Shown here piece after piece: positions 1-50,982 of a stretch of 50,982 bases of DNA. The notes under the pieces were generated by a model. It worked only from the letters and a program-made list of their open reading frames with translations. It was not told the DNA's origin and searched no databases. How positions within the stretch are numbered: the first letter of the stretch is position 1; each line of letters starts with the position of its first letter. A program made the position numbers and the translations under genes. Source of the stretch: Chitinophaga pinensis (GTDB lineage Bacteria > Bacteroidota > Bacteroidia > Flavobacteriales_D > Crocinitomicaceae); assembly GCA_943324565.2 (NCBI GenBank), contig CALPMC020000007.1, positions 1 to 50,982 on the forward strand. Reading direction: 5' to 3'.

Positions 1-45
1 GCAAAAAAGATTGCTGTAAAAAACACTAATTCAAACATCAAATAA
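1..45 (+). CDS. C-terminal tail of an upstream gene (partial)
   Basis: Frame 1 is open from the window edge to a TAA at 43-45 and encodes AKKIAVKNTNSNIK. A good rho-independent terminator follows four bases later, as expected for the end of a real gene. Too little is visible to name the product. Confidence 0.45.
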   Translation, partial: AKKIAVKNTNSNIK

Positions 46-48
46 TTG

Positions 49-78
49 AAAAGCCACTTGAAATTCAGGTGGCTTTTT
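49..78 (+). terminator. Rho-independent terminator
   Basis: AAAGCCACTTG pairs with CAGGTGGCTTT (one G-T pair) around a short AAATT loop and is followed by a run of T. It ends the gene that enters from the left edge. Confidence 0.85.
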
Positions 79-172
79 TATTTGAGCGAATTATCTAAAT
101 TACATTTAGAATTCCATACACTCAAAAATGTAATATTAAGTTCATGTTTATAGTTAATTCCTTTAAATTCTT

Positions 173-180
173 TAATTTTG
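173..180 (+). promoter_or_regulatory. Possible -7 element for the MntA/HepT pair
   Basis: TAATTTTG matches the Bacteroidota -7 consensus TAnnTTTG. It lies only seven bases before the ATG at 188, so the transcript would be nearly leaderless. The upstream -33 match (TTTA near 147-150) is poor, so this is tentative. Confidence 0.35.
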
Positions 181-187
181 AAATGCT

Positions 188-496
188 ATGGTAAAGATAA
201 TTGAGGATAAACTTACAGGAATAACAGATTTGTGTAAATCACACAATGTTCTTTCAATTGCCTTATTCGGTTCTGCAGCAAAAAATAATATGACTGAAAC
301 GAGTGATATTGATTTTTTGGTTCAGTTTTCTGAAGATATTGATGTGCTTAATTATGCAGATAATTACTTTTCTTTTTTAGAAAAACTAGAAAATTTGATA
401 GGAAGAAAAATCGATCTTGTTTCAAAAAAATCACTTAAAAACCCAATTTTAATTAGCGAAATAAATAGGTTTAAAATTGATTTATATGCAGCCTAA
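188..496 (+). CDS. mntA: MntA-like nucleotidyltransferase, antitoxin of a HEPN/MNT pair
   Basis: A 102-residue minimal nucleotidyltransferase (MNT) protein. It shows the family signature GSx10DxD: G28-S29, then D40-I41-D42. Characterised MntA proteins use this site to AMPylate, and so neutralise, the HepT toxin encoded next door. The length suits a stand-alone MNT domain. Its 3' end overlaps the next gene by 11 bases (486-496), which points to coupled translation. A nearby TAATTTTG may be its promoter. The pairing with a HEPN gene makes the toxin-antitoxin role likely; which strains or phages it might act against cannot be seen. Confidence 0.85.
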   Translation: MVKIIEDKLTGITDLCKSHNVLSIALFGSAAKNNMTETSDIDFLVQFSEDIDVLNYADNYFSFLEKLENLIGRKIDLVSKKSLKNPILISEINRFKIDLYAA

Positions 497-824
497 AATA
501 TTGAAGTATTTACTTGATATTCAGAGTATTATTAGTGAAATTGAATTGATTAAAACAAAGACAAACAATAATTTCAATCAATTTAAATCAGATTTTATTC
601 TACAAAGAGCAATTGAAAGAGATTTGGAAATCATAGGTGAAGCAGTTCGTAAAATAACAGAGTTAGATGCTTCGGTAAAATTATCATCTACCAAAAATAT
701 TATTGGACTTAGAAATATTATTTCACACGCATATGATTCTATTGAACCGGAAATGATCTGGGGAATTATTCAAAATAATATTCCAATTCTAAACGAAGAA
801 GTCAATAACCTTATTCAATCATAG
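486..824 (+). CDS. hepT: HepT-like HEPN-domain protein (DUF86), toxin of the pair
   Basis: A 112-residue alpha-helical HEPN protein. The motif Rx4HxY is present as R76-N-I-I-S-H81-A-Y83. In this family the Arg and His form the RNase site and the Tyr is the residue AMPylated by MntA. The stretch RDLEIIGEAVRKI is also typical of DUF86. I chose the ATG at 486; a TTG nine bases upstream is in frame but less likely. The start lies inside the MNT gene, as is common in such modules. No terminator was clear downstream, only a run of T at 841-848. Confidence 0.85.
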   Translation: MQPKILKYLLDIQSIISEIELIKTKTNNNFNQFKSDFILQRAIERDLEIIGEAVRKITELDASVKLSSTKNIIGLRNIISHAYDSIEPEMIWGIIQNNIPILNEEVNNLIQS

Positions 825-888
825 TTAAATCGAGAATTGTTTTTTTTTAACAAAAGGGTTCAAGCAATTAGTTATCTTATTTCTTACT

Positions 889-2052
889 TTACAACGCATT
901 CTTCACAATCAATTCCACTTCATCCAAGGTTAAATCTTGGCGCTCGCCCATAGCAGTCCAGTTTCTTTCTTCGAAACGAGCTTTGATGATTTGTGGTGCA
1001 TCGGTGCAAGTGTCGGTGTAATCTGAAAGTTTGGTTTTGATTCCCAACGATTGAAAGAAAGCTTCTGTTTTTTCGATTGCTTCGTGCGCACGATTTTCGC
1101 CTGTCAAATTCCAAACGCGCGTGGCATATTGCACTAATTTTTCTTTTTTGTTTTCAAATTTCACTTCTAACAAACGCGGACAAACGATTGCCAACGATTG
1201 CGCATGGTCCACGCCGTATAAAGCTGTCAATTCATGACCAATCATGTGTGTTGCCCAGTCCGTAGGAACGCCACAACGCAAATTGCCATTCAAAGCATGG
1301 TTGGCACACCACATCAAATTCGCTGCAGCTTCGTAATCGCTTGGGTTTTCCATTACGCGTGGTGCAATTTCAATCAAGGTGGAAAGTACCGCTTCTGCTT
1401 CGCGCTCTTGCAATAAATTTCCAGTTGGGTAGGTTAAATATTGCTCCAAAGTGTGCATAAAAGCGTCTGTGACTCCGTTTGCCAATTGACGTTTTGGTAA
1501 AGTTGCCACAAGCGTTGGGTCTAAAAACGAGAACACAGGAAAAAACAAAGGTCCGCCCATTGTGCGTTTTTCTTTCAACGAAGAGCGACTGATTACCGCG
1601 CCACTGTTCGCTTCTGAGCCAGTTGCAGGAATGGTAAGCACTGTTCCAAAAGGTACGGCTGACGTAAACACTTTTCCTTCCAAACGCAATAAAACGTCCC
1701 ACGGGTCGCCAGCATAATTGATAGCACCGGAAACGAATTTTATTCCGTCGATTACCGAACCGCCACCCACTGCCAAAATGAAACCGATTTGTTTTTCGCG
1801 GCAAATTTCAACGGCTTTCATCAAGGTGTCAAATTCTGGATTGGCTTCGATGCCACCAAATTCTGTGATTTCAAAGTCCTTGAGTTCTGTTCTGATTTTT
1901 GCCAACAAACCAATTTTCTCAGCGCTTCCACCACCGTAAGCAATTAAGATTTTCTTTGAAGTGGTAGCATTTGCAAGGTATTGCGGTAATTTTGACAATT
2001 GATCTTTTCCAAAAACGATTTTGGTTGGGTTTTGTATTTCGAAGTTTAACAT
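889..2052 (-). CDS. yqhD: YqhD-like NADPH-dependent iron-containing alcohol dehydrogenase
   Basis: A 387-residue group III (iron-type) alcohol/aldehyde reductase. It is recognisably YqhD-like along its length: the N-terminal FGK segment, the cofactor loop AVGGGSVIDG, ATGSEANSGAVIS, and metal ligands in DAFMHTLEQY, DWATHMIGHE and YGVDHAQS. YqhD reduces short-chain aldehydes with NADPH and protects against aldehyde stress. The length equals the family norm. Its base composition is odd: several 60-base lines are 47-50% GC, while adjacent genes are near 30%, and long antisense frames are open as a result. It has no operon partner. Recent acquisition from a higher-GC donor or codon selection are both possible. 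Confidence 0.9.
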   Translation of the reverse strand: MLNFEIQNPTKIVFGKDQLSKLPQYLANATTSKKILIAYGGGSAEKIGLLAKIRTELKDFEITEFGGIEANPEFDTLMKAVEICREKQIGFILAVGGGSVIDGIKFVSGAINYAGDPWDVLLRLEGKVFTSAVPFGTVLTIPATGSEANSGAVISRSSLKEKRTMGGPLFFPVFSFLDPTLVATLPKRQLANGVTDAFMHTLEQYLTYPTGNLLQEREAEAVLSTLIEIAPRVMENPSDYEAAANLMWCANHALNGNLRCGVPTDWATHMIGHELTALYGVDHAQSLAIVCPRLLEVKFENKKEKLVQYATRVWNLTGENRAHEAIEKTEAFFQSLGIKTKLSDYTDTCTDAPQIIKARFEERNWTAMGERQDLTLDEVELIVKNAL

Positions 2053-2218
2053 GGTGCTTTTTTAATTTGAGTTTAATATTACGTCAAAAGAAGTTTGAGT
2101 TGTGAGAATTAAGAAAAATTGTGGTGCAAAGAACTACCAAAGTTTCTTATTTATCCTTTGAATTCAGTAATTTTAATTACATTTTTTTGAATTAAAGAAG
2201 TGTTTCTAAATTTTAATC

Positions 2219-2253
2219 AAAAAAAAACGCCTGAAGTAATAACCTAGGCGTTT
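2219..2253 (-). terminator. Rho-independent terminator of the S8 protease gene
   Basis: On the minus strand AAACGCCT pairs with AGGCGTTT across a short loop and is followed by a T-run (the A-run at 2219-2227 on the plus strand). It sits 19 bases past the protease stop codon. Confidence 0.85.
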
Positions 2254-2271
2254 CAAAATCTATTTAATTCT

Positions 2272-3909
2272 TTATTTCTTCATTAAATATTCAACTGCTC
2301 TTGCTGCGTTTACCATACCCCCTGAAATAGAAATTTCTTTAACTGTTGCTTTTTCTTTTCCTTTTTCAGCACCAGGAATAGAAATTGATTTTGTGTAAGG
2401 TACTGAAGTTTTCATCAATACCTCTTTTACTTCAGCGGCTGTCAATTCAGGGAAATATCCACGAATCATTGCTGCTACTCCCGCTGTTGCAGGACACGCC
2501 ATACTTGTACCTGAAGCATCTCCATATTTTGCATCCGGAACCGTTGAATAAATATCTACACCAGGAGCAAAAACATCAACAGTTTTAGAACCATAATTAG
2601 AAAATTCAGCAATTAACTTTTTGCCTTTTTTTGAAGAGCTGCTTGCCCCAACTTCAATCCAATTGGATGCAATTGAACCGTCAGCTAAAATTCTTGTTGG
2701 GTAAGAATCTTGTAAATCTTTATTTTTAGCATCATTTCCTGAAGCATGAACTAATAAAACGTCTTTACTTTTTGCATACAAAATTGCTTCGTCAACAACT
2801 TGTTTGTTTGGAGTGTAATATTTTCCAAATGACATATTAATCACTTTTGCTCCATTATCAACCGCATAACGAATCGCATTTGCAACGTCTTTATCGCGTT
2901 CGTCACCATTTGGAACTGCTCTTACAACCATTATTTTAACATTTGAAGCAATACCTTCAATTCCAATTCCATTTCCCCTTGATGCTGCAATAATCCCTGC
3001 AACATGTGTCCCATGAAATGCATCAGGACCTTCATAGCGATTACAACCGTAGTAACGTTCTGTCATATCTTGCGGATTATCACCCACTAAAACACGACGA
3101 ACACTATCCACATCCAAACTATTCATTTTAATTAAATTTCCAAAAGTTTCAGTTGCGTTGTTAATCTCTTTATCTAATGTAGCTGGAGGATAAACTAACA
3201 TTACGGCTCCAATTCTCTTCTTTATTTTTGTTTCCATTTCATCCTTTGGAACATAAGCTTTATTTGTTTTTTTGTCAAAAACACCATTTGAAGCTGCTTT
3301 TACATTGTTAATATAACCAGCCATCATCATCACGCCTTGATATTGTTGTTGATTTTTAGCGTTTTCTTGATCTAACTCTGATTTCAGGTTAATAAACTTA
3401 TCGTAACGTTCTTTATCCGAAGCAGGAACATCACTTGCCGTTTTACCTGCGAAATAATTCTTTTCAGCACGAACCATTCTTGCCAATTCTAAAGCTTCAC
3501 TATCAATATCGCCTCCAGCACCTCCTAAAAATGACCAACCATGAACATCGTCAATATATCCATTTTTATCATCATCAATTCCGTTATTTGGAATTTCTCC
3601 TTTATTCACCCAAATAACATCCTTTAAATCTGGATGATCTGTTTCAACACCGCTATCAATAACAGCAACAATTATTTCTTTAGCTGTTTTACCTTTTAAT
3701 AATTCATAAGCTTTCTCAGCACCAACACCATAAACTTTATCTTTTTTCGGGTCGTTTAAATACCAATTAAGTGGAGCATTAGGTTTAGGCTCTGTTGTTT
3801 TTTGAGCTATTGAAATCCCTGTTGATAAAAACAAAGACAAAGCAATCATCATTTTACACATAATCATCAATTTATTTTGAATTGCGAATTTACGATTTTC
3901 CGTAAACAT
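2272..3909 (-). CDS. Secreted S8 (subtilisin-like) serine peptidase
   Basis: A 545-residue exported protease. The N-terminus has a hydrophobic signal ending near SIAQ; Met15 or Met17 are plausible alternative starts because the first 14 residues are polar. The subtilisin triad is visible: Asp85 in AVIDSGVETDHPDL, His299 in FHGTHVAGI, and Ser469 in GTSMACPATAGVAAMI. The gap of about 214 residues between Asp and His is far longer than the roughly 30-40 in classical subtilisins, so a large insertion (about 130-285, rich in Lys, Gln and Glu) interrupts the domain. No C-terminal sorting domain is seen; the protein ends just after the fold. It is monocistronic with its own terminator. Likely role: periplasmic or surface proteolysis; the substrate is unknown. 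Confidence 0.9.
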   Translation of the reverse strand: MFTENRKFAIQNKLMIMCKMMIALSLFLSTGISIAQKTTEPKPNAPLNWYLNDPKKDKVYGVGAEKAYELLKGKTAKEIIVAVIDSGVETDHPDLKDVIWVNKGEIPNNGIDDDKNGYIDDVHGWSFLGGAGGDIDSEALELARMVRAEKNYFAGKTASDVPASDKERYDKFINLKSELDQENAKNQQQYQGVMMMAGYINNVKAASNGVFDKKTNKAYVPKDEMETKIKKRIGAVMLVYPPATLDKEINNATETFGNLIKMNSLDVDSVRRVLVGDNPQDMTERYYGCNRYEGPDAFHGTHVAGIIAASRGNGIGIEGIASNVKIMVVRAVPNGDERDKDVANAIRYAVDNGAKVINMSFGKYYTPNKQVVDEAILYAKSKDVLLVHASGNDAKNKDLQDSYPTRILADGSIASNWIEVGASSSSKKGKKLIAEFSNYGSKTVDVFAPGVDIYSTVPDAKYGDASGTSMACPATAGVAAMIRGYFPELTAAEVKEVLMKTSVPYTKSISIPGAEKGKEKATVKEISISGGMVNAARAVEYLMKK

Positions 3910-4081
3910 AAACTGATCGAAAAATTATAAGATTTATCAAAAACAAAATATCCGGTTTTAAAAAGCAATAATTTAAAATGTTTTTCATTTTGTATGTATT
4001 ATTGAAATGTTACAAAAACCGATTTTAATCATTAAAATTCAGTTAAAAATTTAGTTCAAATCAAAATATCTAAATGATTTG

Positions 4082-4111
4082 TTTGAGATTCAAATTCTTT
4101 GGTTAATTTTA
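4082..4111 (+). promoter_or_regulatory. Probable promoter of gltA
   Basis: TTTG at 4082-4085 and TAATTTTA at 4104-4111 are 18 bases apart and resemble the Bacteroidota -33/-7 pair. The citrate synthase ATG follows 37 bases later. Confidence 0.5.
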
Positions 4112-4148
4112 GAGTCGACATTTTTAAACAACAAATTAAAAACCACTT

Positions 4149-5435
4149 ATGGGTGAAATAGCAAAGATTGAGTTAGACGGTAAGGTTTATGAACTGCCTG
4201 TTATTACTGGAACTGAGAATGAAAAAGCAATTGATATTTCTAAATTAAGAGATTTATCAGGCTATGTAACTTTAGATACAGGTTACAAAAATACTGGAGC
4301 AACAAAAAGCGCGATTACGTTTTTAGATGGAGAAGAAGGGATTTTACATTACAGAGGTTATCCAATTGAGCAATTAGCGGAGAAAGCTTCGTTCATTGAA
4401 GTTGCATATCTTCTCATATATGGTGAATTGCCAACAGCTTCTCAATTAAAATCATTTGAAGATACAATTAAAAAACATACGCTTGTTCACGAAGACATGA
4501 AACAGTTTTTTGAAGCATATCCTGCAAAAGCACATCCAATGGGTGTTTTGTCGTCAATGATTTCTTCACTTTCTACTTTCTATCCTGAATCTTTAGATCC
4601 AAACAGAAGCGCTGAGGCAAAAGACTTGACAATTCATAGATTGATTGCTAAATTACCAACATTGGCAGCTTGGGCTTACAAAAATTCAATGCGTCATCCA
4701 TTCATGTATCCAAGAAATGAATTCGATTATTGTAAGAATTTCATGTATATGATGTTTGCTATGCCAACTGAAGATTATAAAATTGATCCAGTTGTTGTAA
4801 GCGCATTGAACAAATTATTGATTTTACATGCTGACCACGAGCAAAACTGTTCTACTTCTACAGTTCGTATCGTAGGCTCATCTCAAGCAAATTTATATTC
4901 TACTGTTTCTGCAGGTATTTCTGCACTTTGGGGTCCACTTCACGGAGGTGCTAACCAAGAAGTAATTGAAATGTTAGAGCAAATCCATAACGATGGCGGA
5001 AACGTTGATAAATGGGTTGCTAAAGCGAAAGATAAAGAAGATCCATTCCGTTTAATGGGATTTGGACATAGAGTTTACAAAAACTTCGATCCTCGTGCGA
5101 AAATCATTAAAGTAGCTTGTGATGATGTTTTGGAAAAATTAGGTGTAAATGATCCATTATTGGAAATTGCTAAGAAACTAGAAAAATACGCTTTAGAGGA
5201 CGAGTATTTCAAAGCTAGAAACTTATATCCAAATGTAGATTTCTATTCAGGAATCATTTATAAAGCATTAGGAATACCAACTGAAATGTTTACTGTTATG
5301 TTTGCATTAGGTCGTCTTCCAGGATGGATTGCTCAATGGAAAGAAATGACTGAGAATAAAGAACCAATTGGTCGCCCTCGTCAGATTTACATTGGTAAAA
5401 CATCTAGAAATTATACGGATATTAACGAAAGATAA
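4149..5435 (+). CDS. gltA: Citrate synthase
   Basis: A 428-residue citrate synthase, which condenses oxaloacetate and acetyl-CoA in the first step of the TCA cycle. Recognisable blocks are GYVTLDTGYKNTGA, FLDGEEGILHYRGYPIEQLA, the catalytic His regions LHADHEQNCSTSTVR and WGPLHGGANQEV, LMGFGHRVYKNFDPRAK, and the Asp region NVDFYSGIIYKALGIP. Its length is that of the hexameric bacterial type II enzymes. It is a single-gene unit with a promoter-like sequence upstream and a terminator downstream. Confidence 0.96.
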   Translation: MGEIAKIELDGKVYELPVITGTENEKAIDISKLRDLSGYVTLDTGYKNTGATKSAITFLDGEEGILHYRGYPIEQLAEKASFIEVAYLLIYGELPTASQLKSFEDTIKKHTLVHEDMKQFFEAYPAKAHPMGVLSSMISSLSTFYPESLDPNRSAEAKDLTIHRLIAKLPTLAAWAYKNSMRHPFMYPRNEFDYCKNFMYMMFAMPTEDYKIDPVVVSALNKLLILHADHEQNCSTSTVRIVGSSQANLYSTVSAGISALWGPLHGGANQEVIEMLEQIHNDGGNVDKWVAKAKDKEDPFRLMGFGHRVYKNFDPRAKIIKVACDDVLEKLGVNDPLLEIAKKLEKYALEDEYFKARNLYPNVDFYSGIIYKALGIPTEMFTVMFALGRLPGWIAQWKEMTENKEPIGRPRQIYIGKTSRNYTDINER

Positions 5436-5450
5436 AAAGAAAAAAAAGAA

Positions 5451-5487
5451 AAAAAACGCTATTCAAATTTGGATAGCGTTTTTTTTG
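5451..5487 (+). terminator. Rho-independent terminator of gltA
   Basis: AAAACGCTATTC pairs with GGATAGCGTTTT around AAATTT and is followed by a T-run. The A-run before it means it could also stop minus-strand transcription. Confidence 0.85.
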
Positions 5488-5512
5488 TTTACGAAGTTTC
5501 AAAAAATTGAAC

Positions 5513-5546
5513 CAAAAAAAACCGACAATCTTCTGATTGTCGGTTT
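5513..5546 (-). terminator. Rho-independent terminator of the 5565-6032 gene
   Basis: AAACCGACAATC and GATTGTCGGTTT form a perfect 12-bp stem with loop TTCT. The T-run lies on the minus strand (A-run at 5514-5521), so it serves the gene read leftwards. Confidence 0.85.
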
Positions 5547-5564
5547 AACTTAACTTAACTGTTT

Positions 5565-6032
5565 TTATTTGATTTTACTAGCTTTAGCAGCATTGTACAT
5601 CACTTTTGTAGATTCTAAATCGTAAGTTGGACCTTTTACATTTTGAAAATAATAAGACTCTTCTTCACCAATTAAGAAATACATGAAATGGTATTGAATT
5701 TGACCCATAACTTCTGATTGATAAATAATTCCATTTGGCTCGTCAACTACATATTTTTTAAGTTTGTTGATATCATTTGCTTCGATTTCTTTTTTTGCTG
5801 CAGCAATTGAATAATCGTAAACGGAATTCAACTCCACTTGGAATTTTGCACCATTAGAAATTTTTACTGAACCATATTGTTCAACAGCCTTAACTCCAGT
5901 AGGAGCTTTTGTTAAAACTTCAAATCCTTCAATTGAACTGCAATCTAAATCAACTAAAGCTGTTTGTGCAATTGTTGTACTACCAAATGCTAACAAACTA
6001 ATTGCAGCACTAAAAATAAGAGATAATTTCAT
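5565..6032 (-). CDS. Small secreted protein of unknown function
   Basis: A 155-residue protein with a clear signal peptide (about residues 1-22, ending at TTIAQ). The mature part is soluble, acidic-basic mixed, with no lipobox and no membrane segment. I recognise no domain or catalytic motif. It has its own terminator and sits between gltA and the gld operon on the opposite strand to gltA. Periplasmic location is inferred. Confidence 0.7.
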   Translation of the reverse strand: MKLSLIFSAAISLLAFGSTTIAQTALVDLDCSSIEGFEVLTKAPTGVKAVEQYGSVKISNGAKFQVELNSVYDYSIAAAKKEIEANDINKLKKYVVDEPNGIIYQSEVMGQIQYHFMYFLIGEEESYYFQNVKGPTYDLESTKVMYNAAKASKIK

Positions 6033-6078
6033 AATTTAATTTTTGTTAATAAGGGTAAAATTAAGTAAAACTTCTAAA

Positions 6079-6555
6079 TCATTTAAAGGTAAACTTTCGC
6101 TGTAACAAATAACTTACTATTACTACCAAACATGAGGCTAGTATGTTTGCAATTGAAGGGAAAATATCAAATACCTCGATAAACATTTTCAGTAAACTCC
6201 AACCTATTATCCCTGAAATAATTGAACTAAGTGCATATCGAAATAATTGAATACGACCTTTTAAACCACTTTCTGTGAAAACGATATACTTCATTAATAA
6301 AAAACCAAATGTAAACGTGATTAAAAAACAAACAATTGAACTAAGCGTGTAGGCTGAAAAAGTAAAATTGATGAAATTTAAATGGAAAAACTGTTTTTCA
6401 AAAACGAAATTGAAAAATAGAAAAAATAGAATCCAGCTCAAAACGAGATTCCCAACTCCACAAACTGCATAATAATAAGTGGTTTGGTCAAACAAACGTT
6501 TTACTAACGGGTAGAAAAAATCTAATACACGGTGAATAATACTAACTAACTTCAT
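6079..6555 (-). CDS. GtrA-like membrane protein
   Basis: A 158-residue protein with four predicted membrane helices (about 28-50, 63-90, 103-122, 131-150) and the positively charged C-terminal end LLQRKFTFK typical of GtrA/DPMS-like families. GtrA-type proteins are thought to help flip lipid-linked sugars during surface glycan synthesis. It overlaps the upstream DUF2797 gene by 14 bases and is probably the last gene of the gldB-gldC operon. The link with gliding is positional only. Confidence 0.8.
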   Translation of the reverse strand: MKLVSIIHRVLDFFYPLVKRLFDQTTYYYAVCGVGNLVLSWILFFLFFNFVFEKQFFHLNFINFTFSAYTLSSIVCFLITFTFGFLLMKYIVFTESGLKGRIQLFRYALSSIISGIIGWSLLKMFIEVFDIFPSIANILASCLVVIVSYLLQRKFTFK

Positions 6556-7339
6556 TTATTTCGATTTCATAGCCTGTGTGTCGGCGAATATTAATTACAT
6601 TTTTATTATCAAAAATAAGGTATTGACCTCTTATTCCTGTAAGCTTTCCTTGAATTTGAGCTGTTTTATCAAAACTCATGGATGAAACTTTCTCTGGATA
6701 TTCCAAAACGGGATAATTTAGGTTTGTTATTTCGTCATTTTCAATCCAATACTGTGTCAAATCTGATGGTAATTCATCGTGGACTTGCCATTTCTCATCT
6801 TCCAAATCAATAGATTCATCTTGAAAATTTCGCAACATATTTTGCCAATTCGTTTTATCAGTATAGAAATCCTTCAAAGCAACTTCGATACAACCAGCTA
6901 AATATCTATTCGGTGTTTCAGCAAGAATAATACTCGAACTTGCTCCTTGATCAATCCATCGTGTTGGGATTTGTGTTACTCGTGTAACACCAACTTTAAC
7001 TTTATCAGTTGCCGCTAAATAGACAAAATGTGGTTGATTATGATTGCGTTCTTCATATTCCAAATCGCGTCCTTTTCCTAAATGTGCTTCACATAATTCG
7101 GGATGTAATATACAAGGACTAGCTTCCGCAGCACTCGAAAAACAAGTAAAACAAAAGCCTTCACCAAACGATTTCTTAGTTACTTTCGCGCATTTACTAC
7201 AGTAAATAACTCCACTCCAAAGCATCGAAATCTCTTTCCCAATTAATTCATTCACTGCTATTGAATTGTCAAGAGTTCGCAAAGAATACTGGATAGTTGA
7301 CTCCAATTTGGAATCCATTTTCTGAAGTATTAATCTCAT
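6542..7339 (-). CDS. DUF2797 family protein
   Basis: A 265-residue protein matching DUF2797 as I know it. A likely zinc site occurs early (YCSKCAKVTKKSFGEGFCFTCF), followed by CILHPELCEAHLGKGRD and VKVGVTRVTQIPTRWIDQGA, which resembles a GIY-YIG-like core. No biochemical role is established to my knowledge. Its ATG overlaps the gldC stop in ATGA (7336-7339), so it is translationally coupled to gldC. Confidence 0.8.
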   Translation of the reverse strand: MRLILQKMDSKLESTIQYSLRTLDNSIAVNELIGKEISMLWSGVIYCSKCAKVTKKSFGEGFCFTCFSSAAEASPCILHPELCEAHLGKGRDLEYEERNHNQPHFVYLAATDKVKVGVTRVTQIPTRWIDQGASSSIILAETPNRYLAGCIEVALKDFYTDKTNWQNMLRNFQDESIDLEDEKWQVHDELPSDLTQYWIENDEITNLNYPVLEYPEKVSSMSFDKTAQIQGKLTGIRGQYLIFDNKNVINIRRHTGYEIEINEVS

Positions 7340-7683
7340 TTTTCTGGTAAAATATTCATTTTGTCAGCAAAATGATAACAATAATCACGTAAATCCTCTG
7401 AAATCAAATGTTCACCAGTTGCTTTTTCAAAGGTATCTGCCATCGTTAATAAAGATTGGTGAAAAAATTGCTTCATCTCATCAACAGTCATATCTTTTGT
7501 CCATAGGTCTATTTTTAGGGTATTTTTCTCCTTTGGATCCCAAATTGAAAGAATAAATGCACTTGCGGGTGCTTTATCTATTCCTCCATCTGATGCCGTC
7601 CAATGCATAGCTAGTGGTAAGCTATTTTCGTTCAAACCAACAGAAATATTAATCTCTGATTTTTTTGATATTTTATCTTCCAT
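7336..7683 (-). CDS. gldC: Gliding motility protein GldC
   Basis: A 115-residue cytoplasmic protein that closely resembles Flavobacterium GldC, including the blocks MHWTASDGG, ILSIWDPKEKNTLKIDLWTK and MTVDEMKQFFHQSLLTMADT. In F. johnsoniae GldC supports gliding but is not essential for it. It follows gldB by three bases and overlaps the next gene by four, so all are one operon. Confidence 0.92.
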   Translation of the reverse strand: MEDKISKKSEINISVGLNENSLPLAMHWTASDGGIDKAPASAFILSIWDPKEKNTLKIDLWTKDMTVDEMKQFFHQSLLTMADTFEKATGEHLISEDLRDYCYHFADKMNILPEK

Positions 7684-7686
7684 TTT

Positions 7687-8688
7687 TTAGTTTACTTTAT
7701 ATTTTTGGAGTAATTCATTGTAAGGCATGGCTACTAATTTTTCTAAACTAATTTCCTCTTCCTCCATGAATTGTTTCACGATTTTATATCCCATAAATTG
7801 TCCAATTCGATCTGGACTTTCTTTCGGTAAACCGATTGAATAGGGTCCTTCTTTTAATAAATTGATTCTAGTTTCTTCGTCTGTTTTAAAAAGTAATTCT
7901 TTGTCAACCAAATAACTCCAAACGGCTTTTTCACTTGCATTCGCCCATTCTAATTGAGCAGAAGTATATCTTAAAACCACTTCCTCTTTTTCTTCGGGTA
8001 ACAAAACATTACATAGAAATAGAATTTTACCCCAGCGAATCATTTCAGCTGCGTAATTCTCGTTTGTTTCTTCTAAGTAATTGGTCATCAACCAAGCAGC
8101 CAATACATCTCGCGTTAAATAACGAGGTTCCATTCCAATTTTTATCCACTCATAAAATTGTTGAGGTGGTAATTCTTTGATTACACGTGCATTCGCACCT
8201 AAGTAACGTTCCATTCCAATTGCGATTTCTTTTTCTGTACAGAAAACACTCGCCGAAAAAAGCGAATTCACAAAGAAAACAGAAGTAGGAATTTTTGAAG
8301 AAGGAAAATGGAATTTCAAATGTTTAAAAGCGTCAGTTAATTCTGCCTTAAATTGTTCTTTAGGTAACTTTTGAATCGATTTCTCTAGTCTCTGAATGTA
8401 TTTATCCTTTTTAAATTCATTGACTTTGCGTAAAAATGTTGTGTCAGGACGTAAAGGAATTCCTAAACAATAGCCAAAAGAAAAATCTAAAATTTCTCGA
8501 TTTGATTTTATTAGTTGTGCTTTGGAGTCAATCAATTTTTGGTTGTTTGAAAAATTAACAATAGAATCTAGATTGATAAATTCTAACTTCAAATTTACTT
8601 TTGAGGTGTCCACTTCATATGGGTCAGATGAACAACTTTGAATTAGGAATAAAAGTAAAAAGACAGGAAATGATTTTAAAAAACGCAT
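7687..8688 (-). CDS. gldB: Gliding motility lipoprotein GldB
   Basis: A 333-residue lipoprotein. The signal peptide ends in a lipobox (FLIQSC) at about residue 19. The GldB-like features are the N-terminal motif with DSI, the RWGKILFLCNVLLPEE region and the C-terminal PDRIGQFMGYKIVKQFM block. GldB is required for gliding in F. johnsoniae and, with gldC, is widespread in Bacteroidota, where it is linked to T9SS function. It is the first gene of the operon gldB-gldC-DUF2797-GtrA and is divergent from the beta-barrel gene at 8743. Confidence 0.9.
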   Translation of the reverse strand: MRFLKSFPVFLLLFLIQSCSSDPYEVDTSKVNLKLEFINLDSIVNFSNNQKLIDSKAQLIKSNREILDFSFGYCLGIPLRPDTTFLRKVNEFKKDKYIQRLEKSIQKLPKEQFKAELTDAFKHLKFHFPSSKIPTSVFFVNSLFSASVFCTEKEIAIGMERYLGANARVIKELPPQQFYEWIKIGMEPRYLTRDVLAAWLMTNYLEETNENYAAEMIRWGKILFLCNVLLPEEKEEVVLRYTSAQLEWANASEKAVWSYLVDKELLFKTDEETRINLLKEGPYSIGLPKESPDRIGQFMGYKIVKQFMEEEEISLEKLVAMPYNELLQKYKVN

Positions 8689-8742
8689 TTAAAGGATTAT
8701 TCTTTATTTTTGCTTCAAAATTAAACATTAAAACCAAATCTT

Positions 8743-9537
8743 ATGAAAAGTATATTTACTAACAAAATTAAATTATTTGGAGCATTCTTATTCCTATCAG
8801 GATTAGCGCTTGGACAAGCAGCAGCTGAAAAAAGAGTTCAGGCTGGTTTAACTAGTAATCTTGGAATGAATTTATTGACAATGGGAACAACGCGCATGGA
8901 GTCTGCAGGGATTGGAGGTAATTTTAGTATAGGTATTGTAATGCACAGTGCCTTTAAAAATTCTAAAAACTTAGGTATTTCTACAGGTTTAGATTTTGAT
9001 TTTGCAACTACAAAATATTCTACAAATGTCCCAACCTTTTATAGATACTCAGATACAGAAATATTGAAAAAAGAACAAAGTGGAGGTACAACATTCGTTT
9101 TAGCTGATAGAGATCAAAAATCAACTTATGTCACTGTTCCTTTGATGTTGTTATTCAGAACTGACTTCATTGGTGATTTTAGATATTTCGGTAAATTCGG
9201 TATTCGCAATAGTTTTATGGTTTCTAGCAAATTCAACGATTATGGTCAAGTTTTGGGTTCAAGTGATATGGTTGAAAACAATAATATGAAATCATCTGGT
9301 GAAGCATTTTTCTACCAAGGGTCTATTGGGCTTTCAGCAGGTGCAGAATGGAATTTCGTTGGATCTACTTGTTTAATGCTTGAAGGTGGATATTACTACG
9401 GAATTACTCCACAATATTTGGATAGAAAGGATAACAAAAGAACGTTATCAACTATAGATTCTAACTTACAACCAATTCATTATTCTAATCAATCTACAAT
9501 GAGTCAAATTCTAATTAGAGTTTCTTTATTGTTTTAA
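8743..9537 (+). CDS. Outer-membrane beta-barrel protein (PorT-like)
   Basis: A 264-residue protein with a signal peptide ending near LALGQ. The remainder has alternating hydrophobic strands, Gly and aromatic residues (for example LMLEGGYYYGITPQYL) and ends in LIRVSLLF, an outer-membrane beta-signal-like end with terminal Phe. It resembles PorT-family small barrels. A TATTTTTG -7 match lies at 8705-8712. nadE begins 10 bases after its stop, so the two may be cotranscribed. The specific role is unknown. Confidence 0.75.
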   Translation: MKSIFTNKIKLFGAFLFLSGLALGQAAAEKRVQAGLTSNLGMNLLTMGTTRMESAGIGGNFSIGIVMHSAFKNSKNLGISTGLDFDFATTKYSTNVPTFYRYSDTEILKKEQSGGTTFVLADRDQKSTYVTVPLMLLFRTDFIGDFRYFGKFGIRNSFMVSSKFNDYGQVLGSSDMVENNNMKSSGEAFFYQGSIGLSAGAEWNFVGSTCLMLEGGYYYGITPQYLDRKDNKRTLSTIDSNLQPIHYSNQSTMSQILIRVSLLF

Positions 9538-9547
9538 TTCTTAATAA

Positions 9548-10333
9548 TTGAAAGAAGTTAGCTCTTATATTATAGATTGGCTTAATTCCTATTCTCAGAA
9601 ATCTAATACAAAAGGTTTTGTTATAGGAATTTCTGGGGGTGTTGATTCAGCGTTGACTTCAACTTTGTGTGCTTTAACTAGAAGAAAAGTAATCTTGGTT
9701 AATATGCCGATTTTACAAACTTCCGCCGAATATCAGAGAGCTCAAAAGCATATCGAAGATTTAAAAAGTAGATTTGAAAATGTGGAAGCAGTTGAGATAG
9801 ATTTAACTTCCGTTTTTCAAAGTTTCAGCTCGAAAATGCCATTTGAAACCGAGAGTTCTTTATTGGCTATGGCAAATTCTAGAGCGCGCATCCGAATGAC
9901 AGCATTGTACGCAATCGCTCAAGTTAATGGATGTTTAGTTGCAGGAACAGGTAACAAAATTGAAGACTTTGGAATTGGTTTCTACACAAAATATGGAGAT
10001 GGTGGAGTTGATTTAAGTCCAATTGCAGATTTAACGAAAACGCAGGTATTCAAAGTTGCTAAAGCTGTTGATGTTATTGACGATATTTTAATTGCAAAAC
10101 CTACTGATGGACTTTGGCCAGACGGAAGAAGCGACGAAGATCAAATTGGTGCGACTTATCCTGAATTAGAATGGGCAATGGATTTTGAAGGAAATGAAAA
10201 TGAACTTTCGAATCGACAAAAAGAAGTTTTGAAAATCTACAGATCTTATCACAAAGCTAATAAACATAAAATGGAACCTATTCCAGTTTGTGAATTACCA
10301 AAAGAATTGAAAGAAAATCTTTTAAGCCTTTGA
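9548..10333 (+). CDS. nadE: Ammonia-dependent NAD+ synthetase
   Basis: A 261-residue N-type ATP pyrophosphatase that amidates deamido-NAD+ to NAD+. The PP-loop ISGGVDSALTS is at about 28-38; later motifs are ANSRARIRMTALY, GTGNKIEDFGIGFYTKYGDGG and PTDGLWPDGRSDEDQIG. There is no glutaminase domain, so it is the short ammonia-using form. The start is TTG: no ATG lies between the previous stop and the PP-loop, and the TTG gives the normal family length. nadE near gldB/gldC is a neighbourhood I recall from other flavobacteria; here it is on the opposite strand. Confidence 0.93.
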   Translation: MKEVSSYIIDWLNSYSQKSNTKGFVIGISGGVDSALTSTLCALTRRKVILVNMPILQTSAEYQRAQKHIEDLKSRFENVEAVEIDLTSVFQSFSSKMPFETESSLLAMANSRARIRMTALYAIAQVNGCLVAGTGNKIEDFGIGFYTKYGDGGVDLSPIADLTKTQVFKVAKAVDVIDDILIAKPTDGLWPDGRSDEDQIGATYPELEWAMDFEGNENELSNRQKEVLKIYRSYHKANKHKMEPIPVCELPKELKENLLSL

Positions 10334-10350
10334 TTTAATTTTCAATAAAA

Positions 10351-12459
10351 ATGACTCGTTTTCTTACGATTGCTCTGCTTTTGATTTTTTCTTTACCTGT
10401 CAATGCTTCTAAAATAAAAAAAGGATTTCAGGAACTTGAAAAAAAGAACTACTTTAATGCTTACGAATATTTTAAAAAATCAATTAAAAAGCACAAATCA
10501 ATTGCCTCGTTTGGTCTAACGAAATTATATTTGACGAATGATTGGCAAAATTTAGACAGTGCTTATCGTTTAGTGCTACAAGCTGAAGTCAACTATTCAG
10601 CCATTAAAGCCAAGAAAAAAGAAAAATTAAAAGAAAAATTTGCTTTTGACTCACTTGCTATTCAAGAATTAAAACAAGAGGTTAGTACTGCTATTTTCAA
10701 TCAGTATTTAAAAAGTCCAAGTGAAGACCTATTTGTTCAATTTATTGCATCTAATGAATGGTCCACTTTAGTTCCTCGAGCTATTCACCTAAGAGATTCA
10801 ATTGCGTATGCAAACGCAGAACATACCAAAACTTCACAAGCATTTGCCGTATTTTTAAGTAAATATCCAAACTCGTATTTAAAAGAAAATGCCAAATTTA
10901 ATTTTGATGAATATCAATATTTAGAATTCTCACGCAAAGGAAAAATTGAAGACTATGAGGCTTTTCTAAACTGTTGTGCCGAAAATCCACACGCTGAGGA
11001 TGCTGAAAATCGACTTTTTGAATTAAGCACAATTGACAAATCGCTCGTTTCGTATCAAAATTTCGCGAAGAAATATCCAAAAAATAGAAACTCCGAAGAA
11101 GCTTGGCGAATGGTTTACAAACTATTCATGAAAGAATATTCGAAAGAAAAATTCCTTGAATTCAAAGAAAAATATCCTGATTATCCTTTCTTAAACGAAA
11201 TTGAAGAAGACTTAAAATTATTGAATGCTACTTTCTATCCGTTTGTTCAAAATGGGCTTTATGGCTACTTTGATAAAGAAGGGAAAACGGCAATTGTGCC
11301 ACAATATGAACATTTAGGGATTTTTCAAGATGGTTTGGCTGTTGCTTCTAAAAATGATAAATACGGTTTAATCAATAAAAAAAATCAAGTAGTTGTTGAT
11401 TTCGTTTTTGATGAAATCCTCGAATTTGTAGATGCCAGAGGGATTGTTTTTAAGGGAGATAGCGTTGGACTAATTGATCGTTCAGGTCGTGAAGTTGTGC
11501 CAATTGTGAATAATGATATAATCGCTCTTGGAAAAGGTTTGGTGGCTATCAAAGAAAAAAGTGATTCAAATTATTACATTTCAGACATTAACTTTTTACC
11601 CAAAACGGATGCTATTTTTGAAGAAATTCAAGAGTTCAAAAAAGGAATTTCGGTAGCAAAAACGAAAGAAGGTTTTGGCGTATTAAACACAAATTGTAAT
11701 TGGTTAATTCCTGCAGAGTACGAATCTATTCGCTTTCTAAATGACTCTTTGATTGAATATGGTTTTGCTGGTAAAAAGGGGTTAAGAACATTGAATAACC
11801 AACGGTTAACAGAAGCAATTTACGATGAATTTTCGAAATTCGATGCCGTTGAAAAACAGCTAATCGCCAAACAAGGAACATCGATTTTTTATCTCAATGA
11901 CCAAGGAAAAATGCTTTTCGAAACACCTTTGGAATATTTTCCAAACGCTTTTGAGGTTGCGCTTTTCTATAAAGGAATAAGTGTGTTTCGTAAAAAAGGT
12001 AAATACGGGTTAATTGATGCCACAGGTAAAGAATATTTGAAGCCCTCATTTGATGCTCTAGGAAGACCACTTGTTGCCATTCCTGCGATCAAAGATCAGA
12101 AATGGGGAATCGTTGATTGGAAAGGACGTTCAATTCTTCCGTATGAATTTGACAATATTGAAACTATTGGCTATTTCGGGTTTATCGTTGAAAAAAATGG
12201 TTTGCTTGGTTTTATGGATCAGGGATTTAGATTGACAATTCCAATTTCATTTTCAATAGTTAAAGTTTTTGAAAATGATTACATCTTAGTTTCAAACGGC
12301 ACGAAATATGGGTTGTACTCTAAAAAAGGTGAATTGATTATTCCTTTAGAATATGATTTAATTAGAGTTTTTGATGGAGATTGCTTATCTTTAATCAAAG
12401 AAAATGAAACAGCATACTACTTTTTGCGTTCTAAAATGTATCTTAAACCATTAAAATGA
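10351..12459 (+). CDS. Exported WG-repeat protein with N-terminal TPR-like region
   Basis: A 702-residue protein with a signal peptide (about 1-19, ending at VNAS). Residues 20-290 look helical and TPR-like (FQELEKKNYFNAYEYFKKS, FAKKYPKNRNSEEAWRMVYK). From about 295 to the end come WG-type beta repeats of the form YGYFDKEGKTAIVPQYE, YGLINKKNQVV, YGLIDATGKEYL, WGIVDWKGRSILPYE and YGLYSKKGELIIPLEYD. WG repeats are presumed protein-binding. The stop overlaps the next start in ATGA, so it is coupled to a TonB-like gene, suggesting the two act together at the cell envelope. Confidence 0.85.
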   Translation: MTRFLTIALLLIFSLPVNASKIKKGFQELEKKNYFNAYEYFKKSIKKHKSIASFGLTKLYLTNDWQNLDSAYRLVLQAEVNYSAIKAKKKEKLKEKFAFDSLAIQELKQEVSTAIFNQYLKSPSEDLFVQFIASNEWSTLVPRAIHLRDSIAYANAEHTKTSQAFAVFLSKYPNSYLKENAKFNFDEYQYLEFSRKGKIEDYEAFLNCCAENPHAEDAENRLFELSTIDKSLVSYQNFAKKYPKNRNSEEAWRMVYKLFMKEYSKEKFLEFKEKYPDYPFLNEIEEDLKLLNATFYPFVQNGLYGYFDKEGKTAIVPQYEHLGIFQDGLAVASKNDKYGLINKKNQVVVDFVFDEILEFVDARGIVFKGDSVGLIDRSGREVVPIVNNDIIALGKGLVAIKEKSDSNYYISDINFLPKTDAIFEEIQEFKKGISVAKTKEGFGVLNTNCNWLIPAEYESIRFLNDSLIEYGFAGKKGLRTLNNQRLTEAIYDEFSKFDAVEKQLIAKQGTSIFYLNDQGKMLFETPLEYFPNAFEVALFYKGISVFRKKGKYGLIDATGKEYLKPSFDALGRPLVAIPAIKDQKWGIVDWKGRSILPYEFDNIETIGYFGFIVEKNGLLGFMDQGFRLTIPISFSIVKVFENDYILVSNGTKYGLYSKKGELIIPLEYDLIRVFDGDCLSLIKENETAYYFLRSKMYLKPLK

Positions 12460-13223
12460 TAGGTTTTTTTAACCGTCCTGAGCGAATTTTCTTCGCACTA
12501 ATTGTGGCTATGTCGGTGTATGTTTTCCTGTTCATTTATTTTCAAATTTCATCTTCAATAGAATTAATACCAATCGATCCGTTTAACAATGATGAGGTAA
12601 CGGTTGAAGTGAAAGATGAGTTAGAAATTACTCCCGAACAAGTTGAAATAAATGCATTGAATAGTGATGAAAACTTGACAAATACTGTAAGAAACAACGC
12701 AGATAGTCGTCAAAAATCAAATGAAAATTGGTCACAAAACACTTCCAGTGGTGGAAATCCGGAGCAATCAGTCAAAGATTTTGAACGCCAATTATTCAAT
12801 GAAGCAGGTGGAGATAAAGAGCGGGCAAAAATAAAAAACGAAGCGGAAGAGCAGAAAAGAAAAATAACTTCAAACGTCAATAATAAATCAACTTCAACTA
12901 ATCAAACCTCTAAATCATATCAATTTGCTGGAAATGTGATGGTTGATTTCAGTTTAAAAGGTAGAACTGCATACGAAAACAACAATTGGTTTGTTAGAAA
13001 TCCAGGATATACTTGTGGTCATGGCTCAGCAGGTACAGTTGTTGTGCTAATATCTGTTGACAACTCTGGGAAAGTAATAGCAACATCAATTGACGAAAGT
13101 CGAAGCGAAAACGCAACTACTTGTATGCGTGATCAAGCCCTAAAATATGCGGGAATTTCAAAGTTTAATAGCGGTTCTTCAAAACAAGATGGCTATATCA
13201 GATATCGATTTGTTGCACAATAA
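12456..13223 (+). CDS. TonB-like energy-transducer family protein
   Basis: A 255-residue protein with one N-terminal membrane helix (about 12-34), a Pro-poor charged linker rich in Asn, Ser, Glu and Lys, and a C-terminal domain like that of TonB (GTVVVLISVDNSGKVIATSI ... KYAGISKFN). Topology is that of an inner-membrane anchor reaching into the periplasm. Two cysteines in the C-terminal domain (YTCGHG and TTCMRD) could form a disulfide. No ExbB/ExbD genes are nearby. It overlaps the WG-repeat gene by four bases. Its partner receptor is unknown; a specialised TonB or an anchoring protein are both possible. Confidence 0.72.
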   Translation: MIGFFNRPERIFFALIVAMSVYVFLFIYFQISSSIELIPIDPFNNDEVTVEVKDELEITPEQVEINALNSDENLTNTVRNNADSRQKSNENWSQNTSSGGNPEQSVKDFERQLFNEAGGDKERAKIKNEAEEQKRKITSNVNNKSTSTNQTSKSYQFAGNVMVDFSLKGRTAYENNNWFVRNPGYTCGHGSAGTVVVLISVDNSGKVIATSIDESRSENATTCMRDQALKYAGISKFNSGSSKQDGYIRYRFVAQ

Positions 13224-13308
13224 GAAGTTCAAATAACTATGTGTCGTTCAGTTCCCGTTTAGATGATAAATTACTGCAATTATATTCACTTTCATTTTTG
13301 ATTAATAG

Positions 13309-13316
13309 TATCTTTG
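13309..13316 (+). promoter_or_regulatory. Probable -7 element of the thrS operon
   Basis: TATCTTTG fits TAnnTTTG exactly and lies 18 bases before the thrS ATG. No clear TTG is found 19-21 bases upstream, so only the -7 half is supported. Confidence 0.45.
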
Positions 13317-13334
13317 CAACCTAATTTTTATTTT

Positions 13335-15275
13335 ATGCAAATCACTTTCCCTGATGGTGCCGTTCGCTCGTATGAACTGGGGACATCAGCACTACAAATT
13401 GCAGCAAGTATCTCAGAAGGTCTTGCAAGAAACGTTTTAGCGGCAAAAATTAACGATACAGTTAAAGACGCTAATTTACCGATAACTGAAGATAGTAATT
13501 TACAGCTGTTAACCTGGAACGATGCAGAAGGCAAATCAACTATGTGGCATTCGTCTGCTCACTTGATGGCCGAAGCATTTGAGTTTCATTTTCCTGGGAT
13601 TAAATTGGCAATTGGACCTCCTGTTACCAATGGGTTCTATTACGACATCGACTTTATGGAACATTCCATTACTGAAAAGGATTTGGAAAAAGTAGAGGCG
13701 AAAATGAAAGAATTAGCGAAAGCTAAAAACCAATTCATTCGTCAAGAAATCTCTAAAGCTGAAGCAATTGCCTATTTTGAAGAAAAACAAGATCCCTACA
13801 AATTAGAGTTGCTTTCCGAATTAGAAGATGGTACAATTACATTCTACACGCAAGGAAATTTTACCGATTTATGTCGTGGTCCACATATTCCTGATACAGG
13901 ATTTATTAAAGCAGTTAAATTGACTTCAATTGCTGGTGCATACTGGCGTGGAGACGAAAAAAATAAACAATTAACACGTATTTACGGAATCACTTTCCCA
14001 AAAAATTCTGAATTGACAGAATATTTAGAAAAAGTTGAAGAAGCAAAACGTCGCGACCATAGAAAATTAGGTAAAGAGTTGGAATTGTTTACTTTTTCTC
14101 AAAAAGTAGGACAAGGTTTACCAATGTGGTTACCAAAAGGTGCAGCGTTGAGAGAGCGTTTGGAAAATTTCTTGAAGAAAGCGCAGCGCAAAGCAGGTTA
14201 CCAACAAGTTATCACTCCACACATAGGAAACAAAGAATTGTATGTGACATCAGGTCATTACGAAAAATATGGTGCCGATTCATTTCAACCAATTAAAACG
14301 CCTGATCCAAATGAGGAGTTTTATTTGAAACCGATGAACTGTCCGCATCACTGTGAGATTTTCAAATCAAAACCACGTTCTTACAAAGATTTGCCAGCTC
14401 GTTTTGCTGAATTTGGAACAGTTTACCGTTATGAACAATCAGGAGAATTACATGGTTTGACGCGTGTTCGTGGGTTTACGCAAGATGATGCCCACATTTT
14501 CTGTACGCAAGATCAAGTAAAAGACGAATTCAAAAAAGTAATTGATATCGTTTTATACGTTTTGAAAACTTTAGATTTCCAAAATTTTAAAGCTCAGATT
14601 TCTTTGCGTGACAAAACGAATCGTGCGAAATACATCGGAGCAGAAGAAAATTGGGTGAAAGCTGAAAATGCAATCATCGAAGCAGCAGCAGAAAAGAATT
14701 TACCAACAGTTGTGGCTTATGGAGAAGCTGCATTCTATGGTCCTAAATTGGATTTCATGGTACAAGATGCTTTGGGTAGAGAATGGCAGTTAGGAACAAT
14801 TCAAGTGGATTATAACTTACCAGAACGTTTTGAATTAGAATACATTGGAGCTGACAACGCAAAACATCGTCCAGTAATGATTCACCGTGCACCTTTCGGT
14901 TCGATGGAACGTTTTGTAGCGGTACTTTTGGAACATTGCGCAGGAGATTTCCCATTATGGTTAGCTACAGAGCAATTTATTGTACTTCCAATTTCAGAGA
15001 AATACAATGAGTACGCAGAAAAAGTTTCAGAATTACTAAATAATTCCGATATTCGCGGACTCGTTGACGATCGTAACGAAAAGATTGGTAAGAAAATACG
15101 CGATGCGGAAATTGCCAAAATACCTTTTATGCTGATTGTTGGAGAGAAAGAATTTGAACAAAATCAAGTGTCAGTAAGACAAAGAGGAGAAGGAGATAGA
15201 GGAGCAATGTCACAAGATGCGTTTATAGAAATAGTAAAAGAAGCCGTTGAAAAAGAACTGGCAGTTGAAATTTAA
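13335..15275 (+). CDS. thrS: Threonine-tRNA ligase
   Basis: A 646-residue class II aminoacyl-tRNA synthetase that charges tRNA-Thr. An N-terminal TGS domain (about 1-60) is followed by the editing domain, with the zinc/editing motif [15 protein letters not shown], and a catalytic core with [31 protein letters not shown] and [17 protein letters not shown]. The C-terminal anticodon-binding domain includes [17 protein letters not shown] chose the ATG at 13335 rather than a TTG 21 bases upstream because MQITFPDG is the normal start of a TGS domain. First gene of thrS-infC-rpmI-rplT. Confidence 0.97.
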
Positions 15276-15283
15276 TTAATTGA

Positions 15284-15829
15284 ATGAGGAAAAATTCCAG
15301 ACCGTTTGTTAGGAGAGTTGAAGAAGCTCAACATCGTATTAATGATAAAATTATTGCTTCGGAAATTCGCCTTGTAATTGAAGGTGAAGAACCACAGGTA
15401 ATGTCCGTAGCTGCCGCGATTGCTTTGGCAACTGAGCAAGAAATGGACTTAGTTGAAATTTCACCAAATGCGAAGCCACCTGTATGTAAAATCTTAGATT
15501 ATAAAAAGTTTTTGTATAATCAAAAGAGAAAACAAAAAGAATTAAAAGCAAAACAAAGCAAGGTTGTTGTTAAAGAAATTCGTTTCGGACCAAATACAGA
15601 CGATCACGATTTCAACTTTAAATTGGCGCATGCTCGTAAATTCTTAGAAGAAGGAAGTAAAGTGAAAGCTTACGTTTTCTTCCGCGGTAGAACAATCGTT
15701 TTTAAAGACAGAGGGGAAATCTTGTTACTAAAATTTGCCCAAGAATTGGGTGATGTTGGTGCAGTAGAGCAATTGCCAAAATTGGAAGGAAAGAAAATGA
15801 TCATAATGATTAATTCGAAAAAGAAATAA
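15284..15829 (+). CDS. infC: Translation initiation factor IF-3
   Basis: A 181-residue IF-3, which binds the 30S subunit and monitors start-codon selection. The N-domain shows [17 protein letters not shown] and [20 protein letters not shown]; the C-domain shows [28 protein letters not shown] and the conserved [14 protein letters not shown]. An in-frame TGA immediately before the ATG fixes the start, so this is not one of the AUU-starting infC genes. It lies eight bases after thrS. Confidence 0.97.
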
Positions 15830-15831
15830 AT

Positions 15832-15902
15832 AAGTTGAAAACTGATAACTGAAAACGGAAAGTTAATTTAACTCTCAACTTTCATCTCTCAGTTCTCAAC
15901 TT
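15832..15902 (+). repeat. 71-base near-perfect inverted repeat between infC and rpmI
   Basis: A left arm of 35 bases (15832-15866, beginning AAGTTGAAAACTGA) pairs with a right arm of 35 bases (15868-15902, ending CAGTTCTCAACTT) around a single T. I count 26 Watson-Crick pairs, about 4 G-T pairs and 5 mismatches. The left arm is purine-rich and built from short repeated units of the AACTGA/GTTGAAA type. It starts three bases after the infC stop. It could be a processing site, an attenuator or a copy of a dispersed palindromic repeat. No T-run follows, so it is not a standard terminator. Confidence 0.85.
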
Positions 15903-15946
15903 AAAAGATGCTGATATAGAAGTTTAACTCTAAAAAAAGAAGTACA

Positions 15947-16144
15947 ATGCCAAAAATGAAAACAAAATCTAGTGCTAAGAAGCGATTCACAATCACTGGA
16001 AGTGGGAAAATCAAGCGTAAACACGCTTTCAAAAGCCACATTTTGACAAAAAAGGCTACTAAACGTAAACGTAATTTGACACATGCTGGATTAGTACACG
16101 ATGCTGATTTATCAAATATCAAATTACAACTTTGTATGAAGTAG
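15947..16144 (+). CDS. rpmI: 50S ribosomal protein bL35
   Basis: A 65-residue, very basic protein with the L35 pattern [14 protein letters not shown] near the N-terminus and [20 protein letters not shown] in the middle. Length is normal. It lies between infC and rplT as in most bacteria. Confidence 0.97.
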
Positions 16145-16236
16145 TCCGCTTTGCGGTTTAATAAATTGTTAACCAAATAACGAGTACACAAGTCAGTTGA
16201 AAAAATACTGCACTCCTTATTAAAAAACTTAAAAAT

Positions 16237-16584
16237 ATGCCAAGATCAGTAAATCACGTTGCGTCAAGAGCTAGAAGAAAGAACTTGATGAAACTAGCCA
16301 AAGGTTACTTTGGAAGAAGAAAAAATGTATGGACAGTTGCTAAAAATGCTGTCGAAAAAGGATTAGTTTACGCTTACTCAGGTCGTAAACAAAAGAAAAG
16401 AAATTTCCGTTCTTTATGGATTACTCGTATTAACGCGGGGGTTCGTCAATATGGAATGAGTTATTCAAAATTTATGGGAGGTGTTCATAAAAGCGGAATC
16501 GAGTTGAACCGTAAGGTGTTAGCTGATTTAGCAATGAATCATCCAGAAGCGTTCAAAGCAATCGTTGACGCGGTAAATAAATAA
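16237..16584 (+). CDS. rplT: 50S ribosomal protein bL20
   Basis: A 115-residue L20 with the standard N-terminus [32 protein letters not shown], and [22 protein letters not shown]. It binds 23S rRNA early in 50S assembly and in some bacteria represses its own operon. The 92 bases before it contain a small CCGC-TTT-GCGG hairpin but nothing I can identify as an L20 leader. A terminator follows. Confidence 0.97.
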
Positions 16585-16606
16585 ATTTCAAAAACTATAT
16601 CAGCAG

Positions 16607-16638
16607 AAGCCATTGGTCGAAAGATTAATGGCTTTTTT
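16607..16638 (+). terminator. Rho-independent terminator of the thrS-rplT operon
   Basis: AAGCCATTGGTC pairs with GATTAATGGCTT (G-T pairs inside) around GAAA, followed by six T. It lies 22 bases after the rplT stop. Confidence 0.85.
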
Positions 16639-16706
16639 ATGTTGAAAAGTTATTGAACAAGGCGTTTATTGTTTTATTTATGCAGTTAATTTTAAAACAA
16701 AAAAAC

Positions 16707-17693
16707 ATGTTGAAAATAGGAGTTGTAGGCGCTGGACATTTAGGTAAAATACATATTAGATTATTACTAGAACTCAACGATTTATTTGAATTTGTTGGTT
16801 TTTTTGATGCCAATTCTCAAAATGCTGAAGCCGTTGCAAATCAATTTCAGATTAAATCATTTGCTTCAATTTCTGAATTAATAAATGAAGTTGATTGTTT
16901 GGATATTGTTACACCAACTTTGAGTCATTATACTTGTGCAATTGAAGCATTACGTGCTAGAAAACATATTTTTATTGAAAAGCCGCTTTCTGAAACGATG
17001 GAAGAGGCAAAGAAAATGGTAATGTTAACAACTGAAGCTGAAGTTGTCGTTCAAGTTGGTCACGTAGAACGTTTCAATCCTGCGTTTCAAGCTGCTTTAC
17101 CCTATTTGAAAAACCCAATGTTTATTGAAACGCATCGTTTGGCGCAATTCAATCCAAGAGGTACAGATGTACCAGTTGTTTTAGATTTAATGATACATGA
17201 TTTGGATATCATTTTAAGTGTTGTTAAATCAAGAGTGAAAAGTATTGCTGCTTCAGGTGTTGCTGTTGTTAGTGATTCACATGACATTACGAATGCACGT
17301 TTAGAGTTTGAAAACGGTTGCGTTGCAAATCTTACTGCTTCAAGGATTTCACTGAAAAATATGCGTAAATCTCGTTTTTTCCAAAAAGACACCTACATAA
17401 GTGTTGATTTTTTAACAAAAGAATTAGAGGTGGTAAGGATCAATGACGTTCAAGGTGAGCCAGATCCATTTGATATTATTTTGGAAATCGGAAAAGATAA
17501 CAAGAGAAAAAAGATTTTAATCGACAAACCAGAATTAGCAGAAGTCAATGCAATAAAGGAAGAATTAAAGTCATTTCATCATGCAATAAGTAATAAAAAA
17601 CACCCAATTGTATCTGTTGAAGATGGTTATTCAGCAATGGAAGTCGCTTATGGAATTTTATCTAAATTGGAAAAATCATCAATTCACTTTTAA
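16707..17693 (+). CDS. Gfo/Idh/MocA family NAD(P)-dependent oxidoreductase
   Basis: A 328-residue sugar-type dehydrogenase. The Rossmann nucleotide-binding motif GVVGAGHLGKIH starts at residue 4, and the family motif HIFIEKPLSETMEEAKKM is at about 90-107. The ATG at 16707 is chosen over one 54 bases upstream because it places the Rossmann strand at the N-terminus as usual. The next genes are a lipoprotein and a polyprenyl-phosphate sugar transferase, so a role in making a nucleotide-sugar precursor for surface glycan is plausible but inferred. Confidence 0.88.
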   Translation: MLKIGVVGAGHLGKIHIRLLLELNDLFEFVGFFDANSQNAEAVANQFQIKSFASISELINEVDCLDIVTPTLSHYTCAIEALRARKHIFIEKPLSETMEEAKKMVMLTTEAEVVVQVGHVERFNPAFQAALPYLKNPMFIETHRLAQFNPRGTDVPVVLDLMIHDLDIILSVVKSRVKSIAASGVAVVSDSHDITNARLEFENGCVANLTASRISLKNMRKSRFFQKDTYISVDFLTKELEVVRINDVQGEPDPFDIILEIGKDNKRKKILIDKPELAEVNAIKEELKSFHHAISNKKHPIVSVEDGYSAMEVAYGILSKLEKSSIHF

Positions 17694-17728
17694 AAACAAT
17701 AATTTCTAATCTTTTTCGTTAAAATCCC

Positions 17729-18595
17729 ATGCGTTTATTTATCTATTTTATAAGTTTATTTTTCTTATTCAGTGCTTGCGTCAAAAATAATCCCGACCCA
17801 GCTTGGTTACAAGTTAACGATTGGACGATAAGCGCTAATCCAAGTCTTTCCCTAGCTGAAGGAGAATTAACAGAAAACATCAGTGATGCTTGGGTTTATA
17901 TAAATGATGAATTGATTGGTGTATTTCAAGTTCCATTCAAAATTCCAATTCTTAAAGAGGGTAACGTAACGTTTAAAATTTATCCTGCTATCAAGAATAA
18001 TGGAATTTCGGCAACAAAAAAAATCTATCCATTTTTAAAAGAATATGTCATCAATGGAACTCTTGTTAAAAATCAAATTTTCACAATAAATCCAACGACT
18101 CAGTATAAAGAAAATCTTAACTTTTGGATAGAAGATTTTGAAGATGCCAGTTTTCAAATAACAGACGACCCAAACACATCAGCGGCTAATATGGATACTG
18201 ATAATCTAGATTTACAGTGGTTTAATGGTAACTCATATGGGAAAGTGATTCTAAACGCAGAAGATTCAACATGGATTGCATTTACCAGCGAGCCTTATAT
18301 GGTTTTGCCAAAAGGTAAAGAATGCTATTTAGAGATAGATTATAAAGTAACAAATAGCTTAACAACAGGACTAATTTACGTAACTACCGGATCCACAACG
18401 AATAATGTCAATATTCGATTAAACGCTCAAAAACCAGAAATAGCAGTTTGGAAAAAAATCTATATTGACCTAAGAGAATTAATTGGAAATTCACCTTCAG
18501 GAAGTGTTTTTTCACAGTCATTTGTAGCCTCTTTGGATGACGGGAAAGCAGAAGGTATCATTTTAATCGACAACATAAAAGTTATACATTTTTAG
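17729..18595 (+). CDS. Putative lipoprotein of unknown function
   Basis: A 288-residue protein with a lipoprotein signal (LFFLFSAC, Cys at about 17). The mature region has an early beta-rich part with WVYINDELIGVFQVPFKIP and a C-terminal half resembling a jelly-roll carbohydrate-binding or carboxypeptidase-like fold (EDFEDASFQI ... IILIDNIKVIHF). No catalytic residues are recognised. It starts 35 bases after the oxidoreductase and ends five bases before the sugar transferase, so it is probably cotranscribed with it. Confidence 0.7.
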   Translation: MRLFIYFISLFFLFSACVKNNPDPAWLQVNDWTISANPSLSLAEGELTENISDAWVYINDELIGVFQVPFKIPILKEGNVTFKIYPAIKNNGISATKKIYPFLKEYVINGTLVKNQIFTINPTTQYKENLNFWIEDFEDASFQITDDPNTSAANMDTDNLDLQWFNGNSYGKVILNAEDSTWIAFTSEPYMVLPKGKECYLEIDYKVTNSLTTGLIYVTTGSTTNNVNIRLNAQKPEIAVWKKIYIDLRELIGNSPSGSVFSQSFVASLDDGKAEGIILIDNIKVIHF

Positions 18596-18600
18596 CGAGA

Positions 18601-19992
18601 ATGAAAGTAAGAAATTGGGCTGTATTGTTTTTTATTTTCGATTGGATAACTGCTATCTTTTCATGGTTCTTATTCTTTTATTTACGAAAAACCTTTATTG
18701 AAAAACAGGAATTTGAACTAGAAATTAATTTTTATTTAGGTATCGTCTTTATTCCTTTAGGTTGGTTATTTTTTTATGCACTTCAAGGTACCTATTACGA
18801 AACAAGAAGAATGTTCAGGTTGCGCATTTTAAACATGACCTTTCTATCTTCCTTAGCGGGTTCTATTTTGATTTTTTTCGCTTTACTTTTGGATGATGCT
18901 GTTAGAGGCTACCAAGATTATTATCAGTCTTTTTTACTTCTCTACGGGATACATTTTATAAGTTCTGTTTCAGTAAGATTAATACTAACTTCTTTTCTCG
19001 TTTCAACTGTTCGCAAGAAGGGACAAGGCTTTAAAACTTTGATTGTTGGAGGAAATGAAAAAGCGATTGAAATCTATCAAGAATTAATAAATCTGCCCAA
19101 AAATGTAAATGAATTTGTAGGTTATGTAAATATAAATGGTGTAGATCATTTTTTGAAAGATTTTATCCCCAATTTAGGTAAAGTCATTGACTTAGAAGAA
19201 GTTTTAAAAAAGTTTGAAATTGAAGAAGTAATTATTGCAATTGAAAGTTCTGACCACGATCGAATTAAAGATATTTTAGTTAGAATTGATGATGGAAAGA
19301 CCAAAATTAAAGTGCTTCCAGATATGTATGTGATTTTGTCTGGTTCAGTTAAAATGACAAATATTTACGGAGCTTTGTTAATTGAAATCACCTCGGATCC
19401 AATGCCCTATTGGCAAAAAGCAATAAAAAGGGTCATGGATGTTGTTTTTTCTTTTAGTGCAATTATCTTATTAATTCCATTTTATATATTCAGTGCAATT
19501 GCTGTAAAATTATCATCACCAGGACCTATTTTATTTTTACAAGATCGTGTTGGATTGAATGGCCTGCAATTCAAAATCATCAAGTTTAGAACGATGTTTA
19601 TGAATTCAGAAGCAGCGGGGCCTCAACTTTCTTCTTCGAATGATCCAAGAATTACGAACATAGGACGATTCATGAGAAAAACACGACTTGATGAATTTCC
19701 TCAGTTTATAAATGTTTTATTGGGTGATATGTCATTAGTTGGGCCTCGACCAGAAAGGCAATTTTACATTGATCAAATTGTGAAAATTGAGCCACAATAC
19801 CTTCATTTAAATCGTGTTCGACCTGGAATTACCTCCTGGGGACAAGTGAAATATGGCTATGCAGAAAACGTTGAACAAATGCTTCAGCGTATGAAATTCG
19901 ACTTGATTTATTTGAAAAATAGAAGCTTAGCATTGGATATAAAAATAATGTTTTATACAATTATTATTGTCGTGAAAGCGAAAGGAAAGTAA
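18601..19992 (+). CDS. Polyprenyl glycosylphosphotransferase (undecaprenyl-phosphate sugar-1-P transferase)
   Basis: A 463-residue membrane enzyme with four N-terminal helices (about 8-130), a central CoA-binding-like domain (VGGNEKAIEIYQELINLP) and a C-terminal catalytic bacterial sugar transferase domain preceded by one more helix (about 280-300). Catalytic-domain motifs are LSSPGPILFLQDRVG, FKIIKFRTM, TRLDEFPQFINVLLGDMS and LVGPRPERQFY. Such WbaP/WcaJ-type enzymes load the first sugar phosphate on undecaprenyl phosphate to start capsule, exopolysaccharide or O-antigen synthesis. No glycosyltransferases are adjacent, which is unusual for an initiating enzyme. Confidence 0.92.
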   Translation: MKVRNWAVLFFIFDWITAIFSWFLFFYLRKTFIEKQEFELEINFYLGIVFIPLGWLFFYALQGTYYETRRMFRLRILNMTFLSSLAGSILIFFALLLDDAVRGYQDYYQSFLLLYGIHFISSVSVRLILTSFLVSTVRKKGQGFKTLIVGGNEKAIEIYQELINLPKNVNEFVGYVNINGVDHFLKDFIPNLGKVIDLEEVLKKFEIEEVIIAIESSDHDRIKDILVRIDDGKTKIKVLPDMYVILSGSVKMTNIYGALLIEITSDPMPYWQKAIKRVMDVVFSFSAIILLIPFYIFSAIAVKLSSPGPILFLQDRVGLNGLQFKIIKFRTMFMNSEAAGPQLSSSNDPRITNIGRFMRKTRLDEFPQFINVLLGDMSLVGPRPERQFYIDQIVKIEPQYLHLNRVRPGITSWGQVKYGYAENVEQMLQRMKFDLIYLKNRSLALDIKIMFYTIIIVVKAKGK

Positions 19993-20184
19993 TTTTATTA
20001 AGATAATATTTATTTTTGAAAAAGATAGAAATCCGATTTTCTACCTTATTTGAATCGTGTAATTTCCATACAATTGATCGATAAAATATAAGTTAAGATG
20101 AAAATTGAGTTGTAAATTTGACTTTTAATTTCAAAATAGTATAAACTTGAATTGAAGTTAATTGTTATTTCTAAAATTTACTAA

Positions 20185-20715
20185 ATGAGAGAAGAAATTA
20201 CCTTAGGTGCTGGCTGTTTTTGGTGCATAGAAGCTTGTTTTAAAGACGTTAAAGGTGTATTGGAAGTTTATCCAGCTTTTGCAGGAGGTCACAAAGAAAA
20301 CCCAACTTATGAAGAAGTTTGTAATGGAACAACAGGACATGTAGAGGTTGCTAGAATTGTTTTTGATTCAACAGAAGTTTCAGTAGAATCACTTTTAGAA
20401 ATGTACTGGTTTGTTCATGATCCCACACAATTAAATCGACAAGGAAATGATATTGGTTCACAATATCGCTCCGTAATTTTCTATCACAGTGAACAACAAA
20501 AAGCAATAGCAGAATCCTACAAAAATCGTTTAACTGAAGAAAAAGTTTGGGATTTACCGATTGTAACAGAAATTTTACCAATCAATAATTTCTATCGTGC
20601 TGAGAATTACCATCACAATTATTTTGAATTGAATCCACAAAATATGTATTGTCAATCGGTAGTTCGACCAAAAGTTGAGAAATTCAGAAAAGTTTTCGCT
20701 GAAAAATTGGGATAG
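20185..20715 (+). CDS. msrA: Peptide-methionine (S)-S-oxide reductase MsrA
   Basis: A 176-residue MsrA that repairs oxidised methionine. The catalytic motif GAGCFWCIEACF carries the nucleophile Cys11. YPAFAGGHKENPTYEEVC, GHVEVARIVFD, FVHDPTQLNRQGNDIGSQYRS and the C-terminal AENYHHNYF also fit the family. No MsrB domain is fused. The 192 bases before it hold no gene I can see. Confidence 0.95.
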   Translation: MREEITLGAGCFWCIEACFKDVKGVLEVYPAFAGGHKENPTYEEVCNGTTGHVEVARIVFDSTEVSVESLLEMYWFVHDPTQLNRQGNDIGSQYRSVIFYHSEQQKAIAESYKNRLTEEKVWDLPIVTEILPINNFYRAENYHHNYFELNPQNMYCQSVVRPKVEKFRKVFAEKLG

Positions 20716-20767
20716 AATTTTTCATTTTTTACGAACACTTATTTTACTAAATTCCTAAAAATGAATA

Positions 20768-23230
20768 ATGTATAAATTAATCTTATTCTTTCTATTCATG
20801 GTTAATCTTTCCTTCGCTCAACGAAATTTAAATTGGGAATTTTATAATACTGAAAAAAAAATATGGGAAGACTTCGGTCAATCGGGGAGTATTCAAGAAA
20901 AATTAATCGCAAATGGTTCTTTACCTGACCCGTTTTATGGAAAAAATGAAGAAAAGTTTACTTGGATAGAGCAACAAACTTGGGAACTGAAATCTACTAT
21001 TGAGTTAAACGCAGAAGAAGTAGCTAGTGAGTACTTGGAATTGTATTTTCCAAATATAGATTTGTATGCAAAAGTTTATGTAAACGATGTTTTATTATAC
21101 GAGGCTGGGAATTTCTTTCATCCGCATACTATTAAGTTAAGGTATAAAGTTAAGGTTGGACCAAATTCGTTAAAAGTGGTTTTTACACCTCCGGTTTTAT
21201 ATCACAAAGAGCGATACCAAAAAGAAGCATTTCATTATCCAGCTCCAAATGATGTTAATGAAATTAAAATCGCACCCTTGACCCGCAAACCACAATATCA
21301 ATTTGGTTGGGATTGGGCCTTGCGAATGAATACAATTGGATTTAGTAAACCAGCTCAAATTCGAATTGGTAAAAAGGCTGAAATTCAGAATTTTGTGGCA
21401 AACACGCTTACGATTAAAGGAAATTCAGCTAGTATTTTATACAGCTTTCAGATAAAGGATTCTTCACGAGATTATACTTTAAAGTCTAAATTGTTTGGAA
21501 GTCAAAAATTAAACGAAACGCTGGTAGAAGGCGATGGAAATATTATTCAGATACCTTTTTTCCTTCCAAATGTTCAGCTTTGGTGGCCTATCGGATTTGG
21601 TAATCAACATCTATACACTGATAGTTTGACTTTAATTAATAACAAAAATGAAGTAGTTGACACAAAAGTTGTTCAATTCGGTGTGCGCACTTCAAAATTG
21701 GTTCAAAATAACGACAAATGGGGAACATCTTATGAAATCCATGTGAATGGCGTTCCGATATTCTGTAAAGGAGCAAACTATATTCCGCAAGAAATTTTCC
21801 CTGATAAAGTTGAAAGTCAAGACATTGTGAAAATGATTGATCAAATGGTGGCTGCAAATTTCAATATGGTGCGAGTTTGGGGTGGTGGTTACTATCCGGA
21901 TGATATTTTCTTCAAAACGTGTGATGAAAAAGGAATTATGGTTTGGCAAGATTTGATGTTTGCCTGTGCAATGTATCCTGGTGATGACGCTTTTTTAAAC
22001 AGTGTTAAAACTGAATTAAACTATCAAATACCAAGAATTTCTGCCCATCCAAGTGTTGTTTTATTTAATGGAAATAATGAAGTTGATGTAGCTTGGAAAA
22101 ATTGGGGATTTCAAAAACAGTACAACTTGAAGGCTAAAGATGAAGAAGTAATCGAAAAAGCGTATTACGATTTATTTAAAAATCTTGCGGATGTTACGAT
22201 TGCAAATTGGTCGAACACTTCTTATATTCACACTTCACCTTTGAGTAATTGGGGAAATGACGACTTTTATAATCACGGTTCACAGCATTACTGGGGAGTT
22301 TGGCATGGTAAAGATCCAATGTCAAATTTTGCAACAAAAATAGGGCGTTTCAATGCTGAATACGGATTTCAAAGTTTTCCTGAATATATTACGCTTGAAC
22401 AATTTTCAGACAAAAAAGATTGGAATTTATATTCAGATGTAATGAAACATCACCAAAAAAGCTATGTTGGAAATGGAATGATTGAAAAGCAATCGGATTT
22501 GTTATTCGGAAAAGCAAAAGACTTCGAACAGTTTGTTTATTTTTCTCAACTGACACAAGCTTATGCTGTTTCAACAGCTGTTGCTGGACATCGTTTGGAT
22601 GCACCTCGTTGTATGGGAACTCTTTTTTGGCAATTAAACGATTGTTGGCCAGCTCCAACTTGGTCGAGTATTGATTACTATGGAAATTGGAAAGCACTGC
22701 ATTATGCGATGAAGGATGATTACCGACAATTAGCAGTTTTGAAAAAAGTGAATGAAAAAGGTCAAACAAGTTTGTGGTTAAAGTCAGATTTGAAAGACTC
22801 CACTTCAACAAATGTAAAAATTGAAACATTTAACTTAGATGGAAAATTAATTAATTCAAAAATATTAACTGTAAAACTTGCTTATCAAGCGAACAAAGAG
22901 ATTTATAATCAAGTAACTACGAAAGCGAATGATGTGCTTATTAGAGTTACTTTAAATAATAACTATTCACGCGATTTTGTTGTTTCGAAAAAGAAATCTT
23001 TTCCAATTAATCCTGTGATCATGACGCTTGAAAAAGTGGATATTGTCAATAAAACAGCCGAAATCAAAATAGTAAACAGAACATTTTTAGCTGATTTTTG
23101 GTTATATTCAAATAAACTCGGTGTAAAGTTTGAACGCAATTTTTTGAATTTATTACAAGGAACACATACTATTATAATTGATTTTGAAAATGAGCCACAA
23201 CTTGCTGATTTTAACTATAAATTCCGTTGA
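20768..23230 (+). CDS. Secreted GH2 beta-mannosidase
   Basis: An 820-residue glycoside hydrolase with a signal peptide ending at LSFAQ. A GH2 sugar-binding domain (about 20-190, with QFGWDWALRMNTIGFSKPA) and an Ig-like domain precede the TIM barrel. MVRVWGGGYYPDDIFFKTCD and the paired catalytic glutamates are visible: acid/base Glu438 in FNGNNEVD and nucleophile Glu531 in FNAEYGFQSFPE. The WGGG(Y) and GNNE motifs favour beta-mannosidase over beta-galactosidase. It would release mannose from the ends of mannan or N-glycan fragments in the periplasm. No other mannan genes are adjacent. Confidence 0.9.
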   Translation: MYKLILFFLFMVNLSFAQRNLNWEFYNTEKKIWEDFGQSGSIQEKLIANGSLPDPFYGKNEEKFTWIEQQTWELKSTIELNAEEVASEYLELYFPNIDLYAKVYVNDVLLYEAGNFFHPHTIKLRYKVKVGPNSLKVVFTPPVLYHKERYQKEAFHYPAPNDVNEIKIAPLTRKPQYQFGWDWALRMNTIGFSKPAQIRIGKKAEIQNFVANTLTIKGNSASILYSFQIKDSSRDYTLKSKLFGSQKLNETLVEGDGNIIQIPFFLPNVQLWWPIGFGNQHLYTDSLTLINNKNEVVDTKVVQFGVRTSKLVQNNDKWGTSYEIHVNGVPIFCKGANYIPQEIFPDKVESQDIVKMIDQMVAANFNMVRVWGGGYYPDDIFFKTCDEKGIMVWQDLMFACAMYPGDDAFLNSVKTELNYQIPRISAHPSVVLFNGNNEVDVAWKNWGFQKQYNLKAKDEEVIEKAYYDLFKNLADVTIANWSNTSYIHTSPLSNWGNDDFYNHGSQHYWGVWHGKDPMSNFATKIGRFNAEYGFQSFPEYITLEQFSDKKDWNLYSDVMKHHQKSYVGNGMIEKQSDLLFGKAKDFEQFVYFSQLTQAYAVSTAVAGHRLDAPRCMGTLFWQLNDCWPAPTWSSIDYYGNWKALHYAMKDDYRQLAVLKKVNEKGQTSLWLKSDLKDSTSTNVKIETFNLDGKLINSKILTVKLAYQANKEIYNQVTTKANDVLIRVTLNNNYSRDFVVSKKKSFPINPVIMTLEKVDIVNKTAEIKIVNRTFLADFWLYSNKLGVKFERNFLNLLQGTHTIIIDFENEPQLADFNYKFR

Positions 23231-23286
23231 TTGTCAAGTTCAAAGCCACTAAATTATTGTTACTTTTGCAAAAAAAAAGATAGAAA

Positions 23287-24498
23287 ATGAAATTCGATAT
23301 TGCAGTTATTGGGGGTGGAATTGTGGGAGCGGCAACGTTTTATAAACTTCAAAAAAAGAATCCTAATTTAAAAATTGCGCTTTTTGAAAAAGAAGATTTG
23401 TTGGCTGATCACCAAACAGGTCATAATTCAGGTGTAATTCATTCAGGATTATACTACAAACCAGGATCTTTAAAAGCTAAGAATTGTATTGAAGGTAGAC
23501 ATGAATTGGTTGCATTTGCAAAAGAATACGGTATTCCTCATGATATTTGCGGTAAAGTTGTTGTAGCTACTCATGAAAGTGAATTGGCAAATTTGGATAA
23601 AGTTTTCAATATTGGTTTAGAAAATAAAATTGAAGGAATACGTAAAATAACAGCTGAAGAAGTAAAGGAAATTGAACCTTTCGTTGAATCTATCGGTGGA
23701 ATTCATGTGCCTGTTACTGGGATTATTGACTTTCGTGCAGCAACAGCAAAAATGGTTGAGTTAGCTTTGGCAATTCAGCCAGAAAGTAAATTATATCTTC
23801 AAACAGAGGTTCAAGATATAGAAAAAGGAGAAGTTACTTCTCAAATTATCACTAATAAAGGAAAGTTTGAAGCCGAGTATTTAGTTTTTTGTGCTGGTTT
23901 ACAAGCTGATAGATTAGCAAAAAAAGATGGGGTCAAACTGAAAGAAAAAGTTGTTGGTTTTAGAGGTGATTATTATGAACTTACTGATCAAGCTAAAGAA
24001 AAAGTTAAGCATTTAATTTACCCGGTACCAAATCCTGATTTTCCTTTTCTTGGAGTACATTTCACTCGCATGACTAATGGTGACATTGAATGTGGACCAA
24101 ATGCTGTGTTTACATTTAAACGCGAAGGTTATGGCAAAACTGATTTTTCACTAAGAGATACTTTTGATGCCTTAAGTTATGGTGGAACTTGGAAGTTGTT
24201 TTTCAATAATATGTCATTTGGAATAAACGAATATAGAAGAGCTTTCTCTAAAAAACTTTTCTTGGAAACACTTCAACGGATGATTCCTTCATTGACTATG
24301 GATGACATCAAACCAGGTAGAGCGGGAGTTAGAGCTTTACTATTAGCTCAAGACGGAGACACACGTGATGATTTTAGAATCGAATATCATGGTAAATCAA
24401 TTCATGTCTTAAATGCACCTTCTCCAGCTGCAACTGCTTCCTTAGCGATTGGAAATTACATTGCTTTAGAAGCTGAAAAACAATTTGGATTAAAATAA
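23287..24498 (+). CDS. lhgO: L-2-hydroxyglutarate oxidase
   Basis: A 403-residue FAD enzyme of the DAO family. The FAD motif is VIGGGIVGAATFY at residues 7-19; the LhgO-type blocks are GHNSGVIHSGLYYKPGSLKA, KVVVATHESEL, GPNAVFTFKREGY and the C-terminal HVLNAPSPAATASLAIG. It oxidises L-2-hydroxyglutarate to 2-oxoglutarate, returning a metabolic side product to the TCA cycle. A perfect TACTTTTG -7 match lies at 23261-23268, with a short leader, though no good -33 is seen. Confidence 0.92.
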   Translation: MKFDIAVIGGGIVGAATFYKLQKKNPNLKIALFEKEDLLADHQTGHNSGVIHSGLYYKPGSLKAKNCIEGRHELVAFAKEYGIPHDICGKVVVATHESELANLDKVFNIGLENKIEGIRKITAEEVKEIEPFVESIGGIHVPVTGIIDFRAATAKMVELALAIQPESKLYLQTEVQDIEKGEVTSQIITNKGKFEAEYLVFCAGLQADRLAKKDGVKLKEKVVGFRGDYYELTDQAKEKVKHLIYPVPNPDFPFLGVHFTRMTNGDIECGPNAVFTFKREGYGKTDFSLRDTFDALSYGGTWKLFFNNMSFGINEYRRAFSKKLFLETLQRMIPSLTMDDIKPGRAGVRALLLAQDGDTRDDFRIEYHGKSIHVLNAPSPAATASLAIGNYIALEAEKQFGLK

Positions 24499-24556
24499 CT
24501 AGTGAATAAAACGCAATTAATTATTTTTATAAAACGCTATCCCCATTAATTAAATT

Positions 24557-25546
24557 TTGACTAAGTTAATTACATTACTTTTTACATTTTTAACACTTCA
24601 AGCAATAACCCAAAAGGATTTGCTTGAAGTGAAAAATTATGGTTCAAATCCAGGTAAAATTAAAATGTTTTTACACAAACCAAAGGTTGCGAAATTAAGT
24701 TCGTTAAAGCAACCCATAGTGTTTGTTTTACACGGTTGTAGTCAAAGTGCAGAAGGTATTGCCAAACAAACTCAATGGAATGTTTTAGCTGATAAATATG
24801 GATTTTATGTGGTTTATCCGCAGCAAAATCTTTATAATAACCCAAGTTTGTGTTTCAATTGGTTTAGTAGTGAAGATGTGAATAAAAGCAAAGGCGAATC
24901 CTATTCAATAAAGGAAATGTTAAATCACATGATAAGCAATTATCCAATTGATGAAGGCCGTGTTTTTGTTTACGGAGTTTCTGCTGGAGCGGCAATGAGC
25001 GTTGTTTTAATGGCAAATTTCCCTGAGATTATTGATGGAGGAGCAATTTTAGCTGGTGGTCCATTTATGCCTGAATTGACAGATTTACAACGAATGGATT
25101 TAATGTTCAATCCAAAAGATAATACTAGCGAAAAACTAGGGTCGCCAATTAAAAAATTGAATACAAGATATTCAGGTAATTATCCAAAAGTAATCATAAT
25201 TCAAGGGAAAAATGATTTAGTTGTTAATCCAAAAAATGCAGATTTATTGATTAAACAATGGTCGTTTTTGCATTCAATCAATGATTCGTTGACTGACACA
25301 ATTACTGAATTCAATCAAAGTCGAGATGTTACAAAGTTCACTTTTAAAAATAGTAAAGAAGAAACTAAAGTTATATTTTATGATATCAACAAAATGGGGC
25401 ATTCCATCCCCATTGATCCAGGTACTCTTCCCAATCAAGGAGGAGAAAAAACAATGTATACTGTTGATAAAGATTTTTTCAGTACTTATTTCATTGCAAA
25501 GGATTTTGGTTTGATTCCTGCAGAGGAAATAATTGAGAAGAAATAG
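24557..25546 (+). CDS. Secreted PHB-depolymerase-family esterase
   Basis: A 329-residue alpha/beta hydrolase. The start is TTG, which gives a signal peptide (LLFTFLTLQAITQ); the next in-frame ATG would remove it. VFVLHGCSQSAEGIA forms the oxyanion region, YGVSAGAAMSVVL carries nucleophile Ser142, and NKMGHSIPIDPG near 283 carries the likely catalytic His. This pattern belongs to esterase families related to PHB depolymerase, feruloyl and acetylxylan esterases. The substrate cannot be decided from sequence; no polymer-binding domain is attached. Confidence 0.85.
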   Translation: MTKLITLLFTFLTLQAITQKDLLEVKNYGSNPGKIKMFLHKPKVAKLSSLKQPIVFVLHGCSQSAEGIAKQTQWNVLADKYGFYVVYPQQNLYNNPSLCFNWFSSEDVNKSKGESYSIKEMLNHMISNYPIDEGRVFVYGVSAGAAMSVVLMANFPEIIDGGAILAGGPFMPELTDLQRMDLMFNPKDNTSEKLGSPIKKLNTRYSGNYPKVIIIQGKNDLVVNPKNADLLIKQWSFLHSINDSLTDTITEFNQSRDVTKFTFKNSKEETKVIFYDINKMGHSIPIDPGTLPNQGGEKTMYTVDKDFFSTYFIAKDFGLIPAEEIIEKK

Positions 25547-25605
25547 ATAATTCTTTGCTTCGATAATTGAAATCAAAACTCCTTTTAATACAAATTTTTG
25601 GTCAC

Positions 25606-25633
25606 AAAAAAAGAGTCCAATATTGAACTCTTT
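25606..25633 (-). terminator. Terminator between convergent genes
   Basis: AAAGAGTCCAATATTGAACTCTTT is almost a perfect palindrome. The A-run at 25606-25613 gives a good T-run on the minus strand, so it mainly serves the gene at 25653-26060; it may also act on the esterase transcript. Confidence 0.75.
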
Positions 25634-25652
25634 AATTTGTAATCGATTTATT

Positions 25653-26060
25653 TTAGTTTTTTGCTGGAGCTGGCTTAGTTTCAACTTTATTCAAATTCGC
25701 TTTTTTCAAGTCAACTTTTGCAGATTTCATTTGAACTTTTTCTGCTTTTAAAACTTGATATTTTTTATATTGCTCATCAGTTAAAACGCCTTTAATCATA
25801 GAATCTCGTGCTTCTTCGTTTGACTTATGTGCAGCTTTTTTCTCTTCACCCGTCATTGTTGAAGTTTTAACACCTTCATTTTTTTGAATGATACCAAGGT
25901 TTATGACATTCACTTTTTCAAATTGTTCAGGAGTTAGCGCTAATTCATTCTTCATTTTTTCTGTTTGAACTGTTGCTCTTTCTTCGGGAGTTTTGTCAAC
26001 TTGACCAAAAGCACTTGCGCTTATTAATAAAGAGGCAAGTAAAATTTTAATTGATTTCAT
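25653..26060 (-). CDS. Small exported Spy/CpxP-like protein
   Basis: A 135-residue helical, Lys- and Glu-rich protein with a signal peptide ending at SAFGQ. Two LTxEQ-type segments (ELALTPEQFEKV at about 40 and GVLTDEQYKKYQVL at about 91) resemble the LTxxQ motifs of the periplasmic chaperone family of Spy and CpxP. The C-terminal tail is Lys/Ala/Pro rich. Periplasmic chaperone or stress protein is the best guess; the sequence similarity is weak. Confidence 0.65.
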   Translation of the reverse strand: MKSIKILLASLLISASAFGQVDKTPEERATVQTEKMKNELALTPEQFEKVNVINLGIIQKNEGVKTSTMTGEEKKAAHKSNEEARDSMIKGVLTDEQYKKYQVLKAEKVQMKSAKVDLKKANLNKVETKPAPAKN

Positions 26061-26188
26061 AGATTTTTTTTAGTTTATTTAATTTTACTTTTCAATAATT
26101 GTACCAAAGTAGAACGAAGTTAAGGTTTTTTTTCGAAATTATAAACGTTAACAAATTCAAACTTGTTAACTTAGCTAAAAGTATAGCT

Positions 26189-26614
26189 ATGAATAGAATT
26201 AACACCTTTTTTGTTCTTTTCTTGTGTTTTATTTTTACAAGTTCCTTTGTAATAAATAAAAAATTTAATAATCAAGAAAAATTATGTGGATTAGAAGTAA
26301 CTGATGCTTATACTCAAGAAGTATTAGGTAAAAACATAGGTTTCTATGTCAAGTTTTACAATAATTCTAGCAAAACAATTGATGTTATTGAATATAAAGT
26401 AATTTTTAAAAATGGCTTTAATGAAATAAAAGGCTCAAAAGTATTTACTTGGCAAGCGGGGAATTTGGTTGGACCAATGAAACCAAAAAGTTACTTAAGC
26501 GACGGAGCTACGAATTGGATTGATAATGCAAATAAATTGGAAGTTAAAATAATTCGTATCCATTTCACGGACGGTTCAACTTGTAAAGAAAATACTTCAA
26601 TAAAAACATTATAA
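26189..26614 (+). CDS. Small exported protein of unknown function
   Basis: A 141-residue protein. The ATG at 26189 is preferred over the upstream TTG at 26099, since it starts a proper signal peptide (FVLFLCFIFTSSF). The mature part is beta-rich with FYVKFYNNSSKTIDVIEYKVIF and two cysteines (LCGLEV and STCKEN) that may form a disulfide; it looks like a small Ig-like sandwich. It ends 15 bases before the acyltransferase operon but seems unrelated to it. Function unknown. Confidence 0.65.
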   Translation: MNRINTFFVLFLCFIFTSSFVINKKFNNQEKLCGLEVTDAYTQEVLGKNIGFYVKFYNNSSKTIDVIEYKVIFKNGFNEIKGSKVFTWQAGNLVGPMKPKSYLSDGATNWIDNANKLEVKIIRIHFTDGSTCKENTSIKTL

Positions 26615-26629
26615 AGTCGTTAACCAATT

Positions 26630-27532
26630 ATGACCGATTTCCGTTCGTTTGCGAAAGCTATCTTACCATCTTTTTTGTTTGAATATTATCGAGCAAAGAA
26701 AAAGCAGAAAAGAAATGAAGCATTGTTGGCACAGAAAGAAAAAGGTCAAGTTTTTACCAAAGAATATCTTGTTCAAAATCTTCAGTCAATTGGAATTCAA
26801 AAAGGTGATTCACTTTTAGTGCATTCTAGTTTGAGTAAAATGGGCTATCTCGAAAATGGTCCAGATACATTAATTGATGCATTGCTTGAAGTGATTGGAA
26901 CGGATGGTAATCTACTAATGCCAAGTTCACCAAATGCGCTACTTCAATTAGATTATGTAAAAAGTTACACCTTATTTGATGTTCAAAATTCGCCTTCAAA
27001 GTTAGGCGCAATAACAGAAGTTTTTAGAAAAAGAAATGGAGTTATTCGTAGTTTAAATGCAACAGAACCAGTTTGTGCGATTGGACCTGATGCCCTTTAT
27101 TTTACAGAAGGACATTTTAACGAATTAACTCCTTATACAAAAAAGTCTCCCTTTTATCGCTTGACTGAGAAAAATGGAAAAATTCTATATATCGGTGTCA
27201 CTTTAGCTAATGCTGGAACAAGTTTGCATATATTAGAAGATGCCGTAGATTTCAAATACCCTGTTTATTTCCCTGAAATTTTTGATCTTAAAATTAAAGA
27301 CGCATCAGGAGATATTCACGAAGTGAAAACTAAAGTTCATAATCCGGAATATTCTAAAAAACGAAAGTGTGATGAATTATTACCGCTATTTTTGGAAGAA
27401 CAAGTTTGTTCAAAAGTAAAAATTGGTAAAGCAGATTCTTTTTTATTCGATTCCAAAAAAATGTTCGATTCAATGCTGAAAAATTACTTAGATAAAGGAA
27501 TCACAATGTACACTCCAAATCCATCCAATTGA
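26630..27532 (+). CDS. AAC(3)-family N-acyltransferase
   Basis: A 300-residue member of the aminoglycoside 3-N-acetyltransferase fold. After a basic N-terminal helix, residues about 62-105 carry the family pattern DSLLVHSSLSKMGYLENGPD followed by ALLEVIGTDGNLLMPS; SPSKLGAITEVFRKRNGVIRS and ILYIGVTLANAGTSLHILE follow. AAC(3)-type enzymes outside resistance often acylate amino sugars of surface polysaccharides. The lengthened N-terminus and context favour a biosynthetic role over drug resistance. First of four overlapping genes; its TGA overlaps the next start by four bases. Confidence 0.85.
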   Translation: MTDFRSFAKAILPSFLFEYYRAKKKQKRNEALLAQKEKGQVFTKEYLVQNLQSIGIQKGDSLLVHSSLSKMGYLENGPDTLIDALLEVIGTDGNLLMPSSPNALLQLDYVKSYTLFDVQNSPSKLGAITEVFRKRNGVIRSLNATEPVCAIGPDALYFTEGHFNELTPYTKKSPFYRLTEKNGKILYIGVTLANAGTSLHILEDAVDFKYPVYFPEIFDLKIKDASGDIHEVKTKVHNPEYSKKRKCDELLPLFLEEQVCSKVKIGKADSFLFDSKKMFDSMLKNYLDKGITMYTPNPSN

Positions 27533-28500
27533 AAATAGCAATTACTTGGGATTACGAATTTTTTTTCGGTGAACAAAGCGGTTCAGCTCAAAAATGTATG
27601 CTTGAACCAGGAAATAGATTACTTGAAATTGCACAAAAAAATGGAGCGAATTTTACCTTTTTTGTCGATGCAGGAATGTTGGTTTTAGGTGAAAAAGAAC
27701 CTTCTTTCAAACAAGAATTATCTGAAATACAAAATCAAATTTCAAGTTGGGACCAACAAGGACACGAAACAGGATTGCACATACATCCACATTGGGAAGA
27801 TGCAATCTGGGAAAATGGATGGAAGTTTGATTTAAAACGCTATAAATTAGCAGATTTTAAGGATACAGAAGTTGAACAAATTTTCGACAACTACTTATTT
27901 TCATTACAGCAATGGAGCAAAGAAAAAATTGTTTCTTATCGTGCAGGAGGTTGGTGTATTCAGCCTTTTGGTAAATTGAAATCCTCTTTTTTGAAGCATC
28001 AATTGAGAATTGAAAGTTCCATTTTTCAAGGGGGAAAGAACACAACTTTACCCTATAATTATGATTTCACCAATGCACCGCAAAAGGAAAAGTGGTTCTT
28101 TGAAAATCACGAATGTAAGGAAGATGAAACCGGAACTTTTTTAGAAATCCCAATAGCTTCTAAAACATATTCACCTTTATTTTTCTGGAAGTTATTTGTT
28201 TTAGGAAGACTTTTTCCGAAACGCCATAAATCAATCGGTAACGGAAGTCCAGCAAAAGGAGGAGGATCTAAAAAAGATTTTTTAACCAAATTTAATCATT
28301 TGTGTGTGAGTGCTGATGGCTATTTTATAACTGAAATAGAACGTGCAATTCGAGAGGCAGAAAAAAAAGGGTGGAATTCAATTGTAATTATTGGACATCC
28401 TAAAGCTTGTACTTTATTTTCACTCAATTATTTAGATAAATTAATCGCTAAACTTTCAAAAAAACACCAATTTGTATGTCTAAAGGATTTGGCGAAATAA
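27529..28500 (+). CDS. Polysaccharide-deacetylase-like protein
   Basis: A 323-residue NodB-like protein. The N-terminal ITWDYEFFFGEQSG provides a candidate catalytic Asp8; FTFFVDAGMLV and GHETGLHIHPHWEDA (His84, His86, His88) look like the metal site, and SYRAGGW with IIGHPKACT fits later barrel motifs. It starts with TTG inside the previous stop codon (27529-27531), a four-base overlap. It may N-deacetylate a sugar before re-acylation by a neighbouring transferase, but the substrate is unknown. No signal peptide, so cytoplasmic. Confidence 0.8.
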   Translation: MKIAITWDYEFFFGEQSGSAQKCMLEPGNRLLEIAQKNGANFTFFVDAGMLVLGEKEPSFKQELSEIQNQISSWDQQGHETGLHIHPHWEDAIWENGWKFDLKRYKLADFKDTEVEQIFDNYLFSLQQWSKEKIVSYRAGGWCIQPFGKLKSSFLKHQLRIESSIFQGGKNTTLPYNYDFTNAPQKEKWFFENHECKEDETGTFLEIPIASKTYSPLFFWKLFVLGRLFPKRHKSIGNGSPAKGGGSKKDFLTKFNHLCVSADGYFITEIERAIREAEKKGWNSIVIIGHPKACTLFSLNYLDKLIAKLSKKHQFVCLKDLAK

Positions 28501-29405
28501 GACTAATTAGTCGGGAAGAAATTCAAATAGATAAGTGGGAGGAAGTCATTGCTGATTCTGATAATTCATTTTTTTTATCCTATTGGTATTTAGATGCAGT
28601 AATGCAAAATTGGAAAGCTTATGTATTAAATGATTACGAGTTAGTTTTTCCGATTTTACCCGCACAAAAAATGGGTTTTAGTTATGTTTTGCAGCCTCTT
28701 TTTTTAAGAGCTTTTTCTGTTGAAGGTAAAGCCAATGAAAAGAAGTTGGAGTTTCTAACTCAATTTCTTAAAAACTATCATTTTTTCGAATTGAATTGTG
28801 TGCAAGAAACAGTTATTCCAATTGGAATAGATAGTAATGAATCTGTTTATCAATTCTTAGAATTTGAGAAAGAGTATTTACAAACTTTTAAAAAGTATTC
28901 TGAAAATACACGTCGAAAATTAAAGGATTTTCAAAAATCAACTGCTGAGTTTATAGAAATTTCGGATGTTAATTTGTTGATTGATCTGTTTAAGAAAGAG
29001 AAGGGCAATCAATTTGCACATTTGACAACTGAATCATACCAACGGTTGAAGAACCTGATGACGAATGCCCTTGAATCTAATTGTGGAATCATCAAAGCAA
29101 TTTCATTTGAAAATGAATTGGTTGCAATCGGATTTTTTATAAAAAAGAGAGATCAACTTCTTTATTTAAAAGGAATCGTGACTTCTTCAGGGAAGAAAAT
29201 CGGTGCGATGCAAGCACTTTTTGATAAAGTAATTCAAGAAAATCACGAATCTTGTATTGGGTTAGATTTTGGAGGTTCTTCCGATGAAGGATTGGCTAGT
29301 TTCAACAAAAAGTTCGGTGCTTGTGATCGAAATTACCTAATTTTGAAACAGAATAAATTGCCTTGGCCTTTAAATAATGTGGTCAAAAGAAAACTTGGAA
29401 TATGA
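28476..29405 (+). CDS. FemAB/GNAT-like acyltransferase
   Basis: A 309-residue protein with features of the FemAB-like double-GNAT group: an N-terminal region with FFLSYWYLDAVMQNWKAYV, an acyl-CoA-type region (SENTRRKLKDF), and a C-terminal GNAT-like core with ENELVAIGFFIKKRDQLLYL and LDFGGSSDEGLASFNKKFG. These enzymes transfer acyl or aminoacyl groups. It overlaps the deacetylase-like gene by 25 bases and the SDR gene by four, so all are cotranscribed. Substrate unknown. Confidence 0.75.
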   Translation: MSKGFGEIRLISREEIQIDKWEEVIADSDNSFFLSYWYLDAVMQNWKAYVLNDYELVFPILPAQKMGFSYVLQPLFLRAFSVEGKANEKKLEFLTQFLKNYHFFELNCVQETVIPIGIDSNESVYQFLEFEKEYLQTFKKYSENTRRKLKDFQKSTAEFIEISDVNLLIDLFKKEKGNQFAHLTTESYQRLKNLMTNALESNCGIIKAISFENELVAIGFFIKKRDQLLYLKGIVTSSGKKIGAMQALFDKVIQENHESCIGLDFGGSSDEGLASFNKKFGACDRNYLILKQNKLPWPLNNVVKRKLGI

Positions 29406-30109
29406 GAAAAATTGTGTTGACTGGCGCTTCTGGAGGTTTAGGTTTAGTTATTGCTAAAAGTTTATTGAATGAAGGCTATTTTGTTTATCTGATTGGAAAT
29501 AAGAACACTTCCAAATTGCAAGTGCTTCATTCTGTATTCCCTTCAACGTCTAAAGTTTATTCAGTTGATTTTTCAAAAACGAGTGATTTTACAGAACTAG
29601 TAAATGAAATTGGTCAAATTGATAGTTTAATAAATTGTTTAGGTGTTTCAAGTGCTGGAATGAGTTGGAAAATTACTCCTGAAGAATGGAATCGAGTTAT
29701 GCATTTGAATTTAACAGTTCCTTTTCAACTAACACAAGCCTTTACTCCTCAGCTTCGAGCAAATAAATTTGGTAGAATTATTTTCTTTTCATCTATCGTA
29801 GCTCAAAAAGGGTTTATTGGCACGTCGGCTTATGCATCAAGTAAAAGTGCCTTGATTGGTTTGACTCGAACGCTTTCCGTTGAATTAATTAATAGCGGAA
29901 TAACTGTCAATTGTATTGCTCCAGGCTACATGGACAAGGGAATGATTGAAGAAGTAACAGATGAATATTTGAAAGAAATCCTTGAATTAATTCCTTCGAA
30001 AAAGCTAGGAGATTCAACAAATATAGCTCATACGGTTTCCTATTTGTTGAACGAAAAAGCAAGTTACATCACAGGTCAAGTACTAAATGTTAATGGTGGA
30101 ATGAATTAA
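29402..30109 (+). CDS. FabG-like short-chain dehydrogenase/reductase
   Basis: A 235-residue SDR. The nucleotide motif TGASGGLGLVIA starts near residue 7, NCLGVSSAG is the structural NAG-like motif, and the catalytic Tyr144 and Lys148 lie in YASSKSALIGLTRTLSVEL. The ending SYLLNEKASYITGQVLNVNGG is characteristic of 3-oxoacyl-ACP reductases. A FabG-type reductase with two acyltransferases and no adjacent acyl carrier protein could shape a hydroxyacyl group that is then attached to a sugar. The ATGA overlap with the preceding gene shows tight coupling. Confidence 0.85.
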   Translation: MRKIVLTGASGGLGLVIAKSLLNEGYFVYLIGNKNTSKLQVLHSVFPSTSKVYSVDFSKTSDFTELVNEIGQIDSLINCLGVSSAGMSWKITPEEWNRVMHLNLTVPFQLTQAFTPQLRANKFGRIIFFSSIVAQKGFIGTSAYASSKSALIGLTRTLSVELINSGITVNCIAPGYMDKGMIEEVTDEYLKEILELIPSKKLGDSTNIAHTVSYLLNEKASYITGQVLNVNGGMN

Positions 30110-30115
30110 GTAGTT

Positions 30116-30361
30116 TTACTCATTACATTTACAAGCTTCACATTCATCTTTGGTGGGAAATCCTTTTGATGAACAACCACTGTAACCTATTTGCTCACAA
30201 GAATTAGTATTTTTATTATAGAACCAAGTTTGAAAATAAGCTAAACAAGTCTCATCCGTTGGAGGAGTTTCTAAGCATTTTGCTAGTTCACTATTACTAC
30301 AATCTTTATCACAGGAAGCTAAACTGAAAGCAATTACAAGTAATAAGTATATTTTTTTCAG
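30116..30361 (-). CDS. Small lipoprotein with Kunitz/BPTI-like cysteine pattern, CTG start
   Basis: An 81-residue frame that no ATG, GTG or TTG opens: an in-frame TAA lies four codons before CTG at 30361-30359, and CTG gives KKIYLLLVIAFSLASC, a textbook lipoprotein signal with lipobox LASC (Cys17). The mature part is Cys-rich: C29 LETPPTDET C39, then FQTWFYNKNTNS C55 EQIGYSG C63 SSKGFPTKDE C74 EAC77 K C79. Spacings 10, 16 and 8 match the first four Kunitz cysteines (9, 16, 8), and YSGC resembles YGGC; the last loop is two residues shorter. A consensus promoter is 46 bases upstream. Divergent, so a true Kunitz fold is inference. Convergent with the SDR gene. Confidence 0.72.
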   Translation of the reverse strand: MKKIYLLLVIAFSLASCDKDCSNSELAKCLETPPTDETCLAYFQTWFYNKNTNSCEQIGYSGCSSKGFPTKDECEACKCNE

Positions 30362-30406
30362 GGTATTTTTCTTTTATCTAACGATCAAAAGTAAGTTGAA
30401 TAGGTG

Positions 30407-30437
30407 CAAACATAGTAGATATTAACTTTAGAATCAA
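30407..30437 (-). promoter_or_regulatory. Promoter of the Kunitz-like lipoprotein gene
   Basis: Read on the minus strand, TTG (30437-30435) is followed after exactly 20 bases by TATGTTTG (30414-30407), both matching the Bacteroidota -33/-7 consensus. The only ATG nearby overlaps the -7 and runs into a stop. A leader of roughly 40 bases would lead to the CTG start. Confidence 0.65.
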
Positions 30438-30575
30438 TTATAAAAGCTGTTTTTTGCGTGAAAATTCTTGATTCTTCAATAGTTAACTTTTTGTTGAAAT
30501 TATTTCAATAAAATCAAAAATAATTCCTTTTCATTAAACGAAAAATAGATACATTTACCGCACAAATTTTCAACT

Positions 30576-31787
30576 ATGAATTTACACGAATATCAAGGGA
30601 AATCTATTTTAAAAAGCTACGGCGTTGCAATCCAAGAAGGAATTGTAGTTGATAAAGTAGAGGATGCTGTTGAAGCAGCTAAAAAATTAACTGAACAAAC
30701 TGGTACAAGCTGGTATGTGGTAAAAGCTCAAATTCATGCAGGTGGACGTGGAAAAGGAACAGTTGAAGAAACTGGTTCTCACGGGGTTGTTCTAGCAAAA
30801 GGAATTGACCAAGTAGAAGAAAAAGTGAAAGGAATCCTTTGTGGACACTTAACTACACTTCAAACAAATGGAAAAGGTAAATTAGTAAGCAAAGTGTTAA
30901 TAGCACAAGACGTTTATTATCCTGGTCCAACAGAAGTGAAAGAGTTTTACATGTCTGTATTATTAGACCGAGAAAAAGGAAGAAACGTTATCGTTTATTC
31001 TACTGAAGGAGGAATGGACATTGAACATGTTGCGGAACATACACCAGAAAGAATACATAGAGAATTTGTAGACCCACGTGTTGGTTTGCAAGGTTTTCAA
31101 ACGCGTAAAATTGCTTTTAACCTAGGTTTATCAGGTGAAGCTTTTAAAGGAATGACAAAATTTGTTGCAAATCTTTATAAGGCATATGAAGGAATTGATG
31201 CTTCTATGTTTGAAATCAATCCTTTGTTCAAAACTTCTGATGATAAAATAATCGCTGTTGATGCGAAAGTAACAATGGATGGAAACGGTTTATTCCGTCA
31301 TCCAGATATCGCTGCAATGCGTGATAAAACCGAAGAAGATCCAACGGAAGTGGAAGCTGATGAAGCAGGTTTGAATTTTGTGAAATTAGACGGAAACGTT
31401 GGTTGTATGGTAAATGGTGCTGGTTTAGCTATGGCGACTATGGACATCATCAAATTATCAGGTGGAAATCCAGCTAACTTCTTGGACGTAGGAGGAACTG
31501 CAAATGCTGAACGCGTTGAAAAAGCTTTTGGAATCATTTTAAAAGATCCAAATGTAAAAGCAATCTTGATCAATATCTTTGGTGGTATCGTTCGTTGTGA
31601 CCGAGTTGCTCAAGGTGTTGTAGATGCATACAAAAATATGGGTTCAATTCCAGTTCCAATTATTGTTCGTTTACAAGGAACAAACGCAGTTGAAGCGAAA
31701 AAATTAATCGACGATTCAGGTTTGAATGTTCATTCAGCAGTACTTTTACAAGAAGCAGCTGATTTAGTAAAACAAGTTCTAGCTTAA
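30576..31787 (+). CDS. sucC: Succinate-CoA ligase, beta subunit
   Basis: A 403-residue ATP-grasp subunit of succinyl-CoA synthetase. [17 protein letters not shown] at the start, [16 protein letters not shown], the later [37 protein letters not shown] and [15 protein letters not shown] are characteristic. It makes ATP or GTP while converting succinyl-CoA to succinate in the TCA cycle. sucD is not adjacent, as is often the case in this phylum. A weak -7 (TACATTTA, 30550-30557) precedes it and a terminator follows, so it is monocistronic. The 214 bases between it and the lipoprotein start hold only promoters. Confidence 0.96.
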
Positions 31788-31806
31788 ATTTAAAAGCTAA
31801 CATATT

Positions 31807-31842
31807 TAAAAGCCATCGTTCATTGAGCGGTGGTTTTTTTTT
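31807..31842 (+). terminator. Rho-independent terminator of sucC
   Basis: AAAGCCATCG pairs with CGGTGGTTTT (two G-T pairs) around TTCATTGAG, followed by a long T-run, 20 bases after the stop. Confidence 0.8.
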
Positions 31843-31913
31843 GACTTTTTTTGAGGTTAAATATCAAGAAAATCATGGAGTTCGTTAATTTATTTAATTT
31901 TTTTTCATCTTTT

Positions 31914-31944
31914 TTTGTTAGTACTATTTTTATTTATACTTTTA
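31914..31944 (+). promoter_or_regulatory. Promoter of the starch locus, first unit
   Basis: TTTG at 31914-31917 and TACTTTTA at 31937-31944 are 19 bases apart, close to the Bacteroidota -33/-7 consensus. The palindrome TGTCAAAATGACA begins four bases after the -7, over the expected transcription start. Confidence 0.6.
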
Positions 31945-31947
31945 ACA

Positions 31948-31960
31948 TGTCAAAATGACA
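31948..31960 (+). promoter_or_regulatory. Candidate operator, TGTCA-N3-TGACA (site 1)
   Basis: A perfect 5-bp inverted repeat with a 3-base centre, TGTCAAAATGACA, just downstream of the -7 element of the starch locus. The same palindrome with another centre (TAT) overlaps the susC promoter at 41260-41272. The position suits a repressor that blocks transcription initiation. No regulator gene is in the window. Confidence 0.6.
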
Positions 31961-31996
31961 CTAAGTATTTATTAATTAATCATTAATTTAAATTTT

Positions 31997-32683
31997 ATGA
32001 AAAAAATTTTTACAATTTTAAGTTTAGCGCTTTCAACAGCAGCGTTTTCTCAAGTAACTGTTACTTATCAAGTTGACATCACAGAATACATCGCTGGTGG
32101 AGCTACTTTAAATGCAAACGGTATTCGTGTTGGAGGTAATTTTACTACTGCAGGTGCAACAATTCCAGATTGGACACCTTCTGACGCAGCAAGTGCAATG
32201 ACAGATCTAGGAAGTGGTTTATGGTCTATCGCTGTAACTTATCCAGCGGCTTCTGTTGGAACAACTCAGTTATACAAATTCGTTAATGGAGATTGGGGAA
32301 CAAACGAGGGTGTAGCTACTTCATTAATCGCTACAGATGGTTGTGGAACTGATGATGGTGGTGGTAACATCAACCGTACATTGGTTATACCATCAGCAGC
32401 TGCAACTTATACTTTCTGTTGGGATAAATGTGCAGCTTGTATTTCTTCTATTGATGAAGTAAATAAAGTAAACGTTGTTGCATTCCCTAACCCTGCAACT
32501 GATGTTGTTAATTTTCAAATTGATGCTACTGATTATGTTATCACTTTAACTGACTTGGCTGGTAAAACAGTTGCTACTTCAACTACTTCAACAATTGAAA
32601 TGTCTGGATTATCTTCAGGTGCTTACTTGTACAAAGTTGTTACTAACAACGGAACAGCTACAGGAAAAGTTACTAAAAAATAA
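31997..32683 (+). CDS. Small T9SS-secreted putative carbohydrate-binding protein
   Basis: A 228-residue protein with a signal peptide ending at AAFSQ. Residues about 20-140 form a beta-rich domain with GIRVGGNFTTAG, LGSGLWSIAVTYP and QLYKFVNGDWGTNEG, which resembles starch-binding or amylase-associated E-set modules. From about 155 on is a type IX sorting domain (VVAFPNPATDVVNFQI ... GLSSGAYLYKVVTNNG). With no catalytic domain it may hold starch at the surface. It is the first gene of the locus, followed by a terminator that probably gives it higher transcript levels than downstream genes. Confidence 0.8.
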   Translation: MKKIFTILSLALSTAAFSQVTVTYQVDITEYIAGGATLNANGIRVGGNFTTAGATIPDWTPSDAASAMTDLGSGLWSIAVTYPAASVGTTQLYKFVNGDWGTNEGVATSLIATDGCGTDDGGGNINRTLVIPSAAATYTFCWDKCAACISSIDEVNKVNVVAFPNPATDVVNFQIDATDYVITLTDLAGKTVATSTTSTIEMSGLSSGAYLYKVVTNNGTATGKVTKK

Positions 32684-32702
32684 AAAGTATTATCCTGCTA
32701 TT

Positions 32703-32738
32703 AAAAGCCTAAGTTTACAAGACTTAGGCTTTTTTTTC
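32703..32738 (+). terminator. Intra-locus terminator/attenuator
   Basis: AAAAGCCTAAGT pairs with ACTTAGGCTTTT around a TTACAAG loop, followed by eight T. The GH13 gene begins 12 bases later with no separate promoter seen, so partial read-through is likely. Confidence 0.85.
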
Positions 32739-32749
32739 AAATAATAAAA

Positions 32750-35536
32750 ATGACTACTATGAATAAATTATTAGTATTACTTATGACTGGAATAACAGCA
32801 ATGTTTAATGCCCAGATTTTGGATATTTCACCTGCATTTCCAACAGTGAATGATCAAGTAACAATAATTTACGATGCCACACAAGGTAACGGTGCATTAG
32901 TAGGCCAAACACAAATTTATGCTCATACAGGTGTAATTACTTCAACGAGCACATCGCCAACAAATTGGCAATTCACACAAGGTTCTTGGGGCACAGCAGA
33001 CGCAGATGTTGCTATGACTTCATTAGGAAATAACAAGTTTTCGATAACTATTGATATCGATCAATTTTATGGTTTTCCAGTAGGAACAACGGTTTTGAAA
33101 TTAGCTTTTGTATTTAGAAATGCTTCTGGTTCTGTGGTTGGTAGAAGCGCAGACGGAACGGATATTTATTACGATGTTTATCCAACATCAGCTGGGCTTA
33201 TAGCTCAATTTTTTCATCCTACGGCTGGCACGGTTGTAGATTTAAACGATCAAATTTCAATCAATGCGCAAAGTAATTTACCTGCAACATTGACAATTAA
33301 AGAAAATGGAACTATTTTAAATTCAATTTCAAATGCAACTGAAATGAATTATCAACATACAGCGTCAACTGAAGGCACAAATTTATTAGAATTTATAGCA
33401 AACGATGGAACGACAGAGCTTATTGATTCTGTATATTACACTGTTAATCCAATTGTTATACCTACAAATCCAACTTATGCAAACTTAAAACAAGGAATTA
33501 ATTACATAAATGATACAACAGTTGTTCTTCAATTATTTGCACCTGAGAAAGAACATATTTATGTAATTGGTGATTTTAATAATTGGACTCCAACAATTGA
33601 TTACCATATGAATCTTTCAACAGATTTAAAAACTTGGTGGTTAGAAATTTCAGATTTGACTGCAGGTCAACGTTATGGATATCAATATTTTATTGATGGA
33701 GCTTTAAAATTAGCAGATCCATTGAGTCCTTTAGTGCTCGATCCAAATAACGATGGTTCAATTGGGTCAGCAACCTATCCCAATCCTCATCCATATCCAA
33801 CCGGAAAAACAACTGGTTTTGTAACAATTATGCATCCTGGCGCTACTGAATATGTTTGGCAAGTAACAGATTTCGTTGCTCCAGAAAATAAAGATTTGAT
33901 TATTTATGAGTTGTTAGTAAGGGATTTTGTTGCTAAACACAACTACCAAACAATTATCGACACACTTGATTATATTCATAAATTGGGAATCAATGCAATT
34001 GAATTAATGCCTCCAGGAGAATTCGAAAACAATGAAAGTTGGGGGTATAATCCATCTTTTCACATGGCATTAGACAAATATTATGGAACACCAGAAAAAT
34101 TTAAAGAACTAATTGATTCTTGCCATGCTAGTGGAATAGCAGTAATTGTGGACATGGTTTTAAATCATGCCTTCGGTCAAAGTCCAATGGTAAATATGTA
34201 TTGGGATGCTGCCAATAACCGGCCAGCAGCGAACAGTCCTTGGTTTAATGCAATTTGTCCTCACGAACCTTATTGTTGGGGATATGATTTTGACCACACT
34301 GAACAAGCAACTAAAGATTATATTGATCGAGTTAATCGCTTTTGGATTGAGGAATATAATGTGGATGGTTTTCGTTTTGATTACACGAAAGGATTTATTA
34401 ATAATTCAAATGGATTTAGTCAAGAAAGAATTAATATTTTGAAAAGAATGGCTGATTCAATTTGGTCAGTTAAGCCCGGAGCTTATATCATTTTAGAACA
34501 TTGGTGTGATAATTCTGAAGAAAAACAACTAGCTGAATATGGAATGATGTTATGGGGTAATTTAACGTATAATTATCACCAAGCAGGAATGGGGTTTGTC
34601 GGAAATTCAAGTCTTTCCAATGGAATTTATTCCAACAGAAGCTGGAATGTACCCCATTTAGTTACTTATATAGAAAGCCATGATGAAGAAAGAGCAATGT
34701 ACGAGGCAAAAACGTATGGAGCAACAACAAACCCAGATCATAACGTAAGAGATCAATTTGTTGGTTTAGGTAGAATGCAAGCATTAGCTGTTATTGGTTT
34801 GACTCAACCTGGTCCGAAAATGATTTGGCAATTTGGGGAGTATGGATATGATATTTCTATTGATAATCCTTGTAGAGTGTGTAATAAACCAATTCTTTGG
34901 AATTACCTTTCTATTTCAAGAAGAAAACAAACGTATGATGTTTATGCAGCCGTTCTTAACTTAAGAAAAAATTATGAAACATTCAAAACTTTAGATTTCA
35001 CTCATTCCTTATCTGGTTCAGTAAAAAGATTGATTTTAAATAACCCTGACATGAATGCTGTTGTAATGGCAAATTTTGCGGTAACGACAACAACTGGAAT
35101 TCCTGCCTTTCAACATACAGGCTGGTGGTATGAGTATTTCACAGGTGATAGTATTAATGTTACCAATGTGAATGCAAGTTTATCATTCCAACCAGGAGAA
35201 TACAGAATTTATACGGATGTGCGTTTAGATAAACCAACATTAACAGAATCGACAGCTTCAATTGAAGAATTAGAAACAGAGGCTTTCCCATTAAATTTGT
35301 ATCCTAATCCATCAACGGATTTAGTGAATTTAGCTTTTGAATCGAAAATTTCAGAAGACTATGAATTGCTAATTATTAATGAAATAGGTCAAGTTGTAAT
35401 AACTAAAAAAGGTACAACTTCAATTGGCGCAAATCAAGTTGAGGTGTCTGTAAATAGTATAAAAGAGGGTGTTTATCACGCCTTATTAAAAGTAGGTAAT
35501 AGTTATTCAAACAAAGCTTTCGTTAAAGGAAACTAG
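32750..35536 (+). CDS. T9SS-secreted GH13 alpha-amylase with N-terminal starch-binding modules
   Basis: A 928-residue extracellular amylase; Met4 (32759) is an equally good start. After a signal peptide come two E-set/Ig-like modules (about 20-225), a CBM48-like module (about 260-345, with IYVIGDFNNWTPTIDYHMNL) and a GH13 barrel (about 375-740). DMVLNHAFGQ is region I; nucleophile Asp544 (GFRFDYTKG), acid/base Glu583 (ILEHW) and Asp645 (ESHDEE) are all present. A C-terminal T9SS sorting domain (about 855-928, LNLYPNPSTDLVNLAF) directs it to the surface or outside. It would cut starch or glycogen into oligosaccharides for SusCD. Confidence 0.93.
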   Translation: MTTMNKLLVLLMTGITAMFNAQILDISPAFPTVNDQVTIIYDATQGNGALVGQTQIYAHTGVITSTSTSPTNWQFTQGSWGTADADVAMTSLGNNKFSITIDIDQFYGFPVGTTVLKLAFVFRNASGSVVGRSADGTDIYYDVYPTSAGLIAQFFHPTAGTVVDLNDQISINAQSNLPATLTIKENGTILNSISNATEMNYQHTASTEGTNLLEFIANDGTTELIDSVYYTVNPIVIPTNPTYANLKQGINYINDTTVVLQLFAPEKEHIYVIGDFNNWTPTIDYHMNLSTDLKTWWLEISDLTAGQRYGYQYFIDGALKLADPLSPLVLDPNNDGSIGSATYPNPHPYPTGKTTGFVTIMHPGATEYVWQVTDFVAPENKDLIIYELLVRDFVAKHNYQTIIDTLDYIHKLGINAIELMPPGEFENNESWGYNPSFHMALDKYYGTPEKFKELIDSCHASGIAVIVDMVLNHAFGQSPMVNMYWDAANNRPAANSPWFNAICPHEPYCWGYDFDHTEQATKDYIDRVNRFWIEEYNVDGFRFDYTKGFINNSNGFSQERINILKRMADSIWSVKPGAYIILEHWCDNSEEKQLAEYGMMLWGNLTYNYHQAGMGFVGNSSLSNGIYSNRSWNVPHLVTYIESHDEERAMYEAKTYGATTNPDHNVRDQFVGLGRMQALAVIGLTQPGPKMIWQFGEYGYDISIDNPCRVCNKPILWNYLSISRRKQTYDVYAAVLNLRKNYETFKTLDFTHSLSGSVKRLILNNPDMNAVVMANFAVTTTTGIPAFQHTGWWYEYFTGDSINVTNVNASLSFQPGEYRIYTDVRLDKPTLTESTASIEELETEAFPLNLYPNPSTDLVNLAFESKISEDYELLIINEIGQVVITKKGTTSIGANQVEVSVNSIKEGVYHALLKVGNSYSNKAFVKGN

Positions 35537-35537
35537 G

Positions 35538-36959
35538 ATGAGAGTTCTACTTTTTCTACTCTTTTTCAAATTCGCGTTTGCATTTGGACAGCTTGTTCAC
35601 CCTGCTAATAACGATGCTTTTCTGCAAGAAGAGGTCGCGTTTGTTTACATTCAAATTGCTCCTTCTGATTTGAATTTGATTTTGACAGACAGTCTATATG
35701 CTGATCATGAATTTCCTGCAACCTTCCGTTACGTAAGCTCAACTATTGATGAAACAGTTGCAAATGTTGGTTTTCGCTTGCGAGGGAATACTTCTCGTAA
35801 TTCAGCAAAAAAATCATTTAAAGTTTCCTTTAACGAGTTTGTTCAAGGTCAAAAATGGAAAGGTGTTGAAAAACTAAACTTAAATGGGGAACATAATGAC
35901 GTTTCAATTATGCGGTCTCGTCTTAGTAATCAACTATTGAAGTATGCAGGGCTTCCAGCAGCACGAACAAGTTATGTCAGACTCTACATCAATAATGAAT
36001 ACAAAGGTTTATACTTAAATGTTGAACATATCGACGAAGAATTTTTACAAAGGAGATTCACGAACGACCACACAGGAAATTTATTTAAATGTAATTATGG
36101 TGCAAATCTTAAACAAATAGGCGGTTCCCCTGGCCCATACATGGGTTTATATGAATTAAAAACAAATACTGCTCAAAATGATTATTCAGGTTTAATAAAT
36201 TTCATTGATATTCTAAATAATACAAACCAAGATCAATTTACGTGTGCCATACAATCCGTTTTCGATGTAGATTCTTATTTAAGAACATTAGCTACAGAAA
36301 TTCTATTAGGTCATTGGGATGGTTATGCAGGAAATATGAATAATTATTACCTCTACGAACGACCTTCTGACGGAAAGTTTATGTTTATAGAATATGATTT
36401 AGATAATACACTCGGTGTTGATTGGGGTATTATTCCATTTGAAAATTGGTCAACTAGAAATATTTATTCTTGGGCAAAAGGCGATAAACCTTTATATGAC
36501 AAATTGTTAGCGGTACCTTATTTTAAGGATAGGTTTAACTTTCACATGAATGATTTATTGAACACTGTTTTTGTTCCTCAAAATTTATTGACAGAATTAG
36601 GGCTAACTCAAGATTTAATTACCCAAGCTGCTCTAGAAGATGAGTATAAAGGTTATGATTATGGTTATACTGATTCTGATTTTTTGGCAGCTATCAACAC
36701 AACAATTGGTGGACACATTAAGCAATCTTTACAACAGTATATTCAGCAAAGACACACTTCTGCGACAAACCAATTACAAGTAATTCAAAACATAGAAAAT
36801 CCTTGTCAACTTTCATTAGATGAAATGATAAAGGAAGTTTTTGTTCCACTTAAAGCTTTTGATTTAATGGGGAATGAAATTGAATTAGACACTACGAACA
36901 AAGCAAAATTATTAGTTGATAAATACGGAAACACAAAAATAGTTTGGACACATGAATAA
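35538..36959 (+). CDS. CotH-family protein in the starch locus
   Basis: A 473-residue secreted protein (signal ending at FAFGQ) of the CotH family, which includes the Bacillus spore-coat protein kinase CotH. Typical motifs are VGFRLRGNTSRNSAKKSFKV, LNLNGEHNDVSIMRSRLSNQ, LYINNEYKGLYLNVEHIDEEF, GHWDGYAGNMNNYYLY and the metal-site-like FIEYDLDNTLG. It starts one base after the amylase stop and overlaps the next GH13 by eight bases, so it belongs to the operon. Its ending (LMGNEIELDTT ... KYGNTKIVWTHE) is like a short degenerate sorting tail. Why a putative kinase-fold protein is made with starch enzymes is not known. Confidence 0.85.
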   Translation: MRVLLFLLFFKFAFAFGQLVHPANNDAFLQEEVAFVYIQIAPSDLNLILTDSLYADHEFPATFRYVSSTIDETVANVGFRLRGNTSRNSAKKSFKVSFNEFVQGQKWKGVEKLNLNGEHNDVSIMRSRLSNQLLKYAGLPAARTSYVRLYINNEYKGLYLNVEHIDEEFLQRRFTNDHTGNLFKCNYGANLKQIGGSPGPYMGLYELKTNTAQNDYSGLINFIDILNNTNQDQFTCAIQSVFDVDSYLRTLATEILLGHWDGYAGNMNNYYLYERPSDGKFMFIEYDLDNTLGVDWGIIPFENWSTRNIYSWAKGDKPLYDKLLAVPYFKDRFNFHMNDLLNTVFVPQNLLTELGLTQDLITQAALEDEYKGYDYGYTDSDFLAAINTTIGGHIKQSLQQYIQQRHTSATNQLQVIQNIENPCQLSLDEMIKEVFVPLKAFDLMGNEIELDTTNKAKLLVDKYGNTKIVWTHE

Positions 36960-38838
36960 AATATTTTTAACCATAAGCATTGGATTATTTACATTCAATT
37001 CTTGTATTGCACAAAAAAACACTACAACGAAGCTTCCTAAAAAAAGTCCATCTATCCTTCAACATGTAGAACCAGCAAATTGGTGGGCAGGTATGAATTA
37101 TGCTGAAGTTGAAGTGTTGCTTCACGGAAAAGATATTTCAAAATTAACAGTTACTGCCAAAGGATTAGATATTTTAGAAATTAAGAAAACGGAAAATCCA
37201 AACTACCTTTTCGTAAAAGTGAATACCAAAAATAAGCTTGTTGGTTCTTATCCGATTCAATTGAGTGATGGAAAAAAAATTGTAGCCGAACATATTTTTG
37301 AGTTAAAAGCAAGAAGAGAAAATTCTGCAGCAAGAGTAGGTTGTACTCCGAAAGATGTCATTTATTTATTAATGCCAGATCGCTTTTCAAATGGTGACCT
37401 ATTAAATGATTCCCATTCTTCAACAATTGAAAAAGTAAATAGAACATTACCAGGAGGAAGACATGGTGGAGATATTCAAGGAATAATAAATCATTTAGAT
37501 TACATTCAAGAATTAGGTGCAACAGCAATTTGGACAACACCATTGCTGGAAGATAATGATACCACTTATTCTTATCACACCTATGGACAAAGTGATTTAT
37601 ACAAAGTTGATCCTCGCTACGGAACAAATGAAGATTTCGCAAGAATGGTCGAAGAAGCTCATAAAAGAGGAATAAAGATTTTAAAGGATGAAGTTCCTAA
37701 TCATTGGGGGTACACACATTGGATGATGAAAGATTTACCAACTTATGATTGGATTCATCAGTTCCCAGGTTATGCTCAATCGAATTATCGTACGTCAACA
37801 CAAATGGATCCAAATGCATCAAAAAGAGATCAGAAATATTGTGAAGAAGGTTGGTTTGTACGTTCTATGCCTGACTTGAATCAAGGTAATCCATTGGTTG
37901 TTAATTATTTGATTCAAAATACAATTTGGTGGATGGAATTTGCAAACTTGGATGCTTTACGAGTAGATACCTATTCATACAACCAAAAAGAAGGAATTGC
38001 TAAATGGACAAAATCAATCATGGATGAATATCCAAAAACCTCAATGGTTGGTGAAGTTTGGATGCACGATCAAGCACAAATTTCTTATTGGCAAAAAGAT
38101 AGTCCAATTTCTGCTATTCAAAACTATAATACCTATTTACCACAAGTGATGGATTTTACTTTACACGATGCTGTGCAAGAAGCATTTAAAGAAAATAATC
38201 AAGGTTGGGACAAAGGAATGGCTCGTGTTTATGAGAATTTTGTTAATGATTTTTTATATAAAAATGCGAGTGAGAATTTAATTTTCCTAGAGAATCACGA
38301 TACGCAACGATTCAATGAAACTTACCCTAAAATGGCTGACTATAAATTGGCTATGGCGCTTTTAGCAACAACAAGAGGTATTCCTCAAATTTATTACGGT
38401 AGTGAAATTGGAATGAAGGGTGATAAAAACAATGGAGGTGACGCTTCAATTCGTCAAGATTTCCCTGGAGGTTGGAAAGAAGATACAAAAAATGCGTTTA
38501 CCAAAGAGGGGAGAAGTGATTTCCAAGAAAATTACTTTCAATTCACTAAAAAATTATTGAATTGGAGAAAAAATAATTCAATCATTCACGAAGGAAAATT
38601 AGTTCAATTTTTACCTGAGAATAATGTTTACGTTTATTTTAGAGTAAAAGGAAAAGAAAAAGTGATGGTGGTTATTAACAATTCTGACAAAGAAGAAAAA
38701 ATTAAGAAAGTTAGATTCGCTGAGCAATTGGAAGGATTTACAGAAGCAAAAGAAGTAATAACAAATTTGAAGGTAAATCTTATGAAAGAAGCGTGGGACA
38801 TTCCAGCAAAAACGGCTTACATCTTTGAATTGAAATAA
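36952..38838 (+). CDS. SusA-like GH13 neopullulanase/cyclomaltodextrinase
   Basis: A 628-residue glycoside hydrolase. Signal peptide (IGLFTFNSCIAQ, with a possible lipobox FNSC at Cys18), an N-terminal cyclomaltodextrinase-type domain (about 30-125), then the GH13 barrel with LMPDRFSNGD, DEVPNHWG, nucleophile Asp339 (LDALRVDTYSYN), acid/base Glu368 (MVGEVWMHD) and Asp450 (LENHDTQRF). GGRHGGDIQGI and RQDFPGGW are neopullulanase-like. By analogy with SusA it would degrade imported maltodextrins in the periplasm. It overlaps the CotH gene by eight bases. Confidence 0.9.
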   Translation: MNKIFLTISIGLFTFNSCIAQKNTTTKLPKKSPSILQHVEPANWWAGMNYAEVEVLLHGKDISKLTVTAKGLDILEIKKTENPNYLFVKVNTKNKLVGSYPIQLSDGKKIVAEHIFELKARRENSAARVGCTPKDVIYLLMPDRFSNGDLLNDSHSSTIEKVNRTLPGGRHGGDIQGIINHLDYIQELGATAIWTTPLLEDNDTTYSYHTYGQSDLYKVDPRYGTNEDFARMVEEAHKRGIKILKDEVPNHWGYTHWMMKDLPTYDWIHQFPGYAQSNYRTSTQMDPNASKRDQKYCEEGWFVRSMPDLNQGNPLVVNYLIQNTIWWMEFANLDALRVDTYSYNQKEGIAKWTKSIMDEYPKTSMVGEVWMHDQAQISYWQKDSPISAIQNYNTYLPQVMDFTLHDAVQEAFKENNQGWDKGMARVYENFVNDFLYKNASENLIFLENHDTQRFNETYPKMADYKLAMALLATTRGIPQIYYGSEIGMKGDKNNGGDASIRQDFPGGWKEDTKNAFTKEGRSDFQENYFQFTKKLLNWRKNNSIIHEGKLVQFLPENNVYVYFRVKGKEKVMVVINNSDKEEKIKKVRFAEQLEGFTEAKEVITNLKVNLMKEAWDIPAKTAYIFELK

Positions 38839-41247
38839 ATGATTATGAAGTTTCTAGTTCCATTTTTTCTCGTTTTTCCTTTTGTTCTTTTTAGTCAAAA
38901 TACAAATCGTCAGTTTGTTTCTAGCACAGAATTAAAAGACGGAATTCAAATCACTGTTTCGGATGGAAATTATTATTTCTATTCTTATAATCAGAAAGTT
39001 ATTGAAACAACTTTTATTCCATTGAATGAAAAAAGCAAGGAAGAATCACACGCAGTATCTATAGCGCACGAATCAACTAGTTTTAAGTTGACAAGTTCAG
39101 AAACAAGTTTATCTTTTTCTAAACCAAATGGCATCGAAGTAAGTGTTCAAAAGTCTCCATTTAAAATCAGTTATTGGTACAAAGGAAAAGAACTTATTTC
39201 TGAAAAAATGGGTTATGAGAAATCTGCAGAATTTGAGAAAATCGAGTTTAATTTAACAACCGATGAAGTACTTTACGGAGGTGGTGCGAGAGCTCTAGGA
39301 ATGAATCGAAGAGGAAATCGTTTGCAGCTTTATAACCGTGCGCATTATGGTTATGAAGAAAAAGCAGAATTGATGAATTACTGTTTACCAATGGTGCTTT
39401 CGAATAAAGTGTATGCAGTTCATTTTGATAACGGAGCGATAGGTTACTTGGATTTAGATTCTAAAAAAAATAATACGCTTTCGTATGAAACAATCAGTGG
39501 CAGAAAAGCATATCAAGTCATTGCTGGTGATGATTGGAAAGATTTAGTTGAACAATATACGTATTTAACTGGTCGTCAACCAATGCCACCACGTTGGGCT
39601 TTTGGAAATTTTGCTAGTCGTTTTGGATATCATTCAGAGGCAGAAGCGCGAAAAGTAGTGAACCAATTCCGTAAAGATTCAATTCCATTGGATGCAATCA
39701 TTTTTGATTTATACTGGTTTGGAAAAGAAATTCAAGGAACTTTAGGTAATTTGGAATTCCATAAAGATTCGTTTCCAACTCCCGAAAAAATGATTTCTGA
39801 TTTTAAATCACAACAAGTTAAAACGGTTTTGATTACAGAACCTTTTATTTTAACTACCTCTAAAAAATGGAATGAAGCTGTTTCTAAAAAATTGCTTGGC
39901 ACCGATTCATTAGGAAAGCCTTTTACCTATGATTTTTATTTTGGAAACACTGGTTTATTAGATATTTACCAACCACACGTTCGTACTTGGTTTTGGGATG
40001 TATATAAAGACTTAGCAAACAAAGGCGTTAAAGGTTTTTGGGGTGATTTAGGTGAACCAGAAGTTCATCCTTCAAAATTGTTACACGGAACAAAAACCGC
40101 TGATCAAGTTCATAACATTTATGGTCATGATTGGGCGCGCTTGATAAGTGAAGGATTCAAAAAAGATTTTCCGTTAGAGCGACCATTTATTTTGATGCGT
40201 GCTGGCTATTCGGGAACACAGAAATATGGGATTATTCCTTGGTCAGGTGATGTGAATAGAACCTGGGGTGGATTAAAACCACAAGTAGAGATTTCGCTAC
40301 AAATGGGTCTTCAAGGAATCGCTTATATGCATTCCGATTTAGGAGGTTTTGCAGGAAATAATGACGAACCAGAATTATATACACGTTGGTTACAATATGG
40401 AGTTTTTCAACCGATATTCAGACCTCACGCGCAAGAAGAAGTTGCAAGTGAGCCCGTTTTTAAGGATGAAAAAACGAAAGCACTTGCGAAAAAATCAGTA
40501 GAGTTGAGGTATCAGCTTTTACCGTATAACTACACACTTGCATTTGAAAACCACACAAAAGGAACACCTTTGATGCGACCTGTTTTTATGCAAGAAAAAA
40601 ACACAAATTATTCAGCAACAAAAACCAATCAGTATTTTTGGGGTGATGCCTTTTTAATAAATCCAATTACAGTAAAAGGATCCGCAGGGAAAAAGTTAGC
40701 AGTAGATTTTCCTTTAAATACTTATTGGTACGACTTTTCCGACGGAGACTTGGTGACGGAATTCGTACAAACAGAAAATAGTAAAGCCACTTTTGTAACT
40801 GTTCAAGATGAAAATATTCCAGTTTTTGTCAAAGCAGGATCTTTTATTCCAATGTCAGATAAAATTCAATGCACAGAAGCATACGATACGAAGAATGTCA
40901 CGCTTCATTTTTACGATCATCCAATGGTTTTTAAAAGTGAAGGCTCTTGGTTTGAAGACGATGGTTTGACTGCTGCTGCTTATGAAAATGGAATGTATAA
41001 TCTTTTAAAAATTAAGAATAACAGAAGTAAAAAATCTTCTAAAATAACATTCAATTTAGAAAAAGGAAATGAACAAATTCAACTCATCAACAGTTTTCAA
41101 TTTGAAATTCATTTTGCTGAAAATCCGCCTAAAAAAGTGAAGGTTAACGGTAAAAGAACTTTGATTGAAATAAATATTAATAAAAAATATTTTTCTCTTC
41201 CTTTATCAATACAAGGAAATACAACAAACGTTAAAATTAAGTGGTGA
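38839..41247 (+). CDS. GH31 alpha-glucosidase
   Basis: An 802-residue GH31 enzyme with a signal peptide (PFVLFSQ). The start is ATG at 38839 or the second ATG at 38845. An N-terminal beta-sandwich (about 25-235) is followed by the barrel: FDLYWFGKEIQGTLGNLEFHKD, nucleophile Asp403 in GFWGDLGEPEV, and acid/base Asp471 in IIPWSGDVNRTWGG. YMHSDLGGFAGNNDEPELYTRW and FQPIFRPHAQE complete the site. It removes terminal alpha-glucose from malto-oligosaccharides. The start immediately follows the previous TAA. It takes the place of the GH97 SusB seen in Bacteroides starch loci. Confidence 0.92.
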   Translation: MIMKFLVPFFLVFPFVLFSQNTNRQFVSSTELKDGIQITVSDGNYYFYSYNQKVIETTFIPLNEKSKEESHAVSIAHESTSFKLTSSETSLSFSKPNGIEVSVQKSPFKISYWYKGKELISEKMGYEKSAEFEKIEFNLTTDEVLYGGGARALGMNRRGNRLQLYNRAHYGYEEKAELMNYCLPMVLSNKVYAVHFDNGAIGYLDLDSKKNNTLSYETISGRKAYQVIAGDDWKDLVEQYTYLTGRQPMPPRWAFGNFASRFGYHSEAEARKVVNQFRKDSIPLDAIIFDLYWFGKEIQGTLGNLEFHKDSFPTPEKMISDFKSQQVKTVLITEPFILTTSKKWNEAVSKKLLGTDSLGKPFTYDFYFGNTGLLDIYQPHVRTWFWDVYKDLANKGVKGFWGDLGEPEVHPSKLLHGTKTADQVHNIYGHDWARLISEGFKKDFPLERPFILMRAGYSGTQKYGIIPWSGDVNRTWGGLKPQVEISLQMGLQGIAYMHSDLGGFAGNNDEPELYTRWLQYGVFQPIFRPHAQEEVASEPVFKDEKTKALAKKSVELRYQLLPYNYTLAFENHTKGTPLMRPVFMQEKNTNYSATKTNQYFWGDAFLINPITVKGSAGKKLAVDFPLNTYWYDFSDGDLVTEFVQTENSKATFVTVQDENIPVFVKAGSFIPMSDKIQCTEAYDTKNVTLHFYDHPMVFKSEGSWFEDDGLTAAAYENGMYNLLKIKNNRSKKSSKITFNLEKGNEQIQLINSFQFEIHFAENPPKKVKVNGKRTLIEININKKYFSLPLSIQGNTTNVKIKW

Positions 41248-41259
41248 TTTTTTTCTTTG

Positions 41260-41272
41260 TGTCATATTGACA
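41260..41272 (+). promoter_or_regulatory. Candidate operator, TGTCA-N3-TGACA (site 2)
   Basis: TGTCATATTGACA repeats the inverted repeat found at 31948-31960. It includes the -33 TTG of the susC promoter, a position that suits repression. After both sites the sequence also resembles TTTATTAATyAAT further on. Confidence 0.6.
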
Positions 41273-41296
41273 TTAAGAAAAATTAAGATATATTTG
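41267..41296 (+). promoter_or_regulatory. Promoter of susC-susD
   Basis: TTG (41267-41269, inside the palindrome) and TATATTTG (41289-41296), a perfect -7 element, are 19 bases apart. The susC ATG is 38 bases after the -7. Confidence 0.65.
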
Positions 41297-41334
41297 ACAG
41301 AATAAAAGTTTATTAATCAATCAAAACGTAGAAT

Positions 41335-44300
41335 ATGGATGTAATTAGATTTAAATCTTTTGCGCTTTCCTTTCTTTTTTTAGCAGTTAGTTTTGTTGCG
41401 TTCAGCCAAAATGCGACTATCAAAGGAAAAGTTGTCGATGCAGACGGAGTACCATTGTTTAACGCTACCGTAATACTTGAAGGACAAGGAAAAGGAGCGA
41501 CAACAGATGACAAAGGGATTTATGAAATTAAAAGTATTAATTCTGGAACTTATAACTTGATTTTTAGATTTATTGGCCTAAACCAAAAAACTGAATCTAT
41601 AACGCTTACAGCAAATCAAATTTTAGTAAAAGATGTTGTTTTAGAAAAATTAGATAAAGATATTGATGAGGTTGTTGTAATTGGTTACGGTACAACTAGA
41701 ACCAAAGATTTAACTGGTTCAGCAACAATCATTAATGAGAAAAATTTTGCTCAAGGTTCACTTTCTACACCTGAGCAGCTTATTATGGGTAAAGTTTCAG
41801 GTTTGAAAATTACTAGTAATGATGGTGCACCTGGTTCAGGAAGTACATTAAGATTAAGAGGTGGAACTTCATTAAACGCAAGTAATGACCCATTGATTGT
41901 AGTTGATGGTGTTCCTTTAGATAATGGTGGAATTGCTGGTGTTGCCAACCCACTTTCTTTAATTAATCCCAACGATATAGCTTCTTTTGTTGTTTTGAAA
42001 GATGCTTCTGCAACAGCGATTTACGGTTCTCGTGCTGCCAATGGTGTTATCTTAATTACAACTAAAAAAGGTGATGGCATAAACATGGACAAGTTAAAAG
42101 TTGTTTTTGACACAAAACATTCTATGTCTACAATTGCTAAATATGCTGATGTTTTAGATGGTGAAGAATTAAGAAGAGTTGTTGCTGAAAATGGAACACC
42201 TGCTCAAACTGCCTTGTTAGGAACAGCAAATACAGACTGGCAAAAGGAAGTTTTCCGTACTGCATATGTAACGGATAACAACGTTTCATTAACTGGTGGT
42301 TTAAAAAATCTTCCTTATCGTCTTTCAGTTGGGAATAGATTTGAAAATGGATTATTGAAAGATGATCGTTTCGTAAGAACTTCCGCTTCATTAAATATGA
42401 ACCCTACCTTTTTTAAAAAATCATTGTTAGTTGAATTCAATCAAAAGCTGATTCAAACAAACTCTGTTTTTGCAAATAGAGGTGCATTAGGTGCAGCATA
42501 TTTTGATCCAACTCAAGCTGTTATGTCAGGAACAGACGCCTTAGGTGGATATTATGAGTGGATTGAAAACAATGGTGTTCCAAACACTTTAGCTCCTAAA
42601 AATCCATTAGGTTTAATTAAACAAAGAGATGATAGAAGCAATGTAGCGCGTTACATTGGAAATTTGAAATTAACTTATAAATTGCCGTTTTTCCCAATGT
42701 TGAAAGCAGTTGTGAATGTTGGAACGGATCAATCAGAAGGTTCAGGTCAAGTTTCAACCAGCTTGAATTCTGCATCGGGGTATTTTACAGAAGGGAGTTT
42801 CAATACCTATAATTCTCGAAAAGGTAATAAATTGATTGAAGCTTACGCTAATTTCAATACTGCTGAGAAAAAAAGCAAACACATAATTGATTTAACTGCG
42901 GGATATTCTTACCAAGATTGGTACTCTGAAAGTCCTAATTTACCAGTTTATAACCAAGCTGGTGATTCAATAATTAGTCCGGCAGCAGCTAATCCATTTT
43001 ACACTAAAAATGCTTTACTTTCATTCTACGGAAGAGGGATTTACACTTTTAATGATAGATATGTAATTAATGCGTCATTACGAAGAGACGGTTCTTCTCG
43101 TTTTAGTCCTGAGGCGCGATGGGGCTTATTCCCAGCAGTCTCTGCAGCTTGGATTGTTACAGGTGAAAAATTCATGCAAAAAGCGGCATGGCTAACTTTA
43201 TTAAAAGTTAGAGCAGGTTTTGGTATTACAGGTCAACAAGATGGAATTGGTGATTATGCCTATATTTCAAATTATTATGAAGGAGCAACAACTGCTCAGT
43301 ATGCTTTTGGCGGACAATATTATACGCAATTACGTCCGGGTGGATTTGACGCTAACTTGAAATGGGAAACCACAAAAAGTTACAATATTGGTTTAGATTT
43401 CGGTATTTTAAAAGACCGTTTTTCAGGAAGCATTGATATTTATAGAAAGGAAACGTCTGATTTATTAGCTACGACTACTGTTCCTGCTGGTTCTAATTTT
43501 ACAAATGAAATTTTGACAAACGTTGGAAGTATGTTAAATCAAGGAATTGAAATGAGTGTGAATGCAGGTTTATACGCTTCTAAAACAATGCGTTTAGATT
43601 TAACAGCTAATGCTTCACACAATGTCAATCAAGTAACTAAATTAACTCAAGTAGAAGATCCAAATTCAGTTGGTATTTTAGTTGGAGGTATTTCAGGTGG
43701 AATTGGTAACACAATCCAAGTTCAACGAGTTGGATATGCAACCTATTCATTCTTAGTTTATGAGCAGCAATATGATACAGACGGTTCTTTAATAGAAGTG
43801 GGTCAACAAGCGTCAATTGACGTGAATGGTGACGGTAGTGTTACTGTAGCTGACAAATGGAAAGACATACATGCTTTTGCTGACAGAAATGGTGATGGAA
43901 CAATTAATATTGAAGATCGTTACATTTATGACAAAGTTGCCCCAAATTGGTTTACAGGTTTAGCTTTAAACTTCTCATACAAAAAATGGTTTGCTGGTGT
44001 TTCGATGAGAACAGAGCTAGGTGGACATATCTACAATAACATTCATTCTAACTCAGCTACCTTCCAATCAATCAATGGAACACAAGGATTTATTAATAAT
44101 ATAAGTTCATTGTACTACGAAGAAGAAGTTAGAAATGTATCAACAAATCAATTATTAAGTGATCATTATATTGAAAAAGCTAATTTCTTAAGAATGGATT
44201 ATTTTAATGTTGGATATAATTTCGGTAAATTAAAAGCGCTTGGAAACAAAGTTGGATTAAACGCAACTTTAGTAGTTAATAACGTTTTTGTTTTATCAAA

Positions 44301-44397
44301 ATATAAAGGATTAGATCCTGAAGTTGGTGGAGGTATCGATAACAACATTTACCCACGTCCACGTGTTTACTCATTGAATTTAACATTTGATTTCTAA
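41335..44397 (+). CDS. susC: SusC-like TonB-dependent oligosaccharide transporter
   Basis: A 1020-residue outer-membrane receptor. Signal peptide ending at FVAFSQ, a carboxypeptidase-regulatory-like domain (about 25-105, ATIKGKVVDADGVPLFNATV), the SusC signature DEVVVIGYGTTRTKDLTGS (about 118), a plug domain with LRLRGGTSLNASNDPLIVVDG, then the barrel to the terminal Phe of YSLNLTFDF. Two DxNxDG loops (VNGDGSVTVADKW and DRNGDGTINIEDR) suggest calcium binding. Imports oligosaccharides with SusD as lid. It has its own promoter with the TGTCA-N3-TGACA palindrome. The symbol reflects family; substrate as starch rests on neighbours. Confidence 0.94.
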   Translation: MDVIRFKSFALSFLFLAVSFVAFSQNATIKGKVVDADGVPLFNATVILEGQGKGATTDDKGIYEIKSINSGTYNLIFRFIGLNQKTESITLTANQILVKDVVLEKLDKDIDEVVVIGYGTTRTKDLTGSATIINEKNFAQGSLSTPEQLIMGKVSGLKITSNDGAPGSGSTLRLRGGTSLNASNDPLIVVDGVPLDNGGIAGVANPLSLINPNDIASFVVLKDASATAIYGSRAANGVILITTKKGDGINMDKLKVVFDTKHSMSTIAKYADVLDGEELRRVVAENGTPAQTALLGTANTDWQKEVFRTAYVTDNNVSLTGGLKNLPYRLSVGNRFENGLLKDDRFVRTSASLNMNPTFFKKSLLVEFNQKLIQTNSVFANRGALGAAYFDPTQAVMSGTDALGGYYEWIENNGVPNTLAPKNPLGLIKQRDDRSNVARYIGNLKLTYKLPFFPMLKAVVNVGTDQSEGSGQVSTSLNSASGYFTEGSFNTYNSRKGNKLIEAYANFNTAEKKSKHIIDLTAGYSYQDWYSESPNLPVYNQAGDSIISPAAANPFYTKNALLSFYGRGIYTFNDRYVINASLRRDGSSRFSPEARWGLFPAVSAAWIVTGEKFMQKAAWLTLLKVRAGFGITGQQDGIGDYAYISNYYEGATTAQYAFGGQYYTQLRPGGFDANLKWETTKSYNIGLDFGILKDRFSGSIDIYRKETSDLLATTTVPAGSNFTNEILTNVGSMLNQGIEMSVNAGLYASKTMRLDLTANASHNVNQVTKLTQVEDPNSVGILVGGISGGIGNTIQVQRVGYATYSFLVYEQQYDTDGSLIEVGQQASIDVNGDGSVTVADKWKDIHAFADRNGDGTINIEDRYIYDKVAPNWFTGLALNFSYKKWFAGVSMRTELGGHIYNNIHSNSATFQSINGTQGFINNISSLYYEEEVRNVSTNQLLSDHYIEKANFLRMDYFNVGYNFGKLKALGNKVGLNATLVVNNVFVLSKYKGLDPEVGGGIDNNIYPRPRVYSLNLTFDF

Positions 44398-44408
44398 AAT
44401 ATAAAACT

Positions 44409-45986
44409 ATGAAAAAAGTAACCATAAGTTTATTAGGAATTGGGATGGCGCTATTAGTTTTAGTTCCATCTTGTTCAAAACAACTTAACCAAACTCCAAA
44501 ATACGGTTTGAACTCAGAAGTTGTTTACAGTGACCCAAATAATTACATCAATGTTCTTGCAAAATTGTATGCAGGTCTTTCTATGACAGGTTTACAAGGT
44601 CCAGCTGGAGCAGGTGACATTGCAGGAATTGATGAAGGATTCTCTTCTTATGTTCGTGTAATGTGGAATCTTCAAGAATTACCTACAGATGAAGCTGTCT
44701 GTGGATGGAATGACCCAGGAATTCCTGCTGCAAATAAAATGCAATGGAATGCTGATGATGGTTGGGTAAAAGGGATGTATTACAGAATTTATTATCAAAT
44801 AACTTTATGTAACGAATTTATTTGGCAAGCAAGAGATGAAAAATTAGACGAAAGAGGCTTTTCGGATGCAGACAAAGAAAGAATTAGAACTTACAGACAA
44901 GAAGCACGATTCTTAAGAGCGCTTAGTTATTTCCACGCTATGGATTTATTTGGAAACGTTCCTTTTGTAGATGAAAATGATAGAGTAGGAGCATTTCTTC
45001 CAGAGCGTATCACAAGAGGAGAAGTATTTAATTATATCGAATCTGAATTGGTAGCTATTGAAGATTTAATGTTACCAGCTTCAAGTGCACCTTATGGGCG
45101 TGCGACAAAAGCTGCAGCTCAAACTTTGTTAGCTAAAATATATTTGAATGCGTCTGTTTATACAGGAACTCAAAGAAACTCAGATTGTATTAATTATTGC
45201 CAGAAAGTAATTAATTCAGGTGCTTTCCAATTAGATGACACTTACCAAGATATGTTCTTAGCTGACAATAATACGTCACCAGAAATTATTTTCCCAGTTA
45301 TTTATGATGGTTTAAATGCACAAACTTATGGAGGTACAACTTATTTAGTTTGTGGTGCTTTAGGTGGTTCAATTGTAGCAGCTGATTACGGTGTAAATGG
45401 TAAATGGGGAGGGCTTAGAGCTACACCACAATTTGTAGATAAATTCCCTGATACAACCCAAGACGCTCGTTTCTTGTTTTACAGAACAGGCCAAACAAAA
45501 GAGATTACAGCTTTAGGAACTTTCACTCAAGGATATGCTTTCCCTAAATTCAAGAACAAAACGAAGGCAGGAGCAAATGGATCCAATAATGGAACTTCAC
45601 CTCATGTAGATATCGATTTTCCAATGTTCCGTTTGGCAGATGTTTATTTAATGTTAGCTGAGGCATCTTATAGAAATGGAGATCAAGGTACAGCTTTACA
45701 ATATATGAACCTTATTCGAGAGAGAGCTTACGGAAATAGTAGCCATAATTTCGCTTCTTTAACCTTGAATGACTTCTTAGATGAAAGAGCTAGAGAATTA
45801 AGCTGGGAAGGACACAGAAGAACTGATTTAATTCGTTTTGGATTATTTACAAGCGCTGATTACGTTTGGTCTTTCAAAGGTGGAGACGTTTTAGGAATTG
45901 GTGTTTCAAGCCATTTAAATTTATACCCAATCCCAACTGCGGATTTGGTGCTTAACCCGAATTTGCAGCAAAACACAGGTTATTAA
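44409..45986 (+). CDS. susD: SusD-like outer-membrane starch-binding lipoprotein
   Basis: A 525-residue RagB/SusD lipoprotein: lipobox VPSC (Cys22) with CSKQLNQTPKY, a helical TPR-rich body (YRIYYQITLCNEFIWQARD, YRQEARFLRALSYFHAMDLFGNVPF), KAAAQTLLAKIYLNA and the C-terminal DERARELSWEGHRRTDLIRFG typical of the family. It caps the SusC channel and binds glycan on the cell surface. It follows susC by 11 bases and ends in a terminator. Confidence 0.94.
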   Translation: MKKVTISLLGIGMALLVLVPSCSKQLNQTPKYGLNSEVVYSDPNNYINVLAKLYAGLSMTGLQGPAGAGDIAGIDEGFSSYVRVMWNLQELPTDEAVCGWNDPGIPAANKMQWNADDGWVKGMYYRIYYQITLCNEFIWQARDEKLDERGFSDADKERIRTYRQEARFLRALSYFHAMDLFGNVPFVDENDRVGAFLPERITRGEVFNYIESELVAIEDLMLPASSAPYGRATKAAAQTLLAKIYLNASVYTGTQRNSDCINYCQKVINSGAFQLDDTYQDMFLADNNTSPEIIFPVIYDGLNAQTYGGTTYLVCGALGGSIVAADYGVNGKWGGLRATPQFVDKFPDTTQDARFLFYRTGQTKEITALGTFTQGYAFPKFKNKTKAGANGSNNGTSPHVDIDFPMFRLADVYLMLAEASYRNGDQGTALQYMNLIRERAYGNSSHNFASLTLNDFLDERARELSWEGHRRTDLIRFGLFTSADYVWSFKGGDVLGIGVSSHLNLYPIPTADLVLNPNLQQNTGY

Positions 45987-46051
45987 CCAATTTCAAATAA
46001 ACATTTGTTTGAAATAAGAAATATTTGATTGTTGATTGATGAATGATGAAG

Positions 46052-46086
46052 AAGGGGAGTTTCGAAAGGAACTCCTCTTTTTTATT
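46052..46086 (+). terminator. Rho-independent terminator of susC-susD
   Basis: AGGGGAGTTTC pairs with GGAACTCCTC-type sequence around CGAAAG, followed by six T. A weaker palindrome (TTTCAAA ... TTTGAAA, 45991-46014) sits just past the stop codon. The rest of the 672-base interval to 46658 holds the transposase remnant and otherwise nothing recognised. Confidence 0.85.
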
Positions 46087-46158
46087 AGACATTCAAACCT
46101 TAAAAGCATTAATTTATCCAAAAGCTTTCAATTAATTCCATTCTCAGATTTTTGTACT

Positions 46159-46392
46159 TTAACAAAAATGCATTGATAATGCTTTTAAAAAATTGTAAAA
46201 GGAGATTTTGTATTTATTCATCATCCTTTTAAAGTTGAAAGCTGCTGCTGAACATAAGATATTGATGCCGTCGTTCACAATAACTTTGTAGAAATTTCTT
46301 CTTAAACGATTGTCACTTTTAATTTGTCAAATGATTGGTTCGATTGCCGCCTTTCTGGTATACACTTTTTTCAAACGCTTTCTTTTTATTCG
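46159..46392 (-). pseudogene. Decayed C-terminal end of an IS5-type transposase
   Basis: Reading the minus strand gives RIKRKRLKKVYTRKAAIEPII, an in-frame TGA, then QIKSDNRLRRNFYKVIVNDG, INILCSAAAFNFKRMMNKYK and a normal stop TAA (46161-46159). This is the conserved end of IS5/IS1182-type DDE transposases, in which IEPxIGHxKSD is usual; the glycine codon GGA has become TGA. The catalytic Glu side (IEP) is retained. A second in-frame TGA occurs just before, and the first three quarters of the gene are absent. I could not find terminal inverted repeats. An old insertion between susD and the surface-protein gene. Confidence 0.82.
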
Positions 46393-46606
46393 AAATCAAA
46401 CAAATTAGGCAAGTTTTTAATCAATAAAGATACAAATTTTATAATATTAAATAATTGATAATCAAATTGTTATTTTATTTTAAGGAGGCGCTGTGTATTT
46501 CCTTTTACAATTTTATACTGCGCTTGTTGAAGTTTAACCATTATTCATTCGTTAACAATTCCTAATCAGTCTATATTTCCCCTTTCAACTGTCCAATCTT
46601 ATTTCC

Positions 46607-46640
46607 AAAAAAAGCGCCACTGATAACTCAATGACGCTTT
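46607..46640 (-). terminator. Rho-independent terminator of the large T9SS gene
   Basis: AAAGCGCCA and TGACGCTTT form a 9-bp stem (one G-T) and the A-run at 46607-46613 supplies the T-run on the minus strand. It lies 19 bases after the stop of the surface-protein gene. Confidence 0.8.
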
Positions 46641-46658
46641 CAAAACTATTAGTATAAT

Positions 46659-49600
46659 TTATTTTTTAATCTCCAATCTTTTCAATAATTGAACATCTTT
46701 ACCTTTAAAAATTAAATTGTAAGAACCATTTGAATAATTACTTAAGTCCACATTAAAAACTGAATTTGTCAATTTCCAAGTACCTACTTTTCTTCCTGCT
46801 GCGTCGATTAATTCCATTTCTGTTACTTTATCTAAAGGAATATCTTTAACTGTTAACATTCCACCAGTTGGATTTGGATAGATAACAACAAGATTCGATA
46901 GTACCTCATCAATTCCTGCACAAGCGTCAACTTGAATCGTATTTGTAGCAGTATTACTACATCCATTTTGAGTAGCTGTGTAAGTGATTGTGTAAGTTCC
47001 TGCTCCAGCTGTTGATGGATTGAAGTTATTATTCGTAACCCCAGTTCCTGAATAAGTTCCACCTGCTGGTGTTCCTCCCGATAACGCAAAACTTCCATCT
47101 GTATCGCAAACTGTATTTAAGTTAGTTAAAGCAACTGTAGGTAAATTTCCAACTGAAATTGTAAAGGTAACTGGTGAACCAGCACAATCATTTAATGTTG
47201 GTGTAACGATAACTGTTGAATTACCTGTTGCCGTTGGCGTAAAGGTTGCAATGTTACCAGATCCTGAAGCTGCTAAACCGATAGCTGTGTTAGAATTTGT
47301 CCAATCAAAAGTTGCTGAACTTGTTCCTGTGAAATTAATCGCAGTTACTGGTGAACCAATACAAATTCCTTGATTACCTGGATTAGTAACAGTTGGACTA
47401 GGGTTTACAGTCGCAACGACTGCAGTTCTTCCTGAACCACAGCCTCCATTAACAGCTTCAACATAATATGTTGTTGTTGTGCTAATTGATGGCGTCGTAA
47501 AAGTGGCACCCGTTCCAAGTGCAGTTCCACCTGTTGCAGCTGCATACCAGCTTAAAGTTGAACCGGCACTTCCTGTAGCTGATAAAGCAACAGTACCAGT
47601 TCCACATCTTGAATTTGGAGTTGTAGAATTTAAAGTAGGAACTGCACTCGCTGTAATAGTGAAAGTTACAGCCGTTCCTGGACAACCATTTAATGTTGGA
47701 GTAACTGAAACGGTAGATGTTCCAGCTGCAGCAGGAGTGAAAGTTGCAATGTTTCCAGTACCTGAAGCTGCTAAACCAATTGCTGTATTTGTATTTGTCC
47801 AATCAAAAGTTGCTGAACTTGTTCCTGTAAAGTTAATTGCATTTACAGCAGAACCAATACATACACCTTGATTCCCAGGATTGGTAACAGTTGGAATAGC
47901 ATTTATAGTTGCAATGACTGCTGTTCGTGTTGAACTACATGCACCGTTTACTGCTTCAACATAATATGTTGTTGTTGTACTTAATGACGGAGTAGTAAAT
48001 GTTGCTCCTGTTCCAAGGCTTGTTCCTCCTGTTGCAGCAGCATACCAATTTAAAGTTGCTCCAGTGCTACCAGTTGCAGCTAAAGCTACTGTTCCAGTTC
48101 CACATCTCGAAGCAGGAGTAGTAGAATTTAACGTTGGCACTGCACTTACTATGATGGTAAACGTTACTGCCGATCCAGGACATCCATTTAATGTTGGTGT
48201 AACAGAAACCGTTGACGTTCCAGCAGCAGAAGGAGTAAATGTTGCAATATTTCCTGTTCCAGAAGCTGCTAAACCAATAGCTGTATTTGTATTTGTCCAT
48301 GCATAAGTTGATGAAGTGCTAGTTCCTGTGAAACTTATAGCAGGGATAGCGGTTCCAACACATGCTGTTTTATTTCCTGGACTTGTTACAGTTGGAACTG
48401 GATTGACTGTTGCTATAACAGCAGTTCTACCTGAAGTACAACCATTTGCAGTAGTAGAAACGTAATATGTTGTAGTTGCTGTAAGTGAAGGAGTGGTAAA
48501 AGTTGCTCCTGTTCCTAAAGCCGTTCCGCCTGTTGCAGCTGCAAACCATGATAATGTTCCAGCACTCGCTGTTGCGTTTAAAGCTACAGTTCCATTTCCA
48601 CATCTACTATTAGGTGTAGTTGTAGCAACTGTAGGTGTTGCAGCCACAGTGATGTAATTCGTTTGGTTTGACGTATTATTTCCTCCAGCATTTGAAACAG
48701 TTAACGAAACATTATATGTTCCAGCGGTTGCATAAGTAACTGTTGGATTTTGAACAGTACTTGTAGCTGGTGTTCCACCTGCGAAAGACCAAGAGTAATT
48801 AGTTGGCGTGCCTGTTGATGTACTCGTATATTGTACAGTTTGTCCTGAACACGTTGTTGATGTTGGTGTAGAAGTGAAACTTGCAGTAGGCGGAGTTGTT
48901 ACGGCTGTACCAGTAATATTGATATTATCGATGTATAAATTATTTCCATAAGCTGCTAAATTCCTAAATGCCAAAGTCGCGCTAGTCTGACCTAAATAAG
49001 AATTTAAGTTGATTGTTTCAGTTCTCCATTGAGCAGTAGTTGGAACAAATGAAGCAGTTGTTGCTGCTGCAGTTGGTAAGTTACCCGCTGCTACAGTTGT
49101 TCCTGTTTTATTATATAAAGAAGTCCAAGTTGTTCCACAATCTGTTGAAATTAAAACTTCTAGTCCATCCATATAAGTGGCATCATAAGCTGCATAAGCA
49201 ACATCAAAAGTCATTTGGGCAGCAGAATAACCAGAAAGATTCAATTTTGGTGTACGCATTTCATCAGTGTTACCAACATCATTTACTAAATAATTCCAAA
49301 ATGCCATTGAGTTACCTGCTGTTGGAGCAAAACCTACTGTAGGAGATCGTACCCAAGAAGTGTCATTTGCGTCAACATTGATCAAAGTCCAGCCAGTTGG
49401 AGGGAAGGTTGTTCCTGCGAATCCTTCAGAAAAAGGTAAAGATTGACCTGAACTTGCCGTTACTGTAACATAAGACGTTTGAGTTGAAGTGTTGTTACCA
49501 TTTGCATTTGTAACTGTTAATGCAACTGTATATGTTCCGGCAGTATTATAAGTAATTGTAGGGTTTTGCGCTGTACTTGTAGCTGGAGTACCTCCTGTAA

Positions 49601-50982
49601 ATGTCCACGAATACGATGTTGGCGCACCTGTTGAAGTACTTGTAAAAGCAACCGTTTGACCAGCGCAAACTGTAGTGTTATTTGCTGTAAAACTTGCGAC
49701 TGGAGGAGCTGCAACGGATGAATACAAATCGCTGTCCCAAGTACCTCTTCCAAATGTTGCAGCACGTAATTTTTTATTAGCACCGCTATTTGCAACGTCG
49801 TAATAAATTTCCATATCACTAACAGCACAATTTGGTAAACCTGCACTGAAATCAACCCAAGTTGTCATGGAATTATCACGGAAATAAACTCCTAAATCTG
49901 TTCCAACATAAATACCATCACCACCAGCTGCTCCATTTTCATAAACAACACAGTTCGCAGGAATATTAGGTAATCCCGTAGATAAATTTGTCCAAGAAGT
50001 TCCACCATTAGTTGTTTTATAAACTTTACTTGCTGCTGTATAACCAGAATAAGTTATGAAAGCAACATTTGGATCTGTATTAGAAATAGCGATGTATGTT
50101 GGAGAAACAGTAGTTGGTAAACCAGTTGAAACAGAAGTAAATGAAGTTCCTCCATTTGTAGATTTAGAAACTGCATTCGCACCTGTTTTTATTGCATAAA
50201 TTACTTGATTATTACTTGGAGCAATTGCAAATTCAATGATATTTCCTGTTCCTGTTGGTGTTCCTACTGTTGTCCAAGATGTACCAGAATTGGTTGTTTT
50301 GTTTAGCGCAGTTCTTCCGCCAGCATATAAAGTTGTTGCTGTAACTGGATCTTGATGCCAAGCACTTAACCATTCTTCTGAACCTGTTCCTGCTGATAAA
50401 CCTGTAGTGATTGAAGTAAAAGATGTACCTCCATTTGTAGATTTATAGTAATCACCATAAATATATGCACCATACATGATGTTATTGTTCGTTCTATCAA
50501 TGAAACAATCCATTCCATCACCACCATAAACCTGAGCCCATGCTGTTCCATTGTAACGATTTGTTCCGTTATCCTGATGACCAGCAATCCATAGATTTGT
50601 ATTAGACGTTGAAAGTCCTATTCTATATTGTTGTGCGATTGCTAAAGAAGTACTAATGTCAGTCCAAGCAGTACCACCATTTGTTGTTTTAAACATACCA
50701 CCATCATTTCCTACGTAAACTGTTGTACCAGAACCTGGCAAATATTGAATATCGTGAATATCTGAATGGATGTATGGTTTGCTATAACTTCCTGTCCAGT
50801 GTGTATTTAGTGTAAATGAAGTTCCTCCATTTGTACTTTTCCAAACATTTATACCACCAATCATAACTTCTTCTGCATTTGTTGGAGAAGAATCGATACA
50901 TAGGTCATACCATCCTTGTCCACCAGCATCAGCACCATTATCAAAACCTAAAATATTTGTTGAAGCTGTAGCTGTCATTCTA
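46659..50982 (-). CDS. Large T9SS-secreted multidomain surface protein (5' end beyond the window)
   Basis: More than 1440 residues; the frame is open through the right edge, so the true start lies outside and Met at 50978 is probably internal. Numbering from there: about 1-415 are BNR/VPS10-like propeller repeats (VWKSTNGGTSF, VYKTTNGGTSWTNLSTGLP); PKD domain about 429-510; a choice-of-anchor/MAM-like jelly roll about 513-690 (LPFSEGFAGTTFPPTGWTLI); second PKD about 693-780; three tandem Ig-like repeats of 166 residues about 780-1278; one divergent repeat; and a type IX sorting domain from about 1359 (VVIYPNPTGGMLTVKDI). Likely an adhesin or surface-bound hydrolase scaffold; any catalytic part would be upstream. 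Confidence 0.9.
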   Translation of the reverse strand, partial: RMTATASTNILGFDNGADAGGQGWYDLCIDSSPTNAEEVMIGGINVWKSTNGGTSFTLNTHWTGSYSKPYIHSDIHDIQYLPGSGTTVYVGNDGGMFKTTNGGTAWTDISTSLAIAQQYRIGLSTSNTNLWIAGHQDNGTNRYNGTAWAQVYGGDGMDCFIDRTNNNIMYGAYIYGDYYKSTNGGTSFTSITTGLSAGTGSEEWLSAWHQDPVTATTLYAGGRTALNKTTNSGTSWTTVGTPTGTGNIIEFAIAPSNNQVIYAIKTGANAVSKSTNGGTSFTSVSTGLPTTVSPTYIAISNTDPNVAFITYSGYTAASKVYKTTNGGTSWTNLSTGLPNIPANCVVYENGAAGGDGIYVGTDLGVYFRDNSMTTWVDFSAGLPNCAVSDMEIYYDVANSGANKKLRAATFGRGTWDSDLYSSVAAPPVASFTANNTTVCAGQTVAFTSTSTGAPTSYSWTFTGGTPATSTAQNPTITYNTAGTYTVALTVTNANGNNTSTQTSYVTVTASSGQSLPFSEGFAGTTFPPTGWTLINVDANDTSWVRSPTVGFAPTAGNSMAFWNYLVNDVGNTDEMRTPKLNLSGYSAAQMTFDVAYAAYDATYMDGLEVLISTDCGTTWTSLYNKTGTTVAAGNLPTAAATTASFVPTTAQWRTETINLNSYLGQTSATLAFRNLAAYGNNLYIDNINITGTAVTTPPTASFTSTPTSTTCSGQTVQYTSTSTGTPTNYSWSFAGGTPATSTVQNPTVTYATAGTYNVSLTVSNAGGNNTSNQTNYITVAATPTVATTTPNSRCGNGTVALNATASAGTLSWFAAATGGTALGTGATFTTPSLTATTTYYVSTTANGCTSGRTAVIATVNPVPTVTSPGNKTACVGTAIPAISFTGTSTSSTYAWTNTNTAIGLAASGTGNIATFTPSAAGTSTVSVTPTLNGCPGSAVTFTIIVSAVPTLNSTTPASRCGTGTVALAATGSTGATLNWYAAATGGTSLGTGATFTTPSLSTTTTYYVEAVNGACSSTRTAVIATINAIPTVTNPGNQGVCIGSAVNAINFTGTSSATFDWTNTNTAIGLAASGTGNIATFTPAAAGTSTVSVTPTLNGCPGTAVTFTITASAVPTLNSTTPNSRCGTGTVALSATGSAGSTLSWYAAATGGTALGTGATFTTPSISTTTTYYVEAVNGGCGSGRTAVVATVNPSPTVTNPGNQGICIGSPVTAINFTGTSSATFDWTNSNTAIGLAASGSGNIATFTPTATGNSTVIVTPTLNDCAGSPVTFTISVGNLPTVALTNLNTVCDTDGSFALSGGTPAGGTYSGTGVTNNNFNPSTAGAGTYTITYTATQNGCSNTATNTIQVDACAGIDEVLSNLVVIYPNPTGGMLTVKDIPLDKVTEMELIDAAGRKVGTWKLTNSVFNVDLSNYSNGSYNLIFKGKDVQLLKRLEIKK
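47140..48650 (-). repeat. Three tandem 498-base Ig-like repeats
   Basis: The sequence encoding RCGxGTVAL recurs with exact 498-base spacing (complement starts near 48598, 48100 and 47602). Each 166-residue unit also contains TGGTxLGTGATFTTPS, TYYVxxVNGxC and NTAIGLAASGTGNIATFTP. The copies are very similar at the DNA level, which suggests recent duplication or gene conversion. The third copy ends in a more divergent form (NDCAGSPVTFTISV). Confidence 0.9.

Follow-up and report, generated by a model that had tools for sequence, protein, structure and literature searches.

The window, by which we mean the whole stretch of 50,982 nucleotides analyzed here, carries a short minus-strand gene whose 81-residue product is, on the combined testimony of its sequence match and its predicted models, a true Kunitz domain of the Kunitz/BPTI family and fold. 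The product opens with a lipoprotein-type signal and is probably lipid-anchored. The gene is a real one and apparently forms its own transcription unit. We think it reasonably probable that it is translated from a CTG codon, and that its product is a canonical serine-protease inhibitor guarding the cell envelope against enzymes that are not trypsin-like. BPTI is among the best-studied of all proteins, yet its bacterial versions have hardly been described. A bacterial family found across a class provides naturally occurring versions in which the loop is shorter, a cysteine pair is added, and P1 is nonbasic; with it one can test whether Kunitz inhibitors protect bacterial envelopes and where the fold originated.

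An initial annotation, drawn from the sequence alone, had proposed a Kunitz/BPTI-like lipoprotein read from this CTG under its own consensus promoter. As a set of observations it is confirmed: the 81-residue minus-strand frame, the LASC lipobox, the cysteine spacings of 10, 16, and 8, the YSGC and F-x5-C motifs, and every promoter string that it named are present in the sequence, and the frame indeed holds no ATG, GTG, or TTG. As an interpretation it stands for the family, the start position, and the promoter; the surface location and the protease inhibition that it proposed are conjectural.

Frame, start codon, and promoter

The open frame comprises 85 codons, and positions 30116-30373 of the minus strand translate as KKNTLKKIYLLLVIAFSLASCDKDC...CKCNE*. 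Among ATG, GTG, TTG, and CTG, the CTG listed in Table 1 is the sole start-like codon in this frame; gene callers that need ATG, GTG, or TTG would miss the gene because the frame lacks all three, as had been foreseen for standard callers. In locus L003, which is the closest relative, a GTG aligns with this CTG, and in L004 and L002 an ATG does; the starts of 31 family members comprise 28 ATG and one each of GTG, TTG, and CTG (where several starts were possible, the choice was ours). Because the relatives bear GTG or ATG at the aligned codon and ATG predominates across those 31 members, the CTG is, as judged from the alignment, the inherited start position, and we infer that translation proceeds from it.

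Table 1. Features of the Kunitz lipoprotein gene and its immediate neighbors, in positions of the window
Feature	Positions	Strand	Details and basis
Kunitz lipoprotein gene	30116..30361	-	CTG start 30361-30359, 81 aa, stop 30118-30116; start aligns with GTG/ATG of L003, L004, and L002
Bacteroidota-type promoter, TTG-N20-TATGTTTG with conserved TATGTTTGCACCTA block	30401..30437	-	Pattern and conservation
Signal peptide, residues 1-16	30314..30361	-	Sequence; Cys17 conserved in alignment
Lipobox LASC (residues 14-17) with presumed lipid-anchor Cys17	30311..30322	-	Sequence; Cys17 invariant in 30/30 A1 rows
Extra N-terminal Cys21, candidate fourth-disulfide partner	30299..30301	-	Alignment
Kunitz_BPTI domain, residues 29-76 (PF00014)	30134..30277	-	Pfam, predicted models, structure matches
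Predicted reactive-site P1, Leu40, between Cys39 (P2) and Ala41 (P1')	30242..30244	-	BPTI equivalence; P1 variability
Extra C-terminal Cys79, candidate fourth-disulfide partner	30125..30127	-	Alignment
Convergent neighbor, short-chain dehydrogenase/reductase	29402..30109	+	Pfam; 6 bases separate its stop from the Kunitz stop
Divergent neighbor sucC, succinyl-CoA ligase beta subunit (ATP-grasp_2 and Ligase_CoA)	30576..31787	+	Pfam

No plus-strand frame of at least 40 amino acids with a common start overlaps the Kunitz frame, no RNA family reached its gathering score within 30000-30700, and no terminator-like site was found within 29900-30700. Elsewhere in the window, the gene at 26630-27532 matches the aminoglycoside 3-N-acetyltransferase family (PF02522, 164 bits) and is grouped with two other genes, one having an acetyltransferase domain and one lacking any Pfam match. 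Two adjoining genes occupy 31997-35536, one encoding a Por secretion tail together with a pullulanase X25 domain match that falls below threshold, and the other, of 928 residues, resembling alpha-amylase as judged by eye.

Upstream of the start, TTG-N20-TATGTTTG lies at 30437-30407 on the minus strand and the TATGTTTGCACCTA block at 30401-30414. We take TTG-N20-TAnnTTTG to be the Bacteroidota promoter consensus; by count, the window has 4 occurrences of the pattern where 2.1 are expected, a number reached by 19 of 100 shuffles and hence not significant. A sigma-70-like pair (10 of 12 positions) lies just upstream at 30464-30437 on the same strand, one of 5 such sites in the scan against 3.5 expected. 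We retain the promoter reading because of conservation, the pattern count alone being not significant. In an upstream alignment of ~140 bases from four genomes, the longest invariant run is 14 columns and is exactly TATGTTTGCACCTA. Among these four genomes, the window and L003 share 97.6% identity across 3.1 kb and so hardly count as independent; L004 keeps the block within flanks (577 bases upstream and ~1.5 kb downstream; 2.3 kb in all) that contain neither sucC nor the dehydrogenase. As read from the sequences, three of the four genomes (all but L002) keep the upstream TTG with a 19-20 spacing. Because the block is conserved in all four, including L004 with its different flanks, the Kunitz gene seems to carry its own promoter.

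A Kunitz domain with additional cysteines

Kunitz_BPTI is the sole Pfam match of the 81-residue protein (E value of 2.3e-6; 28.1 bits against a curated cut-off of 21), and all 30 rows of our alignment A1, which holds one row per locus with the window included, match PF00014 individually. A1 excludes L025, whose C-terminal extension is longer, and L031, L032, and L033 were judged to be the same contigs as L003, L004, and L002. By sequence, the top PDB hit is the Kunitz-type inhibitor SmCI (4bd9; 2e-12). AlphaFold models predicted from A1 (mean pLDDT of 69.4; residues 41-80 average 81-87 by block) and, for the mature part only, from a wider alignment, A2 (mean pLDDT of 79.4), both have a beta hairpin and a C-terminal helix. 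The best 50 of 236 and the best 50 of 208 Foldseek matches (E up to 10) were all Kunitz structures, the best having a probability of 1.00 at an E value of ~0.01 and none reaching 0.001. VIA-align gave a best Z of 5.4 (2.4-2.6 Å over 56-57 residues), and 49 of the best 50 matches listed were Kunitz structures by title; the other was 1toc, titled "structure of serine proteinase," which we take to be a Kunitz-like thrombin inhibitor complex. For a model this short, such Z and E values are modest, and the Kunitz assignment is therefore carried by the sequence match.

The protein has nine cysteines, the lipid one included (residues 17, 21, 29, 39, 55, 63, 74, 77, and 79), and those from Cys29 onward are spaced 10, 16, 8, 11, 3, and 2 residues apart. 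Six of them stand in Kunitz order (BPTI pairs C5-C55, C14-C38, C30-C51), at a spacing of 10, 16, 8, 11, 3 that differs slightly from the 9, 16, 8, 13, 4 of BPTI, and from their positions we infer the three Kunitz disulfides. The protein shares with animal Kunitz/BPTI inhibitors (BPTI, SmCI, TFPI, and textilinin) the predicted fold, the six core cysteines, the Y-x-G-C and F-x5-C motifs, and the P2 Cys and P1' Ala of the reactive site; the bacterial family differs in having a lipoprotein signal. It further departs from BPTI in the stretch between the fourth and fifth Kunitz cysteines, which is two residues shorter (10 residues in the 38 short-loop members, 12 in BPTI), in one residue more before the reactive site (33 of those 38 members), and in an added C-x2-C-x-C end and an extra N-terminal cysteine.

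Cys21 and Cys79, which the initial annotation did not mention, are conserved and stand beyond the six Kunitz cysteines and the lipid one. Two further cysteines close the domain in 37 of the 38 short-loop members, 36 of them with C-x2-C-x-C spacing, and most of the 38 bear an extra cysteine four residues past the lipid Cys. In a hand tally of 71 proteins that ignores kinship, both extra cysteines were present in 43, neither in 26, and one in 2 (L020 and L034); this set is 72 proteins minus L069, whose core pattern is unmatched and which looks frameshifted, and the tally left out cysteines judged to lie inside the signal peptides of large proteins as well as one in the preceding part of L066. 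Of the 23 large Kunitz proteins, 8 have a cysteine no more than 12 residues ahead of the domain. Because the extra cysteines mostly co-occur and the 23 large proteins lack the second end cysteine, the pattern suggests a fourth disulfide near the membrane anchor, from Cys21 to Cys79 or Cys77. L069 itself (G565:C12:366664-366827) is apparently a Kunitz gene split by a frameshift, with two overlapping stretches in different frames that match the A2 profile.

This conservation bears on how the gene itself is to be read. That it is a chance open frame, or a misreading of a gene on the opposite strand, is barely credible: the frame is short, lacks a common start codon, and matches no NCBIfam model, but it belongs to a conserved family with a Pfam match, a predicted fold, synteny, low dN/dS, and no overlapping plus-strand frame. 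The PF00014 match, the conserved alignment, and the individual PF00014 matches of all A1 rows rule a chance frame out. Over the mature part, dN is 0.066 and dS 1.01 between the window and L002, indicating purifying selection, and dN is 0.067 and dS 0.36 between the window and L004. We hold it improbable, too, that within a real family the window copy is losing its function, or that the CTG is a consensus error, with the protein not being made efficiently in either case. CTG is a weak start codon; two other relatives begin with ATG, but the closest two copies with CTG and GTG; the draft genome consists of 179 contigs; and the window and L003 differ by no synonymous and four nonsynonymous changes besides the start codon. 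Those four changes fit relaxed or diversifying selection alike and say little, because under neutrality four changes would include no synonymous one in ~0.40 of cases (from site counts); they are too few to reject constraint. The window copy, however, retains every A1-invariant residue, its frame, core, and promoter block are intact, it has no stops, and ATG is absent at the start codon in two separate assemblies. A pseudogene survives only as a weak rival, kept because of the start-codon drift and the imbalance of synonymous and nonsynonymous changes.

Reactive site and proposed function

We take Cys39-Leu40-Ala41 to stand at the position of BPTI Cys14-Lys15-Ala16, and its P2 Cys and P1' Ala agree with the canonical reactive site, in which P2 is Cys and P1' is Ala or Gly. 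P1 in the 38 short-loop members is Q (15), M (9), A (5), L (4), E (2), H, F, or Y (1 each) and, in a departure from animal Kunitz inhibitors, Lys or Arg in none; P1' is Ala in 37 and Asp in L025. Basic P1 residues occur nearby, since eight small members with a longer loop include two with Lys and one with Arg at P1. P1 ranks sixth of 36 columns in variability, though it lies between two nearly invariant positions. In a nine-member clade it ties for the highest variability of the 36 columns, and there L010 and L011 differ from L013 across C2-C5 at P1 only. Read from residue variability, this looks like what an inhibitor adapting to shifting targets would show, and we take it as the best sequence evidence for inhibition.

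The domain most likely acts as a canonical, substrate-like serine-protease inhibitor. A rigid loop around Cys39-Leu40-Ala41 would enter the active site of the protease, and because Leu40 would occupy the S1 pocket, we would expect it to inhibit chymotrypsin-, elastase-, or subtilisin-like enzymes and not trypsin-like ones. Such an inhibitor would guard the cell envelope against the bacterium's own secreted serine proteases or those of competitors or predators. Its fit to a protease may differ from that of BPTI, since there is an additional residue ahead of the reactive site and a Ser at what we take to be the Gly36 position of BPTI.

We consider it unlikely that the Kunitz fold has been kept here without protease inhibition, in a small disulfide-stabilized envelope lipoprotein that serves as a binding or scaffold module after the manner of the collagen VI Kunitz domain. 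That domain (1knt/2knt) is among the best structural matches listed, and PMC6436896 names COL6A3 as lacking trypsin and chymotrypsin inhibition; K or R is absent from P1 in all 38 short-loop members, and no protease neighbor recurs. Against this, P1 belongs to the most variable positions, whereas the P1' Ala and the loop-flanking cysteines hardly vary, as expected of target-driven inhibitors, and L, M, Q, and A could serve as P1 residues for nontrypsin targets.

The canonical inhibitor that we prefer would be tethered to a membrane. The LASC motif can be read directly in the sequence, and signal peptidase II would cut before Cys17 to leave a lipid-anchored protein of 65 residues, essentially one Kunitz domain. 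According to PMC5080379, the Bacteroidetes surface export signal is K-(D/E)2 or Q-A-(D/E)2 after the lipid Cys in Capnocytophaga canimorsus, the Flavobacterium johnsoniae consensus is SDDFE, and K-D alone displayed a reporter weakly on ~30% of cells. The window protein has DKDC after its lipid Cys, which matches none of these signals, and K-(D/E)2 follows the lipid Cys in none of 31 members (the lipid Cys was read by eye for L007, L019, L021, L023, L025, L029, and L034). The protein may face the periplasm, where the initial annotation had placed it at the surface; it may nonetheless be surface-exposed, since the export signal was defined in other species.

Thirteen neighborhoods, the window counted, have neighbors in common only between close relatives or in scattered cases. 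We scanned with Pfam six window neighbors and 16 flanking proteins of L071, L073, and L076-L081; by clustering, L070 and L072 share the downstream run of the window, and L074 and L075 share the neighbors of L073. The only serine-peptidase family among these scanned neighbors is a prolyl-oligopeptidase-family S9 protein, convergent beside the Kunitz gene of L076 (L076:2249-5017), the rest being unrelated to proteolysis or unidentified. Among the flanking genes scanned, no protease recurs in the 13 neighborhoods, and on this ground we rejected gene neighborhood as a guide to a partner among the bacterium's own proteases. Co-occurrence was rejected likewise as a guide to a partner. S1 and S8 families match in 84 and 86 of the 86 genomes of the genus (1 and 5 matches in the window's own genome), with no enrichment alongside Kunitz genes; S8 genes average 4.2 in Kunitz carriers (n = 13) and 6.3 in the others (n = 73), a difference in the opposite direction (Mann-Whitney p of 0.056, kinship ignored). 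The window itself has an S8 subtilase-family gene at 2404-3681 on the minus strand, a candidate in-house target.

Distribution and known systems

PF00014 is matched in 13 of the 86 genus genomes (the window's own among them), in 30 of 240 genomes from the family, in 64 of 399 from the order, and in 6 of 395 sampled across the phylum, and the A2 profile matches in 32 of 395 sampled across the class; these samples overlap. None of 14 control genomes had a match over the cut-off in any PF00014 search. Homologues are thus conserved in related genomes. The initial annotation had held such a protein to be notable because Kunitz inhibitors are mostly eukaryotic; the distribution is indeed patchy, but the domain is frequent in this order, so that the window copy is one of many. 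The window's own genome has a single Kunitz copy. Beyond Bacteroidota our coverage consisted of the control genomes, of plasmids and phages, and of a pattern-based scan of genome contigs. That scan found four close relatives, all with Bacteroidota names, and tblastn found no match to the window protein in plasmids or phages (E up to 0.01) and none to L051 in plasmids. These lipoproteins form a patchy, little-described Bacteroidota family that may block envelope proteases. More tentatively, and with limited confidence, we propose that the Bacteroidia possess their own clan of lipid-anchored, four-disulfide Kunitz inhibitors, in which target proteases, whether from competitors, predators, or hosts, drive P1 to diversify on an unchanging BPTI-type scaffold; it would amount to an envelope antiprotease defense partly hidden from annotation by non-ATG starts and small size.

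Ecotin, bacterial serpins, and alpha-2-macroglobulins are other bacterial envelope protease inhibitors, with the same proposed envelope-shielding role and with unrelated folds and mechanisms. Databases may already label proteins such as ours "BPTI/Kunitz domain-containing," and membership in the family is for that reason not new. In the literature that we searched, we found no paper on a Kunitz domain or PF00014 in Bacteroidetes, a search that joined Kunitz, Flavobacterium, and serine protease inhibitor turned up only a Brucella protein, and the lipobox-bearing, extra-cysteine architecture and its spread were not found described. PMC11511053, the one paper on bacterial Kunitz proteins that our searches for them retrieved, describes an Acinetobacter baumannii protein, F6W77_19310, that has a signal peptide and five Kunitz domains with three disulfides, includes anticoagulant domains, bears Arg at P1 of its three active domains, and is suggested to derive by transfer from animals; KABP1 is reported there to act on coagulation factors XIa and Xa. 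F6W77_19310 is likewise a bacterial Kunitz protein, but with five domains and an Arg P1 as against one domain and Leu40 here.

A PF00014 domain is likewise carried by larger proteins from other families of this order, found at 24 of the loci L035-L063 (one truncated at a contig end; the 23 whole frames span 249-405 amino acids). It is six-cysteine, with a GVVPF/GTVPF-type loop, Glu or Phe at P1, no second cysteine at its end, and a long C-terminal part following. The Kunitz domain lies N-terminally in these proteins. Pfam searches of L037, L044, L047, and L050 found nothing but PF00014 in three of them, and in L047 an F-box-associated-type domain and a Por secretion tail besides.
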